Assembly: GCF_006016075.1 (NCBI RefSeq)
Contig: NZ_CP040093.1
Span: 1,116,001-1,180,000 of the forward strand
DNA from: Caloramator sp. E03
GTDB taxonomy: Bacteria; Bacillota; Clostridia; Clostridiales; Caloramatoraceae
DNA length: 64,000 nt
Direction of reading: 5' to 3'
The notes under the pieces are model-generated. The model was not told the origin of the DNA, searched no databases, and saw only the letters and a list, made by a program, of their open reading frames with translations. Positions 1 to 64,000 of this stretch are shown piece by piece (within the stretch, counting starts at the first letter, position 1; each line of letters begins with the position of its first letter). A program made the position numbers and the translations under genes.

Positions 1-894
1 CATAAGATTTAATGTATTATTTAAAACACCAAGAATTAATATTCCAAAAAAAGTACCTATAACCTTACCCTTACCTCCAGACATCCTTGTCCCACCAATT
101 ATAACACCAGCTATTGCATCAAGCTCATAGGATATTCCTGAACTTGCAGAAGAAATTGAATTTAGTCTTGAAGATTCAATTACTGCTGAAAGTGCTGTTA
201 ATGTAGAACAAATCATATAAACTATGATTTTTATTTTATCTATATTTATAGCAGAAAGAAGTGCCGCCTTTTCATTGCTTCCAATTGCATAAACATACCG
301 TCCAAATTTAGTTTTTTGTGAAAGGATAATCATAAGTATTGTAAGAAAAAGAAATATAAAAATAGGATAAGCTATACCTACAATCTCACCGTTTGCAATT
401 TGTATATACTTTGGAACTTTTCCAGATATACTTCCACCTTTTGATATATATAATATTAAAGATCTTGCCGATGCCATAATACCCAGCGTTACAATAAAAG
501 GAGTAATTTTACCTTTAGTTATTAAAAGCCCATTTATTAGTCCTATAGTAGCTCCTGATAACAATGCACAAAGTACCGATATTAATACACTTCCAGTCTT
601 ATTTAAAGTAATTAATGAAATACCTCCAACAAGAGCCAATACCGATCCTACTGAAAGATCAATCCCTCCTGTTAGAATTACAAGAGACATTCCAAGTGAA
701 ATTATTCCTATAATAGATGCCTGTCTGATAATATTAATTATGTTTGCTTTAGTTAAAAAATCTTTATTAATTACTGCAACAATTGTTACAATGATAAAAA
801 AAGCAACAACAACACTATAATTTGTCCAAAACCATAAAAATTTAGAGATTAAATATTTACTTTTTTTATTTTTAACTACTTCACTTTCAATCAT
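1..894 (-). CDS. Ribose-type ABC transporter permease (partial)
   Basis: Inner-membrane permease subunit of a sugar ABC importer (RbsC/BPD_transp_2 family). The reading frame starts at the ATG at 894 and runs off the left edge, so the C-terminus is missing. The translation shows a short charged N-terminus, then successive hydrophobic helices and the family signatures LTGGIDLSVGSVLAL and GGTRMSGGKGKVIGT. The start overlaps the stop of the upstream ATPase gene by 4 bp (ATGA), which indicates translational coupling and a shared operon. The substrate cannot be read from the permease. By family it is a pentose, hexose or related sugar. Sure of family, unsure of substrate. Confidence 0.93.
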   Translation of the reverse strand, partial: MIESEVVKNKKSKYLISKFLWFWTNYSVVVAFFIIVTIVAVINKDFLTKANIINIIRQASIIGIISLGMSLVILTGGIDLSVGSVLALVGGISLITLNKTGSVLISVLCALLSGATIGLINGLLITKGKITPFIVTLGIMASARSLILYISKGGSISGKVPKYIQIANGEIVGIAYPIFIFLFLTILMIILSQKTKFGRYVYAIGSNEKAALLSAINIDKIKIIVYMICSTLTALSAVIESSRLNSISSASSGISYELDAIAGVIIGGTRMSGGKGKVIGTFFGILILGVLNNTLNLM

Positions 895-2378
895 GAAACT
901 TCACTCCTTTTAACTCCAGCTGCATAAAGCATTATATTCTCTTCATTAGCTTCTTCTCTATTAAGTATCCCAGTTATCTCCCCATGATACATAACATATA
1001 TCCTATCACAAAGCTTAAGGATTTCAGGCACTTCAGAAGATAAAACTATTATTCCTTTCCCTTTTTCTGCAAGCTTCATAATAAGCTCATACATATCACT
1101 TTTGGCCCCAATATCCACACCTTGCGTTGGATTGTCAAGTATTATTATATCCGCATCTGCCTCAATCCATTTTGATAATACAACCTTTTGCTGGTTGCCT
1201 CCACTTAGATTAGTAATTGGCATATTAATATCCATTACTTTGATTTTTGTTTCTTCAATTCTTTCTTTACAGCTCTCAATTTCTTTTTTTGAATCAATAA
1301 TAAATCCTTTTACAAACTTTTCAAGAGAACTTATTGTGATATTTTCTACTACATTCATATCTTTGATAATAGCATTTTCTTTTCGATTTTTAGGGAGCAA
1401 TGCTATTCCTGATTTAAGTGCTTTATTGGGATGATTTATTTTACAAACATTATTTTTTATTAAAATTTCTCCCGTATTTAATTTTAAATATCCAAATATA
1501 CTCTGAAAAAGTTCAGATCTTCCATCTCCCGATAGCCCTGTAAATCCTAATATTTCCCCTTTATGCAATTTAAAATTTATATTTTTGAAATATTTACTAT
1601 TAAGACTTTTTACCTCAAGAACTACATCCCCTATTTCTCTTTTTCTATAGTATTCCAAAGTAGCTATGCTTTTGCCAACCATTAATCTAGTTAATTGTTG
1701 CTCATCTGTATCCTGTATATTTCCTGTACCAGTAACCACTCCATCTCTTAATACTGTATAACTATCACAAATTCTCATAACTTCCTTTAACTTGTGAGAA
1801 ATAAATATAATACTTACACCAGATTGCTTTAATCCTTTCATAAGTTTAAAGAGATTTTCTATTTCGTGGTCAGAAAGTGAAGTAGTTGGTTCGTCCATTA
1901 TTATTATTTTTGAATCCTGAAGCAATGCCCTTGCTATTTCAACTATTTGCTTAAAAGACACATCAAGCTCTCCAACATTTGTTTTAGGATCGATATTAAT
2001 GTCCATACTATTTAATATCTCTTGACTTTTTTTGCACATTTTTTCAACATCAATAAATCCAAACTTATTGACTATTTCTGATCCAAGAAACATATTTTCA
2101 TAAACGGTCAAATCATTTACAAGGTTTAATTCTTGATGAATGAAACTAATTCCATTTTTTTTTGCATCTAATGTATTTAAAAGATTAACTTCTCTTCCCA
2201 TAAGTTTTATAATACCACTATCCTTTTGGGTTACTCCTCCAAGTATATTCATTAGTGTGGACTTTCCTGCTCCGTTTTCTCCTATTAAAGCATGAATTTC
2301 TCCATATTTTACATTGAAATTTACTTCCTTTAGAACTTCAACCTTATTATAGGCCTTGCATATATTTGTCATCTGCAA
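891..2378 (-). CDS. Ribose-type ABC transporter ATPase, two ABC domains
   Basis: Cytoplasmic ATPase of the sugar importer, built as two fused ABC domains as in RbsA/MglA. The first domain has Walker A GENGAGKST and Walker B IIIMDEPT. The second has the degenerate P-loop GLSGDGRSE usual in this family, signature LSGGNQQKV and Walker B IIILDNPT. The frame is open from a GTG at 2411, but that codon has no ribosome binding site. GGAGG lies 8 nt before a TTG at 2378, which gives 495 aa, the usual RbsA length, so I chose it. It lies between the binding-protein and permease genes of the same operon. Confidence 0.93.
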   Translation of the reverse strand: MQMTNICKAYNKVEVLKEVNFNVKYGEIHALIGENGAGKSTLMNILGGVTQKDSGIIKLMGREVNLLNTLDAKKNGISFIHQELNLVNDLTVYENMFLGSEIVNKFGFIDVEKMCKKSQEILNSMDINIDPKTNVGELDVSFKQIVEIARALLQDSKIIIMDEPTTSLSDHEIENLFKLMKGLKQSGVSIIFISHKLKEVMRICDSYTVLRDGVVTGTGNIQDTDEQQLTRLMVGKSIATLEYYRKREIGDVVLEVKSLNSKYFKNINFKLHKGEILGFTGLSGDGRSELFQSIFGYLKLNTGEILIKNNVCKINHPNKALKSGIALLPKNRKENAIIKDMNVVENITISSLEKFVKGFIIDSKKEIESCKERIEETKIKVMDINMPITNLSGGNQQKVVLSKWIEADADIIILDNPTQGVDIGAKSDMYELIMKLAEKGKGIIVLSSEVPEILKLCDRIYVMYHGEITGILNREEANEENIMLYAAGVKRSEVS

Positions 2379-2423
2379 AATATAATCCTCCACAGTTTCA
2401 CCTCTATTCACTTTGCTATTTTA

Positions 2424-2456
2424 AAGCAGTGGAGATACAAATATCTTCCACTGCTT
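2424..2456 (-). other. Intercistronic hairpin between binding protein and ATPase genes
   Basis: Inverted repeat AAGCAGTGGA / TCCACTGCTT with a 13-nt loop, extended by a bulged 3-bp helix. It has no U-run. Such hairpins behind ABC binding-protein genes commonly stabilise the upstream mRNA, so that binding protein is made in excess. That role is inferred here. Confidence 0.5.
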
Positions 2457-2462
2457 AATATG

Positions 2463-3455
2463 TTAATAATTAGCATTTGGATCATAGTATTTATCCACAT
2501 TATCCTTTGTAACTTGAGTAGCCTCTAAAACTGTTACTTTATTCTTAGGAATATTTCCTTTAACTATATCAACAGCCATTTTAACTCCATCTTTAACCAT
2601 TAATGGAGAATAGATAAATGTAGCTTGGAATAATGGATCACCATCTTTAATTAATTTATATGCATCTTTGTGTCCGCCACAGCCAGTAACAACCTTTATA
2701 TCTGTTCTTTTAGCCTCCTTTATTGCTTGAAGAACACCAAAGGCCATTTCATCATCCTCAGTATAAACAGCATCTATTTGTTTTTGAGATTGAAGTATAT
2801 TTTGCATAACAGTTAAAGACTTTTCTTTTTGGAAGTCTCCAGCTTGGGTAGCTACTATTTTTATATCTGGATAATTCTTTATAACTTCCTTAAATCCTTC
2901 AGTTCTTAATGTAGTAACTGAACAAGGTACTCCTTCAATTATAACAACATTACCTTTACCATTAAGTTTTTGCGCAATATACTTTGCTGCATTAATTCCA
3001 ACGCCTTTGTTATCACCTTTAACAAGGGCTGTAAAGTTATCACTTTCAATTTCTCTGTCAACAATTACAAGAGGTATTTTAGCATCCATAACCTTTTGTG
3101 CTACTGGAGTTAATGCAGCTGATTCAATAGGAAGCATTACAATAGCATCAACTTTCTTTGTAATTAAATCTTCTACATCACTTGTTTGCTTGTTTGGATT
3201 ATCTGCCGTTGTTGTTATATACTTTACTCCCTGTGCTTTTGCCTCATCTTGAGCATTGGTAATTATAGCTCCAAGCCATCCGTGATCTGCAGCTGGGAAA
3301 GACAATCCTATAGTTATCTCCTTTTTAGTATTTTCAGATAAACTATTGCTTGTATTTGTTTGTTGGGATTGTTTACTTTGTCCACAGCCAGTAAAAGAAA
3401 TGATGAATATCATCGCGGCAATCATTGTAACAAAAGTCTTAATGCTCTTTTTCAT
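2463..3455 (-). CDS. Sugar ABC transporter substrate-binding lipoprotein
   Basis: Extracytoplasmic binding protein of the RbsB/Peripla_BP_4 family, 330 aa. The N-terminus is a lipoprotein signal peptide: basic MKKSIK, a hydrophobic stretch, and lipobox FTGC with the lipidated Cys near residue 24, followed by a Gln/Ser/Asn-rich linker. The mature part carries family landmarks such as GLSFPAADHGWLGAI, VDAIVMLPIE and IPLVIVDREIES. A GGGGG ribosome binding site lies 11 nt upstream. It lies between the regulator and ATPase genes. The sugar is not identifiable from sequence alone. Confidence 0.93.
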   Translation of the reverse strand: MKKSIKTFVTMIAAMIFIISFTGCGQSKQSQQTNTSNSLSENTKKEITIGLSFPAADHGWLGAIITNAQDEAKAQGVKYITTTADNPNKQTSDVEDLITKKVDAIVMLPIESAALTPVAQKVMDAKIPLVIVDREIESDNFTALVKGDNKGVGINAAKYIAQKLNGKGNVVIIEGVPCSVTTLRTEGFKEVIKNYPDIKIVATQAGDFQKEKSLTVMQNILQSQKQIDAVYTEDDEMAFGVLQAIKEAKRTDIKVVTGCGGHKDAYKLIKDGDPLFQATFIYSPLMVKDGVKMAVDIVKGNIPKNKVTVLEATQVTKDNVDKYYDPNANY

Positions 3456-3481
3456 AAATTTTTATCCCCCTTTTTTATATT

Positions 3482-3505
3482 ATTCAGCAAATTTTCTTGC
3501 TGAAT
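3482..3505 (-). other. Hairpin between regulator and binding-protein genes
   Basis: Perfect 9-bp inverted repeat ATTCAGCAA / TTGCTGAAT with a 6-nt loop in the 58-nt gap. It is not followed by a U-tract, so it is more likely a processing or partial attenuation site than a terminator. Confidence 0.4.
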
Positions 3506-3513
3506 TATAAACA

Positions 3514-4506
3514 TCATTTCATAGTCGACTCCCTTATTATCAATTCAAATCCAAGGATTGAGTTTTCAATTGTTTCATCTTTATTGTTTATTTTTTTAAT
3601 AAGCATCTTGCAAGCTGTACAACCTATCTGATACATAGGTTGTGCTATTGTTGTTAAAGCAGGATCTATCATATTTGCCATAGGTATGTTATCAAATCCA
3701 ACAACTGCAATATCATCAGGTACCCTATAATTAGCTTCTTTTATAGCTTTTATTGCTCCTATTGCCAATATATCTGCAACAGCAAAAACTGCAGTTAGAC
3801 TTTCATTAGATTTTAAAAGTTGTTTCATCGCTTTTTTTCCACTTTCAAAATCCAAATCACAATTAATCATCAATTTTTCATCTACTTCTATATTGTTTTC
3901 TTGTAATGCCTCAATATATCCTTCCTTTCTAAGCCTTGCATATAGAAATTTTTCATCAGAGTTTATTAGTGCTATATTTTTATGTCCAATCGATATTAAA
4001 TGTTTAACTGCTTTATATGCTGCCAATTTATTATCTATAGCTACATAAGGAATATTTAGATCCTCATCATATTCACAGCATTGAATAAAAGGATATCTTA
4101 TTCCAATTTCCTTTAAATTATTTTTATCAATAGTTGGATCAAGAGAAATTACACCATCGGCAAGTTTTTGTTTTAATAAATTAAAATACAACATTTCTCT
4201 CTCGCTCTTTGATGATGTCTCACATAAAAGTACACCATAATTATTTTCAACAGCTATATCTTCAATACCTTGAATTATACTTGCATAAAATGGATTAGAT
4301 ATACTCGGAAGTAGTGCTAATATCATTCTACTTTCAGATCTTCTTAAATTCCTTCCAAGCATATTAGGTTCATATTTAAGCTTTTTTATTGCATTTTCAA
4401 CTTTAATCCTCGCATTAATAGAAACAGGACTCTTATTATTTAATACCCTTGAAACAGTTGCAACAGACACACCTGCTTCTTTTGCTACTTCTTCTATTGT
4501 TGCCAT
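3514..4506 (-). CDS. LacI-family transcriptional regulator
   Basis: DNA-binding repressor, 330 aa. Residues 1-60 hold the LacI helix-turn-helix (TIEEVAKEAGVSVATVSRVL) and hinge helix. Residues ~60-330 form a periplasmic-binding-protein-like effector domain that binds the sugar. It is the first gene of the sugar-importer operon. A 16-bp palindrome lies just upstream, overlapping the predicted transcription start, so autoregulation of the whole operon by sugar-relieved repression is likely. ATG start at 4506 with AAAGG upstream. Confidence 0.92.
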   Translation of the reverse strand: MATIEEVAKEAGVSVATVSRVLNNKSPVSINARIKVENAIKKLKYEPNMLGRNLRRSESRMILALLPSISNPFYASIIQGIEDIAVENNYGVLLCETSSKSEREMLYFNLLKQKLADGVISLDPTIDKNNLKEIGIRYPFIQCCEYDEDLNIPYVAIDNKLAAYKAVKHLISIGHKNIALINSDEKFLYARLRKEGYIEALQENNIEVDEKLMINCDLDFESGKKAMKQLLKSNESLTAVFAVADILAIGAIKAIKEANYRVPDDIAVVGFDNIPMANMIDPALTTIAQPMYQIGCTACKMLIKKINNKDETIENSILGFELIIRESTMK

Positions 4507-4530
4507 AAATATCAGCCTTTCTATTATATT

Positions 4531-4546
4531 ATGTAATGGATTACAT
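4531..4546. promoter_or_regulatory. LacI-type operator O1
   Basis: ATGTAATGGATTACAT is a near-perfect palindrome with arms ATGTAAT and ATTACAT around GG. It is placed at about +3 to +18 relative to the promoter at 4556-4584, where bound repressor would block initiation. Matching half-sites at 4740-4753 support it as a real binding site. Confidence 0.75.
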
Positions 4547-4555
4547 CATATTTTT

Positions 4556-4584
4556 ATAATATCATGGTAAAATATGTTAGTCAA
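4556..4584 (-). promoter_or_regulatory. Promoter of the LacI/sugar importer operon
   Basis: Reading the minus strand: -35 TTGACT (4584-4579), a 17-bp spacer, and -10 TATTAT (4561-4556). The predicted start near 4549 is immediately before the operator palindrome. Confidence 0.7.
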
Positions 4585-4739
4585 TATATTTTTATTAATA
4601 TTCTGAAATTTTGTTGTATTTATTAAATTTAATAGATTTTTCAATGTGTTCAAAATTTAAAACACATTTCATTTTATTATTTATATCATTATTCATAATA
4701 ATATATATGATAATAAGATATTAATCATTATAAAATTTA

Positions 4740-4753
4740 TGTAATCCTTTACA
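4740..4753. promoter_or_regulatory. Second LacI-type operator O2
   Basis: TGTAATCCTTTACA shares the TGTAA/TTACA arms with the operator at 4531, about 200 bp away. Two spaced operators are typical of LacI-family repression through DNA looping. Confidence 0.5.
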
Positions 4754-4813
4754 GAATAACCTAACCTTTATAACTGCCCTCCTATATGAAATATATTGTA
4801 GATTTTTACATAA

Positions 4814-4829
4814 AATAAGTAACCGTCCC
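4814..4829 (+). repeat. REP-like unit (AATAAGTAACCGTCCC)
   Basis: Solitary copy of the window-wide 16-bp unit, followed by T-C-C. It lies between the sugar operon and the terminator of the peptidase gene. Confidence 0.85.
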
Positions 4830-4846
4830 TCCAAGTTTCCAAAAAT

Positions 4847-4886
4847 AATAAGCTTTCGCATATAAAAAACGGTGCGAAAGCTTATT
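4847..4886 (-). terminator. Rho-independent terminator of the peptidase operon
   Basis: Perfect 14-bp stem AATAAGCTTTCGCA / TGCGAAAGCTTATT with a 12-nt loop. On the minus strand it is followed by ATTTTT. It is 30 bp downstream of the peptidase stop codon. Confidence 0.85.
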
Positions 4887-4916
4887 AAGTATATGACAAA
4901 ACCTAAATATTAAAAG

Positions 4917-6308
4917 CTAATTTGAGTCGTATACAATTTTAAAATTGGAGCAGTGAACCATTGTACCAAGGGAATTATCTGAAGCACTTGATTCTATATA
5001 GATATCGTATTGTCCTTTTTTGGGTAAAGTTATGGTTGCTTCATTCTTACTGTTTATTGGAATACAATTATAGTAATCATCTGAGTATACTGATACTTTT
5101 ATGTTTTTACCTTTAATTGGGAGAATATCAAGTTTTATATTAACTTTAGAGCTTTTTGTATAAAAATTACAGTCCATGTTAAAGGGTAATGTTATTTCTG
5201 ATGAATTATCTGGTGATGTTATTTTTGCACTTTTAATCAAAGGGAAATTATTTATATATTTATTTGCAATTTTTCTTTGAATAAAATACTCTACTTCTTT
5301 TTTATGGTCTCCCTGCCATAAAGTATCTTTGGGTGATAAATCATAGAGGCTTGCAAAATCTTCAGCAAAATTTTCGTTTAATGAATTTCCCCACTTTTCA
5401 AGAGAATAATCATCATAATTAGTATAATATGAAGTTTTATTATATATCTTTGCATATTCAAGCATAGCCTGCTTGTTTTCCTCATTTATGAGAAAACCAT
5501 CTTTATTTTTTTTAAATTCATAAAGAATTTTATTTTCTACTAAATGGCCAAATTCATGAATTGTAGTGTGAATCATTTCCTCAGTAGGCTGATTATATAC
5601 AACAATAAAGTTGTTTTCTCCCATAGAATTTCTATTAAAAAAACCCAATTCAGTTTTTGTATGGGCATTAACAAAAAATATTTTAAGTCCATAATAGAAG
5701 TGGTCTGGAAGATGAAGATTGCTTAATGTATCTATTATCTTTTGCTGATTATAAGATTCAAAATTTTTATCTATATCTATTAACTTATCCTGACTTGTTG
5801 ATTTATTATTTATTATATAATATAAATTCTCAGAATAATAGCTGTTTAAATCCTTAACTTTACCACAGGTAATGTCATAAAGGAGCATTTCTCTTGCTTT
5901 AGCAGCTGAAATTAAAGCACAGTAGGCTTCAGTAAGTTCGGGGGAATAAAGAGTATACCCCTTTGAATCATAATAGGCTAATTTATCAATTTCATATAAT
6001 TTTTTATTTAAACTTATGTATTCTTTATATATAGTATCCTTCATTGAAGAGTGGCTGCCAAGAAGTTCTTTAAAATGATTTCTGTCATTTTCATACCAAT
6101 CCCTTATAATTTCATACTTTTTAGTCTGTGCTGTTTCAATATTGTTCCATTTTGGCTTAAGCACGGAGACATCTTTATTAAATTTATAAAATTCATAGCC
6201 CGATTTAAAAATTGCTCCAAAAGTTATAACTGATAATAAAAATAAAAGTATATTCAAAACTAATAAAATTGATAGAGAGATTTTTTTTGCGTAATACTTA
6301 ATTTGCAT
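4917..6308 (-). CDS. Membrane-anchored zinc metallopeptidase (HEXXH)
   Basis: Putative extracellular protease. An N-terminal hydrophobic helix (residues ~10-35) anchors it. A long helical ectodomain leads to the zinc motif HEFGH at residues 251-255. A Glu-rich segment ENFAEDFA ~60 residues later probably gives the third zinc ligand, as in glu-zincins related to the anthrax lethal-factor catalytic domain. The last ~100 residues look like a beta-sandwich domain. The frame is open to 6386, but that start has no ribosome binding site and would overlap the previous gene by 89 bp. The ATG at 6308 has GAGGT upstream and overlaps by only 11 bp. Substrate unknown. Confidence 0.72.
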   Translation of the reverse strand: MQIKYYAKKISLSILLVLNILLFLLSVITFGAIFKSGYEFYKFNKDVSVLKPKWNNIETAQTKKYEIIRDWYENDRNHFKELLGSHSSMKDTIYKEYISLNKKLYEIDKLAYYDSKGYTLYSPELTEAYCALISAAKAREMLLYDITCGKVKDLNSYYSENLYYIINNKSTSQDKLIDIDKNFESYNQQKIIDTLSNLHLPDHFYYGLKIFFVNAHTKTELGFFNRNSMGENNFIVVYNQPTEEMIHTTIHEFGHLVENKILYEFKKNKDGFLINEENKQAMLEYAKIYNKTSYYTNYDDYSLEKWGNSLNENFAEDFASLYDLSPKDTLWQGDHKKEVEYFIQRKIANKYINNFPLIKSAKITSPDNSSEITLPFNMDCNFYTKSSKVNIKLDILPIKGKNIKVSVYSDDYYNCIPINSKNEATITLPKKGQYDIYIESSASDNSLGTMVHCSNFKIVYDSN

Positions 6309-6531
6309 TTTTAACCTCATTTCCATTAAATAGTTTTTCAATATCTTTTTCTGATATATGCGATATGTTTGAATTGCTGTTTTCAATTTTCTTTGATAAA
6401 GTTTCGTACTCTTGCTTTAATGATTCAACTTTAATAATTAATGAATCTAATAAAAAAAGATTTAAAAAAAGTATAATGCCTAACAATGAAAAAGTTAGCA
6501 TTCTTTTTTTCATTTTTGCTAAAGAATCCAT
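6298..6531 (-). CDS. Small membrane protein with coiled coil
   Basis: 77-aa protein of unknown function. A basic N-terminus is followed by one transmembrane helix (residues ~11-32, LGIILFLNLFLLDSL) and then a heptad-rich coiled coil (VESLKQEYETLSKKIENS). A GGAGG site lies upstream of the ATG. It precedes and overlaps the metallopeptidase gene, so the two are probably translationally coupled and may act together at the cell surface, for example as an anchor or assembly partner. The pairing is seen; the function is inferred. Confidence 0.65.
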   Translation of the reverse strand: MDSLAKMKKRMLTFSLLGIILFLNLFLLDSLIIKVESLKQEYETLSKKIENSNSNISHISEKDIEKLFNGNEVKNAN

Positions 6532-6713
6532 AAAATTTTCCTCCGAATTAAATTAATACAAATGAAAGGTTGCTTTTATTGAAAAAATAAACTTATAATT
6601 AATAGCTTTTGCAGCTTTAACTATCTGAAAAGTTCTACTTTTTTATTATACATAGGGTAATATATAATTTCAATGTTTTTCATGCAAGCTGAATTTTTCA
6701 GAATACAAGCTAG

Positions 6714-7092
6714 GGGACGGTTACTTATTTTATATAAAAAATTAATTTTACTGTAATAGATAGGGTTAATAATTTTCAAAATTATAGATAATAAATAACT
6801 GCTCAATATAAAATGTACAAGCTTTGGGACAGCTACCAATCCCACAAGTATCACTATTAAGGATGAAAACAAAATATATTGTCGGTCGATCAAATCAGTT
6901 TCTAAAATATCCAAATATAACATTATATTGTAAATACAACAAATGTTTTCATAATAGTTACTTATTACTCATATTTAATCTTATTACCCTTTAAAAAAGA
7001 TTAAGTTTATATATTTTATGATAGTTTGTGCAGTAGCAGCTGTCCCCTAAAATGTTACGTACATTAAAGTACATATAATAAGTAACCGTCCC
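6714..7092 (-). repeat. Element L copy 1, bounded by inverted REP-like units
   Basis: The unit GGGACGGTTACTTATT at 6714-6729 and its inverse AATAAGTAACCGTCCC at 7077-7092 bound a ~380-bp non-coding element. On the minus strand the core around 6838-6923 nearly matches the cores at 11104-11206 and 26400-26496 (shared words such as ATATTTTAGAAACT and TTTTGTTTTCATCCTTAAT). The gap 6532-7117 holds nothing else. A 100-codon open frame here (6621-6923) is a by-product of the repeat. Confidence 0.75.
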
Positions 7093-7117
7093 TCTGCATT
7101 CCTCTGCATTGTAAAAT

Positions 7118-7576
7118 TTAATTAGTGCATCCATAATCAATCAAAACCATTCTATTATTTAAAATTCCCCAGGAACTAGTTGACACTATGTCTTCAAATA
7201 AAAGGTCAAACTTTTTTGCAAGAGTAACAAGGTCTTTATAGGAATTTCTATCATACCTTACTTTAGAAATATCAATATAAGGCTGTTTTATAAAATATGA
7301 AAGAGGAATTGCCCTTGGCATTACAATCATTCCTCTTTTATACCAAATAATAGGGCAAAGATAGCTTTTTAAGTTTTTATTTGTATGGGAATAAACATAA
7401 TATTCTACGCTACACTGATAATCCCCGTCTAAATCTTTTGCAATTTTAAATACATAATCATTGTTTATAGCAAAAACCACCCTGCTTATTCCTTCCCCCA
7501 AATAGAAAAAATTATTTTGTATTTCATACAGTTCCATATCATAAATTCTATTAAAAAGCTTGCTCATTGAGGTCAT
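7118..7576 (-). CDS. Small kinase-fold protein
   Basis: 152-aa protein resembling a minimal protein-kinase/phosphotransferase fold. It has a glycine-containing loop (LGEGISRVVF), a beta-3-like lysine in YVFKIAKD and a C-terminal metal-binding-like motif VLIDYGCTN. I see no HxD catalytic loop, so it may be an inactive or very divergent kinase. The frame opens at a GTG (7585), but AGGGGTGG is correctly spaced for the ATG at 7576. It stands alone between an element L copy and a structured RNA element. Function unknown. Confidence 0.55.
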   Translation of the reverse strand: MTSMSKLFNRIYDMELYEIQNNFFYLGEGISRVVFAINNDYVFKIAKDLDGDYQCSVEYYVYSHTNKNLKSYLCPIIWYKRGMIVMPRAIPLSYFIKQPYIDISKVRYDRNSYKDLVTLAKKFDLLFEDIVSTSSWGILNNRMVLIDYGCTN

Positions 7577-7651
7577 ATATACCACCCCTTACTTTTTTGT
7601 ATGCAGAATTTATTTAGGATGTGAAATATATTTAAATTTTTTTAATATAAA

Positions 7652-7732
7652 ATTAAGCCCATAAATCTTTAAATCCAATAGTAGGCATCTTGAACGCCGA
7701 GCTTATTGGTTCTACAGATTTATGGACTTAAT
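7652..7732 (-). other. 81-nt three-helix RNA hairpin
   Basis: Outer 17-bp helix with one mismatch (ATTAAGCCCATAAATCT / AGATTTATGGACTTAAT), inner helix CCAATA/TATTGG, and an apical 5-bp helix around GGCGTTCAAGATGCC (minus strand). It is followed on the minus strand by TTTTATATTAAAAAAATTT. It lies after the CmpB-like gene and 76 nt before the kinase-fold gene. It could be an elaborate terminator or a leader RNA. Confidence 0.5.
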
Positions 7733-7739
7733 CACTTAG

Positions 7740-8507
7740 TTAAATATTAAAATATTTTTCGAATCTCTTTTTAATATCATCTATTGCTAAATCAAATTTT
7801 TTAGACTTCATGTGGGGATATGCCTTCATAAGATATATATGCCTTTTATTTATTCTCCCAATTAACCTTTCTTTTAAACCATTAAGATTATCTATCCTTT
7901 CTTCAATCTTCTCTTTAACATCAAAAGCTAAATTCTCCTTAAGATTATCTACATTTGACTTTATTTCAAGTAATATATCCTGGAGTTCTTTGAAAAAAGA
8001 CCTAAATGCAATAAGGCTGTTTAATGTAAGGACTATATCAACTATAAATCCTCCAAATATAAAGCTATATAATGACTCACCAAAGTTTTCTATAAAATAA
8101 TATACTATTTTAGAAATCAAGGGATTTAGAAATTTTATAAAAAATACTGCTAATGCTCCCCAAATAAATGAAAATTTTAAGCATACATATCCCTTTATAT
8201 TAAACTTTTCGTTGCTATAGTCCCACCACTTTGCATTAAACATTACTTCCATAAGGTAACCTGTTACTATTTCAATAGCAGAAGCTAAAACTGCACCACC
8301 TAAGAATATAAATATAATATTATTAAATCGACTTAAAAAAACTATAAAAAACACCGCTGAAACCCCATATATAGGGCATACAGGTCCAAATAGAAATCCT
8401 CTGTTTATAAATTTTTTATCTTTATACAGGTGAAATATAACCTCAATAATCCATCCAAAAAAGGAATATACAATAAAGCTATAAAAAATATAATAATAAG
8501 CTTTCAA
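7740..8507 (-). CDS. CmpB-type integral membrane protein (PF06541-like)
   Basis: 255-aa membrane protein of the 'putative ABC-transporter type IV' (ABC_trans_CmpB) family, whose function is not established. It has about five transmembrane helices within residues 1-170, including the family hallmarks YSFFGWIIEVIFHLY, FINRGFLFGPVCPIYG and AIEIVTGYLMEVMFNAKWWDYS. A cytosolic helical tail follows. The start is either the TTG at 8522 or, preferred, the TTG at 8507, which has GGGGGTGG five nt upstream. It is divergent from nothing and probably monocistronic, ending before the hairpin at 7652-7732. Confidence 0.75.
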   Translation of the reverse strand: MKAYYYIFYSFIVYSFFGWIIEVIFHLYKDKKFINRGFLFGPVCPIYGVSAVFFIVFLSRFNNIIFIFLGGAVLASAIEIVTGYLMEVMFNAKWWDYSNEKFNIKGYVCLKFSFIWGALAVFFIKFLNPLISKIVYYFIENFGESLYSFIFGGFIVDIVLTLNSLIAFRSFFKELQDILLEIKSNVDNLKENLAFDVKEKIEERIDNLNGLKERLIGRINKRHIYLMKAYPHMKSKKFDLAIDDIKKRFEKYFNI

Positions 8508-8560
8508 CCTAGCCACCCCCAAAATTTTCTTATAAAAAGAGCCTTGATATAATCAAAGCT

Positions 8561-9751
8561 CTATATTTTATCCAATGCATTCTTTAAATCATAAATTATA
8601 TCAGCCTCATCTTCAAGTCCTACTGATATTCTGATCAAATCTTTAGAGAATCCATAATCTAATAGCTTATCTCCTGGATATCCTCTATGGGTTATCATTG
8701 ATGGTATTTCAATCAAAGTTTCACAATCCCCAAGGCTTACAGATATTTTAATAAGCTTTAAAGAGTTTACAATTTTTTTCGCAACTTCAAGGCCTCCTTG
8801 AACTTCAAAGGATACCATCCCTCCGAATCCATACATCTGATCCTTTGCAATCTTATAACCTTCATTATCCTCAAATCCAGGATAATAAACACTTTTAACC
8901 TTTTTATGATTTTTCAAAAACTTTGCAACTGAAATTGCGTTTTTCTCATGCTGTCTCATCCTAACTCCAAGAGTTTTAAGACCTCTTAATAAAAGCCAAG
9001 CGTTAAATGGGCTTAAAACTCCTCCAAACTCACACATATATTCAAACTTAAGATAGTTTATGTAATCCAAATCCTTTGATATAGCAACTCCACCTACAAC
9101 ATCTCCATGCCCGCATATATACTTTGTAGCACTGTGAACTACAACATCAGCCCCTAAAGTCAAAGGTCGTTGAAAATAAGGGGAAGCAAAAGTATTATCA
9201 ACAACAACTTTTATATTTTTATTTTTTGCAATACTACAAACACCTTTTATATCAATTATTTCAAGATTTGGGTTACATGGAGTTTCAAAATAAATAACCT
9301 TAGTATTATCATCTATTGATTCTTTAAGCAAATCTAAATTCCTAAGGTCTATTATCTTTGATTGAATGCCGTATTTAGGTAAAAGATTCTTTGCAACACT
9401 AAAAGTAGAACCATAAAGAGTTCTATGAAGTATTATATTATCATTAGGCTTTAAAAGAGAAAACAAAACGCTACTTATTGCCGCCATACCTGAAGAAAAA
9501 GCAACAGCACCTGCTCCTTCCTCAAGACATGACATTCTGTTTTCAAAAAGCCTTAATGTAGGATTATTCCCTCTCGTATAAACATAGTCACTGCTTTTAA
9601 AATTCATTACATCATCAGCATGTTCTATGCTTTCAAAGGTAAAAGTTGATGTTTGAAATATTGGAGGGTTTAAAGCATTATCTGGGTTCCTACCATTATA
9701 GCCACCATGAATTGCCTTCGTATCAAAAGCAAAATATTTATCCTTTTCCAT
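8561..9751 (-). CDS. PLP-dependent Cys/Met-metabolism lyase (methionine gamma-lyase/cystathionine gamma-synthase type)
   Basis: 396-aa PLP enzyme of the Cys/Met metabolism family. The Schiff-base lysine is in VVVHSATKYICGHGD. Other landmarks are TRGNNPTLRLFE, SSGMAAISSVL, VVDNTFASPYFQRPL and the C-terminal SLGDCETLIEIPSMITHRGY. It would cleave or exchange the gamma-substituent of methionine, cystathionine or O-acylhomoserine, and the sequence does not separate these. The gene follows the nucleoside phosphorylase by 13 bp. Its place at the end of the MTA salvage cluster suggests it acts on methionine or a methylthio intermediate. Confidence 0.85.
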   Translation of the reverse strand: MEKDKYFAFDTKAIHGGYNGRNPDNALNPPIFQTSTFTFESIEHADDVMNFKSSDYVYTRGNNPTLRLFENRMSCLEEGAGAVAFSSGMAAISSVLFSLLKPNDNIILHRTLYGSTFSVAKNLLPKYGIQSKIIDLRNLDLLKESIDDNTKVIYFETPCNPNLEIIDIKGVCSIAKNKNIKVVVDNTFASPYFQRPLTLGADVVVHSATKYICGHGDVVGGVAISKDLDYINYLKFEYMCEFGGVLSPFNAWLLLRGLKTLGVRMRQHEKNAISVAKFLKNHKKVKSVYYPGFEDNEGYKIAKDQMYGFGGMVSFEVQGGLEVAKKIVNSLKLIKISVSLGDCETLIEIPSMITHRGYPGDKLLDYGFSKDLIRISVGLEDEADIIYDLKNALDKI

Positions 9752-9764
9752 ATTAGTACTCCTT

Positions 9765-10529
9765 TTATAATATTATTCTGCTATTTTTGCATCTGCAGCT
9801 TTCTTGATTTAAATTACCTTTAAAAACATTTATAAAAGCTTTAGTTACTATCTCTTTATTCCTATTCATGGCACCTTCGATATCATGAAGTTCAATGCTT
9901 GATGAAATACCAGTACAAAAATTAGTTATAATTCCAACAGCACTGTAGCACATACCAAGTTCCTTAGCAAGAACAACCTCTGGAACATTGGTCATACCAA
10001 CAACATCAGCTCCTAATCTTTTATACATCCTAATTTCAGATGCAGTTTCAAATCTTGGACCTTCTGTGCAACAGTAAACAGCTTCACCTTTAATATTTAT
10101 GGAAAGATTTTTTGCCTCATCATAAAATCTTGAAATAAGATTTCTACAATAAGGCTCACTCATATCGGTATGAACAACTGAAGAATCTCCACCTTCATAA
10201 AATGTTAGAGGTCTTGATTTTGTAAAATCTATAAAATCTTTTATAACAACAACATCTCCAACAGAGTAATTTTCATTGCAAGAACCAACAGCAGCAGTCG
10301 CATATATATATTTTACCCCAATTTGCTCCAGTGCCTTCATATTAGCTCTGTAATTTATAAGATGTGGTGGAGTTGAATGTCCCTTACCGTGCCTTGCAAG
10401 AAACACTATTTCCTCACCATTAATATTAACTATATCAACATAAGCTTTGCCATATATTGTTTCAATTTCTTTTGAAATGCTATTACCTATACTATATACA
10501 CCTGTACCACCAATTATCGCCTTATCCAT
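9765..10529 (-). CDS. mtnP: 5'-methylthioadenosine/methylthioinosine phosphorylase family
   Basis: 254-aa purine-nucleoside phosphorylase family 2 enzyme. It phosphorolyses a 5'-methylthio-nucleoside to the base and 5-methylthioribose-1-phosphate. Landmarks are the phosphate-binding GGTGVYSI, FLARHGKGHSTPPHLINYRANMK (split by eye), CTEGPRFETASEIRMY and VVGMTNVPEVVLAKELGM. Because an MTA/SAH deaminase is encoded in the same cluster, methylthioinosine may be the true substrate, as in Pseudomonas. AAGGAGG lies upstream of the ATG. It is separated from mtnA by ~820 bp of repeats. Confidence 0.85.
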   Translation of the reverse strand: MDKAIIGGTGVYSIGNSISKEIETIYGKAYVDIVNINGEEIVFLARHGKGHSTPPHLINYRANMKALEQIGVKYIYATAAVGSCNENYSVGDVVVIKDFIDFTKSRPLTFYEGGDSSVVHTDMSEPYCRNLISRFYDEAKNLSINIKGEAVYCCTEGPRFETASEIRMYKRLGADVVGMTNVPEVVLAKELGMCYSAVGIITNFCTGISSSIELHDIEGAMNRNKEIVTKAFINVFKGNLNQESCRCKNSRIIL

Positions 10530-10625
10530 AAATTACCTCCTTATAGTAATGGAATATTAATTTAAATATTTAATATTTTACCTAAAGAATTTTGCCTTTA
10601 TTCCATTAGGACCTTAAGATCTTAA

Positions 10626-10855
10626 GGGACGGTTAGTGTGAAAATGTTCATTTACAAAAAAGGAAAAAAGTACAAGCCGAGGGACGGTTACTTATTTCAT
10701 ACACAATATCTGCAAAATCAGGGGGACATGTATAAAATATTTTATCTATTATTTAATATAATAAGTAACCGTCCCTTCTGTTACCTTTGAAAAACCACAA
10801 ACTTTTTCATTCCGTCGTTGTGGCTATTTTTAGTCATGACCTGTTACTTATTTTA
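10626..10855 (+). repeat. RAYT-associated composite repeat (BIME-like), copy 1
   Basis: Order of parts: GGGACGGTTAGTGTG (10626-10640), GGGACGGTTACTTATT (10681-10696), inverse AATAAGTAACCGTCCC (10760-10775), a CCACAA/TTGTGG hairpin around 10797-10822, then GTCATGACCTGTTACTTATT. The reverse complement of the whole element recurs at 20833-21060 next to the RAYT gene, and a shorter version is at 37105-37290. It lies inside the MTA salvage gene cluster. Confidence 0.85.
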
Positions 10856-10959
10856 TTATATTAATTTACAATTAATAATTAATTATCTTATTACATTAAT
10901 AACAAATATAAAGGCAGCAACATACTATTTTTCAAATAGAACTCAGAAGCCCAGGCATA

Positions 10960-11300
10960 GGGACAGTTACTTATTATTCAAAACAAGTTGCTAACTCCCT
11001 CTTCCCCCAACTTGAATTAATATTTATTTTTTTAAGAATCATTAAATCTCTAATGCAAAAAAGAAATAACTACTCTGAAAACACTTATTTTATTTACAGT
11101 ATAATGTTATATTTAGATATTTTAGAAACTAATTTGAGACAATCGACTGTATATTTTGTTTTCATCCTTAATGGTAACACTTGTGTCATTGATGGCTGTC
11201 CCTCTAAACTTGTCCATAAGCTTGCTAAAAATTCAGCATCTCTCTTTTGCTAATTTGTTATCTAATTATCCATATTTTCCAAGAAGTAAGTAACCGTCCC
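10960..11300 (+). repeat. Element L copy 2
   Basis: Bounded by GGGACAGTTACTTATT (10960-10975) and AAGTAAGTAACCGTCCC (11284-11300), which is followed by TTGGCTTGTCC. The core at 11104-11206 matches copies at 6838-6923 (inverted) and 26400-26496. A 66-codon frame inside it (11053-11253) is a repeat by-product. Confidence 0.75.
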
Positions 11301-11349
11301 TTGGCTTGTCCATGAAGTGATAAAAATTATAGGGCAGATTAGACTGCCT

Positions 11350-12390
11350 CTATAATTTTAGCTTTAATATATTTTCCCTAAAAGGTTTTGTTATTATACC
11401 CTTCTCAGTTATTATTCCTTTTATATTTTCGCCTGGAGTTACATCGAAGGCAGGATTATACACTTCAATCCCTTCTGGGGCAATCCTTACACCTTCAATA
11501 TGTGTAACTTCCCTACTGTCCCTCTCTTCAATTACTATTTCCTTCCCCGATTCTATATTAAAATCTATTGTTGATGTTGGCGCTGCTATATAAAAAGGCA
11601 CATTATAAACCTTTGCAATAACTGAAAGCATAAATGTTCCTATTTTGTTTGCTGTATCACCATTTAATGCAATCCTATCAGCACCAACTATAATAACATC
11701 AACCTTACCGTCCCTTATAAGCGTTGCTGCAGCATTGTCAGGTATAAGCTTTGCAGGTATTTTCTCCTGTACAAGTTCAAAGGCTGTAAGTCTTGCTCCT
11801 TGAAGGCGAGGTCTTGTTTCATCTGCATAAACAAATATATTTTTACCACTATAGTGGGCTTCTCTTATAACTCCAAGAGCAGTTCCATAGGCTGATGTTG
11901 CGAGTGCTCCTGTGTTGCAGTGGGTAAGTATCCTTGCATTTTGTGGTACTATTTCATTTCCATACTTTGCAATTTTTTTATTTATCTCCTCATCTTCTTT
12001 TGCAATTTTATCCGCTTCACACTTTATAATATCACATATTTCATCTATTGATTTTTCACTATTAGAATTTATCAAATCTCTCATTCTGTTTATTGCCCAC
12101 ATAAGATTGACTGCAGTTGGTCTTGATACATAAAGCATATCACATGCTCTTCTAACCTGACTTAAAAATTCTTCTTTTGTAAGATTTTTATATTCTAATG
12201 CTGCAAGATAAACCCCGTATCCAGCACTAACCCCAATTGCCGGGGCACCTCTTACTACCATATCCTTTATTGCAAAGTCAACATCCCTATAGTTTTTACA
12301 TTCAAAAATTTCAAAACTTAAAGGTAGTTTCCTTTGATCTATTAATTTTAAAACTCCATCTTTAAATTCTATAGTTTTAATCTGTGCCAT
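11350..12390 (-). CDS. mtnA: S-methyl-5-thioribose-1-phosphate isomerase
   Basis: 346-aa aldose-ketose isomerase that converts 5-methylthioribose-1-phosphate to 5-methylthioribulose-1-phosphate in methionine salvage. It has the family motifs VVRGAPAIGVSAGYG, ARILTHCNTGALATS (active-site Cys in THCNTG), ADETRPRLQGARLTAFEL and GADRIALNGDTANKIGT (catalytic Asp in GADRI). Length matches the family. It lies 23 bp downstream of the deaminase gene in the same direction. The downstream phosphorylase is reached only through ~820 bp of repeat DNA. Confidence 0.95.
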   Translation of the reverse strand: MAQIKTIEFKDGVLKLIDQRKLPLSFEIFECKNYRDVDFAIKDMVVRGAPAIGVSAGYGVYLAALEYKNLTKEEFLSQVRRACDMLYVSRPTAVNLMWAINRMRDLINSNSEKSIDEICDIIKCEADKIAKEDEEINKKIAKYGNEIVPQNARILTHCNTGALATSAYGTALGVIREAHYSGKNIFVYADETRPRLQGARLTAFELVQEKIPAKLIPDNAAATLIRDGKVDVIIVGADRIALNGDTANKIGTFMLSVIAKVYNVPFYIAAPTSTIDFNIESGKEIVIEERDSREVTHIEGVRIAPEGIEVYNPAFDVTPGENIKGIITEKGIITKPFRENILKLKL

Positions 12391-12413
12391 TTTAACCTCC
12401 TGTACAATATACT

Positions 12414-13700
12414 TTATCCAATAAGCCTATTTATACATTTTTCAACATTATAATAAATTTTTTCAACATCTATTGTCTTTATTTCATAGTTTTCCATTAC
12501 GATATTCCCATTTATAATAACTGTTTCAACATCACTTGCCTGTGCCGTATATACCATAGAAGATACTATATCATGTATTGGATAAAAATGAGGCTTATTT
12601 ATATCAACTATTATAATATCAGCCTTTTTATTCTCTTCAATGGAACCTACTTCACTATCCATGCAAAGTGCTTTTGCACCATTTATTGTTGCCATTTTTA
12701 ATGCCTCAATTGCTGAAACAACAGTTGGATCCCCTGAAACTCCCTTATTCACTATTGCCGATAAATTTATTTCTTCAAACATATTTACATTGTTGTTACT
12801 TGAAGAACCATCAGTACCAAGGGCAACATTAACCCCTTTTTCAATAAGCTTTACAACTGGTGCAAATCCGTTTCCAAGCTTTAAGTTGCTTCCTGGGTTA
12901 TATACAACGCTTACATTTTTCTCTTTTAATATGTCTATATCTTCATCCGATAAATGCACACAATGGGCTGCAGTAACCGGAACATCTAAAATTCCAAGAT
13001 CATATACGTGCTTTATTGGCGATTTACTAAATTTTTCATAGTTTTCTTCAACTTCTCTTTTACTTTCAGAAAGATGAATATGTATTCCAAGGTTCATTTC
13101 CTTAGCAAACTCAGCTACCCTTTTTAAATATTCGGGACTGCATGTATAAGGAGCATGAGGTCCTGCCATTATTGTTATTCTTCCATCGCCCTTACCCTGC
13201 CAATCATTATAAAATCTTCTTGTTATATCAAATCTCGTATTATCATTTGCTCTATCACCTATCATACCCCAAGCAAGCCTTGCTCTAATACCTGATTCTA
13301 AAGCAGCCTTTGCTGTATCGTCCATAAAAAAATACATATCAGAAAAACAGGTAACCCCTGATTTTATAGATTCAATAATACTGAGCATGGTGCCGTAATA
13401 TACATCTTCCCCTGTAAGTTTATCTTCAATTGGCCATATCTTTTGCGTAAGCCATTCATAAAGAGGAAGGTCATCAGCATAATTTCTAAAAAGTGACATT
13501 GCCATGTGGGTGTGACAATTTATAAGCCCAGGCATAACAACTTTTTTAGTTCCATCAATTATCTTATCTGCTTTAAAATTATCTATATCCTTCCCTATAT
13601 ATTTTATCCTATCATTTTCAATCGCTAAATCCGCTTTTTCAAGTACTTCTCCTTTTTGATTCATAGTTATTATATAAGCATTCTTTATTAAAATATTCAC
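12414..13700 (-). CDS. mtaD: 5-methylthioadenosine/S-adenosylhomocysteine deaminase
   Basis: 428-aa amidohydrolase-fold metalloenzyme that deaminates MTA or SAH to the inosine analogue. Metal-binding and catalytic motifs are visible: [15 protein letters not shown] (HxH), [38 protein letters not shown] and [17 protein letters not shown] (metal Asp). The first codon is read as the GTG at 13700, because AAGGGGTG is well spaced for it; an in-frame GTG at 13709 overlaps that site. Together with the phosphorylase and MtnA it gives an MTA to MTI to MTR-1-P to MTRu-1-P route. MtnB/W/X/D-type genes are not in the window. Confidence 0.9.
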
Positions 13701-13793
13701 TTTATACACCCCTTAAACTAACTATACTATAAATAATATTATAGTCTTAAACCCTTTGAAATATCAATTATTTCAATTAAATAAGAAAAATAC

Positions 13794-14849
13794 TTATATC
13801 CTATTATAGGTTTTCGAATAATAGTCCTTTTCAAATATTTCATTAGTATCTCCAAAATACTGAGCCCTTTCTCTTTCAAACTCTAATCTTTTAATATCAA
13901 TATCTGCAACTACAAGGCTGTTTCCATAATAGTTCTTAGATATTGAAACAATACCATCCTTTCTTTCAGTTAATGAAATGGGAGCAAAAATACCCGATTT
14001 GCCTGTAAATTTAATACCTAACACTTCTCCATTTAATGAAGATTTAAATCCATAAACAAAGGACTCCTGAACCCTTGACCAAATACCCCTAAGTGCCCTG
14101 TAAGTGTTATATTTTTCATTATTTGCAATAGGCAATATAATGATATTACACCCAAGATTTCTTGCAATTTTAAACGTTTCAAAATATGTTGCATCCATGC
14201 AGATAGGACAGGCAACCCTTCCTATATCAAGGTCAAAAGCTAAAAGTTCGTCACCCTTTTTTAACCCAATTTTTTCTTCGTAATCTGTTAAATGGAGTTT
14301 TTTCTGTCTTCCTAAAATCTCTCCATTTCGTGATATTAGAGTACCACAGTTATAAAGATAATCACCTTCCCTTAAAAGATAGCTTCCTGAATAAATATAT
14401 ACACTATACATTTTTGCATAAAAAGAAAGAATATATTCGATTGCTCTTTGTATAGGCTCTGATGCTGAAAGCAAGATGCTGTAAATAAGCTCATTATCTT
14501 TATTGTTTATAGCAGTATTTTCGTTCTCATTAGAATCCTTTTTATTAAAAGATTTATTTATCTTATCAAAAAACGGAAATATACCTACAAGGTCAAGAAA
14601 ATTATATTCAGGGAAAACTATAATATCACAGCCTTTTTCACTTCCCTCTTTAATAAATCTATGAAGCATATCTGCATACTCTTCAATGGATTTTACTATT
14701 TTAATTTCTCTTTGCACACATCCCGCTCTGATTCCATCAAACTTATTAGCCTTTTCCCTTATATGGCTTTTATTAAGATGCTTATTTATTCTTTTGATAT
14801 TTAGTTTATGATTAAAATAAACCTCAAATATATCCATAATATCACTCAC
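13794..14849 (-). CDS. Nitrilase-superfamily amidase, catalytic triad intact
   Basis: 351-aa carbon-nitrogen hydrolase. The Glu-Lys-Cys triad is visible: E81 in IIVFPEYNF, K184 in GRQKKLHLTDYE and C217 in CPICMDATYFE. An N-terminal extension of ~40 residues and an acidic/Asn-rich insert near residues 103-120 are unusual. The gene overlaps the catalytically dead paralogue by 4 bp (GTG start at 14849); an ATG at 14837 is an alternative start. In the methionine salvage context a MtnU-like omega-amidase role is possible but not shown. It is the second gene of the MTA cluster. Confidence 0.82.
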   Translation of the reverse strand: MSDIMDIFEVYFNHKLNIKRINKHLNKSHIREKANKFDGIRAGCVQREIKIVKSIEEYADMLHRFIKEGSEKGCDIIVFPEYNFLDLVGIFPFFDKINKSFNKKDSNENENTAINNKDNELIYSILLSASEPIQRAIEYILSFYAKMYSVYIYSGSYLLREGDYLYNCGTLISRNGEILGRQKKLHLTDYEEKIGLKKGDELLAFDLDIGRVACPICMDATYFETFKIARNLGCNIIILPIANNEKYNTYRALRGIWSRVQESFVYGFKSSLNGEVLGIKFTGKSGIFAPISLTERKDGIVSISKNYYGNSLVVADIDIKRLEFERERAQYFGDTNEIFEKDYYSKTYNRI

Positions 14850-15637
14850 CTAAAAATATCCTCATACAATTTTGTATTAAGATGGGATAACACATTAAAT
14901 TTTTTTATTGCTTCTTTTCTTTTTTCATTATCAAGTTGTGCCATAATAATGCTGCTATAATTATTTCTTTCAATCTCTAAAATTCCATTTTCCCTTTCTG
15001 TCATTTCAAGAGGGGCATGTATTATTGAAAGGCTGTAAAAATCTTTACCATCGAAATTTCCTTTTAAACCACTTTCAACACCAAAAAATAAATTCTGCTG
15101 TACATTCTGCCATAGAGCTGACATCTGATAGGAGAAAGTTTTTCCATATATTGAAACAGGAGATAAAACTAAATCTGCCCCTGACATTGCGATATATCTT
15201 GAAACCTGAGGATAGAAAGTATCCGTTGAAATCAAAAGGGCAATTTTAAATCCCTTTAAATTAACAAAGCTAATATTCTCTCCTCTTGAAAGACCCAAAT
15301 CCTTTTCCCATTTTGCAAGATAAAGCTGCCTTTGTCGCAGCAGTATCCTTCCATTTTGTATAATACATGAGGAGTGATATGTTTTGTTCTCAGCATTTTC
15401 AAAATAACTTCCAGGACATATCGCTATATTTTTAAAGTTAATTGACATTCTAAGTATTTTCTCAATATAATCCCTATCATTTTCAAACAAACATCCAAAA
15501 AGACCTGGAAAAACTATAACATCAAGCCCTTCCTTATATGATTTTATTAGAATAAGTAGTATTTTATTTAATAATTCATCCTTTGATATGCTAAAATTAA
15601 AACCATCCTTTTTAACTATAACTGCTCCAACCTTCAA
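14846..15637 (-). CDS. Nitrilase-fold pseudoenzyme
   Basis: 263-aa protein that aligns along its length with the next gene's nitrilase but has lost all three catalytic residues. VIVFPGLFG has Gly45 for Glu, LLRQRQLYL has Gln104 for Lys, and ALLISTDTFYP has Ser137 for Cys. The fold-defining hydrophobic motifs remain (AGADLVLSP-like and SALWQNVQQNLFFGVESG), so the fold seems kept. TTG start with AAGGAGGTGAG upstream. The 4-bp overlap with the active paralogue suggests equimolar synthesis and perhaps a hetero-oligomer. It is first in the MTA cluster. Confidence 0.82.
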   Translation of the reverse strand: MKVGAVIVKKDGFNFSISKDELLNKILLILIKSYKEGLDVIVFPGLFGCLFENDRDYIEKILRMSINFKNIAICPGSYFENAENKTYHSSCIIQNGRILLRQRQLYLAKWEKDLGLSRGENISFVNLKGFKIALLISTDTFYPQVSRYIAMSGADLVLSPVSIYGKTFSYQMSALWQNVQQNLFFGVESGLKGNFDGKDFYSLSIIHAPLEMTERENGILEIERNNYSSIIMAQLDNEKRKEAIKKFNVLSHLNTKLYEDIFR

Positions 15638-16565
15638 AAACTCACCTCCTTAATAATCATTTCATATAATGCCATAGTTTAACCCCCTATTTTGCTTTCC
15701 ATTACATTTATAAATCTTTCTTTCAAAATTTCATATCTATTTCCTTTGAAATTTCTAACGCCTAAGTAAAAATCTTATATATAAAATAAGCAAAGATTCT
15801 ATTCTTTTATATCACCCTAAAATTTAATATTAAAACTGGATACATAATAACTTACCTCAAAAGTTTTAAATTACTTATATAACAGACATACTCTTAGGAT
15901 AAAATCCTTGCCTAAATAATTCTTAATCTAAAACAAATCGTTGTTAATACCCTATTCATCTAATCCATTATGTTACTATTATTTTCTATATAAATAATTA
16001 ATTTCCTGCTAAAGGAATTATTAAAATATGGGACGGTTACTTATTATGCCTTAAATTTTTTTAATAAATTTGTTTAAGAAAAAATAGTGTATTAATGAAA
16101 AAGAAAACCTTTTATTCCATGATTTTTATAGATAGTCTTAATAATAAAAATCAAGAATCATAAAATTTGAAGATTAGAAGATTGACTTGCTTTTGTTACA
16201 TAAATACTACATAGGACTTTTTCAAATTTCTAATAACAATAATATAACTGTATTAAAGATAAATCAAAGTTAAAATATTTAAACATAATATTTCATTTAT
16301 TTAAGTTTATTATTTCAAAAGCAATAATACTTAGTTAAAATAGTATCTCTTTATGCTATACTAAATTAGCACAGTAAAATATTTATAATTTATTTGCATT
16401 AAAATTAGTTGATTGTGTTAAGTAAATATGAAAAAATAGCGTAGTTATACATATAATTACACAAAATTACACAGCTTTTTATGTAATCTAAATTAATAAA
16501 GTTTAATAATACTGGATTTATCAAAAAAAGGCATGCCGAAGGCACCTACTTAAAACTTAAAATGT
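15638..16565. other. Long AT-rich intergenic region
   Basis: About 930 bp without a gene. It contains one REP-like unit at 16030-16045 and must hold the promoter of the nitrilase/MTA cluster. I see no SAM riboswitch (no S-box core on either strand) and no convincing promoter. Confidence 0.6.
16030..16045 (-). repeat. REP-like unit (GGGACGGTTACTTATT)
   Basis: Perfect solitary copy, with no inverted partner within 500 bp. Confidence 0.85.
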
Positions 16566-16570
16566 AGGTG
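16524..16570 (-). terminator. Terminator behind the DDE transposase
   Basis: CACCTAC/GTAGGTG stem (16543-16549/16564-16570). On the minus strand a TGCC-TTC-GGCA hairpin and then TGCCTTTTTTTG follow. Confidence 0.6.
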
Positions 16571-16598
16571 TGTTAAGAATATATGGTTTATTTGAGAA

Positions 16599-17639
16599 TT
16601 AAGCAGACAGAAGCCAGTTATTAATATTTTTTTCATCAATTAAAATACCAGCAACTTGTGCAGGAGTTAGATTGTTTAAAGAATAGTGAGGTCTTAAAAA
16701 ATTATAATGGAAAATAAACATTGCTATTAGAGTGTTTGCACTTTCAAATGATTTAAAGCCTCTTTTACGTTTATACCAGTCTTTAAATGTATCATTAAAA
16801 GCTTCTAGCAAGTTGTTGGATATATCATCTTTAAATGATTGAACTTTTATGTGTTTTGAAGAATTAAAAATAGTTTTAGTAGCAAGATTATATGAGCCTA
16901 ATCTATCGGTCACAATAGCTGATGGACATCCAAACTTACTTGCAGATTTAAACAAGGAAAAAGCTTGAGAAGCATCTCTTGAAGGAGATAAATTAAAACC
17001 AAGAACCATTCTGGTTTCTGAATCTATAATTAACCAAAGATAATGTTTTTTACCATTAATAAAAACAACAGTTTCGTCGGCATGCCATTCATCAGATGCA
17101 CTTAAATCAAGATTTTCAGTAAGTCTATTAGCTATACTTAGAAAAATTGGAGCAAATTTTTTGCACCAAGATGCAATAGTTACATGAGAAACTTTGACAT
17201 TGTAGGTTAGTTTAAAAAATTGAGATATTCTTCTTGTTGAAGAACCATTTAGATAATAGAGGTTAAGTGCAGTAAGAATTAAAAATAATGGAAATCTCAT
17301 TCTTTTAAAATCTGTTTTTCCTTTAATTAATTCACAAGATGCAGAGGGTATATTAATAGGTTTTGCAACATAAATAGAATGACCACATTTTTTAGAATTG
17401 CAAGTATAATGGGAATAGTACTCATAATCATGGTGCAAATAAGTACCACTACCACAAACAGGACAACGAGGATACCCTCTCAATACACGATTTTTCTTGC
17501 CCCTATAATCTTCAAGAGTAAACTGACGTCTACAGTCTTTACATTGATATTTTTGATTACCTGCTTTGTCTTTCCCAAAGCGATAAAGATTAGAACTATG
17601 GCATCTTGGATATGAAATTTTATTCAATGATTTGCACAT
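16599..17639 (-). CDS. DDE transposase with N-terminal zinc ribbons
   Basis: 346-aa transposase. The N-terminus has paired zinc-binding Cys motifs (PRCHSSNLYRFG, YQCKDCRRQF, RCPVCGSG). A DDE domain of the IS240/IS6 type follows, with Asp in DEWHADETVV, Asp in AIVTDRLGSYN and Glu in NNLLEAFNDTFKDW, and a C-terminal FHYNFLRPHYSLNNLTPAQ. All three catalytic acids are present and the frame is intact, so the element could still be mobile. A good AAGGAG lies 10 nt before the ATG but is caught in a 15-bp inverted repeat. Confidence 0.88.
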   Translation of the reverse strand: MCKSLNKISYPRCHSSNLYRFGKDKAGNQKYQCKDCRRQFTLEDYRGKKNRVLRGYPRCPVCGSGTYLHHDYEYYSHYTCNSKKCGHSIYVAKPINIPSASCELIKGKTDFKRMRFPLFLILTALNLYYLNGSSTRRISQFFKLTYNVKVSHVTIASWCKKFAPIFLSIANRLTENLDLSASDEWHADETVVFINGKKHYLWLIIDSETRMVLGFNLSPSRDASQAFSLFKSASKFGCPSAIVTDRLGSYNLATKTIFNSSKHIKVQSFKDDISNNLLEAFNDTFKDWYKRKRGFKSFESANTLIAMFIFHYNFLRPHYSLNNLTPAQVAGILIDEKNINNWLLSA

Positions 17640-17710
17640 AATTTCATCTCTCCTTGGGAGGTATTTTGTTTTTCGCTATATATAAGATAACTCAAAGGGG
17701 AGATGAAATT
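17640..17710 (-). promoter_or_regulatory. Inverted repeat sequestering the transposase ribosome binding site
   Basis: AATTTCATCTCTCCTT (17640-17655), which includes the AAGGAG site on the minus strand, pairs with AAGGGGAGATGAAATT (17695-17710) with one mismatch. The 39-nt loop contains a possible -10 (TATATA). Transcripts entering from outside would fold and hide the site, while one starting in the loop would not. Confidence 0.65.
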
Positions 17711-17761
17711 CAAATATCATATAACTTAACAAAACTAATTAGTTAAATAGGAGAATATATT

Positions 17762-18245
17762 ATGAAAACTATTAATATTAATCTAATAAATGGATATAAG
17801 ATTAAGTCACTTTGTATTGATGAATATAAGATTGTTGAAGAATTATGTAAGAAATGTTCCGATTATTATCTTTTAGTTGAAGGAGTATTACCAGATAAAA
17901 AAGATATAGATGAAATATTTATGGTTTTACCACCAAGCAAAAATTATGAAGATAAATATGTTTTAGGAATATTCGGACATGATAACAAACTTGCGGGTAT
18001 AGTTGACATTGTGAAAGATTTCCCAACTATAAGTGAATGGATGCTTGGTTTACTATTAATTGAACCAGATGAAAGAGGTAAAGAACTGGGAAAAATTGTA
18101 CATAAAGCTTTAAGTAATCCAAGATAACTATAGAGCTATAAAGTTTTGGTCTAGCTTAGGATATAAAAAGATTAAAGAAGTTGATATGACATTTGCAGCA
18201 AAAACACATATAGTAAATGTTATGAGATTACAGTTTGATAACTAA
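17762..18245 (+). pseudogene. GNAT acetyltransferase, internally deleted
   Basis: The first 118 codons encode the N-terminal half of a GNAT N-acetyltransferase, up to the acetyl-CoA loop (LIEPDERGKELGKIVHKALS). The frame then hits a stop at 18125. The expected C-terminal part (QDNYRAIKFWSSLGYKKI... to MRLQFDN) continues from 18120 in the +1 frame to the TAA at 18245. About 20-25 residues between alpha-3 and beta-5 are missing, so this is an out-of-frame deletion rather than a single indel. It lies between two insertion sequences. Confidence 0.85.
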
Positions 18246-18437
18246 ATTTAGATCTTTGGAATGGTATTATTTATTATTTATATATTCATAAGCAACTCAC
18301 TCTTTAGATAAATTTATATTTTTATTATAAAAATTAGTTCTTATAAGATAGCTTGTCCAATTTTATTGATTCATTGTATAATTAAATGCAACAGGTAAAA
18401 AATATTTAAACCATAGTGAAAATCATGTATGATATAG

Positions 18438-19504
<1,067 letters not shown>

Positions 19505-19505
<1 letters not shown>

Positions 19506-19645
19506 AAATAGCCTAAATCATATTATGAATATTGTAGATGCCACTTGTGGTATGTCAAGGGTAAAGCTACGCCTGCTACGCAGCCCTTGACATACCCCTG
19601 CGTGACATATAGATTGATAATTAAGATGGATTTAAGGCTATTTTG
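19505..19645 (+). other. Nested hairpins at the 3' end of the IS30 element
   Basis: Outer arms AAAATAGCCTAAATC and GATTTAAGGCTATTTT (one bulge) enclose a perfect 12-bp stem GTATGTCAAGGG (19550-19561) / CCCTTGACATAC (19584-19595). The structure ends shortly after the transposase stop and may act as terminator or end-recognition DNA. Confidence 0.55.
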
Positions 19646-19823
19646 ACTATTTTTAGTCCTTATACTACATGATTTTTCACAGAGTGTTGCATTTATTATT
19701 GCAATTTAAGTGTCCAATTTTATTCTTTATTTTTATTGTATTTTCAAATTTAAAATGATATCATTAAGAGCTTACACGTTTTTTAAACCAAATAGTTATT
19801 TTTGATTTATAATATTACAATAC

Positions 19824-20732
19824 TCATGAACCTACAGTCAGTACCTCCTCCGCTATTGCTCTATACCTCTCCTCCTTTATAAGCTCAGCCCCTAAAGAGC
19901 ATAGCCTCGATACGTTCGCTTGCCCTATACTGCCAAGTATCTTGCATATATCAGAGCATTTTAAATCACAAAACTTCCTTAATACAAAACAAAGTATCGC
20001 CTTTGCCTCCTTCGCTCCCTTTGCCCTTTTTATCTTAAGCATTAATTTGTCTATATTAAACCTTTCTGATATTATCTCTATTATCTTCTCAGGGGATAAG
20101 TCCCTTACAAGTACCCTTCTCATACTCCTGTATTCCGTAGGCTCATTTTTAAACTCCTCCTTCTTTGCATCAATTACACTTTTTACTTTAAATATAAAAT
20201 CACGATACATTGCTCGTGCAGCTGCTTCCTTAAGACTAAACATTGAAAGTATAAAGCTGTCATCTATAAGTTCAAACTCATCTTTCTTTTCTGCTAAAAA
20301 TATCCCCAAAGATGAAAAGCGATAATCCTGTGGAGTTGTTTCATAGCCCTTTATATCCGTTGCGTTAAAGTGAACGTAGGCTGTTAAGGCAAAAAGATAT
20401 CTGTCATTATCAACTATAAGGCTTTTAAATCTATCGTGGAAAAGGTGCCCTATTCTTTGGTGCCTTTTGTTGTAATAGATTGCATATTTGTAGTTGATAA
20501 AGTGCATTATCTTCGATATGTCCGCACCATTTGCGTCTATTATGAAGTGGGCGTGGTTATCCATAAGACAGTAGGAATAAACTTTAAACTCGAACTGTTC
20601 CTGAGATTTTTTAACAAATTCCATAAACTTTATTTTATCATCATCGTCTTTAAAAAGAGGGGCCTCAACAATGCTTTTAACCATAACATGATAGATGCAA
20701 TCAAATGACTTCATTCTTGCCATTCTTGGCAT
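19824..20732 (-). CDS. REP-associated tyrosine transposase (RAYT, Y1/HUH)
   Basis: 302-aa HUH single-strand transposase related to IS200 TnpA. The metal-binding His-x-His is in MDNHAHFIID. The candidate nucleophile Tyr lies in the helix NYKYAIYYNKRHQRIGHLFHDRFKS (by parts). A C-terminal helical/HTH extension (residues ~215-300, LKCSDICKILGSIGQANVS) is typical of domesticated RAYTs and absent from IS200 TnpA. No IS200-type ends are seen. Instead a REP-like composite lies 100 bp upstream. Ribosome binding site GGAGGTG is 7 nt before the ATG, inside an inverted repeat. The gene looks intact. Confidence 0.88.
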   Translation of the reverse strand: MPRMARMKSFDCIYHVMVKSIVEAPLFKDDDDKIKFMEFVKKSQEQFEFKVYSYCLMDNHAHFIIDANGADISKIMHFINYKYAIYYNKRHQRIGHLFHDRFKSLIVDNDRYLFALTAYVHFNATDIKGYETTPQDYRFSSLGIFLAEKKDEFELIDDSFILSMFSLKEAAARAMYRDFIFKVKSVIDAKKEEFKNEPTEYRSMRRVLVRDLSPEKIIEIISERFNIDKLMLKIKRAKGAKEAKAILCFVLRKFCDLKCSDICKILGSIGQANVSRLCSLGAELIKEERYRAIAEEVLTVGS

Positions 20733-20739
20733 AACAAAA

Positions 20740-20790
20740 CACCTCCGACTTAGATTATATTTTTAGTATTATTTTTCCAAGTAGGAGGTG
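20740..20790 (-). promoter_or_regulatory. Inverted repeat over the RAYT ribosome binding site
   Basis: CACCTCCGACTT (20740-20751) and AAGTAGGAGGTG (20779-20790) form a 12-bp stem with one mismatch and a 27-nt loop. The stem hides the GGAGGTG used by the RAYT gene on transcripts that enter from upstream. Confidence 0.65.
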
Positions 20791-20832
20791 GTTCTATTCG
20801 TATTATTCATCAAACTGTAAATATTGGAAGGG

Positions 20833-21060
20833 AAATAAGTAACAGGTCATGACTAAAAGTAGCCACAACGACGGAATGAAAAAGTTTGTGGTTTTTCAAA
20901 GGTAACAGAAGGGACGGTTACTTATTATATTAAATAATAGACATAATATTTTACACATGTCCCCCTGATTTTGCAGATATTGTGTATAAAATAAGTAACC
21001 GTCCCTTAACTTGAACTTTTTTTCTTTTTTGTAAATGGACATTTTCACACTAACCGTCCC
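20833..21060 (-). repeat. RAYT-associated composite repeat (BIME-like), copy 2
   Basis: Reverse complement of 10626-10855 over nearly its full length. It contains GGGACGGTTACTTATT (20911-20926), AATAAGTAACCGTCCC (20990-21005) and CACACTAACCGTCCC (21046-21060), plus the CCACAA/TTGTGG hairpin. It lies directly upstream of the RAYT gene. An extra variant unit AATAATTAACCGTCCC follows at 21127-21142. Confidence 0.88.
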
Positions 21061-21166
21061 AAAACTACAAAAACTACAAAACTAAAAACACTATTCTTAA
21101 AAAACAAAAGAAAAAATGGTATGAAAAATAATTAACCGTCCCTTGATTTCTTCATTAGCTCTCTCA

Positions 21167-21195
21167 TTGATTTTAATAAATAATAAGTATATAAT
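21167..21195 (+). promoter_or_regulatory. Promoter of the MBOAT/SGNH operon
   Basis: TTGATT (21167-21172), 17-bp spacer, TATAAT (21190-21195). It is 86 bp before the chosen start codon. Confidence 0.7.
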
Positions 21196-21280
21196 TTCAT
21201 TAGCATTATTTATAAATGCGTTTTAAAATTTGCTTATGGTATACATAAACAAATTAAATTATTTAGGGAGGTATTTTTGT

Positions 21281-22768
21281 TTGCTTTTTAATTCGGTTGA
21301 TTTTGCAGTTTTTTTCCCTTTTGTTGTTTTCATATATTTTATCATACCTAAAAGGTTTAGATGGATTTGGTTACTTATTTCAAGCTATATTTTTTATATG
21401 AGCTACAGCATAAAATATACGATATTTTTAGTTATATCCACATTAGTTACATATTTAAGTGGTATTTTAATTGAAAGAACAGACAATATTAAAGATGAAA
21501 GAAAACGTCATTGGCTAAAAAAGACATGGGTATTTTTAAGTTTTGCAATCAACTTAGGAATATTGTTTGTATTTAAATACAGTAATTTTTTTAATAGTCT
21601 TATGCAAAAATTTCTTTCTAATTTTAATATCTCATATAATACAACTAAATTTAACTATCTTCTTCCCCTTGGTATTTCCTTTTATACATTTCAAGCCTTA
21701 AGCTATACCATTGATGTATACCGAAAGGATGTTAAGGTTCAAAGGAATTTGGGAAAATACGCTCTATTTGTATCCTTTTTCCCACAAGTTATAGCAGGTC
21801 CCATAGGAAAATCAAAGCACTTGCTGCACCAATTCGATGAAACTTACTCCTTTAATTATGATAGAATTAAGAATGGCTTACTTCTTATGCTTTGGGGATT
21901 TTTTCAAAAGCTTTTTGTTGCAGACAGATTAGCCATTTTAGTGAACACTGTATATAATGATCCTTCTAAATTTAAAGGCTTTGAGATAATTACTGCGAAT
22001 ATATTTTTCGCCTTTCAAATATACTGTGACTTTTGCGGATATTCAGACATTGCAAGAGGAATAGCAGAGATTTTAGGAATTAGACTATATAAAAACTTTG
22101 AAAGGTCGTACTTTTCAAAATCCATAAAGGAATTTTGGAGAAGATGGCACATTTCTCTTAGCACTTGGTTTAGAGACTACCTATATATCCCATTAGGAGG
22201 AAGCAGATGTAGCAAATTAAGAAATTATATTAATATTATGATTGTCTTTTTAGTTAGTGGGCTTTGGCACGGCGCTGCTGTTAACTTTATAATCTGGGGT
22301 GCTCTTCACGGGATTTATTTAATACTTTCAGATCTTTTAAAACCTGTTAAAAAAAGTATTATTAAAAAACTTGATATAAAAACTAATACTTTTAGCTACA
22401 AACTCTTTCAAATAATTATTACCTTTATTTTAGTTGATTTTGCATGGATATTTTTTAAAGCCGATTCCTTTTCAAAGGCAAAAATGATTATAAAAAATAT
22501 GAATTATTTTAATCCCTTTGTATTTATAAATGGGGATATATATAAATTAGGATTGGATTCTAAAGACTTTTTTATAGCTCTACTTGGAATAGCCGTAATT
22601 TTAATTATCAACATACTACAAAGAAATAAAAGTCTCCGTCATGAACTATCAAAACAAAACAGTGCATTCAGATGGGCTTTATATTTTGCAGCAATCTTAG
22701 TTTTATTAATCTTTGGAATATATGGACCTGCCTATAGTGCTAAGCAGTTTATTTATTCTCAGTTTTAG
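21281..22768 (+). CDS. MBOAT-family O-acyltransferase (AlgI-like)
   Basis: 495-aa polytopic membrane acyltransferase. The family uses a membrane-bound acyl donor to O-acylate extracellular polysaccharides or wall polymers. It begins with the classic MLFNSVDFAVFFP. The core contains FYTFQALSYTIDVYR, FFPQVIAGPI, FWRRWHISLSTWFRDYLYIP and the catalytic His in VSGLWHGAAVNFIIWG. I chose the TTG at 21281 because AGGGAGGT lies 8 nt upstream and the protein then starts exactly where the family does; the frame is open to 21230. It is co-transcribed with an SGNH-type partner. Confidence 0.92.
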   Translation: MLFNSVDFAVFFPFVVFIYFIIPKRFRWIWLLISSYIFYMSYSIKYTIFLVISTLVTYLSGILIERTDNIKDERKRHWLKKTWVFLSFAINLGILFVFKYSNFFNSLMQKFLSNFNISYNTTKFNYLLPLGISFYTFQALSYTIDVYRKDVKVQRNLGKYALFVSFFPQVIAGPIGKSKHLLHQFDETYSFNYDRIKNGLLLMLWGFFQKLFVADRLAILVNTVYNDPSKFKGFEIITANIFFAFQIYCDFCGYSDIARGIAEILGIRLYKNFERSYFSKSIKEFWRRWHISLSTWFRDYLYIPLGGSRCSKLRNYINIMIVFLVSGLWHGAAVNFIIWGALHGIYLILSDLLKPVKKSIIKKLDIKTNTFSYKLFQIIITFILVDFAWIFFKADSFSKAKMIIKNMNYFNPFVFINGDIYKLGLDSKDFFIALLGIAVILIINILQRNKSLRHELSKQNSAFRWALYFAAILVLLIFGIYGPAYSAKQFIYSQF

Positions 22769-22779
22769 GAGGAAAATAA

Positions 22780-24213
22780 GTGATTAAAAAAGCCTTTTAT
22801 AAAGCAACTATTTTTTCTATAATTTTATTAATTTTAATATATCTTTTGGGTTCCATATTTACGATAAAGACGGATCATGGAGCTAAACTCTACCAAGGGC
22901 TTTATGCTACAAATGAGCAATATGATGTAGTTTTAATGGGCTCAAGCCACATGCATAGTACTATTAACCCAAATGTTTTATGGAATGAATATGGAATAAC
23001 AAGTTTTAACTATGCTACAGGTGGACAGCCTATTGATGTTACTTATTATCTTTTAAAAGAGGTACTTAAAAAGCAAAAAAATCCAATAGTAGTTGTTGAT
23101 TTATATTACTTAGGGCTTATACGTAATTTTGGCGAAGAAGGATATATTAGATATGTTCTTGATAACATGAGACCTTCTATAAATAAATATGAAGCTATTT
23201 TAAATTGTACACCAAGGCCCCATTGGATAAGCTATGTATTTAGGATTATTAAATATCACAGTAGATGGAAGGAGCTTGCGGAGCAGGATTTTTACCCTGA
23301 TTTAAATAATACATACTATTCAAAGGGCTTTGATGCAGATCATACAAAATATGGAAAGGAAAATACATGGAATGCTCAAACTACAGAAGTTTCAAACCTT
23401 CCCCCAAAGTCCTATAAATATTTATATAAAATTATAGAGCTATCTAAGGAAAAAGGCTTTAAATTAGTTTTTAATAATGCCCCTTATGATTATAACATCA
23501 CAAAAGAGACACTTATTTGGCATGAAAAACCTGCAGAAATGTTTAATATGGTAGATAAAATAGCAAAGGAAAACGGTATTCCATTTATTAATTATAATAA
23601 TATATTAAATAAAATAGACTTTGATTTTAAGACTGACATGGCTAATGGTGGACATCTTAATATATATGGTGCTGATAAAGTTTCCCTTCATTTAGGAAAG
23701 TTTTTAAAAGAAAACTATGACTTAAGCGATCACAGAAACGACAAGAACTATGAGCAGTGGAACAAAGACTATGAAATATATAATCAGGTAAGAACTGCTA
23801 TTGAATTAAGAAATGAAACAGATATAAAAAGATATATAGATCTTCTAAAGAATAAAAACTATACTATAATTGTAAGTTGCAATGAATATAAATATTTAAA
23901 TTTTGATGATTCCTTAAAAAACATTGGGCTTAATTTAAAAGAAAATTATAATTATATCGCTATTTTAAATAACAACAGCATAATTGAAGAAATAAGCAGC
24001 AAGGACAAAATAGTAAAGGATATAGGCCTTAATAATACTCAAATAAAAATAAAAACCTGCAGTGATGATAAGAATATTCCAAGCATATTAATTGATAAAG
24101 AATATGCAAACTTTTCTAAAGGAATAAATATTGTAGTTTATGATAATCTTCTTAATAAGGTAGTTGACAGTATATTTTTTGATAATGATATTATGAAAAA
24201 GAATAGAATATAG
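22780..24213 (+). CDS. SGNH-hydrolase-like acylation partner protein
   Basis: 477-aa protein with one N-terminal transmembrane helix (residues ~9-30) and an extracytoplasmic SGNH/DltD-like domain. The nucleophile block is VVLMGSSHMHSTINP, and NGGHLNIYGADKVS near residue 290 fits the Asp/His block. A 150-residue C-terminal domain is unassigned. GTG start at 22780 with AGGAGG overlapping the stop codon of the MBOAT gene. MBOAT and SGNH pairs move acetyl groups across the membrane and attach them to exported glycans, so the target is probably a cell-surface polysaccharide. Confidence 0.8.
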   Translation: MIKKAFYKATIFSIILLILIYLLGSIFTIKTDHGAKLYQGLYATNEQYDVVLMGSSHMHSTINPNVLWNEYGITSFNYATGGQPIDVTYYLLKEVLKKQKNPIVVVDLYYLGLIRNFGEEGYIRYVLDNMRPSINKYEAILNCTPRPHWISYVFRIIKYHSRWKELAEQDFYPDLNNTYYSKGFDADHTKYGKENTWNAQTTEVSNLPPKSYKYLYKIIELSKEKGFKLVFNNAPYDYNITKETLIWHEKPAEMFNMVDKIAKENGIPFINYNNILNKIDFDFKTDMANGGHLNIYGADKVSLHLGKFLKENYDLSDHRNDKNYEQWNKDYEIYNQVRTAIELRNETDIKRYIDLLKNKNYTIIVSCNEYKYLNFDDSLKNIGLNLKENYNYIAILNNNSIIEEISSKDKIVKDIGLNNTQIKIKTCSDDKNIPSILIDKEYANFSKGINIVVYDNLLNKVVDSIFFDNDIMKKNRI

Positions 24214-24260
24214 CTATATAATGATTTTACTAATAAAATTTTCACAAATGCTTTAAAATA

Positions 24261-24300
24261 CTCCTGCAAATAGCAATTAAGTTATTTGCAGGAGTTTTAT
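24261..24300 (+). terminator. Terminator of the MBOAT/SGNH operon
   Basis: 12-bp perfect stem CTCCTGCAAATA / TATTTGCAGGAG, loop 10 nt, followed by TTTTATT. The remaining 250 bp to 24552 hold nothing recognisable. Confidence 0.9.
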
Positions 24301-24552
24301 TCTAAACTAAATTTATTTTGTAAAATCTATAACACACTACATAAGTTACATTTAATTTTACTATAACCCAACTTAAGTTTATATATTTTTTAAGATTGCT
24401 CTTATAGTATAATACCTTTTAATACTGTTATCCACTTACGTTTAGTCAAACCTCTTATTGTTACTGGAATAACTCAATGGATTTTTGCAACTAATGAAAT
24501 ATTTCTTATTCTTTAAATCAGCTTTAAATGAGCTTTCCTTCTATTCTTATTT

Positions 24553-25495
24553 TTAAATTTCTTTGAATTTTATATTTTTATATTTACCAATCTTTTCTTT
24601 AACTATCTCCAAATTTTTGGGATCCATATAGAATCCACCCTGTGTATGTGCAATTTCATCAAGATGTTTTCCGCGACCTTCTACAGTAGTTCTATCACGG
24701 CATAAGCCATTTTCCATTATTACAAACTTCCACTTATTATCTTCCGTTTTTTCAAGTGTTCCCCCTGCTCCACATACCTGACACTCTATAGGGAAATGTA
24801 ACCCATCCCATTGTGGTTGTCCAAGAATTAATGCATTTGAATGACAGTTTGGACACCATCCCATATCCTCATCTCCAAGCCATTTACGTTCTTTAGGAGG
24901 AGTTGAAATTGCTTTCATGATGTTTTCTCCCACCTTCTTTGCTCGTGCCATCATAGCGTCATTGAGCAGACACTGTCCTGGAGCAGGCACTCTTTCAGCT
25001 AGAAACATATCAATCACTTTCAAATCGATTGTAAACATAGTTGCCTGCAAACTTTCCAAAGCCATAGATTGCCACGAACGTGTAGAACCACCTACTGAAA
25101 TCAAAGCACTTACCCTGTCCTTATGTTCGATTGCATGGATTTTTTCAAGAAATGCCGTTTCATAACTAAGACTTCTTTGTGCAAATCTTAAATACAAAGA
25201 GTTAGCCATCAAATCATAGGTTGGTATTGAGAATATAACACCATCTTGATCCAGTAAAACCTCCATTATTTTTTTCTTATCATCCTTGTCGTCTAATATG
25301 CACCCAGTATTTTTCCTTGAGCCATGCCACGTGTACAACTTGTACAACCTATGCAATCAAGAATATTATAATCTCTAAGGTTGATCATAGTTACTTCTGC
25401 TCCTGCTTCCTGACAGTACAAAAGAGCTTCTTTTAATAAAATTTCACTATTTCCATCTTTTCTCCAGATGTAATACCCATAACCTTAAATGTCAT
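24553..25495 (-). pseudogene. Iron-sulfur flavoprotein (NADPH-dependent FMN reductase family), two frameshifts
   Basis: The gene should start at the ATG at 25495 (AAAGGAG upstream; MTFKVMGITS). A one-base loss near 25468 breaks the frame before KDGNSEILLKE. The middle segment EALLYCQEAGAEVTMINLRD to CIGCTSCTRG carries the Cys-x2-Cys-x2-Cys of a 4Fe-4S site. A second one-base loss in an A-run near 25315 precedes NTGCILDD. From there to 24553 the frame is intact and includes the flavodoxin-like core and a zinc ribbon (CPNCHSNA, CQVCGAGG). Sequencing error in the A-run cannot be excluded for the second shift. Confidence 0.8.
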
Positions 25496-25635
25496 ATTTT
25501 TTTCTCCTTTCCCCATTTTACTTTATTATTTTTAAAAATTTATCTAAAAAACTCCACCCTCCTTTGTTGAAAATTTCTGAATTTTGTATTGTACAAAATT
25601 ATAAATGATGCTATACTTTTGTTAAAATAATAACA

Positions 25636-25665
25636 CTCAAAATCTGATTAAACATCAGATTTGAG
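25636..25665. promoter_or_regulatory. Inverted repeat upstream of PucR-like fragment
   Basis: CTCAAAATCTGAT / ATCAGATTTGAG, 12 bp with a single bulge and a 5-nt loop. No T-run follows on the + strand. It may be an operator or leader hairpin of the gene at 25734. Confidence 0.4.
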
Positions 25666-25733
25666 TATGAAATTTAGATGAGTTTTATACTAAATTTTCA
25701 GATAAATGTCTAATGATATTGAAAGGAGTCATC

Positions 25734-26207
25734 ATGGCTTGGTTAGCAAAAATAATAGAACAAATAGAAAAAAATTTTAAAGTACATGTTCATGGCTCTA
25801 TAGACAAAAATTATCGAATCGAAAGTGTTCAATTTCTAATTCCGCCCAATAATGATAATTTTATTCCAACGCCTAACACCCTATATATTGGGAATTACCA
25901 GGATTTCTGTAACATGAATCTAAAAGTTCCTATACTACTTTTAAACTGTCAATCCATAAGCGCCAATGAAAATGGATTGCATATCTACCAGAAACTTGAT
26001 CCAATGCAAGTTTGCAATTGTATACAACAAGAAATACTTCGTAGTCGACAAAATGATTTTAAAAAGGAAGAAATACTAAATATACTTGAGGCTGGCTATG
26101 GTATCCAGGCAATCATTGATACTGCCAGGAAATTTATACAGAATTCCTTATCACCATTTGCAGCCCACCAGTTTCTCAATTATTGCAGTCAGCTCCAATT
26201 GCCTTAA
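25734..26207 (+). pseudogene. N-terminal remnant of a PucR/CdaR-type regulator
   Basis: 157 codons from an ATG with AAAGGAG five nt upstream. The sequence resembles the N-terminus of clostridial PucR-family regulators, ending in EEILNILEAGYGIQAIIDTA, the helix that normally leads into a GAF-like domain. The GAF and C-terminal HTH regions are absent. The last ~35 codons (FIQNSLSPFAAHQFLN) do not resemble the family and run into repeat DNA. Probably a truncated gene; a short functional protein is possible. Confidence 0.55.
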
Positions 26208-26250
26208 TAACTATATACTTTGCCCTCACTCCCGTCCCTTTGCACTACAA

Positions 26251-26266
26251 GGGACGGTTACTTATT
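26251..26266 (-). repeat. REP-like unit
   Basis: GGGACGGTTACTTATT, preceded 18 bp earlier by CCGTCCC (26232-26238), so the two form a short imperfect hairpin around TTTGCACTACAA. Confidence 0.85.
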
Positions 26267-26370
26267 TTATATATTTTGATATAATTTATTATTTTAACAA
26301 TTACAAATTCAAAACCCCCTAAAAAATTAGCATCCCCCTGCCCCATAACCTAGTTAGTATGATATTTCAA

Positions 26371-26542
26371 ATAGTAAGTAACTGTTCCTAGTCTTGTCTA
26401 TATTTGATATTTTAGAAACTGATTTAAGACAACCGACCATATATTTTGTTTTCATCCTTAATGGTGACACTTATGTGATTTGTGGCTGTCCCTCACTTGT
26501 TAGCAAATTAGTTTAGTATCATACATAATAAGTAACTGTCCC
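26371..26542 (+). repeat. Element L copy 3
   Basis: Bounded by ATAGTAAGTAACTGTTCC (26371-26388) and AATAAGTAACTGTCCC (26527-26542), the latter followed by TCGGCTTGTC. The core at 26400-26496 matches the two other L copies. Here both bounding units point the same way, unlike copies 1 and 2. Confidence 0.75.
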
Positions 26543-26561
26543 TCGGCTTGTCTATAAAAAA

Positions 26562-26581
26562 AGTAAGGCTTTTGCCTTACT
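26562..26581 (-). terminator. Terminator of the PHP gene
   Basis: AGTAAGGC / GCCTTACT stem with a 4-nt loop, followed on the minus strand by TTTTTTTAT. The stop codon of the PHP gene lies inside the stem. Confidence 0.85.
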
Positions 26582-27215
26582 CAAACATATCGATTATTTC
26601 ATATTTATTATTTTTAAGCATTGCAGGGTAAAATCTTTTAGATTTTAAAGCTTCAATAAAATCCACCTCATCCCTTATATTATCCTCAAAATAAGTAGCA
26701 AAAACCCCAACCTTATCAATTACATGGGCATCGCTTCCTCCAGTGCAGGGAATACCAAATTCCTTTGCCATTGCAAGCCCATAAAGATTGTGATGAAGGA
26801 AAGTACTCCCATTAAAAGCCTCAACCCCTGATAATCTATTGTAAACATTTCTTATATTATCTCCAAGTCCCCTGTTGTTGTTTCTAAAGGGATGGGCACT
26901 TATTCCAACACCCTTTTTCTCATCTATAAAATCCATAAGTTCATTGACTCCAATTGTATTATCGGGAATATGCACCCTTTCCCTTACAAAAGTTAAAACA
27001 TCTCCTTCTTTAGTTAAAATTTCTGCCCCTGCTATTATTAAAAAATCGTTTCTTCGTGAATATTCTTCTATTTCATCCCTTATAAAATTGTTATCATGAT
27101 TTGTAATACATATACCATCCAATCCCAACATCTTTGCCCTGTCTATAATCTCTTGTAAAGTTATTTTGCTGTCGCTTGAATATTTCATTTCATGAAGATG
27201 CAGATCAATAAGCAT
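26577..27215 (-). CDS. PHP-domain metal-dependent phosphoesterase
   Basis: 212-aa PHP-family hydrolase. Metal ligands are seen in MLIDLHLHEMKYSSDS, ICITNHDN, GISAHPFRN and CTGGSDAHVIDKVG. Members of this short form hydrolyse phosphate esters such as nucleotide phosphates or histidinol phosphate; the substrate here is unknown. The start is the ATG at 27215 with GGAGG upstream, which gives the family's normal MLIDLHLH opening. The frame is open to 27257 without a site. It is divergent from the Fe(III)-type importer operon. Confidence 0.85.
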   Translation of the reverse strand: MLIDLHLHEMKYSSDSKITLQEIIDRAKMLGLDGICITNHDNNFIRDEIEEYSRRNDFLIIAGAEILTKEGDVLTFVRERVHIPDNTIGVNELMDFIDEKKGVGISAHPFRNNNRGLGDNIRNVYNRLSGVEAFNGSTFLHHNLYGLAMAKEFGIPCTGGSDAHVIDKVGVFATYFEDNIRDEVDFIEALKSKRFYPAMLKNNKYEIIDMFE

Positions 27216-27392
27216 TATTAATCCTCCAATACATATAAACTCAACAAAATATATCATAAAATATAATGTTATATTAGATTTATTATTTATTTAAATATTT
27301 TTACATTGTATTAGAAATTTCTATTACTGTTCTTTAAAATAATTAATCATGATAAAATAACTATGGCAAATAACTTTAAAGGGGGAAACACG

Positions 27393-28424
27393 ATGAAAAT
27401 GAAGAAACTATTATCTCTAATTTTAGCAGCAATAATTGCATTTAGTATTGCTGGATGTCAAAGCAAAACTTCAGCAACACAAACAGAGCAAAAACCAAAG
27501 GAAAGCAAAACGCTTAAAGTTGTTGCTGCAATGGGCAGCAAGGAAAAGATTTTTGCAGAATTTGAAAAGGACACAGGAATCAAAGTTGAATTTCTTGATA
27601 TATCCTCTGGAGAAGTATTATCAAGAGCCAAAGCACAAAAGGGAACTCCAATCGCTGATGTATGGTTTGGAGGCGGTGCAGACGGATTTATGGCAGCTGC
27701 AAAGGAAGGTCTTTTAGAAAGTTATGTATCAAAGGAAGCGTCAAACATATCAGATGCATACAAGGATAAAGACGGATATTGGACTGGTATGACAATAGTT
27801 ACAGCAGGACTTGTTGTTAACGAAGATGTTTTAAAAGAAAAGAAACTTCCAGTTCCAAAGAAGTGGGCTGATTTAACAAATCCTGTATATAAAGATGAAA
27901 TACTTATGCCAAACCCAAATATTTCGGGTACAAGCTTTTGTATAATATCATCCCTTATTCAAGTTTGGGGAGAGGACAAAACTTGGAACTACTTAAGCGA
28001 TTTAAACAAAAACATACCATATTACCCACAAAGAGGTGGAGAACCTCCACAAAAGGCAGTTGCAGGAGAAGTTGCAATAGGTATATCACCTCTTGATGGA
28101 GAGCAGATAGCAAAGGGACAGGGCCATAACGTATTAAATATATTCCCTGAAGATGGTATTCCATGGACAGTTGCACCTGTTGCTATCTTCAAAGGTGCAG
28201 AAAATATGGATGGTGCAAAGGCATTCGTTGATTGGGTATTATCAAAGAAGGGCCAGGAAACTATAGTAAATCTCTGCCCAAGACTTCCTGTTAGAAGCGA
28301 CATTGCAACCCCAGAAGTTATGAAGGATGCAAAGGTTGAAAATCTTATGAAGGCTGACATATTTAAAGCTGGAAGCGACAGAGAACAAATACTAAAAACT
28401 TGGAATGAAAAAATTAAAAAATAG
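27393..28424 (+). CDS. Fe(III)-type ABC transporter substrate-binding lipoprotein
   Basis: 343-aa extracellular solute-binding protein of the AfuA/FbpA type. The signal peptide ends with lipobox SIAGC. The mature protein shows TPIADVWFGGGADGFMAAAKEG, KRWADL-like KKWADLTNPVYKDEI and AGEVAIGISPLDGEQIA. The start is the ATG at 27393 with AAAGGGGG upstream rather than the in-frame ATG at 27363. First gene of a three-gene importer operon. Ferric iron is the usual ligand of this family, but phosphonate and other ligands occur, so the substrate is provisional. Confidence 0.85.
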   Translation: MKMKKLLSLILAAIIAFSIAGCQSKTSATQTEQKPKESKTLKVVAAMGSKEKIFAEFEKDTGIKVEFLDISSGEVLSRAKAQKGTPIADVWFGGGADGFMAAAKEGLLESYVSKEASNISDAYKDKDGYWTGMTIVTAGLVVNEDVLKEKKLPVPKKWADLTNPVYKDEILMPNPNISGTSFCIISSLIQVWGEDKTWNYLSDLNKNIPYYPQRGGEPPQKAVAGEVAIGISPLDGEQIAKGQGHNVLNIFPEDGIPWTVAPVAIFKGAENMDGAKAFVDWVLSKKGQETIVNLCPRLPVRSDIATPEVMKDAKVENLMKADIFKAGSDREQILKTWNEKIKK

Positions 28425-28442
28425 CTATAAATGAGGGATTGT

Positions 28443-30110
28443 ATGATTAGCTATAGTAATGAAAGGGTATCTTACAAAGATACCCTTATTTCGAAATTAA
28501 AAGAAAATATAATATTTATTCTTTTATATGCAATAATAATAACCTTTATATTATGGCCAATAATATCAGTAATTTTAAACAGCATATTTATAGATGGGCG
28601 TTTTTCTCTTGAGGCCTATAAACAGCTGACATTAAAGAGCACAAAACTTTTGTACAATAGCTTTTTAGTAGCAGCTTTATCTACTTTTTTTGCAATAATC
28701 ATATCTATAATTATTGCAATTTATATGACACAAATAAAAGGCATTTTAAAAAAATTTATATATATACTTTTACTTATAAGCATGATATCCCCACCCTATG
28801 TAGACTCTCTTTCCTTTATAATACTTTTTGGTAAAAGAGGGCTTATAACCTATAGAGTTCTTCATCTTCACTTAAATCCTTATGGTTTTATTGGTATTGT
28901 TATTATGGAAACTTTAGCCCATATTCCAAGGGCAGCACTTTTAATAATTATAGCAATGAAGTCAATAGAAAAGAATTTAATTAACGCATCAAAAGATTTA
29001 GGAGGAGACGACCTTAGCACATTATTCTCAATAGTTATTCCTATGGCAAAGTCTAGTATTATAGCAGCCTCACTTATATGCTTCGTTACAAGCCTCTCTG
29101 ACTTTGGTACACCTATTGTAATAGGAGGAGGATTTAATGTTTTAGCAACGGAAGCATATCTTAATATAACAGGGGTTAGCAATATACCCTTAGCCTCAGC
29201 TATGAGCATTTTTTTACTAATCCCTTCTCTTATTTTGTTTATAATTTATAGGAAACAGATGATGCAAAATAAAGTATATTCCTATCAGATAGTTGATTCT
29301 TCAAACAGCTCTGAAGCAAATAATCTTAATTTGCCAATATATATTAAATCTATTATCATATTTATTACTTTCTTTTTTGTATCAATAGTAATTTTAAAAT
29401 ATGCTACTATTTTAGCTGGAAGTTTTGCAACTTTTAATAGTGGAAAGGTTGGCTTTACACTCGATTATTTTAAAGAAATAGACAGGGCAAAACTATTAAG
29501 TTTTAAGAGAAGTCTTTACTATTCCTTCACGGCTGCAATAGCAGGAAGTATAATAGGAATACTACTATCTTATGTAGTTGAAAGAAATAAATTAAAAGGG
29601 GCTGCATTTTTAGATTTTACAGCAACTCTTCCCTATATGATGCCGGGAACCTTGTTTGGAATAGCGTATATTTTAGCTTTTAAAAATCCTCCTTTAGTAC
29701 TTATTGGTACAAGCTCAATAGTTATTTTAAATTGCATTTTTAAGCAGCTTCCAATGAGCTCAAAGGCAGGTTCTGCAGTTTTAAGCCAGCAAAGCCCTGA
29801 AATTGAAAACGCTGCTAAAGACTTAGGTGCAAATAACTTTTACATGCTAAAGGATATAATATTCCCTATACTAAAGCCTGCATTTGTAACAAGCTTTGTT
29901 AATATTTTTTCTTCAACTATGGTAACTATAGGTGCTTTAATATTCCTCGTTTCACCTGGCAAAGAGGTTGCAACGGTTCAGCTCTTTAGTGCAATAAAAG
30001 AAGGAAATCTTGGAGTTGGATGTGTTTTAGCAAATATGATTATATTTGCTACTATAATAATAAACCTTTCAGTTTCATCGCTTTTAAAGCTACAATTCTC
30101 CAAGGAGTGA
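28443..30110 (+). CDS. Fe(III)-type ABC transporter permease, fused double domain
   Basis: 555-aa inner-membrane permease with two tandem BPD_transp_1 domains, as in FbpB/AfuB. About 12 transmembrane helices are expected. Two EAA loops contact the ATPase: NLINASKDLGGDDLSTLFSI (near residue 180) and EIENAAKDLGANNFYMLKDI (near residue 460). GAGGG lies 5 nt before the ATG at 28443; the earlier ATG at 28431 lacks a site. Between the binding-protein and ATPase genes. Confidence 0.9.
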   Translation: MISYSNERVSYKDTLISKLKENIIFILLYAIIITFILWPIISVILNSIFIDGRFSLEAYKQLTLKSTKLLYNSFLVAALSTFFAIIISIIIAIYMTQIKGILKKFIYILLLISMISPPYVDSLSFIILFGKRGLITYRVLHLHLNPYGFIGIVIMETLAHIPRAALLIIIAMKSIEKNLINASKDLGGDDLSTLFSIVIPMAKSSIIAASLICFVTSLSDFGTPIVIGGGFNVLATEAYLNITGVSNIPLASAMSIFLLIPSLILFIIYRKQMMQNKVYSYQIVDSSNSSEANNLNLPIYIKSIIIFITFFFVSIVILKYATILAGSFATFNSGKVGFTLDYFKEIDRAKLLSFKRSLYYSFTAAIAGSIIGILLSYVVERNKLKGAAFLDFTATLPYMMPGTLFGIAYILAFKNPPLVLIGTSSIVILNCIFKQLPMSSKAGSAVLSQQSPEIENAAKDLGANNFYMLKDIIFPILKPAFVTSFVNIFSSTMVTIGALIFLVSPGKEVATVQLFSAIKEGNLGVGCVLANMIIFATIIINLSVSSLLKLQFSKE

Positions 30111-30114
30111 TATA

Positions 30115-31041
30115 ATGTTTGTAAACATTAATAATATAAGTAAAAGATACGGAAATAAAACAGTAGTTGATAACTTTAACCTTAAAATAAACAAGGGAGA
30201 ATTAATATCAATTCTTGGGCCAAGCGGCTGCGGGAAAACAACTACTCTAAAAATGTTAGGCGGTTTTTGTGATGTAGACAGTGGGGAAATTTTTATAGAC
30301 GGCGTAAATATTACAAATCTTCCTCCTAACCTAAGACCAACAGCAACGGTTTTTCAAAACTATGCTCTTTTCCCTAATATGAACGTTATTAAAAACGTAA
30401 TTTATGGGCTGAAATTTAAAAAGATTAGCAGGCAGGAGGCTTTAAAATTAGGAGAAGAAATTCTAAAAGTAGTAGGGCTTTCTGAATATAAGAATTTTGA
30501 AATAAATAAACTGAGCGGAGGACAAATGCAAAGGGTTGCCCTTGCAAGAGCACTTATTCTAAATCCTAAAGTGCTGCTTTTAGACGAGCCTTTAAGCAAT
30601 CTTGATGCAAAGCTTAGAGTAAAAATGAGGGAAGAAATAAAGGATATTCAAAATAAGTTTGGTGTAACTATGATTTTTGTAACCCACGATCAGGAAGAGG
30701 CATTGAGTATATCAGATAGAATTGTTGTAATGAATGAAGGAAAAATTGAGCAGGTAGGAACGCCACAGGAGATTTACAAAAATCCATCGAGCATATACGT
30801 TGCAGATTTTATAGGCAGAATTAATTTAATAGAATTAGATGGTAAAAAGGAAATCCTTCGCCCAGAGCAATTCATAATAAATAGAGAAAAAGGGCAATTT
30901 GAAGGTAAGATTCACAGCAAACAATTCAAGGGAGCCTATACTACCTACTTTATAAATTCAAACTTAGGCAAAATACAGGTAGATAGTTTAAATGACGAAA
31001 ACTTCTCCGTTGGAGATAAGGTTTATTTATCAGTAAAATAA
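30115..31041 (+). CDS. Fe(III)/polyamine-type ABC transporter ATPase
   Basis: 308-aa ATPase of the FbpC/PotA group. Walker A GPSGCGKTTT, Q-loop FQNYALFPNM, signature LSGGQMQRVALARAL, Walker B VLLLDEPLSNLD and switch His in VTHDQEEA. The C-terminal regulatory (TOBE-like) part is short, about 70 residues. AAGGAG lies upstream and 4 nt separate it from the permease stop. Last gene before the terminator at 31049. Confidence 0.92.
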   Translation: MFVNINNISKRYGNKTVVDNFNLKINKGELISILGPSGCGKTTTLKMLGGFCDVDSGEIFIDGVNITNLPPNLRPTATVFQNYALFPNMNVIKNVIYGLKFKKISRQEALKLGEEILKVVGLSEYKNFEINKLSGGQMQRVALARALILNPKVLLLDEPLSNLDAKLRVKMREEIKDIQNKFGVTMIFVTHDQEEALSISDRIVVMNEGKIEQVGTPQEIYKNPSSIYVADFIGRINLIELDGKKEILRPEQFIINREKGQFEGKIHSKQFKGAYTTYFINSNLGKIQVDSLNDENFSVGDKVYLSVK

Positions 31042-31048
31042 AATATTT

Positions 31049-31077
31049 AAAGGGCAGATTTCATCTGCCCTTTATTG
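31049..31077 (+). terminator. Terminator of the Fe(III)-type importer operon
   Basis: AAAGGGCAGA / TCTGCCCTTT, 10 bp, 5-nt loop, followed by ATTGC. Confidence 0.85.
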
Positions 31078-31142
31078 CTGATTGAGTTTTTTAAGTTTTT
31101 TGTTTGCAATTATTGCCTTAACATCAGCAGCTTATTTTATTT

Positions 31143-31337
31143 TCATATTTTTAGGGCGCCATGAGGACAAACATTGACGCACTTTCCACAGCCCACACAT
31201 TTTTCTTCATTTATTACTACATTCCCTGAAAAGAGACCTGTCTTTTTAAATTCTATGGCAGCAACTGGACATACTCTTTTTGCTGCACAAAATGGTGAAC
31301 TGTCGCATCTATCCTTTAAAAGCTTTACCTTTTTCAT
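31143..31337 (-). CDS. Small ferredoxin-like 4Fe-4S protein
   Basis: 64-aa iron-sulfur protein. The C-terminal half has the classic CVGCGKCVNVCP cluster motif and the N-terminal half has RCDSSPFCAAKRVCPVAAI, a spaced second Cys set. The start is the ATG at 31337 with AAGGAGGG upstream; the frame is open to 31427, but that would run through the operator. It is single, with a CsoR-like palindrome 17 bp before the start, so expression is probably controlled by a metal or sulfur sensor. Electron-transfer partner unknown. Confidence 0.85.
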   Translation of the reverse strand: MKKVKLLKDRCDSSPFCAAKRVCPVAAIEFKKTGLFSGNVVINEEKCVGCGKCVNVCPHGALKI

Positions 31338-31353
31338 ATTATCCCTCCTTCTA

Positions 31354-31372
31354 TATACCCCCATAGGGTATA
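31354..31372. promoter_or_regulatory. CsoR/CstR-like operator upstream of the ferredoxin gene
   Basis: TATACCCCCATAGGGTATA, a palindrome with TATACCC and GGGTATA arms. Such arms are bound by CsoR-family copper or persulfide sensors. The same arrangement lies at 36876-36894 before the FmdB-type gene. Confidence 0.65.
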
Positions 31373-31455
31373 TAGAAATTATATACGCTTTTAAATCTAA
31401 TGTCAAGATGAAAAATGCTAAGCCCAATACTATTAAGAGTTTTTAAAATTCTTAT

Positions 31456-31707
31456 TCATAGAACCATATATGCAAAAGCACCTGCAAAGGGGCTTAATAC
31501 TATGTTAGGAACTGCGTTTACAGCAAATAAAGTCTCCATCAAAAGTTTTGAGCCTGTTAATTCATATACCATCCAGGCATAGGCAATTGCATCAATTGAA
31601 TCTCCAAATCTTGATATTGAGTAGGCTATCAGCTTAATCATAAAGCTTTTATATTGAAGCAAATCCTTTATCCCTACATTATTTCTTTCAATTGCGGCAT
31701 TTTCCAT
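31456..31707 (-). pseudogene. Truncated MFS transporter (N-terminus only)
   Basis: 83 codons that match the start of major-facilitator exporters: IAYSISRFGDSIDAIAYAWM and LFAVNAVPNIVLSPFAG, i.e. transmembrane helices 1 and 2. The frame then ends in AYMVL at a stop, and the remaining ~320 residues are absent. It lies 16 bp downstream of an 82-aa gene and starts with GGGGTGA upstream of the ATG at 31707. A 3' deletion joining to the ferredoxin locus is the likely history. Confidence 0.7.
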
Positions 31708-31722
31708 AAATTTCACCCCAAA

Positions 31723-31971
31723 TCATAACCATACTTCAACTTCTGTCCCATCGGCAGAGTGAACATCTACTATTTTAAGTCCTTTATACTCTTTTAAAAT
31801 ATTAAAGGATTGGTTTAGTAAATCGAAATCGATAGCTTCAATATATTTTGTAATTTCCTTATTAAAAGTTTCCTTCTTTATATATACTTTAAGTGCTAAC
31901 TTGGCAAATGCCATTGGAATATAAATTGGGACTTTACATTTTAACCCCTGGGTTTTTATCATAATCTTCAT
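31723..31971 (-). CDS. Small protein paralogous to SHOCT-like partner C-terminus
   Basis: 82-aa protein of unknown function. The end, LKIVDVHSADGTEVEVWL, is clearly related to the end of the preceding gene product (GKIVDIKSDKGDIVEISIE), and both have a PVKFVK/IPMAFAK-like segment. The shared C-terminal domain suggests duplication. GGTGG ribosome binding site overlaps the stop of the SHOCT-like gene, so the two are in one operon. Confidence 0.65.
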   Translation of the reverse strand: MKIMIKTQGLKCKVPIYIPMAFAKLALKVYIKKETFNKEITKYIEAIDFDLLNQSFNILKEYKGLKIVDVHSADGTEVEVWL

Positions 31972-31979
31972 ATAGCCAC

Positions 31980-32348
31980 CTACTCTATGCTAATCTCAAC
32001 AATATCTCCCTTATCTGATTTGATATCAACAATTTTACCCTCTAATCCTGAATCAATAGCTCCAATAATTTCGTCAAAATCAACATCCTTTAAGCTCTCA
32101 TTTTCAACTTCAATTGGAAGTTTTTTAGTAAGTTTCAATACAGATTTTACAAACTTCACTGGAATAGTTATATTTACATTGTCACCTTTCTCAGATAAAA
32201 CTTTTACTCTTAACATTTTTTGATTATTATTTTTTACTTCAGGTAGTGCTTCATTATTTTTTAAAGCATTAATTATCTCTGCAGCTTTTTCTGAGCTAAT
32301 CTTTCCTTCCTCAACCATCTTTAAAACTCTTATAATCTCATCACTCAT
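31980..32348 (-). CDS. SHOCT-like domain protein
   Basis: 122-aa protein with an N-terminal short helical SHOCT-like motif (VLKMVEEGKISSEKAAEIINAL), a basic/Asn linker and a small alpha/beta C-terminal domain. Such proteins are often encoded directly behind DUF2089 regulators, as here. The start is the ATG at 32348 with AAGGGGG upstream; an in-frame ATG at 32369 overlapping the DUF2089 stop has no site. Function unknown, possibly regulation of the membrane genes next to it. Confidence 0.7.
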   Translation of the reverse strand: MSDEIIRVLKMVEEGKISSEKAAEIINALKNNEALPEVKNNNQKMLRVKVLSEKGDNVNITIPVKFVKSVLKLTKKLPIEVENESLKDVDFDEIIGAIDSGLEGKIVDIKSDKGDIVEISIE

Positions 32349-32361
32349 TTTAAAAACCCCC

Positions 32362-32724
32362 TTATTCATTTAACATTTTTATAGCATCATCAGGTGATAT
32401 CTCACCATTTTCAAGCATATTAATAATATCGCTTTTGTTTGAGCTTTTTTGTTTTGGAATTGAATATCCAAGGGCCTCAATCACATCGTCAAGCTTTGCC
32501 CTGACCGTTGGATAGGAAATTCCAAGCTCCTTTTCAACATCTTTAATATTTCCTCTGTTTTTTATAAACACTTCAGCAAAATATAGCTGCTCACTATTTA
32601 AATTCAAAAAACTTGTAAGTTCAAAATCGTTTTCAATAATAGTGTTGCATTTTGAGCATTGAAGCCTTTTAACTCTAAGGCTTGAGCTGCAAACTGGGCA
32701 TTTTGTGATTAGTTTATATGCCAT
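32362..32724 (-). CDS. DUF2089-family regulator
   Basis: 120-aa protein. An N-terminal zinc ribbon (CPVCSSSLRVKRLQCSKC) is followed by a sigma-70-region-4-like helix-turn-helix (NIKDVEKELGISYPTVRAKL) and a C-terminal SHOCT-like helix pair (LENGEISPDDAIKMLNE). Architecture and length fit DUF2089 transcription factors. It is the first gene of an operon with a clear promoter at 32747-32775 and probably autoregulates it. Confidence 0.85.
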   Translation of the reverse strand: MAYKLITKCPVCSSSLRVKRLQCSKCNTIIENDFELTSFLNLNSEQLYFAEVFIKNRGNIKDVEKELGISYPTVRAKLDDVIEALGYSIPKQKSSNKSDIINMLENGEISPDDAIKMLNE

Positions 32725-32746
32725 ATTTTTCTACCTCCTTATTTAC

Positions 32747-32775
32747 AGTATAATATATATGTTTAATTATTTCAA
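32747..32775 (-). promoter_or_regulatory. Promoter of the DUF2089 operon
   Basis: Minus strand: TTGAAA (32775-32770), 17-bp spacer, TATACT (32752-32747). AAGGAGG and the ATG follow. Confidence 0.7.
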
Positions 32776-32912
32776 TATCTATATTAATTTTTTTAATAAT
32801 TATCTAGATATATTTTAATTATTTTAATTTAAATTTTAATATTTGATTTTTGTGGGCAATTCTCAATGCCTCAGGTGCCACCTAATGGTAAAAACAAAAT
32901 ATGTCTTTTTGG

Positions 32913-33004
32913 GGGACGGTTACTTATTATCTATACTCAGTTATTATTAATCCTCCCCCCTATATCAAAAATATTATATCTTGTGTTAAATAAGTAACCG
33001 TCCC
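32913..33004. repeat. Inverted pair of REP-like units
   Basis: GGGACGGTTACTTATT (32913-32928) and AATAAGTAACCGTCCC (32989-33004) are exact inverse copies 60 bp apart, a minimal BIME-like pair. Nothing else is seen in 32776-33040. Confidence 0.88.
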
Positions 33005-33042
33005 TATATGTTGACAAGCTATCGTCATATTAGGGCAACTAA

Positions 33043-33069
33043 AAAAAGGCTGCGATTTGCAGCCTTTTT
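33043..33069 (-). terminator. Terminator of the P-type ATPase gene
   Basis: AAAAAGGCTGC / GCAGCCTTTTT, 11 bp, 5-nt loop, followed on the minus strand by TTTAGTTGCC. Confidence 0.9.
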
Positions 33070-33070
33070 C

Positions 33071-35785
33071 TTATCTATATATCTTTCTTTTTATAACCTT
33101 GTAAATTTCACCGGATACAAAGGGTATTGCACAGAACATTAAAATTACCGTCCAATCCCAAAGGGTAAGATATACTGTCTGGAATATAGGTCTTAAGAAT
33201 GGAATATAAATTACAGCAAACAAAAGAAGTAATGAGAAGATAGATGCATATACAAGTATCTTATTTGTAAATACGCCTATCTTAAATATAGTGAACCTTT
33301 CTGAACGGCTAGAGTAAGACCTTATAAGTTCTGCCGTAATCAATGTTGCAAAGGCATAGGTTCTTGCAAAGCTTAAATGTTCTGGATTCGTTAAATAATC
33401 TGGATATCTATTAAGTCCTATAAAATAAGCACCAAGAACAGCAACAACAAGTGCTATACTTTGAACCGCAATTCCTATTATCATTGATCTATCAAGTATT
33501 GGCTCCTTTGCACTTCTTGGCTTTAAGTCCATAATATCAGGCTCTCCCTTTTCTGTACCAAGGGCTAATGCTGGGAAGCTGTCAGTTACAAGGTTTAGCC
33601 ACAAAAGCTGTATTGGAACAAGTGGAGTTGGATATCCAAAGAGCATGCTTAAAAATACAATCAGTATCTCACCAACGTTGCAGGATAACAAGAAAAATAC
33701 AAACTTTCTTATATTGCTATATATTATTCTTCCTTCCTCAACAGCAGAAACTATGCTGGCAAAGTTATCATCAGTTAAAACTATATCTGCTGTTCCCTTT
33801 GCAACATCCGTTCCAGTAATCCCCATAGCAACCCCTATATCTGAACGCTTAAGGGCCATAGCATCGTTTACTCCATCGCCGGTCATAGCAGCTATGTGGC
33901 CATTCTTCTTTAGAGCATCAACAATTCTTACCTTATGTTCAGGAGAAACCCTTGCATATACGCTTGTTGTTTCAACTCTTTTTATAAGCTCTTCATCGGA
34001 CATATTATCAAGTTCATGACCAGTTAAAACACCGTCACCTTCATTCATAAGCTTTAAATCCTTTGCAATTGCAACTGCTGTATCCTTATAGTCCCCAGTT
34101 ATCATAACCGGTTTTATTCCTGCACGTCTACAAAGGCTTATTGAATCCTTAACTTCAGTCCTTGGTGGATCAATCATGCCCATAAGCCCTACGAATATCA
34201 TATCCTTTTCTATAGTATCAGAGGATATTATTTTAGGCATTTCACCATACTCTCTATATGCAAAGGCAAGTACACGAAGGGCACTTTTTGCAAAGCTACT
34301 GTTTGCCCTTTTTATTTCATTTCTCATATCATCATTTAATTCTACAACTTTACCATTTAAATGAATCTTAGAGCATCTATCAAGTACAATATCAGGTGCA
34401 CCCTTTGTAAAAGATACTATACCTTCTATGAATTCCTCATGAAATGTCGTCATCATCTTTCTATCTGAATCAAAGGGAATCTCCCGAATTCTTGGATATA
34501 AATTATTAAGTTCACTTTTTAAAAGTCCTGCCTTCTCCCCAACTACTATTAAGGCTCCTTCAGTAGGATCTCCTACAATTCCAAACTTACCATCATCTTT
34601 TTTGCTTAAAGATGCATCACTGCACAAAGTTCCAATTGAAAATAAAAGCTTAAAATCAGGAATTTCTAAAACGTTTATCTTTTCTCCATCTTTTATAAAA
34701 TCCCCTGCAGGATTATAACCCTTTCCTGTTACATCTATGAATTTTCCACCTGAATAGGCCTTTACAACTGTCATTTCATTCTGGGTTAGTGTTCCAGTTT
34801 TATCAGAGCATATTACATCAACACATCCTAAGGTTTCAACAGCAAGAAGCTTTCTAACGATTGCATTTCTCTCTACCATCCTCTTCATTCCAAGAGCAAG
34901 AACAATTGTAACAACTGCAGGAAGCCCTTCCGGTATTGCCGCAACTGCAAGACTTACGGCTACCATAAACATCTCAATTAAAGAACCTCCCCTTATTATC
35001 CCTTCAGCAAAAACAACAGCACATATACCAAGGCAGGCAATTCCAAGCCATTTTCCAAGCTGGTCAAGCTTTTGCTGAAGAGGAGTCTTTTCATCCTCTA
35101 TATTTTGAATTTTATCTGCTATCTTTCCAATTTCTGTTTTATGGCCTGTACCTACTACTATACCTTTTCCTCTTCCATAAGAAACTGTAGTACTCATATA
35201 TGCCATGTTAGCTCTGTCTCCAAGGCTAACATCTTTATCTAAAACTTTTTTTGCATCCTTCTCAACAGGTACTGATTCACCAGTTAAAGAAGATTCTTCT
35301 ATTTTAAGATTATGGCTCTCAACAATTCTAATGTCAGCAGGTATTATATCTCCTGCTTCAATTATTATAACATCCCCTGGAACAAGCATTTTTGCAGGAA
35401 GCACTTGAACTTTACCATCCCTAAAAACTTTAGCATTAGGCGATGACATTTTTTTTAGAGCCTGAAGTGCTTTTTCTGCCTTTCCCTCCTGCATTACTCC
35501 TAGTATTGCATTTATAATAACTATCGCAATAATTACTATTGAATCTGTTATCTCTCCCATAGCAGCTGATACAATACTTGCAGCAATTAAAATAATAACA
35601 AGAAAATCTTTAAACTGATCTAAAATTTTTTGAAAAAGCGATTGCTCTTCCTTTTCTTTCAGTTCGTTATAACCATATTTTTCAATAAGATCCCTTGCCT
35701 TATCTGATGTCAAACCAACTGAAAGACTTACAGATAGTTCCTTTGATATCTCGTCTACAGTTTTGCTGTGCCAATTATTTTGCAT
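33071..35785 (-). CDS. Calcium-transporting P-type ATPase
   Basis: 904-aa P2-type cation ATPase exporting Ca2+ by the phospho-Asp cycle. N-terminal cation ATPase domain, actuator motif SLTGESVPVEK, TM4 ion-binding PEGLPAVVT, phosphorylation site CSDKTGTLTQNE, nucleotide-binding KGAPDIVLDRC, hinge MTGDGVNDAMALKRSDIGVAMG and a C-terminal block of transmembrane helices (PLVPIQLLWLNLVTDSFPALA). PEGL plus the C-terminal cation domain point to the Ca2+ (SERCA/PMCA-like) group. GAGGAGG lies upstream of the ATG. Single gene with its own promoter and terminator. Confidence 0.94.
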   Translation of the reverse strand: MQNNWHSKTVDEISKELSVSLSVGLTSDKARDLIEKYGYNELKEKEEQSLFQKILDQFKDFLVIILIAASIVSAAMGEITDSIVIIAIVIINAILGVMQEGKAEKALQALKKMSSPNAKVFRDGKVQVLPAKMLVPGDVIIIEAGDIIPADIRIVESHNLKIEESSLTGESVPVEKDAKKVLDKDVSLGDRANMAYMSTTVSYGRGKGIVVGTGHKTEIGKIADKIQNIEDEKTPLQQKLDQLGKWLGIACLGICAVVFAEGIIRGGSLIEMFMVAVSLAVAAIPEGLPAVVTIVLALGMKRMVERNAIVRKLLAVETLGCVDVICSDKTGTLTQNEMTVVKAYSGGKFIDVTGKGYNPAGDFIKDGEKINVLEIPDFKLLFSIGTLCSDASLSKKDDGKFGIVGDPTEGALIVVGEKAGLLKSELNNLYPRIREIPFDSDRKMMTTFHEEFIEGIVSFTKGAPDIVLDRCSKIHLNGKVVELNDDMRNEIKRANSSFAKSALRVLAFAYREYGEMPKIISSDTIEKDMIFVGLMGMIDPPRTEVKDSISLCRRAGIKPVMITGDYKDTAVAIAKDLKLMNEGDGVLTGHELDNMSDEELIKRVETTSVYARVSPEHKVRIVDALKKNGHIAAMTGDGVNDAMALKRSDIGVAMGITGTDVAKGTADIVLTDDNFASIVSAVEEGRIIYSNIRKFVFFLLSCNVGEILIVFLSMLFGYPTPLVPIQLLWLNLVTDSFPALALGTEKGEPDIMDLKPRSAKEPILDRSMIIGIAVQSIALVVAVLGAYFIGLNRYPDYLTNPEHLSFARTYAFATLITAELIRSYSSRSERFTIFKIGVFTNKILVYASIFSLLLLFAVIYIPFLRPIFQTVYLTLWDWTVILMFCAIPFVSGEIYKVIKRKIYR

Positions 35786-35823
35786 TTTTATCCTCCTCTA
35801 TTAAATTTATGTATTGCCTTTAT

Positions 35824-35852
35824 ATAATATCATAATATATAATTATTTTCAA
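35824..35852 (-). promoter_or_regulatory. Promoter of the P-type ATPase gene
   Basis: Minus strand: TTGAAA (35852-35847), 17-bp spacer, TATTAT (35829-35824). Confidence 0.65.
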
Positions 35853-35913
35853 CATGTTATGCGTTATTTTATACCACATATAAAAATTTTAAATTTTATT
35901 TAGTTTATTATGC

Positions 35914-36001
35914 ATTTTAATAAGTTCAATATGTAAAGATGTAATTTGTATGTTTAAATAGAAAGAATATAAAAATCTTAAAGGTTCTAACTTATTAAAA
36001 T
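35914..36001. other. AT-rich inverted repeat upstream of the ATPase
   Basis: Perfect 13-bp arms ATTTTAATAAGTT and AACTTATTAAAAT, 62 nt apart, upstream of the ATPase promoter. A degenerate REP-like unit, GGGACAGTTATTTATT, follows at 36088-36103, and an AGCCTGTAA/TTACAGGCT hairpin at 36176-36203. No gene is seen in 35853-36682. Confidence 0.4.
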
Positions 36002-36256
36002 TGATGAAGATATTATAACCCTTCTAAGGGATAGCATTACTAAAAACAAAAAAATTATACCAACTTTATTAGCATTAGCGTTTAGTGGGGACAGTTATTT
36101 ATTTATTAACTTATAAGAAATAATATTTAACCAATCCTCAAGCTATATATATTTTAAATATCCAAAAAATTCTAAAGCCTGTAACCTTCTTCGATTACAG
36201 GCTAATAATAAACATATTTCATTATAAATTTTAAATTAGCGCTTGAAAATTTGAAA

Positions 36257-36352
36257 GTTTCAATTCCAACATGGTCCGATTAAAACTCAAAAGAAATATG
36301 TTGGGAAGGGGAGATATTACCTGTTTCAATTCCAACATGGCTCGATTAAAAC
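36257..36352 (+). CRISPR. Two-repeat CRISPR relic with one spacer
   Basis: Two 30-bp repeats (36257-36286 and 36323-36352), both starting GTTTCAATTCCAACATGG and ending CGATTAAAAC. They differ at two adjacent positions (TC versus CT before CGATT). They enclose one 36-bp spacer (36287-36322). Repeat length, GTTTCAATTCC start and ATTAAAAC end match clostridial subtype I-B/III repeats. No cas gene lies in the window, so this is an orphan or decayed array. Confidence 0.85.
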
Positions 36353-36410
36353 CCGTTGCGGTAGCCTTGATTTTCAAGGCCTGCTAGGGTTAAAATATAA
36401 AAATTTCGCT

Positions 36411-36460
36411 GTAAACCTCCAGTCGTTAAAAGTGGACGGGAGGTTTACAAACTTTTTTAC
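36411..36460 (+). terminator. Hairpin behind the CRISPR relic
   Basis: GTAAACCTCC (36411-36420) / GGAGGTTTAC (36439-36448), 10 bp, then AAACTTTTTTACTC. It could end a transcript through the array. Confidence 0.55.
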
Positions 36461-36655
36461 TCATTATTGATATTATACAATCATCTGTTTAATTTAATAA
36501 ACTTTTTTAAAGAATTTTATTTAAAGAATAATCCAACCACGGTTATTTTCCTCAGCAATGTCATCCGGAGGAAAAATCCCAGAGAATTATACTCTTAAGC
36601 TACTTGGAAAAGATACTTTACAGTCCTCAATTTATAAATTTCTCAATAATAATTT

Positions 36656-36672
36656 AAAGGCACCGCCTTTTT
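36656..36672 (-). terminator. Short hairpin downstream of FmdB-type gene
   Basis: AAAGGC/GCCTTT around ACC, with T-rich sequence on both sides. Weak. Confidence 0.35.
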
Positions 36673-36682
36673 AGTGAGAACC

Positions 36683-36862
36683 TCATCCACAGCTGCTTTT
36701 ATGCGATACTGGTACAGATGAGGATGAATTTAATCTGTGTGGTAGCTTCTTTTCTACCTTATTGCTTTTGCATTTTGGACAAGCAACCTTTTCATCCGCA
36801 GTTCTTACAAGCTCCTCAAAAATGTTACCGCATTCAAGACATTTATAATTAAAAAGTGGCAT
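36683..36862 (-). CDS. FmdB-family zinc-ribbon protein
   Basis: 59-aa protein starting MPLFNYKCLECGNIFEELV, with the second Cys pair in KVACPKCKSNKVEK. This is the FmdB/'putative regulatory protein' zinc ribbon. The C-terminus is Ser-rich and ends in CG. The start is the ATG at 36862 with GGAGGTGAG upstream; the longer frame to 36940 would cross the palindromic operator. The CsoR-like operator 14 bp upstream suggests co-regulation with the ferredoxin at 31143. Confidence 0.82.
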   Translation of the reverse strand: MPLFNYKCLECGNIFEELVRTADEKVACPKCKSNKVEKKLPHRLNSSSSVPVSHKSSCG

Positions 36863-36875
36863 TCTCTCACCTCCG

Positions 36876-36894
36876 TATACCCTATATGGGTATA
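36876..36894. promoter_or_regulatory. CsoR/CstR-like operator upstream of the FmdB-type gene
   Basis: TATACCCTATATGGGTATA, the same arms and 5-bp centre as the site at 31354-31372. Confidence 0.65.
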
Positions 36895-37104
36895 TTATAT
36901 AACGAGGAAAATTTAAAATCAATATGAGCATAAATGCCAATTCAATTAAACATAATAAATAAAATGCTTTATGCTCAGCTATACAAAATTATCAACTGAA
37001 TTTTTCTCCCTACCTATTATGCTTTTAGATAGCCACTTCTTTTCCCAGGAAGAAAAGATTATAACGGAGTCCTCGTCTGACTTTATAAGCTACAGACAAT
37101 CCGA

Positions 37105-37290
37105 GGGACGGTTACTTATTTCATACACGATATCTGCAAAATTAAGGGGACCATCCATAAAATATTATGTTTATTTAATATAATAAGTAACCGTCCCTCC
37201 TGTTCCTCCTGTTACTGTCATCTTTGACAACCCACAAACTTTTTCATCCATTCGTTGTGACTATTGCTTAGTCATGGGGTGTTACTTATT
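37105..37290 (+). repeat. RAYT-associated composite repeat, copy 3
   Basis: GGGACGGTTACTTATT (37105-37120), a core with ATATCTGCAAAAT, AATAAGTAACCGTCCC (37182-37197), a CCACAAAC..GTTGTG hairpin and AGTCATGGGGTGTTACTTATT-like end (written in parts). It matches 10681-10855 but lacks the GTTAGTGTG end. A further unit lies at 37357-37372. Confidence 0.82.
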
Positions 37291-37356
37291 ATATTAAATA
37301 ACTATGTTATTTATTATTTCTATGCACTCCCCATATTTCATATAGAGTGTATCTAA

Positions 37357-37372
37357 AATAAGTAACCGTCCC
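37357..37372 (+). repeat. REP-like unit
   Basis: AATAAGTAACCGTCCC followed by GGGAGTTGTCC, the extended 3' context seen at most forward units (GG-TTGTCC). Confidence 0.85.
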
Positions 37373-37393
37373 GGGAGTTGTCCTATAAAAAAA

Positions 37394-37409
37394 CTGCCTG
37401 TAAAGGCAG
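37394..37409 (-). terminator. Terminator of the export operon
   Basis: CTGCCT / AGGCAG stem, 4-nt loop, followed on the minus strand by TTTTTTTAT. Confidence 0.85.
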
Positions 37410-37433
37410 CAATAAAAGTTTTCTCCAATCTCC

Positions 37434-37446
37434 GGTGCCTGGCACC
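37434..37446. repeat. GGTGCCTGGCACC palindrome
   Basis: Perfect 13-bp palindrome in the context TCTCC..ATATTGAT. Other copies lie at 40523, 40645, 40748, 52609 and 54422. Confidence 0.85.
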
Positions 37447-37456
37447 ATATTGATAT

Positions 37457-38602
37457 TTAATCTATGGTCTTTTTGAATTTTTTTATCGTTATTAACACTA
37501 TAAGAACTGTCAGCACAAATAAAGAAATCATATTTTTATATAAAAGGTCTATGCCTATACCTTTAACTATTATTCCTCTTAAAATCTCAAGAAAATATGT
37601 TATAGGAAATACGTTTCCAATATAATATATTATTTTAGGCATTGATTCTCTGGGAAATATAAATCCTGAAAGAAGTATACTTGGAAGAAGTATTGCAAAA
37701 GCTGCCTGCATTGCCTGAAGCTGCGTTTTTGCAAAGGTTGATACTAACATTCCCATTGCTAATGCAGATGTTAAAAATACTATTCCGAAAAATATTAGCA
37801 ACAAAATGCTTCCCTTTACTGCCACAGAAAATATTAAATATCCAAGAAGAACAACAAGTAAAAAATCAATAAATCCTATAATAATATATGGAATTAACTT
37901 TCCAACAATAAGCTCAATAGAAGTAACAGGAGTCATAATAAGCTGTTCTATCGTTCCTCTTTCCCTCTCCCTTACCATTGAAAAAGCTGTCAATATAACA
38001 GTTATATTTTGAAGAATCAGCCCTATTATCCCAGGTACATTAAATAATGCACTTTTAAGCATAGGGTTATATAAAACCCTCGGCCTTGCATCAACTGCTG
38101 AGGCTGCAAATTCTTTCCCCATTCTATTTAAACCTACTTCATTAACTTTAACAGAATAGTCATTTGCAATCATAACAGAATATGCCGCAGCTGTCCTTGC
38201 TACTGAGGGATCAGAACCATCAACAAGTATTTGGATCTGTGAGGTTCCACCTCTTCTTATATCTCTTGCAAAGTTATCTGGAATAACAAGCCCAACTTTA
38301 GCTTCACCTGCTCCTATTATTTTTTCAACTTCATTATAGGGCTCAACCATTTTATATATTTTAAAATAATTAGAATTTGCATATTTAGTAATAAGATTTC
38401 TGCTTTCTACCGTTTTGTCTCCATCATATATCACAAGCTTTACATTTTTAACATCGCTTGTAACTGCAAATCCAAATAGAATAAGCATCATTACAGGCAT
38501 TATAATAGCTATAGCAAGGCTTGCCTTATCTCTTTTTATATGAATAAATTCCTTTTTAGTTACAGCAATCATTCTCTTTAGATTCAAATTACTCAACCTC
38601 AT
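37457..38602 (-). CDS. ABC-2 type export permease
   Basis: 381-aa membrane subunit of an ABC-2 exporter. An N-terminal transmembrane helix (residues ~27-48), a large extracellular domain (to ~residue 175) and five C-terminal helices, with the typical IIGLILQNITVILTAFSMVRERERGTIEQLIMTP (by parts) and FLLPSILLSGFIFP. Architecture matches YhhJ/YbhR-type drug or polymer exporters. It overlaps the ATPase gene by 14 bp and is the last gene of a fusion-protein/ATPase/permease operon. Confidence 0.88.
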   Translation of the reverse strand: MRLSNLNLKRMIAVTKKEFIHIKRDKASLAIAIIMPVMMLILFGFAVTSDVKNVKLVIYDGDKTVESRNLITKYANSNYFKIYKMVEPYNEVEKIIGAGEAKVGLVIPDNFARDIRRGGTSQIQILVDGSDPSVARTAAAYSVMIANDYSVKVNEVGLNRMGKEFAASAVDARPRVLYNPMLKSALFNVPGIIGLILQNITVILTAFSMVRERERGTIEQLIMTPVTSIELIVGKLIPYIIIGFIDFLLVVLLGYLIFSVAVKGSILLLIFFGIVFLTSALAMGMLVSTFAKTQLQAMQAAFAILLPSILLSGFIFPRESMPKIIYYIGNVFPITYFLEILRGIIVKGIGIDLLYKNMISLFVLTVLIVLITIKKFKKTID

Positions 38603-39374
38603 TTCCCAGTGACTTTATCTCTCTAAAGGAAGAAACAACATCCTTGTTTGAAAGCTCTTTAACATATTTAATAAATATATCCTCAAGATTGTCTATTCCA
38701 TGTTCTTTATACAACCCTTCTGGAGTATTTATTGTTATAAGTCTACTGTTATAAATAAAACCTATTATATCACATGTTGAAGCCTCGTCCATGTAATGAG
38801 TTGTAACAAGAGCTGTAATGCCCTCATTAACAAGCTGATGAACAAGCTTCCAGAATTCCCTTCTTGATACTGGATCAACACCTGCAGTTGGCTCATCTAA
38901 AACAAGAAGTTTAGGTCTGTGGATAAGGGAGCAACCTAAAGCAAGCCTCTGCTTCCATCCACCTGATAATGTCCCTGCTAATACCTTTTCTTTACCTTTT
39001 AACCCTGCCATTTCAATTAATTCTTTTTTTCTATGTTGAAGCTCATCTTTATTTAAGAGATATATACTACCATAAAAATCAAGATTTTCTTCTACAGTTA
39101 GATCCTCATATAGGCTAAATTTTTGGGACATATATCCAATATTTTTCTTTATTTTTTCAGATTCTTTTCTTATATCATATCCTAAAACTGTACCTGTACC
39201 TGTCGTTGGAGTTAAAACTCCACATATCATCCTAATTGTCGTAGATTTTCCTGAGCCATTGGGACCTAAAAAACCAAAGATCTTGCCCTTTGGTATATCA
39301 AAGGATATATTATCTACTGCGATTAGGTTCCCAAACTTTTTTGTCAGGTTTTTTATTGAAATTGCATAATCCAT
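38589..39374 (-). CDS. ABC-2 exporter ATPase
   Basis: 261-aa ATPase. Walker A FLGPNGSGKST, signature LSGGWKQRLALGCSL, Walker B LLVLDEPTAGVDP and switch His in VTTHYMDEAS. The Trp in the signature (SGGWKQR) is typical of the YbhF group. Translationally linked to the permease by overlap. It powers export together with the HlyD-type protein upstream. Confidence 0.92.
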   Translation of the reverse strand: MDYAISIKNLTKKFGNLIAVDNISFDIPKGKIFGFLGPNGSGKSTTIRMICGVLTPTTGTGTVLGYDIRKESEKIKKNIGYMSQKFSLYEDLTVEENLDFYGSIYLLNKDELQHRKKELIEMAGLKGKEKVLAGTLSGGWKQRLALGCSLIHRPKLLVLDEPTAGVDPVSRREFWKLVHQLVNEGITALVTTHYMDEASTCDIIGFIYNSRLITINTPEGLYKEHGIDNLEDIFIKYVKELSNKDVVSSFREIKSLGNEVE

Positions 39375-39384
39375 TTTATCACCT

Positions 39385-40485
39385 TCAATTTAAATAAACA
39401 TCCATCAGCATGCCTGCCCTTACTAAATCAATACTATCTATAATCTTAACCTTTACTTTAAAAACAAGCTTTGTCCTATCTTCCTTAGTTACAATATTCA
39501 TTGGTGTAAACTCTGCTTTATTTGAAATATAAATTATTTTTCCATTTATCTCTTTATCCTTAATAAAATCACTTTTTAATTTTACTGTCTTACCTAATTT
39601 AATCTTTGTTAAATCTTTTTCTGAAACATAAATGTTTACATACAGATTATTCATATCTAAAATAGTAGCGATAGGACTTCCAACATTAACAAATTCGCCT
39701 TTTTTAAAATTTACTGTTTCAACAACTCCATTTATAGGAGATTTTATTACAGTTTTATTATAATTTATATTTGATAATTCCTGTGACTTTTCTGCCTGAT
39801 TTAAATTAAGCTGTGCAGAAAGTTTTTCGTTATCTGTGGCACCGTTTTTCAGCAGATTCAACTTTTCCTTTGCAGCTATAAGCTGGGATTTAAATGAATC
39901 AAGCTGTGCTTTTGCATATTCAACTTGCTGTTTAGCATTTTCATATCCAATGTAGGCTGAATCATATTGAAATTTTATTGAATCCAATTGACTCTTTGAA
40001 ATCGCATCATTATCATATAAACTTTTATTATCTTCATATACTTTTTTATAATAATCCAAATTCTTTTTTGCAAGATTTAAGTTGTTTTCTGCTTGTTTTA
40101 AAAGAACCTCACCTTGGTTAATTTGTGCTTCAAATTGTTTTACTACAGCCTCCTGTACATTTATTTCTTCTTGTCTTGTACCATTTTTAAGATTTTGAAG
40201 CTCATTTTTTGCACTTTCCTTTGATATATTTGAAATATCTAATTTTATTTTACTTTCACTATCATCCATACTTGCTATTATGTCACCTGCTTTTATTGTT
40301 TGTCCTTCCTCAACATTTATATTTTCTATATTGCCTTGTATCTGTGATGAAACATTAACTGTCTCTGCTTCAACAGTTCCATAGTATGTATTCTCACTTA
40401 CCTTATTTGCATAAATCTGCTTATATCCAAAGTAAGTTAAAATAGATATCATTAAAATTACTATAATAACTTTTTTCCTATTCAT
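39385..40485 (-). CDS. HlyD-family membrane fusion protein
   Basis: 366-aa periplasmic-adaptor-like protein in a Gram-positive context. One N-terminal transmembrane helix (VIIVILMISILTYFGY), two biotinyl-lipoyl half motifs (SQIQGNIENINVEEGQTI and KSPINGVVETVNFKKGEFV) and a long alpha-helical hairpin between (~residues 95-225) rich in Gln, Lys and Ala. A C-terminal beta-barrel follows. First gene of the export operon; YbhG-like. The substrate is unknown. Confidence 0.9.
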   Translation of the reverse strand: MNRKKVIIVILMISILTYFGYKQIYANKVSENTYYGTVEAETVNVSSQIQGNIENINVEEGQTIKAGDIIASMDDSESKIKLDISNISKESAKNELQNLKNGTRQEEINVQEAVVKQFEAQINQGEVLLKQAENNLNLAKKNLDYYKKVYEDNKSLYDNDAISKSQLDSIKFQYDSAYIGYENAKQQVEYAKAQLDSFKSQLIAAKEKLNLLKNGATDNEKLSAQLNLNQAEKSQELSNINYNKTVIKSPINGVVETVNFKKGEFVNVGSPIATILDMNNLYVNIYVSEKDLTKIKLGKTVKLKSDFIKDKEINGKIIYISNKAEFTPMNIVTKEDRTKLVFKVKVKIIDSIDLVRAGMLMDVYLN

Positions 40486-40522
40486 TTTATCACTCCTGTC
40501 TTTGCATACTTCTCCACTCTCC

Positions 40523-40760
40523 GGTGCCTGGCACCGTATTCAGGCACCGTATTCATAAATATTATACTCCAAATTATATCCACCTTTAAAGGCTCTGAAG
40601 GACGGTTACTTATTATTCATATAAATATATTTTCTCTACTCTCCGGTGCCTGGCACCATATTAATTTGATATGTTATAATATTTTAGAGCATAATAGGAA
40701 AGGGACGGTTACTTATTATGCATACAAGTATGTTTTCTCCATTCTCCGGTGCCTGGCACC
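40523..40760. repeat. Three GGTGCCTGGCACC palindromes with two REP-like units
   Basis: Palindromes at 40523-40535, 40645-40657 and 40748-40760, each preceded by CTCC. REP-like units AGGACGGTTACTTATT (40599-40614) and GGGACGGTTACTTATT (40702-40717) alternate with them at ~100-bp intervals. This makes a tandem of a ~103-bp block (TTTTCTCNA-T-CTCC-palindrome). It fills the gap between divergent genes. Confidence 0.82.
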
Positions 40761-40785
40761 ATATTGATAGGAGGAATGCCATATT

Positions 40786-41610
40786 ATGGTGTTTATAGTA
40801 ACAGCATTGATGTTAGAAGCTTCTCCATTAATTGAATATTTCTCTTTAAAGAAAGACATGAAAATAAATAATTATCAGGTATATAAAAACTCAGATATTG
40901 CCCTTGTTATAAGTGGTGTTGGGAAAATAAAGAGTGCAATGGCAGCTATATATCTTCTATCTACCTTTAAATCTAAAAAAGAAGATATACTAATAAACAT
41001 AGGATTTTGTGGCACAAACAGCTTAAAATATGCTCTTGGTGAGCTAATTGCAATAAACAAAGTTAAGGATATGGACACAGGAAAGGACTATTATCCTGAC
41101 GTTTATTTTGGTAAAAATATTCCTAAGGAAACACTATGCTGCTCATCAAAACCTATATTTAAAGAAGATTATAAAGAAGATAAAGATATGCTCTTTGATA
41201 TGGAATCAGTAGGCATAATGGAGGCCGGACAAAAGTTTTTATATACACACAATACTGTAATATTAAAAATAATATCTGATTTTTTAACCCCAAAGGATTT
41301 AGATAAGGAAATGCTTAAAGATTATATTAAAAATAATATACCCTACATTGTTGAAATAATAGATGAACTTAAAAATCTCAATGATTCATCAAAAATATCT
41401 TTTGAAGAGGAAGAAAGAGCAGTAAATTTGCTCTGTGAAAGCCTTAACTTTACAGAGGCAATGAAAAAAATGCTCTTTAAGGAAGTAAAAAAATCAAAAC
41501 TTAAAGGTTTAGAACCTCTTAATATCTTAAATGATTTTTCATGCAGGGAAGTTAAAATTAAAAAAGAAGGGAAGAGAGTTTTTGAACAGATTATTGAAAA
41601 ACTCAAATAA
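40786..41610 (+). CDS. Nucleosidase (MTA/SAH nucleosidase-like) with C-terminal extension
   Basis: 274-aa nucleoside phosphorylase-fold protein. The first ~185 residues resemble MTA/SAH nucleosidase: E11 in TALMLEASPLI, ISGVGKIKSAMA, NIGFCGTN, the substrate-binding DMESVGIMEAG and the catalytic Asp in LKIISDFLTP. The last ~85 residues are an extra helical domain not found in MTAN. Start ATG with GGAGG upstream. It overlaps or abuts the next gene, a radical SAM protein. A likely job is to remove 5'-deoxyadenosine, MTA or SAH made by SAM chemistry. Confidence 0.78.
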   Translation: MVFIVTALMLEASPLIEYFSLKKDMKINNYQVYKNSDIALVISGVGKIKSAMAAIYLLSTFKSKKEDILINIGFCGTNSLKYALGELIAINKVKDMDTGKDYYPDVYFGKNIPKETLCCSSKPIFKEDYKEDKDMLFDMESVGIMEAGQKFLYTHNTVILKIISDFLTPKDLDKEMLKDYIKNNIPYIVEIIDELKNLNDSSKISFEEEERAVNLLCESLNFTEAMKKMLFKEVKKSKLKGLEPLNILNDFSCREVKIKKEGKRVFEQIIEKLK

Positions 41611-42595
41611 ATATTTTTTTCATTCTATTTATATAGAAGAGGGTGCTTTAAATTATCCTATTACTAAGAATATTATAGAAAAATACTGTAATTCTAATTT
41701 AATAATCATAAAGCACTACAAGGATGTTTTCAACCGAACAAATCAAAATTTTTCTGTTCAAAAGCAAAATCAGTCCCTTATATTAGCTGTAAAAAGTAAG
41801 CCCTTTGTGTACAATGGGCCTGATGTATGCCAAAACTTCGGTTATTCTAATTTTTACTACACATCCTTTTTGCTAAACTGCATATTCGACTGCGAATACT
41901 GCTATCTTCAGGGAATGTATCCCTCTTCTAATATTGTAGCCTTTGTAAACATTGAAGATTTTAAATCAGAAATTAAATATATAACTTCAAAAGAATCTGT
42001 TTTTCTTGCAGCCTCTTATGATACGGATTTAATAGCTTTTCACAACATAGTACCTTATTTAGACTACTTCTATGATTTTTTTAAATCTTTACCAAACCTT
42101 TTAGTTGAAGTAAGAACTAAAAGTGCTAACGAGAGTTTTTATAAAACCCATAAAGCAATAGACAACCTTATTGTAGCCTTTACCCTCTCTCCTGATGAGA
42201 TAATAAAAAAGTATGAGAGAAGCACTCCATCATTAGATGCAAGGATAAAGGCTGCAAAAACTGCAATATCAATGGGCTTTAAAGTCAGAATATGTCTTGA
42301 CCCAATATTTGTAGGTCCTGATGTTGACTCTTTTTATGAACCTTTTTACAATTATCTGTTTTCTCAAATAAACCCAAATGATATTTTAGATATAGGCTAT
42401 GGATTTTTTAGAATGTCTAAGGATTTTTTCAAAAGAATAGAAAAAATAAGGCCTAATTCACTGCTTTTTTGTGATGATTACAGCCTTAAGGACGGAGTTT
42501 TATCATATCCTTCTAATCTTCAAGAAAAAATCATGAAAAAGCACTATGAAATTCTGACAAAATATATAAACGAAGATAAAATATTTTCTTTATAA
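41594..42595 (+). CDS. Spore photoproduct lyase family radical SAM protein
   Basis: Radical SAM protein, 334 aa from the TTG at 41594 (the frame is open to an ATG at 41531, deep inside the previous gene; the start is uncertain). It begins FHSIYIEEGALNYP like SplB. The 4Fe-4S site is CIFDCEYCYLQGMYP (Cys-x3-Cys-x2-Cys). At the position where SplB has the H-donor Cys (AAC-T-S-DIVGIDH), this protein reads AASYDTDLIAFH, so the Cys seems absent. It may repair spore photoproduct unusually or act on another substrate. Overlaps the nucleosidase gene. Confidence 0.75.
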   Translation: MKNSNKYFFHSIYIEEGALNYPITKNIIEKYCNSNLIIIKHYKDVFNRTNQNFSVQKQNQSLILAVKSKPFVYNGPDVCQNFGYSNFYYTSFLLNCIFDCEYCYLQGMYPSSNIVAFVNIEDFKSEIKYITSKESVFLAASYDTDLIAFHNIVPYLDYFYDFFKSLPNLLVEVRTKSANESFYKTHKAIDNLIVAFTLSPDEIIKKYERSTPSLDARIKAAKTAISMGFKVRICLDPIFVGPDVDSFYEPFYNYLFSQINPNDILDIGYGFFRMSKDFFKRIEKIRPNSLLFCDDYSLKDGVLSYPSNLQEKIMKKHYEILTKYINEDKIFSL

Positions 42596-42610
42596 AGTTA
42601 TACAGTCAAT

Positions 42611-43288
42611 TTATTTATTATTTTTCTCATTCCAGATTTTTTTAGCAACGAATATAATAATGCTAAATGCAAACAATATCATAAGCCCAAAAACAAAGGT
42701 TTTAACACTTCCTGTAAGCATTCCTCCCACATAGGAATAAACTATTGTAGCTGGAAGCTGTCCTATTCCTGTTGCAATAAAAAAGGACAAAAAATCCATA
42801 GTTGTAAGGCCTGCTGCATAGCTTACTATATCAAAGCTTACAAAGGGGAGAAGCCTTGCAACAAGAACCGCATATTTACCGTATTTTTCAAAAAAAACAT
42901 CTACGCTTTCAAGGGCAAATCTGCTCGTTAACTTTTCAACTGCATCCCTTCCGTAAAACCTTGCAATATAAAAACAAAGAGCTGCTCCTGCCATTGCACT
43001 TGACCAAGATAATATTGCACCTTTAACCCATCCAAATAAAGCTGCATTGGCAAAGGTTATAACAAAGGCTGGCAGGGGGGCTGCTATAGATTGAAAAACC
43101 ATAAGCAAAAATGAAACTATAGGTGCCCATATTCCAAAGGATAAAATATATTCCTTTACAGCATTTACATTAAATGTGCTCAAAATTAAAATAGCATGCT
43201 TAACTGCTCCTTGAAATGAGGGGACAAGCAAAAAAATTGATACAGCAATAATTAAAATCAATATTTTAATAATACTATTCTTCTTCAT
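42611..43288 (-). CDS. VTT/TVP38-type membrane protein
   Basis: 225-aa integral membrane protein of the SNARE-associated/VTT (DedA-like) superfamily, related to TVP38 and YtxB. About five hydrophobic helices with the re-entrant loop motifs FANAALFGWVKGAILSW, GAALCFYIARFYGRDAVEKL and RLLPFVSFDIVSYAAGLT. Such proteins scramble or flip lipids; the substrate is unknown. A paralogue is at 46198. Convergent with the radical SAM gene and 16 bp after the nucleoside hydrolase in the same direction. Confidence 0.85.
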   Translation of the reverse strand: MKKNSIIKILILIIAVSIFLLVPSFQGAVKHAILILSTFNVNAVKEYILSFGIWAPIVSFLLMVFQSIAAPLPAFVITFANAALFGWVKGAILSWSSAMAGAALCFYIARFYGRDAVEKLTSRFALESVDVFFEKYGKYAVLVARLLPFVSFDIVSYAAGLTTMDFLSFFIATGIGQLPATIVYSYVGGMLTGSVKTFVFGLMILFAFSIIIFVAKKIWNEKNNK

Positions 43289-43304
43289 TCATTCAACCCC
43301 ATAT

Positions 43305-44183
43305 TTATAAGTTTTTAATATTACACCAGCTCTTAATTAATATATCATTAAACTTTTTTAAATCCTTAATTTTTAATGGAATTCTTACAAAATATCCATT
43401 ATCTCCATCACTTTTTATATTTATAAATCCATTTTTTAATTCCTCTAATTGAGGATATATATTAAAAGTTTTAGTTTCATAAAGTTCTGGATTGGTTATA
43501 TAAAGTGCTGCTGCACAATCCCAGTTGCAAAATCCCTTAAATCCAAAGCTTTTATAGATTAATTCATACCATCCCTTAATATTTTCATTAATAAAATCTA
43601 TTACTTTATCTCCCTTTATATCTATTAACCTTTCTATCTCTTCTTCACCAAACAAAGCCTGAAGGCATGTATTTCCTGTTAAAATAGTAATATCCGCATT
43701 GGAAGTTAAAACGCTTAAAGAGGCTTTATAATCGCAGGAAAGATTTAACTCATCGATTTTAACACCGGAAATTATTAAAGGCTCAATAACCCCTCCCATT
43801 ATAACTATATTTTTAAGATTTTTATAAAACTCATTATCATAAAGATATGCTTCATATAGATTTGTCATTGAACCTGTTGCAAGAAGTGTTATTTCACCTT
43901 TATATTTTCTTGCCATATCTGCAAGATATATTGCAGCATCAGATACTTTATCACAAATTGTATCATTCCCTTTATAAATTGGTATATTTTTTATGCCTAA
44001 AGCATTAAACATTCTGACTGTATTATCATAAACTTCCTTTGTTGAGCTATTTCCATGGGTTAAGGTAACTCCCTCCAATATTACATCTTCACATCCTAAA
44101 AGATATAATAAAGTAAGCCCGTCATCAACATCTTTACCTAAAAGCCCCATGGTATTGTCGCAATCATAAATTATTCTATGCAT
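43305..44183 (-). CDS. Inosine/uridine-preferring nucleoside hydrolase
   Basis: 292-aa hydrolase cleaving ribonucleosides to base and ribose. The Ca2+ site is the variant RIIYDCDNTMG..GKDVDDGLTLLYLLG, with a short insert between the Asp pairs. VTLTHGNSSTKEVYDNTVR, ILLATGSMTNLYEA (LATGSMTNL) and NWDCAAALYI follow. The start is the ATG at 44183 with GGGAGGTTG upstream rather than 44213. Divergent from the glycosyltransferase operon. Nucleoside salvage. Confidence 0.85.
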   Translation of the reverse strand: MHRIIYDCDNTMGLLGKDVDDGLTLLYLLGCEDVILEGVTLTHGNSSTKEVYDNTVRMFNALGIKNIPIYKGNDTICDKVSDAAIYLADMARKYKGEITLLATGSMTNLYEAYLYDNEFYKNLKNIVIMGGVIEPLIISGVKIDELNLSCDYKASLSVLTSNADITILTGNTCLQALFGEEEIERLIDIKGDKVIDFINENIKGWYELIYKSFGFKGFCNWDCAAALYITNPELYETKTFNIYPQLEELKNGFINIKSDGDNGYFVRIPLKIKDLKKFNDILIKSWCNIKNL

Positions 44184-44253
44184 TTTACAACCTCCCATAA
44201 CACCTGTTAACATAATTATTATCTATAAACAGTATATATGCAGCAATAACTAT

Positions 44254-44282
44254 TTGTATTGCAAATGATTACTGCTTATACT
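44254..44282 (+). promoter_or_regulatory. Promoter of the glycosyltransferase/Fe-S/VTT operon
   Basis: TTGTAT (44254-44259), 17-bp spacer, TATACT (44277-44282), 70 bp before the first gene. Confidence 0.6.
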
Positions 44283-44354
44283 ATTTAATAATCAAATAAT
44301 GATATATCAAATAACTAAATTTATATTATAATCTTAATACTAAAAATAAAAAGC

Positions 44355-45041
44355 ATGGTGTCAAATATGGTATCTATAATAATCCCAGTATTAAACGAAG
44401 AAAAAAATATTGAAAAAATATTAATACAGCTAAATAATTTAGAAATTTCAAAGGAAATAATTGTTGTAGACGGGGGAAGTACAGATAACACTGTCTTAAT
44501 AGCTTCAAAGTATGCAAAGGTTATATCCTCCCCAAAGGGAAGAGCTAAGCAGATGAACAATGGAGCCTTAATTTCAAAGGGGGAAATACTTTGGTTTTTA
44601 CACTGTGATTCCAAAATATCAGAAGGCTCAATTGAAAGCATCGAAAAAGCAATAAGTAAAGGTTATGACGCGGGATGCTTTTCTTTATATTTTTATGATT
44701 ACAGCTCCCCTTTTTTAAAATATATATCCTACACATCAAACTTAAGGGCAAAGTATTTAAAACTTTATTTTGGAGATCAAGGGATATTTATTAAAAGAAG
44801 TGTATTTGAAGATATTGGAGGCTATAAAGATATACCATTAATGGAAGACTTTGAGCTGTCAATGAGGCTTAAAAAGAGAGCAAATACAGTTGTTTTAAAG
44901 GATAAGATAGGAACATCAGCAAGAAGGTTTATTGAAGGTGGACCTTTTAAAACCTTTTTATTAATGCAGTATATAAAGCTTTTATATATTTTAAATGTAC
45001 CAATAGAAAAAATAGCATCTATATACAAAGATATAAGATAA
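44355..45041 (+). CDS. Family 2 glycosyltransferase (TIGR04283-like)
   Basis: 228-aa GT-A enzyme. SIIIPVLNEEKNIEKIL, the nucleotide-binding IIVVDGGSTDNTVLIA, ISSPKGRAKQMNNGA and HCDS (the DxD equivalent, LWFLHCDSKIS) place it in the small 'TIGR04283' group, annotated as arsenosugar-associated in other bacteria. The first Met (44355) or the Met at 44367 may be used; the ribosome binding site is weak. First gene of a three-gene operon with a CCG iron-sulfur protein and a VTT protein. Acceptor unknown. Confidence 0.82.
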   Translation: MVSNMVSIIIPVLNEEKNIEKILIQLNNLEISKEIIVVDGGSTDNTVLIASKYAKVISSPKGRAKQMNNGALISKGEILWFLHCDSKISEGSIESIEKAISKGYDAGCFSLYFYDYSSPFLKYISYTSNLRAKYLKLYFGDQGIFIKRSVFEDIGGYKDIPLMEDFELSMRLKKRANTVVLKDKIGTSARRFIEGGPFKTFLLMQYIKLLYILNVPIEKIASIYKDIR

Positions 45042-45051
45042 GGAGTATAAA

Positions 45052-46194
45052 ATGGGAAAAAAATATAATATGCTTTGTGATAAAACAGCTAAGGATATTA
45101 AAAACAAATGCTTAGACTGCAGATTATGCATGAAGGGATGCCCCATGCTGAATGAATACTGTACATCACCCTTAAATTTATTTAAGGACATTTCTGAAGA
45201 TAAACCCTTAAAAGCAGAAATTCCCTTTTCATGTACGCAATGTGGCTATTGTTTTAATGTTTGTCCTTCTAAAATACCTCTTGATAAAATATTTTTATCC
45301 CTAAGAAGTGCACTTTGTGAGGATAATAAAGGCATTCCCCCTGTTAAAGGATACAGCACAATAAAGTATCATCAGAAAAATAGTTTTTCAAAAATATTTA
45401 CTGCATCATCAAATTCACTAAATAAAAAATTTAATAATGTATTTCTTCCAGGGTGCAGCCTATCATCATATAACCCTAATCTTATAATTAAAACCTACAA
45501 CTATTTAAAAAAAGTTTATAATAACGATATAGGGATATTATTAAAGTGCTGTGGGAATCCTACCCATTCTATGGGACAAAAGGAGCTTTTCAATAAATAT
45601 TATTCCCTTTTGATTAAAGATATAGAAATTATGGGGGCTAAAAATATAATAACTGCCTGTCCCTCATGCTATAATACAATATTAGAAAACAGCAAAGATT
45701 TAAAAGTAATATCAATTTGGGAAGTCATAGCCAAAAATGGAATTAAAGATTTTAAAAGGGCAGAGGATATTGAAAATTTTGCCCTTCATGATCCTTGCCC
45801 TACAAGAGGCTACCCTCAAATACACAAAGCAATAAGAGATATACTATTAAATTTAGGATATGAATATGAAGAGTTTTCCTATTCTAAAGATAAAACACTT
45901 TGCTGTGGAAACGGAGGAATGATAGGGGTAACTAATAAAGATTTGTTTAAAAAGCAGGTTTTTAAAAGGGCCTCAATGGCAAGCTCTGAAGTAATACTTT
46001 CCTACTGTGCAACCTGTGTTAATTCTTTTGCTTTACCTTACAAAAAATCAATTCATATTCTCGATTTGATTTTTTATGATGGAAAAGGAAAATTAAAATA
46101 TAATTTAAAGCCCTTAAGCCCACTTAAGGGCTGGAAAAACAGGTTTATATGCAAAAATCTTATTTTAAATTCGATAAAAGGGAAGGAAGATTAA
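45052..46194 (+). CDS. (Fe-S)-binding CCG-domain protein
   Basis: 380-aa iron-sulfur oxidoreductase related to GlpC/HdrB-HdrD. The N-terminus has two 4Fe-4S motifs (CLDCRLCMKGCP and CTQCGYCFNVCP). Two cysteine-rich CCG domains follow: LLKCCGNPTHSMGQ with ITACPSCYNT, and LCCGNGGMIG with SYCATCVNSF. Such proteins pass electrons to a partner oxidoreductase or reduce a disulfide. AAGGAG upstream. Between the glycosyltransferase and VTT genes. The electron acceptor is unknown. Confidence 0.88.
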   Translation: MGKKYNMLCDKTAKDIKNKCLDCRLCMKGCPMLNEYCTSPLNLFKDISEDKPLKAEIPFSCTQCGYCFNVCPSKIPLDKIFLSLRSALCEDNKGIPPVKGYSTIKYHQKNSFSKIFTASSNSLNKKFNNVFLPGCSLSSYNPNLIIKTYNYLKKVYNNDIGILLKCCGNPTHSMGQKELFNKYYSLLIKDIEIMGAKNIITACPSCYNTILENSKDLKVISIWEVIAKNGIKDFKRAEDIENFALHDPCPTRGYPQIHKAIRDILLNLGYEYEEFSYSKDKTLCCGNGGMIGVTNKDLFKKQVFKRASMASSEVILSYCATCVNSFALPYKKSIHILDLIFYDGKGKLKYNLKPLSPLKGWKNRFICKNLILNSIKGKED

Positions 46195-46197
46195 AAT

Positions 46198-46869
46198 ATG
46201 AATGAAAAAAAGAAGAAGTTAGTATATGCAGCAGCTTTTATATTATTAATATCTTCAATATTTATACTAAATAAATTAGATGTATTTGCTATAAAATCAC
46301 CCCAGCAGTTTAAAGAGTATATAAGCTCCTTTGGTATTCTATCTCCAGTTATTTATATTATACTATTTACATTAGTTCCTCTAACCCTTTTCCCCGATTC
46401 TATTCTTGCTATTGCCTCAGGGCTTGTTTTTGGGCTTTACAAGGGCTTTATTTTAACAATGATAGGGGCTCTTTGCGGTGCAACACTTTCCTTTTATATT
46501 TCAAGGCTTCTTGGAAAAGAGGCAATTAAAAAAATTATCAAAAAGGAAATTAATTATTTTGAAGAGGGCCTTAGTAAAAACGGTTTTTTAATAATATTAG
46601 TATTAAGGCTTATTCCTCTTTTGCCCTTTGATGTAATAAGTTATGGAGCCGGACTTTCAAAGATAAAATATAAGGATTTTATTATAGCAACTTTAATTGG
46701 AATAATACCTGGTGTTTATGTGTATGTTAATCTTGGTGAAAAATCCTCATCTCCTATGTCAATTGAATTTTATATTTCTATAGCACTACTTTTAATTCTA
46801 TTCATTTCATCATATTTCATAAAAAAGAAAATAGATGTTGAAAAGCTTAAGGTAAAAATAAAATGCTAG
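46198..46869 (+). CDS. VTT/TVP38-type membrane protein, second copy
   Basis: 223-aa membrane protein paralogous to the product at 42611. It has FPDSILAIASGLVFGLYKGF, GATLSFYISRLLGKEAIKK and RLIPLLPFDVISYGAGLS in the same order. Last gene of the glycosyltransferase/Fe-S operon. Its stop lies inside a palindromic terminator that also contains the stop of the converging gene. Confidence 0.87.
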   Translation: MNEKKKKLVYAAAFILLISSIFILNKLDVFAIKSPQQFKEYISSFGILSPVIYIILFTLVPLTLFPDSILAIASGLVFGLYKGFILTMIGALCGATLSFYISRLLGKEAIKKIIKKEINYFEEGLSKNGFLIILVLRLIPLLPFDVISYGAGLSKIKYKDFIIATLIGIIPGVYVYVNLGEKSSSPMSIEFYISIALLLILFISSYFIKKKIDVEKLKVKIKC

Positions 46870-46886
46870 GAATTTCCTAGCATTTT
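46860..46886. terminator. Bidirectional terminator containing both stop codons
   Basis: AAAATGCTAGGAA / TTCCTAGCATTTT, 13 bp with a 1-nt centre and A/T tracts on both sides. The TAG stops of the + gene (46867-46869) and the minus gene (46868-46866) overlap in the left arm. Confidence 0.88.
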
Positions 46887-47321
46887 ATTTATTAAGATTA
46901 TTAATATCTGTAAAGCAAATACTATTTCAAATACCATTACAAAATATACATAAGCTATCATGCTTTTAAAGAAACTAAAATTTATTATAAGTAGCAGAAA
47001 TACCCCTATTATTATAGCCATCATATTATTAAATGAAAAAGCTTCTTTTATAAGCCTTCTTCTGCTCTTTAATAAACTTTGCAGTAAAAGTATTACAATC
47101 AAAACAATTATTATGCTTTGTATTTTAAGACTTAAGGGGGAATATATACCCTCTTTATATTTATAGCTCATATAAATCATATGATGATTGACTCCTGCTT
47201 TTTTATCTGACAGATAGCTTAATATAGATAATGCAAAAATCAAAAGTATTTGTATTGAATGTATTAAAAGGAAAAATATTTTATTTAAATTATTTCTTTG
47301 GTTCTCCTGTTTCAAAGGCAT
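46866..47321 (-). CDS. Four-helix membrane protein of unknown function
   Basis: 151-aa hydrophobic protein with about four transmembrane helices (residues ~14-35, 66-84, 97-117, 123-146) and short loops. No family recognised. It overlaps the upstream rhodanese gene by 32 bp, with GGAG 11 nt before the ATG, so it is probably translated with it. It converges on the VTT gene. Confidence 0.6.
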   Translation of the reverse strand: MPLKQENQRNNLNKIFFLLIHSIQILLIFALSILSYLSDKKAGVNHHMIYMSYKYKEGIYSPLSLKIQSIIIVLIVILLLQSLLKSRRRLIKEAFSFNNMMAIIIGVFLLLIINFSFFKSMIAYVYFVMVFEIVFALQILIILINKMLGNS

Positions 47322-48687
47322 TGTTCTTATTACTCCATTCTATCCATCCATTGCTGTAAATTGCTACGTTATCAAGTCCTAATACATTTACATAGGTCAT
47401 AATCTCTGAAACTCTCCATCCGCTTCCACAGTAAAGGGAAAGGTGTTTGCTTGTATCTATTCCTGCACTCTTCCAGAGATTCAATATCTCATTTCCATTT
47501 CTCATAGTCCCATCTATGTTTCTATAGTATTGAAGGGAATTTGAATCTCCAATACCTGCATAGCCGTACACAGCACCTGGTATACGTCCTTTTTTATGGT
47601 GATAGCTGTATCCTGAGCTCTTTCCTATATATTCATCCCAAGTTCTGTTGTCAACAAGCATAAACTCATTTGGTTTTTTCATTCCTGCTTTAACTTCATC
47701 TATTGTATCTATAAGCTCTGGTCTTCCTGGGATAGGAGCACCAAAATCGCTTACAGGAACTATCTTGTTGCTCTTTGTTTCAACTTCATAGCCTGCAAGT
47801 TTCCAAGATAGAAGACCACCATTTAATACTCTAACGTCTTTTACGCCTATGTATCTTAAAACTACTGCAACACGATAAGCTGCCATTGGATTTTCACCAG
47901 TTACTATAACTGTATCATCCTTTGTAAAGCCATAGTCAACAGCAAATTTAGCAAGCTGTTTATCACTTGCAAGCATCCATGCTGGAGGTGGCTCAACATT
48001 GTCTGTATTTATATGGAAGCTTGTTGGAACATGGCCCTTAGCATAAGAGTCCTTCTCCTCTCCCCAGCTTGCCTCAACTATTTTAATAGTTCCTGCATCT
48101 TCAAAGGTTTCAGGTTTTTTACCGTCTATAATATCCTTTACAATAGCAGCAGGAACAATTAAATGATAATTTTTAAACTTTTCAAGTGGAAGGGAATCAT
48201 CCGCTGCCCACTGCTTTATATCATAGTAATATAGATTCTTATATCCCTTAGCACTTAAATATTTTGCAACTTCCTCTGCATCCTTGCCGTTAGCATCATA
48301 TAAAATTATGTTTTTGTCAGCTAAGATATTTTTTGTTTTTAATGCTTCATCTAATGTCTTATCCTTATCCTTTGCATCAACCTTAAGCCAATTCGCTGAA
48401 AAATCTACTGCATTAGGAATGTGCCCTCCTCTTTTAACTCCATCAAGCTTCCAGCCATTAAACGCATCATTAATTCTTGTATCAACTAATACATAGCTGC
48501 TATCGTTTAATTTGCTTTTAACATCTTCTGTTTTTAAAATTTTCATAAGTCCGCTCTGTGTAGTCTGAGCTTGGTTTTGATTTTGAGCCTGGTTCTGACT
48601 TTCCTTTTTAGTACATGAAACTGCTGAAAATAAAGCAATTAAAAGTACCATGAATAAAGCTAAAGGTTTTTTAATGTTTTTTGCCAT
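47290..48687 (-). CDS. Triple-rhodanese lipoprotein
   Basis: 465-aa surface lipoprotein (lipobox AVSC, near residue 26) with three rhodanese-like domains: residues ~50-150, ~165-300 and ~320-460. Only the third has the catalytic Cys loop (LYCGSGWRVSE). The loops of domains one and two read YDANGKDAEE and VTGENPMAAYR, with no Cys. A sulfur-transferase role (persulfide or thiosulfate) outside the membrane is likely. GAGGTG upstream. Minus-strand neighbour of an aminoglycoside-kinase-fold gene. Confidence 0.87.
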   Translation of the reverse strand: MAKNIKKPLALFMVLLIALFSAVSCTKKESQNQAQNQNQAQTTQSGLMKILKTEDVKSKLNDSSYVLVDTRINDAFNGWKLDGVKRGGHIPNAVDFSANWLKVDAKDKDKTLDEALKTKNILADKNIILYDANGKDAEEVAKYLSAKGYKNLYYYDIKQWAADDSLPLEKFKNYHLIVPAAIVKDIIDGKKPETFEDAGTIKIVEASWGEEKDSYAKGHVPTSFHINTDNVEPPPAWMLASDKQLAKFAVDYGFTKDDTVIVTGENPMAAYRVAVVLRYIGVKDVRVLNGGLLSWKLAGYEVETKSNKIVPVSDFGAPIPGRPELIDTIDEVKAGMKKPNEFMLVDNRTWDEYIGKSSGYSYHHKKGRIPGAVYGYAGIGDSNSLQYYRNIDGTMRNGNEILNLWKSAGIDTSKHLSLYCGSGWRVSEIMTYVNVLGLDNVAIYSNGWIEWSNKNNAFETGEPKK

Positions 48688-48795
48688 TTTATCACCTCGA
48701 TATTTATTTTGTCCAACGGCAAAATTATAATGTATAACCGAGGGTGAATGCTAATAGATAAACTTTATACTTCATCTATTAACTATTCATAATAT

Positions 48796-49809
48796 CTATA
48801 TGAATTTAAAATCTACATGTTCTTTTAAAATTTCCTTCATAAAGCTGATATCAAGATAGCTTTTAATCTTTTTAAAAGTATCCTCGTTTTTTATTTCTTT
48901 ATCGGGTTTTAAATACTCTAAATAGGCATAAGCACACCAGGAAAGAGCTCTCAAATAAAGATAGGGCTGATATAAATATACCCTCTCTTTAATATCCTTA
49001 TAACCCGTTCTTTCAATATAAAAATTAAAAAAATTATTTTTCTCTTCCACGCTTAATATGTAATCAGCCTTCCAAAGGGTTGTAGTTATAGCAATAAATT
49101 GTGTTAAATCTTGGCACGGATCGCTTATTACAGGCTTTTCCCAATCTATAAGGTAGCTCTTATCCTTTCCTATTATAAAATTGTTGGAGTTAACCTCAGT
49201 ATTATTAATAACATGAAGTTTATTATCTATATAATATTTTTCCTTATGTCTATTTTTTTCTGCCCAGTCTAAAAACTTATTAAAAAATACCTTTAATTTG
49301 TCATCAACAAGTGAAGATATAAAGAATTCCTTTAAAAGCCTTTGAGCTTCCTTTATTCTTTCAGTAAACAAGTTTTCCTCAATTATAAAAATTTTTTTAC
49401 TTACCTCATCGCTTTTTAAAGTATGAATTTTAGAAAATATATATACTGCTTTTTCTAAATCATTGCTATATTGTAAAGGCCTTCCTTCTAAAAATTCCAT
49501 TATAAGTATTCCATAATTTAATTTCAACTTACTATCATCAACAAAATAAACCTTAGGCGTAACACTGGTTTTCTCTAAAGCTTTTAGGGCATTATATTCA
49601 TATCTTATCTGATTTTCTATTTCAAGCTGGCTTTTAGTGTTTATTCTAAAAACATACTTATTGACTTTATCCTTAATTATAAAATTTATATTGTATTCTC
49701 CCTGAGCAAGAAATTCAAGCTGAAAATCTTCACTTAAATCTATTTTAAAATCTTTTCTATTTTCTTTTATATATCTATAAACATCATCATAAATCTTATC
49801 TTTAAGCAT
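48796..49809 (-). CDS. Aminoglycoside-phosphotransferase-fold protein with altered catalytic loop
   Basis: 337-aa kinase-fold (APH/choline kinase-like) protein. It has the nucleotide-loop region LAQGEYNINFIIKD, the hinge ILIMEFLEGRPL and the metal-binding YLIDWEKPVISDPCQDL. The catalytic loop, usually H-x-D...N, reads NNTEVNSNNFII, with Asn-Thr-Glu in place of His-x-Asp. It may be a weakly active or repurposed kinase. The stop of the glycosyltransferase gene abuts its ATG directly (TAA-ATG), so the two are coupled. Confidence 0.78.
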   Translation of the reverse strand: MLKDKIYDDVYRYIKENRKDFKIDLSEDFQLEFLAQGEYNINFIIKDKVNKYVFRINTKSQLEIENQIRYEYNALKALEKTSVTPKVYFVDDSKLKLNYGILIMEFLEGRPLQYSNDLEKAVYIFSKIHTLKSDEVSKKIFIIEENLFTERIKEAQRLLKEFFISSLVDDKLKVFFNKFLDWAEKNRHKEKYYIDNKLHVINNTEVNSNNFIIGKDKSYLIDWEKPVISDPCQDLTQFIAITTTLWKADYILSVEEKNNFFNFYIERTGYKDIKERVYLYQPYLYLRALSWCAYAYLEYLKPDKEIKNEDTFKKIKSYLDISFMKEILKEHVDFKFI

Positions 49810-50487
49810 TTATATTACCCCAATCTTTTCTAAAAATTTACCTGTGTTATAAGGATAAGGCTGCCCTGCTTTTTTACAATTACTAATATTTTCAGCAAGA
49901 TAGATTAAATCTTCATAGGTGTCTATATCTCTGTTTTTTTGGGCTATTGATACATTTAAATTGTTTTCCCTTGCAATATTTACAGTTCTTTCAAATACGC
50001 TTTCTCCTCCCCATTTTACGCTATCATCAAAAAGACTTTTATATAGCCTTTTCATACCTAAAAGATAATACCCCCCGTCAAAGGTAGGACCTATTACAAC
50101 ATCATTATTATAAAGAGCTTTGAAAGCATCAATTATATGATTATATTTTACCATAGGTATATCTGAGCCCATAAGAACCACTCTGTCATAATGTTTACTT
50201 AAAACATATTCAAAGGCATATTTCATCCTCTCCCCAAGGCTTATTCCTTTTTGCGGAAAAGGAATAACATAGTAAGGAATTATATCCCTAATTATTTTAA
50301 ATTTATCCTCAGGAGTGTAGGTAATAAATATATCTGCATAATTTTTTACATAATCAAAAAGGCTTATAATATCCTTTAAAAAATTAAGCTGAAGGTTTGC
50401 ACATTCCTTTTTAGATAAATTCCCTATAAGCCTTGTTTTAGCTTCACCCTCAATAGGTACTCTTGTCATAAGTATAAAAGCATCCAT
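49810..50487 (-). CDS. TIGR04282/DUF2064 glycosyltransferase-like protein
   Basis: 225-aa GT-A fold protein. MDAFILMTRVPIEGEAKTRL is the diagnostic start. ISLGERMKYAFEYVL, VVLMGSDIPMV and VVIGPTFDGGYYLLGMK follow. The family is annotated as arsenosugar-associated because it accompanies ArsS elsewhere, and its partner TIGR04283 lies at 44355. The start is the ATG at 50487 with GGAGGAC upstream (the frame is open to 50532). Coupled to the kinase-fold gene. Confidence 0.85.
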   Translation of the reverse strand: MDAFILMTRVPIEGEAKTRLIGNLSKKECANLQLNFLKDIISLFDYVKNYADIFITYTPEDKFKIIRDIIPYYVIPFPQKGISLGERMKYAFEYVLSKHYDRVVLMGSDIPMVKYNHIIDAFKALYNNDVVIGPTFDGGYYLLGMKRLYKSLFDDSVKWGGESVFERTVNIARENNLNVSIAQKNRDIDTYEDLIYLAENISNCKKAGQPYPYNTGKFLEKIGVI

Positions 50488-50532
50488 ACTGTCCTCCATA
50501 AAATCTTCAGTAGTATTATTTATTATTGTCAA

Positions 50533-50791
50533 TAAAAATTCTCACTTTCAGGAAGATTTTTTCTTAACTGCTCCCTGTCAAGCAGACAGTGGTTTTTCTT
50601 GCATTAGTCATGATTAGCATTCCTTCTGTTCTAGAAGCTTTTAGCTCCTCATGACTATTATACCTGAAAATCCATCTCTGTAATTGAGCAGTTGCTCTAA
50701 TACCATATTTTTACAGATATATACTTGATATCCTATACCATTAAGATAGTCTCTTACAGCTATTTCCTTTAATTCTGCAAATAAAAAAGTT
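50533..50791 (-). other. Unexplained gap with a coding-like remnant
   Basis: A stretch at ~50665-50790 reads on the minus strand as FAELKEIAVRDYLNGIGYQV... without a start and ends at a stop near 50655. It could be a decayed gene, perhaps from a mobile element; I do not recognise it. Confidence 0.3.
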
Positions 50792-52483
50792 TTACTTATT
50801 ATGCCTTATGTTATTTTTACTAATGAATTTTGCTGCTTCATTTGCTGCTATCATGCCACTTTGAAGTGCCCCCTGCATCCAAAGGTGTTTTTGCGAAATA
50901 TGCTCCCCTGCAAAAAATACCCTGTTATCCATCTCTGGTCTTGTTATTTCATAGGAGAATAAAATTTTCTGGCCAGGGAAGGGAAGGCACCCTCCACCCC
51001 ATATATAATCAATATTTACCCATGAAATGCTCTGCCATGATAAAAGATTTCTATAAATATATCCCCTATAAAGTTTATGAACCCTTTCAACGCTTTCAAC
51101 AACATCATCTAATCTAAGACAATAATTTTCATTTCCAAGCCTTAATGCATTATTTCCCCAATTGTATGATGCAAGCAGAACGCCTGGCTTTTTTGAAGGG
51201 AAACCACCTTTAAACGTCCATCCATTATACACTCCTTCAATAGGTACTGAATTATCTGAAGGATAGAATATAGAAATTGGAATTAAATCTGTAAGGGAAC
51301 TTCCTCCAACTATTCTTTTATCCTCCCCTCCATATTCCCAAAACCTTTCTTTTAGAAACAGCAGAGTCTTTTGGGCATATCCATAGTTTAATTCCGCTAT
51401 TGCCTGAGATTTTAAAACGCTAAAGGGCGGAGCAACATTAACTCTTCTAAGGCTTGAAAAAGGTATTGCACAAATTACCACATCAAAGTCATTAAAATAT
51501 TTATTTTTACAGCCTTCTCTAATTTCAAGTATTATTTTGCCTCTGTCATCTTTATAAATTCCATCAACAGGACTATTAAATCTAAAGTCTACCCTTCCAC
51601 AATTTTGATTATTCAATTCCATATAGAATTTTTCTGCAAGCTTTATCATGCCTTCATCAATATAGTAAGTAAATCCAAAATCCGCAGTATATGCTTCCTG
51701 AAGTATTTCAGTAAGACCTATATTTAAAAAACTCTCTTCAAAGGCTGAAAGAAAGCCTATCATAGCAATTGCATCCTGACTCAATCTAAGATTTTCATAG
51801 GCCCTTCTTAAGGTCATACTATCTATATTTTTAATAGGCTCTGAATAATTTTTTTTAATCTCAATAAGCTCTCTTCTAATGTTTGGCGAAAGACTATTCA
51901 AATACTTATTTACAATTTTTTCTGATAATTTTTGCCACGGAGTTTCTCTCTCCTCTTCAGTTAAATTATATTTTGGATATATATTTTCTTCAACGCTTTT
52001 TCCCTGTGGATCATTCCTTGCATAACTTCCTCTTATATAAAATAGACCATTTATATTTTTTGAAGCAAAGGGTCTTGTTTTAAGCTTAAAATGATTTATA
52101 TAATGCCATGTTGTCTCATGGGATACCCCTATTCTCATTGCTCCAAGCTCACCAAAATACTGCTTTTCTCTATCGAAATATACTGTATTTACCCTGCCTC
52201 CTATTCTATTTGAAGCCTCAAATATAGTAATATCACATCCTATTTTTCTAAGTTCATAGGCAGCACATAATCCCGAAAGCCCAGCTCCAATTACAGCAAC
52301 AGAAACGCCCTTCCCGCATCCTTTAGGTACAATAGTTTCAATATCCTTTGGGGGACTTAACAATTCTATTATATTGCAAAAATCTTCCTCTCTTCCCGAC
52401 TGATTCAAAAGATACTTTAACTGCAAAAATCTTTCTTCATCTGTAGGATTATCCCTCTGATAAGGTACAATATTTTTATTCAT
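50792..52483 (-). CDS. Flavin-containing amine oxidase
   Basis: 563-aa FAD-dependent oxidase of the monoamine oxidase/L-amino-acid oxidase type. The Rossmann motif is VAVIGAGLSGLCAAYELRKI followed by EASNRIGGRVNTVYF near residue 62-100. The C-terminal FAD-binding FFAGEHISQKHLWMQGALQSG is complete. It oxidises an amine or amino acid with O2 or another acceptor; the substrate is unknown. GGGAG upstream of the ATG. It stands alone at the edge of the glycosyltransferase/rhodanese cluster. Confidence 0.87.
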   Translation of the reverse strand: MNKNIVPYQRDNPTDEERFLQLKYLLNQSGREEDFCNIIELLSPPKDIETIVPKGCGKGVSVAVIGAGLSGLCAAYELRKIGCDITIFEASNRIGGRVNTVYFDREKQYFGELGAMRIGVSHETTWHYINHFKLKTRPFASKNINGLFYIRGSYARNDPQGKSVEENIYPKYNLTEEERETPWQKLSEKIVNKYLNSLSPNIRRELIEIKKNYSEPIKNIDSMTLRRAYENLRLSQDAIAMIGFLSAFEESFLNIGLTEILQEAYTADFGFTYYIDEGMIKLAEKFYMELNNQNCGRVDFRFNSPVDGIYKDDRGKIILEIREGCKNKYFNDFDVVICAIPFSSLRRVNVAPPFSVLKSQAIAELNYGYAQKTLLFLKERFWEYGGEDKRIVGGSSLTDLIPISIFYPSDNSVPIEGVYNGWTFKGGFPSKKPGVLLASYNWGNNALRLGNENYCLRLDDVVESVERVHKLYRGYIYRNLLSWQSISWVNIDYIWGGGCLPFPGQKILFSYEITRPEMDNRVFFAGEHISQKHLWMQGALQSGMIAANEAAKFISKNNIRHNK

Positions 52484-52526
52484 ACACTATCTCCCAAAAT
52501 AGCTTTAATAAAAAATATGATGCATA

Positions 52527-52787
52527 GGGACGGTTAATGACTATTTGTCAAACAAAAACATTTATAAGATTTTGGGACGGTTAGTGTAAAAAAGTTTTCT
52601 CCATCCTTGGTGCCTGGCACCGGAAATGGAGAAGAGTAAAATCTAGGGACGGTTACTTATTATCTCTAAAAATGTGTATATTGTTCTTTTATCTTAAAAT
52701 TTATATTTTATCATTCTCACATATTGCTACTAAAAGATACCCCGTAAATAATTAGTAAGGATATTTTAAATAATAAGTAACTGTCCC
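52527..52787. repeat. REP-like units and palindrome cluster
   Basis: GGGACGGTTAATGAC (52527-52541), GGGACGGTTAGTGTA (52574-52588), palindrome GGTGCCTGGCACC (52609-52621) inside CCATCC..GGAAATGG arms, GGGACGGTTACTTATT (52646-52661) and the inverse AATAAGTAACTGTCCC (52772-52787). The GTTAGTGTA unit plus palindrome repeats the arrangement at 54387-54434. Confidence 0.82.
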
Positions 52788-52911
52788 TGGGGTTGTCTCA
52801 TTGAGTTGGGACTTTACCTTTGGCTTCCTTCAGTTCCCTATCACGATGAACGCCCTTGTTATGATTAGTAGTTTCCACTACCAAGCTGTCGGCCATGTTG
52901 AGTGCACGCAA

Positions 52912-52947
52912 AAAGCCTCTTTCCCTATTTTTATAGGAAGAGGCTTT
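52912..52947. terminator. Terminator-like hairpin
   Basis: AAAGCCTCTTTCC / GGAAGAGGCTTT, 12 bp with an 11-nt loop. It lies between non-coding DNA and the 331-aa gene. The GC-richer stretch 52800-52910 before it has a short unassigned reading frame and may be a mobile-element fragment. Confidence 0.6.
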
Positions 52948-53029
52948 AAGTATATTTTATAAAATATTTATCTCATCAAGGCTTTAATGTATACCTTATG
53001 TATTTGATATTATATATTAATAACTAATG

Positions 53030-54025
53030 TTACCTCAAAATATTATTATCAATCCACATCTTTAACGATTCATCATCTACAACTTTATATTTTCCTTTTT
53101 TAGTCCCATTATAATTATCAAGCAAATGAAAATCTTTTAAGTAATTTATAATATTAATTATTACATGATAGGAAGTTGTATAATTGGTTCTGCTTATAAT
53201 TACATTGTCAAATTTACTTTCAATTTTTCTTGGTTCAATATACTCTGTTCCATACTCTTCTTTTCTTTTTAATATGCTATAAACAATATTTTTAAAGATT
53301 TCTTTATCTATTGAAATACTGCCATATTTTTTAGGTAATTTAATTATTCCTAATCCTGATTCATTATCCACTTTAATTTCTTCTATCATGCTATTTTTAT
53401 TTTCTTGATTAACTTTTATTTTCAAATCTTTATCAGTAAAGCCTGCAGTTCTTAATAATTTTCTGCATAAAGAAACTATAGAATTTGCACTAGCATTTAC
53501 CATAACATATAAACCATTAGGTAATTTTTTATAAAATCTTTTTTCTATTTGTGATTCATCATAGGAAAAATATATTCTCGTACGTCCTTTAAACTCCTCT
53601 TTCTCATCAATATTATTAATAAATTGTTTATTCTTTTTCCCTATTTCTTCTACTACCAAAAGAAGTACTTCTCTCCAGGAATTTATTTTATATTTATCTC
53701 CAAATAATAAAACTTCTTCAGGATTAGTATCCGTCCAATCCATTAAATCATCATAATTGTCTTCTGTGATTTTGTTGTTATTTTTTTCATCATCAATACA
53801 TAATGAGATAAATTCACTTTTTAAATTCATAACTTTTTCTATAAGCTTTTTCATATCTTTATATTTTTCTTTATAATCATCAGCATCATCAAAACAATCT
53901 TGATTAATATATTGATGAATTTTCTCCTTCACTATATTATTATATTGCGTCATATCCTCAATCATCCAATCGAAGTCATCATTTATGACTTTAAAAACAT
54001 CGTCAATATTATTTCTATCTACCAT
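53030..54025 (-). CDS. Unknown 331-aa protein of the defence island
   Basis: Not assigned to a named family with certainty. An acidic helical N-terminus (residues 1-100) is followed by a block (TNPEEVLLFGDKYKINSWREVLLLVVEEIG to GLYVMVNASANSIVSLCRKLL, by parts) that I have seen as a recurring domain in proteins beside restriction systems and helicases. The C-terminal ~90 residues look like a winged helix. ATG at 54025. It follows the YdbC gene by 28 bp in the same direction and lies downstream of the helicase-methylase-ATPase genes. Confidence 0.6.
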   Translation of the reverse strand: MVDRNNIDDVFKVINDDFDWMIEDMTQYNNIVKEKIHQYINQDCFDDADDYKEKYKDMKKLIEKVMNLKSEFISLCIDDEKNNNKITEDNYDDLMDWTDTNPEEVLLFGDKYKINSWREVLLLVVEEIGKKNKQFINNIDEKEEFKGRTRIYFSYDESQIEKRFYKKLPNGLYVMVNASANSIVSLCRKLLRTAGFTDKDLKIKVNQENKNSMIEEIKVDNESGLGIIKLPKKYGSISIDKEIFKNIVYSILKRKEEYGTEYIEPRKIESKFDNVIISRTNYTTSYHVIINIINYLKDFHLLDNYNGTKKGKYKVVDDESLKMWIDNNILR

Positions 54026-54052
54026 AAACCCATCCCCTTCAAGAATTTTTAT

Positions 54053-54274
54053 TTATATATCCATACCATTTAAAATTTCCTTCAGCTTTTTAATCTCTTC
54101 AAGTGTTAAAGTAACTCCCTTGCTCATATTTTTATGCTCCATGTCCCATTCCCTTAAATCATACTTAGGCTCTTTATCATTCCAGGAAACCAAATTCAAT
54201 TCCTTCTTCCAGCCCTTTGAAGATTCCGATAAAACTCCAATATTCTTTTTTATATCAAACTTTATATCAGGCAT
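54053..54274 (-). CDS. YdbC/PC4-like single-stranded DNA-binding protein
   Basis: 73-aa protein of the PC4/YdbC family, which binds single-stranded DNA as a dimer. KFDIKKNIGVLSESSKGWKK, ELNLVSWNDKEPKYDLREWD and GVTLTLEEIKKLKEIL are the diagnostic blocks. AGGAGG upstream. First of a two-gene unit with the 331-aa protein, next to a nuclease/helicase system that would generate or process single strands. Confidence 0.88.
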   Translation of the reverse strand: MPDIKFDIKKNIGVLSESSKGWKKELNLVSWNDKEPKYDLREWDMEHKNMSKGVTLTLEEIKKLKEILNGMDI

Positions 54275-54386
54275 AAAATGTCCTCCTTTTAATATTTTTA
54301 ACTATAAAAAATTTTATCCTTATTTGGTTAGTTTAAACAATTAATATTTTACCTATTTTTTCCTATTATAATACTTAAAAATCAGA

Positions 54387-54537
54387 GGGACGGTTAGTGT
54401 GAAAAAGTTTTCTCCATCCTTGGTGCCTGGCACCGGAGATGGAGAATAGAGGAAAAAAGCGCCATCCAGTTGACAAGTGACAAATTTTTTCATGCCGTCG
54501 TTATGGCTATTGATTAGTCATGACTTGTTACTTATTA
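54387..54537 (+). repeat. RAYT-associated composite repeat, variant copy 4
   Basis: Begins GGGACGGTTAGTGTGA (54387-54402), contains GGTGCCTGGCACC (54422-54434) in a TCTCCATC..GATGGAGA hairpin, and ends with the CATGCCGTCGTTATGGCTA..AGTCATGACTTGTTACTTATT part (by parts) seen at 10826-10855. The central inverted pair is replaced by the palindrome hairpin. Confidence 0.8.
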
Positions 54538-54775
54538 TGTATACATTTATATAACATCTTCATATCTTAATAAAATTTATTATTTACTTTTCATATATTC
54601 CAATTAAAAGATTCTCATAACAACATTTGGTATAAACATAAAATATTAAGTAACTGCCTTCCTATGACCTCTTATATGGGTTCTGGGTACGGCAACTGAT
54701 TGTTAAAGGGGGTTTTAGGAATGCTGCTTTTGTCCTTCAAGATGCCTTATAACTAATTATAAGAATAGGTAAAAT

Positions 54776-54791
54776 AGTAAGTAACCGTCCC
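54776..54791 (+). repeat. REP-like unit near the helicase stop
   Basis: AGTAAGTAACCGTCCC, then TTAGGTTGTCC, ending 11 bp before the helicase stop codon. A degenerate unit (AAGTAACTGCC) lies near 54645. Confidence 0.82.
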
Positions 54792-54801
54792 TTAGGTTGT
54801 C

Positions 54802-57519
54802 CTATTTCCAGCCTTGCATGAGGCACTTTTTCTTTTCGCTGCTGTCTAAAACGTTAGCACAGCTCTCCCAATTTATCTTTTTAACTTGGTTGTACCGCAG
54901 TTCAAAGGGATGCTGCTTTGGCACCGCATCTATTATATGCTTTGCCTCCTCAATTTCGTTTAATGCCACCTTAACCCAAACATCCTCCAAAACATCGGGA
55001 ATTTGTCCAAACAGATTTCGTATATTTTCAAGCCTTGATGACAAAAGTTCGTGCACTCTGTCCTCAACAGAATCCTTATACCTCATGTTGTAAATATATA
55101 CCTCATCATATATCTGCCCTATTCTTTGTATCCTTCCTTTTCTTTGCTCAAGCCTTGTAGGATTCCAAGGAAGGTCAAGGTTAATAAGGCTGCCGAGTGT
55201 TTGAAGGTTTAATCCTTCACTTGCTGCATCTGTTCCAACAAGTATTCTTAACTCATGATGCCTTACCATACTTTTTAATTCTTCCTTAGCCTTTTTTTCA
55301 AAAATACCTCCAAAAAATAAACCTGATTTATCTCCCCCTGCATAAAGGCCTATCTTTTCACTTTTTAAATCCTTTGACAGATTTTCTGCCACAAAATATG
55401 CAGAATCATAATACTGGGAAAATATAATACACCCTCTATCTATCCACTTTTCATCAATAAGTAGCTTTAAAGTCAGCTCATATTTTGGATCCTTTGATTG
55501 ATTGCTGTTTAAACATTCAATAAAATTTCTTAAGCAATCCTCTTCTTCCATGCTTAAATTATTAATTCCCTCTTTTTCTTCATCTATTTTTTCAACATCT
55601 TCTTCATAGTCCTCCTGATCTTTTAACATATTCCAATTATTAAGCATTTTCTCTGCTGTGTTTTTGCCTGCAACTATTGTACTTCCAACTCTTTTTAAAA
55701 GGAGAGTTTTTAAAAATCCTCCTCCTTTTATCCTCTTTTGAAGCAATAAACTAAATTGCTCAGCATATCCATAGGCTTTTTTAAGATAAGGCGGCAAAAC
55801 TATTGCCTCATTTTCACTTTCCCCAAATAACTTTACCTCTACTTTCTTTAAATAAGGCTCATTTGTTTCAGGGTTTATAGTGTTTTCCAAAAAATCTCTT
55901 GTTCTTCTTACTATATGCCTTATAAAAGGATTATAAAATTGAATAAAATTATTGTTTGCAATTCTTCCAAGCCTTCTATAATCAGGCACAGGAAGAGAAT
56001 TTATTGCATCTGTTGAAAGTACAAAATCCTCATCCCTCATCCAAGCACGTTTTCTTATAATGCCAAAGTTTATCTCTTCTTCATTCTCTGGAGGGAATGG
56101 ATCCCTTATCCAATCTATTATGCTCAAATCAAATTCATCAAATTTTTCTTTCCCAAGCAGCAAATTTAGAGCCTTCCCTGTCTGGGTTCTCCACCTGCTA
56201 AAGCTGCTTCCTAAAACGCTGTCGTTTTTCTGTGATAATATTTCAAGTAAATCCCAAGCTTCAATGGGGTATAGCTGCACAGGTGTTGCAGTTGCCAAAA
56301 GCATGCTCTTTGTTTTTTTAGATATATCCATTAAAAATTTCATAAGATTGTTTTGATTATATAAAGGAGCTCTTCCTTCATCATTCCCCTGATTATACTT
56401 TTTTCTTCTTGCCCTGTGTGCTTCATCAACTATTACACATTCATAGTCCATTGATAACAAATAATCTGAAACAGGTGAATTAGCTGTAATAAGCCCTTGG
56501 GATATAATTCCTATTCTTCTTGGACACTTTTTTATGCTTATATCTCCATTTGAAGGATATTTAAGCCCATTTTCATCAATCCACTCTTTCCCATTCCAAA
56601 CAGCCGATGGCATATCAAGAAGGCTGCTTATCTCATCCTGCCACTGCCATAGCAAAGTTTTTGGCACTATAATAAGTATAGGTTTGTCCCCATATAAGGC
56701 CATAAGCTGTGCAGCCATTGCAAGCTGAATAGTTTTACCAAGCCCAACCATATCCGCAAGTACATATCTTGCCCCGTATAATTTTTTATGGTCTTCAAAG
56801 GCAAGGCTTATAAAATACTTTTGATGTTCCCAAAGTCCAAGCTCCCTTCTATAAACAGGAGATTCTATAACAGTTGACGCTATGTCTGCATCCTTTCTCC
56901 ACTCATCAATTGAATATATAACTTTTCTTTGAGACAACCTTTTTATATCTTCAATTATAAAATCCGACAATGGTACTGCATATTTACTATTAAAGAAAAA
57001 ATCAAATTCCTCCTGAACCCAATCAACTGCTTCCTTTGAATCGTCTTCCCATAATAGCTCATAGTTTAATTTCCATGCATTGCTTGTTTCATTTACACTC
57101 CCTATAAACGATGTTTTCCTTCCATCCTTTAAAGTTATTACCCCAGCCTTTCCATGTATAAGCCCAAAAACATCATTGGGTATAACTTTAATCTCCATCT
57201 TCCCTGATTTTAATAGATTATAAAGCTTGTTAAGCCTTTCATGAGCATTTACAAACTTTTTTTCAGGCTCACTCTCACACCATTCTCTTCTTTGTGCTTC
57301 CTTTGCTGCCTTTGCCGTTTTTACATCCTCTATTGAAAGCTCTGAATTACAAACAACACGGATTTTCCCTTCTACTGACTCTAAAGCCTCACCTGCTATT
57401 TCAAAAATAGAGGAGCTGAAATAGCCCGCTATTCTATCATAAGCCAATGCTCCTCTTAACTTTTCATCTAAAAATGCCTTATCTAATTTTTGTCTTCTTG
57501 ATGAATATCTGTAAATCAA
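54802..57519 (-). CDS. PLD-SNF2 helicase of the Hma-type defence system
   Basis: 905-aa fusion. Residues ~1-185 form a phospholipase-D-like nuclease domain with a single H-x-K half-site (LIHGKAGVITL, H122/K124, then FIGSVNETSNAW). Residues ~225-905 form a Swi2/Snf2 helicase: Walker A DMVGLGKT (~259), DEAH box (VIVDEAHRA, ~365), ATATPVQL, and the C-terminal GTDAASEGLNLQ, DLPWNPTRLEQRKGRIQRIGQ. TTG start with GGGGTGG upstream. Together with the methylase, DUF3780 and DUF499 genes it forms a helicase-methylase-ATPase antiviral operon. 12 bp after the methylase stop. Confidence 0.9.
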   Translation of the reverse strand: MIYRYSSRRQKLDKAFLDEKLRGALAYDRIAGYFSSSIFEIAGEALESVEGKIRVVCNSELSIEDVKTAKAAKEAQRREWCESEPEKKFVNAHERLNKLYNLLKSGKMEIKVIPNDVFGLIHGKAGVITLKDGRKTSFIGSVNETSNAWKLNYELLWEDDSKEAVDWVQEEFDFFFNSKYAVPLSDFIIEDIKRLSQRKVIYSIDEWRKDADIASTVIESPVYRRELGLWEHQKYFISLAFEDHKKLYGARYVLADMVGLGKTIQLAMAAQLMALYGDKPILIIVPKTLLWQWQDEISSLLDMPSAVWNGKEWIDENGLKYPSNGDISIKKCPRRIGIISQGLITANSPVSDYLLSMDYECVIVDEAHRARRKKYNQGNDEGRAPLYNQNNLMKFLMDISKKTKSMLLATATPVQLYPIEAWDLLEILSQKNDSVLGSSFSRWRTQTGKALNLLLGKEKFDEFDLSIIDWIRDPFPPENEEEINFGIIRKRAWMRDEDFVLSTDAINSLPVPDYRRLGRIANNNFIQFYNPFIRHIVRRTRDFLENTINPETNEPYLKKVEVKLFGESENEAIVLPPYLKKAYGYAEQFSLLLQKRIKGGGFLKTLLLKRVGSTIVAGKNTAEKMLNNWNMLKDQEDYEEDVEKIDEEKEGINNLSMEEEDCLRNFIECLNSNQSKDPKYELTLKLLIDEKWIDRGCIIFSQYYDSAYFVAENLSKDLKSEKIGLYAGGDKSGLFFGGIFEKKAKEELKSMVRHHELRILVGTDAASEGLNLQTLGSLINLDLPWNPTRLEQRKGRIQRIGQIYDEVYIYNMRYKDSVEDRVHELLSSRLENIRNLFGQIPDVLEDVWVKVALNEIEEAKHIIDAVPKQHPFELRYNQVKKINWESCANVLDSSEKKKCLMQGWK

Positions 57520-57531
57520 AATACCACCCCA

Positions 57532-60411
57532 TTATACCCCGTCATGTCTTATTAATTCTATTAAAAGCTTTGAATATTTTGCTTCCTCCTGCCAATGCTT
57601 CATATTTTCTATATGTTCAAATGTAGCAATAAATTCAAGTATATTTATTATTGTACTTCTTTGGCTCCAGTAATAATTTGAAAGTTCATTTTTAAGCCAG
57701 TTTCTACCCTGCATTGTATTTTCTTCTTTTATTGACTGATGCAGGGCAGCAAAAACATTTCTTAAAAGGGAATTGCTGAAATTATCGCTTGTACCTATAT
57801 TTTTCATTCCAAATTCAAGGGCAGTTTTAAGCCTTGCATTATTTGCCTTTGTACTTTGCAAAAGATTTTTATATTCCTTTACACCAAATCCCTTGGCTAT
57901 TTCCTGATAAACTGAAAGCTGATTTACACCGCTTTTTTCTAAATCTAAGCCCTTTATATAAAACCTCTCTTGTGGGGTTAATGTTTTCCATGTAAATATA
58001 TCAAATCCTGATGGGGTTAAATAGTCATAAGCTATTTTTACAGCCTCACCTATTATATTTTCAACTGGTGATACATATCCTCTTTGACTTTTTTTAGAAA
58101 GCTCATATTCTACATTAATATCTTCTATTTTTTTATAGGAAGTTAAAACTCTAAGTGCCGCAGAGTATGCTGCTAAAATGTAATCTGCATCGTTAAAGTT
58201 AGGATCATCCTTATCATCAAGTTCCCTCATGCTGTCTATTTGCCTTTTTACTTCAATTTCAATCTCAGGGTAAAGTTCATCAATAAAGGCTGTTGTATCA
58301 GACAGCTGCTTTCTTAATACAAGAAGAACAGTCCCCTTTACATAATTCCCATCCTTTAGTCCACCTGATTCTGTTTCTGTTGCAATTGTCCATGCTGCAG
58401 TAACTTTAAGCCCTGCAGCCCAAAGTATTAATGTTAAATCAGCCCATACACTTACTGCCTGATGGGTAAACATTACGACTTGCATTCCATTATCCGGCAT
58501 ATTATTTGCTAAGTTTTTGTAAATTTCAACCATGCTCTGATTAAAATCTTCTCCTGTTCCCTTAACAGCAAGGGCTCTTTTGGAATCTGCATACCAGTCT
58601 GGGAATACATCAAGGAGCATTTTCTTATCCCATGCAAGGAAAAATTCAGACAGCTCATGGTAGTTTACAGCATCAGCATAAGGGGGATCAGTAAGCCAAA
58701 AAGTAGCGGTAGATTTAATTGTTCGTGCATCTGAAAGATACAAACAAGAATTTAAGTTAATATCAAAACAATTTAATGTGAAAATCCAGGCATTAATGAC
58801 ATCTATCATTCCTCTATTTCCATAATTATATAAAGTATTTAAAGCTTGATTAGAAAACACATCAACAACTTTTTCAACACCTATTCCTGAATTCCATCTG
58901 GAAATTTTTGAGTTAAAATTAGCTAACCTATTCACCCCCAACAGCCCAACAACCTTCTCCTTCTTTGTCTTTGCCTCCTTATCAATAAGCTCCATCAAAA
59001 GCCCGTGAACAAGGAGCTGCCTTGGGTTAAACAGCTGATGCCAATATGCCCATCCTCTTGTCCTTATTGGTTCGTCCGTTTTATCCCCTTCCTCAATCAT
59101 ACTGCTTGGAATATAGCCCTTTTCCTGCCATGCATTAAATCTTTCCTTTAAAAGCTCAATTACCTTCTCTTCTCTTTTTAAATCCTCTACTGTTGGCTCT
59201 GTATAATATCTATTGCCATTTTCCTCTTCATACCTTATACAATACAGCCTCTCTTTAAAAACATCCTCTTTACTTGACAAGAATTCATTCTTTTCCCATC
59301 TTCTTAAACCGTAAATTATTGTTCCGTCCTCAAGCCTTCTGTCCTTTCTTATTGCTGTAATAGGAGTTTCCATATTACAATGGGGGCAAACAAGCTTACT
59401 ATCTACAACCGTTCCTATTTCAGCTCTTTTCATCTCTTCATTTGTTGCATTCATCTTTATTTTAATATCAAATCCACCATAAGCATTATCCTTAAGTATT
59501 GCAACTGTTTTTGTCCCTTTACCTATAACAAAGGATGGTGACAGAGGCACTTTGTATCCACATTCTGGACATACAGTCTCATTGCAATATAGATATGCAT
59601 TTGCCCTATGCCCTTTTTCATTATGCTCTATACCCCACTTTGTTATTATTTCATCAGCCATTTTATAAACTCTTTCTTGAAATTCCTTTAACTTTTCTAT
59701 TTCATCCTGTGAACTTCCTAATATATTAAGGGATGACCATGTTAAAAGCATTGCAATTGGGTTTAAATCTGAGGCATATACATCAAATCCCATTCTTGCT
59801 GCTTCAAAGGGAATGCTTCCTCCCCCTGCAAAGCAGTCTCCAACAGTTGGAACCTTTCCAAATCTTTTCTCCCCAAGCTGTTTTACAAGCTCCTGAAGAG
59901 TGTATGCCTTTGTCCCAAGGTGCTCATTTATAACATCCCATTCCTTTTTGTCTTTAAGTTCAACCTCCTCAGGCCTTTTACAGTATTTTAATTTTTCATC
60001 GTAGCTCATCCTTTTAAAGGCAAGGCTTTGAGCAATATATTTTTCATCATTTGATAAGCCTTTTATGTACTGTATTTTCCCTGCTTCTTCAGTAAAATAC
60101 CTGTTTCTCTCATTTAAAGTTAAGTATCTGTATACTTCAGAGGCTGGAATTGATTTATCCTTTCTTAATTCTAATCCCTTATCATCCATTGTAAGTATTT
60201 TCAAAAATATTTCCCTATCCTTTTTAGGGTTATCTGTTGAAGGCATTAAAAGCCCAAGAAGCGTTGCTCTTACAAGTATAAGGGGCTTTCTTCCCCACCA
60301 TTTGCCAAGGCCAGTTAGTGTTTGCCCTAAATTTGCCTTTCTTTCCTTATAGCTTTCCTTTGAAAGTTTTGATATTGGAAATTGTTTTTCTATAAATGTT
60401 AAATCATCCAT
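57532..60411 (-). CDS. DUF1156 adenine-specific DNA methylase
   Basis: 959-aa DNA methyltransferase. The N-terminal DUF1156 motif is GLGKWWGRKPLILVRATLLG. The SAM-binding FAGGGSIPFEAARMG is near residue 192, zinc-binding Cys pairs lie in CPECGYKVPL and CPHCNMETP, and the catalytic motif is TDPPYADAVNYHELSEFFL (~573). It would methylate adenine, probably marking self DNA for the system. The long C-terminal ~380 residues are of unknown role. GGGGTG upstream of the ATG; 10 bp after DUF3780. Confidence 0.93.
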   Translation of the reverse strand: MDDLTFIEKQFPISKLSKESYKERKANLGQTLTGLGKWWGRKPLILVRATLLGLLMPSTDNPKKDREIFLKILTMDDKGLELRKDKSIPASEVYRYLTLNERNRYFTEEAGKIQYIKGLSNDEKYIAQSLAFKRMSYDEKLKYCKRPEEVELKDKKEWDVINEHLGTKAYTLQELVKQLGEKRFGKVPTVGDCFAGGGSIPFEAARMGFDVYASDLNPIAMLLTWSSLNILGSSQDEIEKLKEFQERVYKMADEIITKWGIEHNEKGHRANAYLYCNETVCPECGYKVPLSPSFVIGKGTKTVAILKDNAYGGFDIKIKMNATNEEMKRAEIGTVVDSKLVCPHCNMETPITAIRKDRRLEDGTIIYGLRRWEKNEFLSSKEDVFKERLYCIRYEEENGNRYYTEPTVEDLKREEKVIELLKERFNAWQEKGYIPSSMIEEGDKTDEPIRTRGWAYWHQLFNPRQLLVHGLLMELIDKEAKTKKEKVVGLLGVNRLANFNSKISRWNSGIGVEKVVDVFSNQALNTLYNYGNRGMIDVINAWIFTLNCFDINLNSCLYLSDARTIKSTATFWLTDPPYADAVNYHELSEFFLAWDKKMLLDVFPDWYADSKRALAVKGTGEDFNQSMVEIYKNLANNMPDNGMQVVMFTHQAVSVWADLTLILWAAGLKVTAAWTIATETESGGLKDGNYVKGTVLLVLRKQLSDTTAFIDELYPEIEIEVKRQIDSMRELDDKDDPNFNDADYILAAYSAALRVLTSYKKIEDINVEYELSKKSQRGYVSPVENIIGEAVKIAYDYLTPSGFDIFTWKTLTPQERFYIKGLDLEKSGVNQLSVYQEIAKGFGVKEYKNLLQSTKANNARLKTALEFGMKNIGTSDNFSNSLLRNVFAALHQSIKEENTMQGRNWLKNELSNYYWSQRSTIINILEFIATFEHIENMKHWQEEAKYSKLLIELIRHDGV

Positions 60412-60421
60412 TATAACACCC

Positions 60422-60985
60422 CTATTTATCTATCTCCCTTTGTATAGCATAATCAAAGAAATTCATTTGCTTTTTAGATTCCTCAATGGGATTTTCTGTT
60501 AGTGCATATCTTATTGCCTTTCTCCAGCCCCTTTTGTCGTATATATTTCCTGTTGCGGCATTTGTCATGGTAAAGAGCCACCATCTTTCCTCTTTAGACA
60601 GCCCAAGCCAGTTCTTTATGGCAGCAGGTATTACACTTGGATCGCAATCCTCTATTGCCCAGGCAAGCAAAACAAGCTCCTTGCCAAACAGCCTGTGAAC
60701 TGGTATTTGCCCAATCTGCCATTTTCCCACAGGGAGTTTATCTTTTTTAAGCCTTTCATTAAATTCAGTTTTAAGGCTCTCCTCTATCATCTTCCATTTA
60801 TGCTTTGTAAGCTCCACCTTTGGCATATCCCTTTTTATATCTAAAACCTGAATTTCTTTATCGTATTGCCATGTAAACCTTTCATAAACTATAATCTTTT
60901 TATCGTTTCCCCTTGGAATTATAACAAGAAAATGATGCTCCGATTCTTTAGGGTTAAAGCCAAATCCTACTACGTCCTTTGCCAT
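60422..60985 (-). CDS. DUF3780 protein
   Basis: 187-aa DUF3780-family protein: GFGFNPKESEHHFLVIIPRG at the start, KWQIGQIPVHRLFGKELVLLAWAIEDCDPS in the middle (by parts) and LSKEERWWLFTMTNAATG. It occurs between DUF499 and DUF1156 genes in this type of island, and its biochemical role is unknown. The ATG overlaps the DUF499 stop (TAATG), so it is coupled. Confidence 0.88.
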   Translation of the reverse strand: MAKDVVGFGFNPKESEHHFLVIIPRGNDKKIIVYERFTWQYDKEIQVLDIKRDMPKVELTKHKWKMIEESLKTEFNERLKKDKLPVGKWQIGQIPVHRLFGKELVLLAWAIEDCDPSVIPAAIKNWLGLSKEERWWLFTMTNAATGNIYDKRGWRKAIRYALTENPIEESKKQMNFFDYAIQREIDK

Positions 60986-63900
60986 TACTGAATTATCTCC
61001 CTTTCTTCAAATTCGTTTAGTGTTTTCTTTTTATCTGCAATGTAATCTAAAAATCTCTGCCCTGTTTCAAATATAGCTTTATTATATTCAAATGTTATAT
61101 TTACGCTGCCTTCTTTTATTAAAGAATTTCTTAAACCCTCTAATACTCCTTCAACTGACTCTGCACTGCATATTATACCTTTGCCCATTGATAAATCAAT
61201 CCATCCATCCTTTGAGGATGTATCATTTTTAAATATTGCAAGCCTTACATCACAAAGTTGAACTCCATGTTTTTTTAACATTCCTATCTCTTCATAGGTT
61301 GATTTAGTATCTTGAAACATGTAAGTTTTTATGAGGGTTAATTTTTTTGTTTTATCTATTTCCCTTGAATTTACTGCACCTTTTTCTATTTTTATCTGAA
61401 TTGGTTCAGAGTAAATACCTTTTCCCTCTGCAATAGCTATAACATAGACAGCATTATCTGGAATTTCAACCTCTCCTTCGTATATTCCTCCGTTTTCTTT
61501 AGGATTTGAACCATCGGTTGTAAATTTTATATCTACATTGGGTGAGCCTTTAAGCTCTAATACTTTCTTTCCGTTTTTGTCGTATATCCTGCCCTTTACT
61601 GTTATCTTATTATTCCAGAAAACTGCATCTCCAGTTTCATGTTCTCCAGTTGAATCTATACAAACAAAGGACAGCTTTAATTCCTTTGTTTTAAATTCGT
61701 TTGGATTATCAACTAAATTTGAAGCACTTGTGGCAGTGCCATCTATTTCATAGTAAATCTTATCCCCATACTGTGGGGTTAGCCTTAATACAGCCTCTCC
61801 TGTATCTTCATCATACCTTATCTGCTGTATCAATACATTCGTCTTTTCCTTAGGGAAAGGGCCTTTATCTATGTATCCGCCGCTTTGCCTCCATATATCC
61901 TTTCTTAACATATTTTGAAGAAGATTATCTAATGCACTGGGCTCATACCACTGCCATTCTGCGTTTGTGGCTGCCCTCTCTTTTATATCCTGCCATCTCA
62001 TTTCTTTTTGCGTAAAAAGCCTTGCTTCACATTTTATTCTTAGTTTTTCATCATCTAAATCCGTTGTAAACTTTTGCCTCTGCATTAAAATTTCTTTTAT
62101 CTGCTTTTCACCGCTGTATTCATTTCCTACAAACTGCATTAAAAAGTCTACCTTAAGCAACCCCATTTTTGAAGGATAATAAAGGCATTGGAAAGTTTCC
62201 CTTGCTGATTGCAAAAGCTCTAACTTGATTTTATCAAGTTTATCTAAAGCTTTTTGATATTGAGGATCGCTGTCTTTTACATTCTCATCCTTCATCCTTT
62301 TAATTATTGCATTTATTGCCTTATGCTCCTTTGCCTTTGTATATAGATTTTCCATAGTTCTTCTTTGCCCTGTTAAAAACATTATCCTGTTTTTAAATCT
62401 TTGATAATTATAAAAATCTTTAACTTCAGGGTTTAAATCATTAGCAAACTCATAAGGCTCAACTATTACAAGGGATACTTTGTCCTGCTCAAGCTCAATT
62501 TCATCTAATGCAGGAAATACATATAGCTTTTGGTAACAGTCTTGTAAACTTGGTTTAAATTTATCTTCAAGGAATAATCTAAGCTCCTTTTTTGCATTTT
62601 CATTGTCATAAGAATCTATAAGGGAATTCATTTCTGCTATTATATTTTTAGTGTTTTGGAAATATATTCTGCCGTCCCTGTCTGTATTAAGATACCATGC
62701 TTTCATTGCAAGTTCTTGAAGTGCTCTTTTTACCCTTGTTATATCTTTATCAGGCTCACAAAGATAACCTATTATTTCATGTTCTGAAAGTCCAAGGAGT
62801 GCATGGGGTACATCTGCAAGGGATGCTATTAATATTATTTTGCTTATATCCTGCATAGATGTTTCGTTAAAACTGCTGTCATAAATTTGTGCTACTGCTT
62901 TTCCGTTTGATGCTATATCATGGGATATTGCATTGGATAGGGAAGGCTTTATCTGTGTTATTGCTGTAAACATTTCATGGTCGTTAAGATTAAAATCATA
63001 AACATTAACTAAATATTTCTTTGAGGCTAATGGCTCATCTCCTTTATAAAGCTGATTTATTATTATTCTCATAAGCCTTATAAGACCTCTTGTCTGCTGG
63101 AAACCTGGGTTTTCTTTAAATCTTGCATATAAATCTTTTATTACTGGATGAAAAGGATATGAATCTTTAATTCCAATAAATATCTGGTCTGCTGATATGC
63201 TTGTATATCCCATCTGCCTTGCTTCATTTACTGCAGATTTATATGCATTTGCAATTTCATTTATTTCATCATTATTGGGAAGTTCTTTAAAAAGCCTTTT
63301 TCTTAAAATATGATATACTTCGTCTGATGACTGCTGAACTGGCTCTATGTTTAGTGCAAAACGGTTTATTTCTCCTTCAAGTTCTTTAAAGGATGACTGT
63401 AAAAGCTCACTTCCGCTTTCATAGCTTGCCCTAAGATCAGATATAACAAGGCACACATTTGAGAGCTCTTCCTTTGCTATGGCATTGAAGAGATTGGCAA
63501 GTGCTGTTGTTGTAATTACTGCAAGATTAGTATCCCCTACGACTCTTGATTTTGCATTTTCAAGATATGGAGGAAGTTCATCAAGAAGTATAAGCAGAGG
63601 CTCACCCTTTAAAAGGTTAACCCATGCTGATTGACCTGGTGCCTGAAGAGGAGAATAGTAGTCTTTGAAATATTCTTTTTTGCCAAGCTGCTCTGCAATT
63701 GAACCCCATATTCCAAAGGGGGCATCCGATTCTCGCCCTGTAAAGGCAACGACTTTTATCTCCCCAAGGGGACTATAATTGAATTTTTCACCAAGTATTT
63801 TATTCCTAAGCTTTGGATATTTAGCGAGAAGACCTAAAGCTATCATGTTGTGAGTTTTACCGCCGCCCATAGACTGGGTAAGTTTTATTATCCCTGTTTG

Positions 63901-64000
63901 TCCTTGTCTGTGAAATCTTTTAAAAGCTGTATCAAATAATATGCTCATGCCTTGAGTTATAAAGTTTTCCTCAAAAAATTCCTCAGGATTTATCCTGTTT
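60985..64000 (-). CDS. DUF499 ATPase of the Hma-type system (partial)
   Basis: Large ATPase, at least 1004 codons in the window. The frame is open through the right edge (NRINPEEFFEENFITQ precedes the Met at 63948), so the N-terminus is missing and that Met is not the start. Walker A is LTQSMGGGKTHNMI and Walker B LLILLDELPPYL, typical of DUF499 STAND-like/AAA proteins. The middle has long helical segments and the C-terminus Ig-like beta-repeats (TFTSDGSNPKENGG-like). It is the upstream gene of DUF3780, DUF1156 and the PLD-SNF2 helicase. Confidence 0.9.
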   Translation of the reverse strand, partial: NRINPEEFFEENFITQGMSILFDTAFKRFHRQGQTGIIKLTQSMGGGKTHNMIALGLLAKYPKLRNKILGEKFNYSPLGEIKVVAFTGRESDAPFGIWGSIAEQLGKKEYFKDYYSPLQAPGQSAWVNLLKGEPLLILLDELPPYLENAKSRVVGDTNLAVITTTALANLFNAIAKEELSNVCLVISDLRASYESGSELLQSSFKELEGEINRFALNIEPVQQSSDEVYHILRKRLFKELPNNDEINEIANAYKSAVNEARQMGYTSISADQIFIGIKDSYPFHPVIKDLYARFKENPGFQQTRGLIRLMRIIINQLYKGDEPLASKKYLVNVYDFNLNDHEMFTAITQIKPSLSNAISHDIASNGKAVAQIYDSSFNETSMQDISKIILIASLADVPHALLGLSEHEIIGYLCEPDKDITRVKRALQELAMKAWYLNTDRDGRIYFQNTKNIIAEMNSLIDSYDNENAKKELRLFLEDKFKPSLQDCYQKLYVFPALDEIELEQDKVSLVIVEPYEFANDLNPEVKDFYNYQRFKNRIMFLTGQRRTMENLYTKAKEHKAINAIIKRMKDENVKDSDPQYQKALDKLDKIKLELLQSARETFQCLYYPSKMGLLKVDFLMQFVGNEYSGEKQIKEILMQRQKFTTDLDDEKLRIKCEARLFTQKEMRWQDIKERAATNAEWQWYEPSALDNLLQNMLRKDIWRQSGGYIDKGPFPKEKTNVLIQQIRYDEDTGEAVLRLTPQYGDKIYYEIDGTATSASNLVDNPNEFKTKELKLSFVCIDSTGEHETGDAVFWNNKITVKGRIYDKNGKKVLELKGSPNVDIKFTTDGSNPKENGGIYEGEVEIPDNAVYVIAIAEGKGIYSEPIQIKIEKGAVNSREIDKTKKLTLIKTYMFQDTKSTYEEIGMLKKHGVQLCDVRLAIFKNDTSSKDGWIDLSMGKGIICSAESVEGVLEGLRNSLIKEGSVNITFEYNKAIFETGQRFLDYIADKKKTLNEFEEREIIQ

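Follow-up and report, generated by a model that had tools for sequence, protein, structure and literature searches.

Elements in which a RAYT relative is flanked by terminal inverted repeats (TIRs), with families of these TIRs dispersed in the genome, are known as TIRYT/TIRtron from the accessible part of Di Nocera et al. 2013 (PMC3733652). The accessible part of Quentin et al. 2018 (PMC6006769) assigns proteins with a Y1/HUH core and a DnaA_C-like C-terminus to TnpAY1 subclass 2.1.2, which corresponds to RAYT group 1; subclass 2.1 is described there as having no REP-like sequences, and class 2 as being of low copy number. Among bacterial transposases that turned into single-copy, vertically inherited genes, RAYTs are the textbook case. 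The available portion of PMC8049555 presents them as single-copy and incapable of copying themselves. As worded in these portions, neither the single-copy state without self-copying (PMC8049555) nor the absence of REP-like sequences in subclass 2.1 (PMC6006769) applies to the clade presented here.

The locus lies in a window of 64,000 nucleotides (the whole stretch of DNA that was analysed) from Caloramator, a thermophilic member of the Clostridia. With its RAYT-like gene, HTH C-terminus and inverted repeats unrelated to GTAG REPs, the element is a TIRYT/TIRtron by definition. A RAYT-like HUH protein, a DnaA_C/HTH C-terminus and non-GTAG inverted repeats are shared with TIRYT/TIRtron, subclass 2.1.2 and RAYT group 1, and the repeats are dispersed also as dimers or clusters, as in TIRYT/TIRtron. 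When GGGAC[AG]G is compared with the TIR consensus GGGGWSAS, the last seven consensus positions are matched by the A variant, and the G variant departs from them once. The Caloramator system differs from TIRYT/TIRtron and subclass 2.1.2 in its 13 close copies, clade-specific repeat tails across the order, strongly local units, a hairpin at the ribosome binding site (RBS) and a 3' motif. These features, together with microduplications at the unit edges, are new with respect to the accessible parts of the RAYT literature, in whose figures or supplements Clostridia may already stand.

Like the RAYT/REP/REPIN systems of gammaproteobacteria (PMC2817692, PMC3116915, PMC8049555), the Caloramator system has a 4er8-like core, its own repeat on both sides of the gene, inverted doublets and dispersed intergenic copies. 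Unlike them, its unit is no GTAG-footed palindrome, and its RAYT is multicopy and apparently self-mobile, with units mostly near RAYTs. The unit also carries CGTC near one end, like the CGTC-tagged REPs (PMC3733652), but those are hairpins with stems of 8-9 bp and no linked transposase, whereas the Caloramator unit has a linked RAYT and no stem, which rules out this assignment. A RAYT clade that is still multiplying would allow mobile and tamed RAYTs to be compared directly. With it one could also ask whether the action of RAYTs is largely limited to the surroundings of their own gene. Its dozens of natural pairs of enzyme and repeat, distinguished by a short tail alone, would serve as a natural alphabet for learning how RAYTs choose their DNA.

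The RAYT gene and its protein

The gene and the conserved elements around it are as follows.
19824-20732, minus strand: RAYT/TnpAY1 gene, 302 aa, with HUH motif (HAH, H60/H62), Tyr119 and a C-terminal HTH resembling DnaA domain IV
20740-20790, minus strand: predicted 5'UTR hairpin burying the GGAGG Shine-Dalgarno immediately ahead of the start codon
18350-18360, minus strand: conserved motif TTGGACAAGCT of the RAYT 3' region, with an IS30-family ORF between motif and RAYT

The reading frame is intact. In the profile search it matches Y1_Tnp with 55.9 bits (cut-off 23) and has a Bac_DnaA_C-like C-terminus, while H60/H62 and the catalytic-type Tyr119 are unchanged in an alignment of 39 relatives. 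The AlphaFold model of the protein has a mean pLDDT of 84. Its best match among solved folds is 4er8, the E. coli RAYT-REP complex (TM 0.71 on target), and it also matches DnaA domain IV, 1j1v (TM 0.83 on target); DnaA is found by sequence as well, weakly, in the profile search. With the HUH motif, the single catalytic Tyr and the RAYT-like core fold, the protein is a RAYT. The first-pass annotation, made from the sequence alone, had described an intact HUH transposase of RAYT type with HAH motif and C-terminal HTH in a clostridial host, and all of this is borne out; two genomes of the same genus were matched to C. quimbayensis and Caloramator sp. SKW245.

The NCBIfam model REP_Tyr_transpos gives 46.4 bits against a cut-off of 80, a shortfall that may fit a distant subclass, and the IS200 model scores 16 against a cut-off of 55. 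The class 2 signature Y---NP appears as YIHNNP in the consensus of the order and as YVHFNA in the window protein, where Tyr and Asn are kept and Pro is not. On its architecture the protein is assigned to TnpAY1 subclass 2.1.2, RAYT group 1. It shares the HUH/Y1 core with IS200/IS605 but is not a TnpA of that family (about 150 aa, no terminal inverted repeats), since it has 302 residues, the additional DnaA-like domain and terminal inverted repeats. Carriage by plasmid or phage was also rejected, as only distant relatives occur there, with identities no higher than 36% along part of the protein.

A hairpin pairing with the Shine-Dalgarno sequence is predicted in all copies of the ACTTATT clade and in 36 of 52 RAYTs overall (median z -4.1), and two of its pairs are changed on both sides. 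This hairpin probably keeps translation low. The left end of IS200 likewise carries a hairpin that buries the RBS, and the RAYT 5' hairpin recalls it. On the other side of the gene, TTGGACAAGC is found with at most one mismatch 40-240 nt past the stop codon in 59% of RAYTs versus 0.4% of shuffles. A part of its reverse complement, GCTTGTCC, lies beyond the outer unit edge in 10.6% versus 0.3%. In the window, an IS30-family transposase ORF (18438-19505) is located between the RAYT stop codon and the TTGGACAAGC motif.

The repeat unit and its arrangements

Representative units and larger arrangements in the window are given below; those without a strand are inverted or composite structures.
20833-21060: composite repeat element, starting about 100 bp upstream of the RAYT start codon, 95% identical, inverted, to 10626-10853
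10626-10853: second composite copy, without RAYT, 95% identical to 20833-21060
20911-21005: 95-bp inverted doublet of the 16-bp unit, REPIN/MITE-like, with a 16-bp stem
32913-33004: 92-bp inverted doublet of the unit
37105-37197: 93-bp inverted doublet of the unit
21046-21060, plus strand: variant outer unit CACACTAACCGTCCC, at the composite's far end
21127-21142, plus strand: solitary unit AATAATTAACCGTCCC, the outermost unit of the RAYT insertion
7077-7112, plus strand: solitary unit with edge microduplication GTCCC-TCTGCATT-CC-TCTGCATT

The 16-mer AATAAGTAACCGTCCC occurs at 27 sites of the window with at most three mismatches, where 0.33 are expected, and none of 100 shuffles reaches this number. 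At most two mismatches leave 24 units, of which 23 fall clear of ORFs of 100 aa or longer, while 82% of the window lies within such ORFs (p about 9e-17). The intergenic placement reported in the first-pass annotation thus stands, while its figure of about 30 copies becomes 27; the composite of inverted units it placed about 100 bp from the RAYT is confirmed. The genome-wide count that it proposed yields 140 exact sites of the core 13-mer AAGTAACCGTCCC in the 2.98-Mb Caloramator genome, 70 on each strand, and none for the reversed control. Unit statistics for this genome are based on 36 stretches, the window included, and on listed positions; the window and the 35 further stretches contain 197 units with at most two mismatches, many of them held in composite copies of about 230 bp.

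Among 51 pairs of inverted neighbouring units, 40 are spaced 74-79 nt from start to start, giving doublets of 92-95 bp with a 16-bp stem. The doublets have the organisation of a REPIN or BIME: two inverted units, fixed spacing and a long hairpin. The single unit does not justify the earlier REP/BIME-like label, for the lone 16-mer lacks both a GTAG foot and a predicted fold (0 kcal/mol), so that a palindromic REP with an unpaired GTAG-type foot is ruled out; the unit serves the RAYT element as its terminal inverted repeat. The earlier statement that it is unlike the GTAG hairpins is correct, but because the unit is a RAYT terminal repeat in the TIRYT/TIRtron arrangement, it belongs to a class already known (Di Nocera et al. 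2013). No Rfam family was found for the region up to E = 1, and no listed title from a literature search by repeat sequence was relevant.

Microduplications with the pattern unit-X-CC-X occur at the outer edges of units. Repeats of 6 nt or more are present in 29.5% of 132 different outer flanks versus 6.5% of genome positions; the copy begins mostly within the terminal CCC, and X is most often 8 nt long. The enrichment is strong at the outer edge only (window 7077-7112; unit edges throughout stretches L021-L055). In the AACA family the trend is the same but weaker, with 8-nt repeats at 10% of outer and 1% of inner edges.

Two other repeats were observed in the window. A second family, the palindrome GGTGCCTGGCACC, is located at 37434, 40523, 40645, 40748, 52609 and 54422, often beside units, and corresponds to the ends of the 38% RAYT of the same genome (L034). 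A dispersed repeat of about 60-150 bp, beginning TTTTGTTTTCATCCTTAATGGTRACACTT and ending GGCTGTCCC, is located at 6826-6966, 11061-11213 and 26403-26494, and is present too in G002 and near the RAYT of stretch L024.

RAYT copies, their ends and empty sites

The chromosome contains 13 RAYT copies with at least 77% protein identity, the window copy included, plus one of 43% and one of 38%. The full left unit GGGAC[AG]GTTACT[TC]ATT is found at about -108 from the start codon in eight of the 13. The other five, including the window copy, have the left end CCTGTTACT[TC]ATT or a near variant, abutting a composite. In the window this end is the following.
20834-20846, plus strand: left terminal repeat of the RAYT copy, variant AATAAGTAACAGG, at the RAYT/composite junction

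An inverted unit follows downstream in 12 of the 13 close copies, within 1066-1363. Between the left unit and about +893, six copies share 98-99% identity. At that point, some five codons before the stop, the near-identical copies (L026, L028, L029, L030, L031) diverge and acquire different C-terminal tails. Three of the six (L026, L029, L030) have unrelated left flanks immediately outside the left repeat, and L028, L025 and L031 have a neighbouring composite in common.

Empty sites were found in sister species at two of three loci checked. At the window locus both G001 and G002 lack everything from 18250 to about 21127-21142, and at the uvrB locus G002 has 91 nt versus 1724; the third locus is occupied in G001 as well. 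No exact target-site duplication is readable at the empty sites, because their flanks are too diverged. The recent activity supposed in the first-pass annotation is supported, and a domesticated RAYT, single-copy and without self-copying, is ruled out by the 13 close copies and the two empty loci. From this sequence comparison, the RAYT is multicopy in Caloramator and probably mobile, which the first-pass annotation had overlooked along with the clade-specific tails and the confinement of units to the RAYT surroundings.

Pairing, local confinement and origin

In a survey of 147 genomes of the order, AAGTAACCGTCCC is present in 6/6 genomes that have a RAYT at least 63% identical and in 5/141 others, two of these with a single match (p 4e-8). 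Conversely, GGGACGGTTAACA is absent from the own genome and occurs in 32/82 RAYT-positive versus 1/65 RAYT-negative genomes (p 5e-9); both Fisher values overstate independence because the genomes are related. The unit counts therefore follow the RAYT clade in both directions, as the proposed pairing of RAYT and repeat implied, and the 16-mer is not equally common where the RAYT is missing. There are exceptions: G023 has five units and a RAYT only about 50% identical, and G014 has three units and no RAYT. A general score for inverted repeats between RAYT flanks barely exceeded the control, owing to the AT-rich sequences, and was replaced by counting the core motif in expected versus opposite orientation. 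The core GGGAC[AG]GTT is found upstream of 50/57 RAYTs of the order and inverted downstream of 42/57, compared with 13 and 7 in the opposite orientation. Tail types require 10 changes on the RAYT tree versus 29.6 when shuffled, and the ACTTATT tail corresponds to one fully supported RAYT clade. As judged from these counts and the tree, the repeat tracks the RAYT clade across the order as a constant core with a clade-specific tail.

The units are also confined along the chromosome. In the own genome, 48 plus-strand units are over 2 kb away from any RAYT, and 38 of them have one within 25 kb, where 19% would be expected. In six low-copy genomes 88 of 90 exact units lie within 43 kb of a RAYT: 5/5 in G021, 6/6 in G004 and 10/10 in G032 (within 25 kb), 15/15 in G068 (within 40 kb), 19/21 in G053 and 33/33 in G143 (within 43 kb). 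They are spread over 10-40 kb in many separate intergenic gaps, point either way and have unrelated flanks. In G053, G068, G143 and G054 (L163, L161, L165, L168) the cobalamin biosynthesis cluster contains a RAYT and has units in most of the gaps between its genes, an arrangement conserved across these four species; a cargo transposon is ruled out there because the genes between the units are this host cluster. A tendency towards the vicinity is known from Thauera, where over a third of REPs are near the rayt gene (Nunvar et al. 2010, PMC2817692), but confinement as strong as this did not turn up in the accessible RAYT literature.

What the sequence itself shows, namely the pairing, the number of copies, the structure of the ends, the empty sites and the local clustering, is probably explained by a TIRYT-type RAYT transposon that multiplied itself together with short derivatives. 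Alternatively, homologous recombination and gene conversion among repeat-rich intergenic regions could have raised the number of RAYT copies and made them alike, with the RAYT moving only small units as in proteobacteria. This would suit the near-identity that gives way to different 3' tails after +893, for which recombination between copies is one possible reason, and the composite shared by L028, L025 and L031. Since the similarity ends before the stop codon and the right boundary is not uniform, such exchange may explain part of the copy number. As a full account we consider it unlikely, in view of the unrelated sequence directly outside three left repeats and of the window and uvrB loci being empty in sister species.

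It is somewhat doubtful that the local clusters reflect tandem duplication, rearrangement and loss of distant copies instead of preferential local transposition. Arrays with a period of 44-46 or 77 bp exist, a 106-bp unit-containing difference in the own genome lies beside an existing unit, and in three close species most differences in unit number are tandem duplications of unit plus flank at old sites, so that arrays growing at inherited sites account for some of the clustering. The scatter of units over many gaps in both orientations, with unrelated flanks, is hard to obtain in this way. A host regulatory or terminator motif, associated with the RAYT by chance, would be almost entirely intergenic, as the units are; it is scarcely credible, however, for a unit whose type shifts with the RAYT clade, which is lacking in nearly all RAYT-free relatives and which brackets the RAYT itself.

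For the self-multiplying transposon, binding, cleavage, the route of transposition and translational control are inferred as follows. The element measures 1.2-1.45 kb and consists of the left end GGGAC[AG]GTT plus tail, the RBS-burying hairpin, which probably lowers translation, the RAYT gene, TTGGACAAGC and the same repeat inverted as right end. The RAYT would recognise the end sequence of its own clade; in the likeliest division of labour, the duplex unit is bound by the DnaA-like domain, while nicking and joining of single-stranded ends fall to the HUH/Tyr core. The element would have copied itself within the genome, while non-autonomous pieces (inverted doublets of 92-95 bp, composites of about 230 bp and solo units) would have spread mostly near each RAYT copy. 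A further proposal is tentative and, in our judgement, improbable: the clostridial RAYTs of subclass 2.1.2 might be single-strand transposons that mobilise themselves and insert their products mostly close to the source copy, with the DnaA-like domain reading a clade-specific tail as guide, and joining might leave short flank duplications split by the terminal CC of the unit, a mode of joining or copying undescribed for HUH transposases.

Three RAYT/repeat pairs coexist in the Caloramator genome, because its 43% and 38% RAYTs carry different ends: GGGACGGTTCTTTT in the former and GGTGCCAGGCACCGGAGAATGGAGAA in the latter (L034, G000:C1:1259916), a palindrome present six times in the window. In G017, a genome of the family, only GGGAC of the core is kept, followed by ATATAAGTG. 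This genome has at least 13 RAYT copies (L170-L173) of about 51% identity with the different end GGGACATATAAGTG, and in one of them the whole left end is duplicated in tandem.
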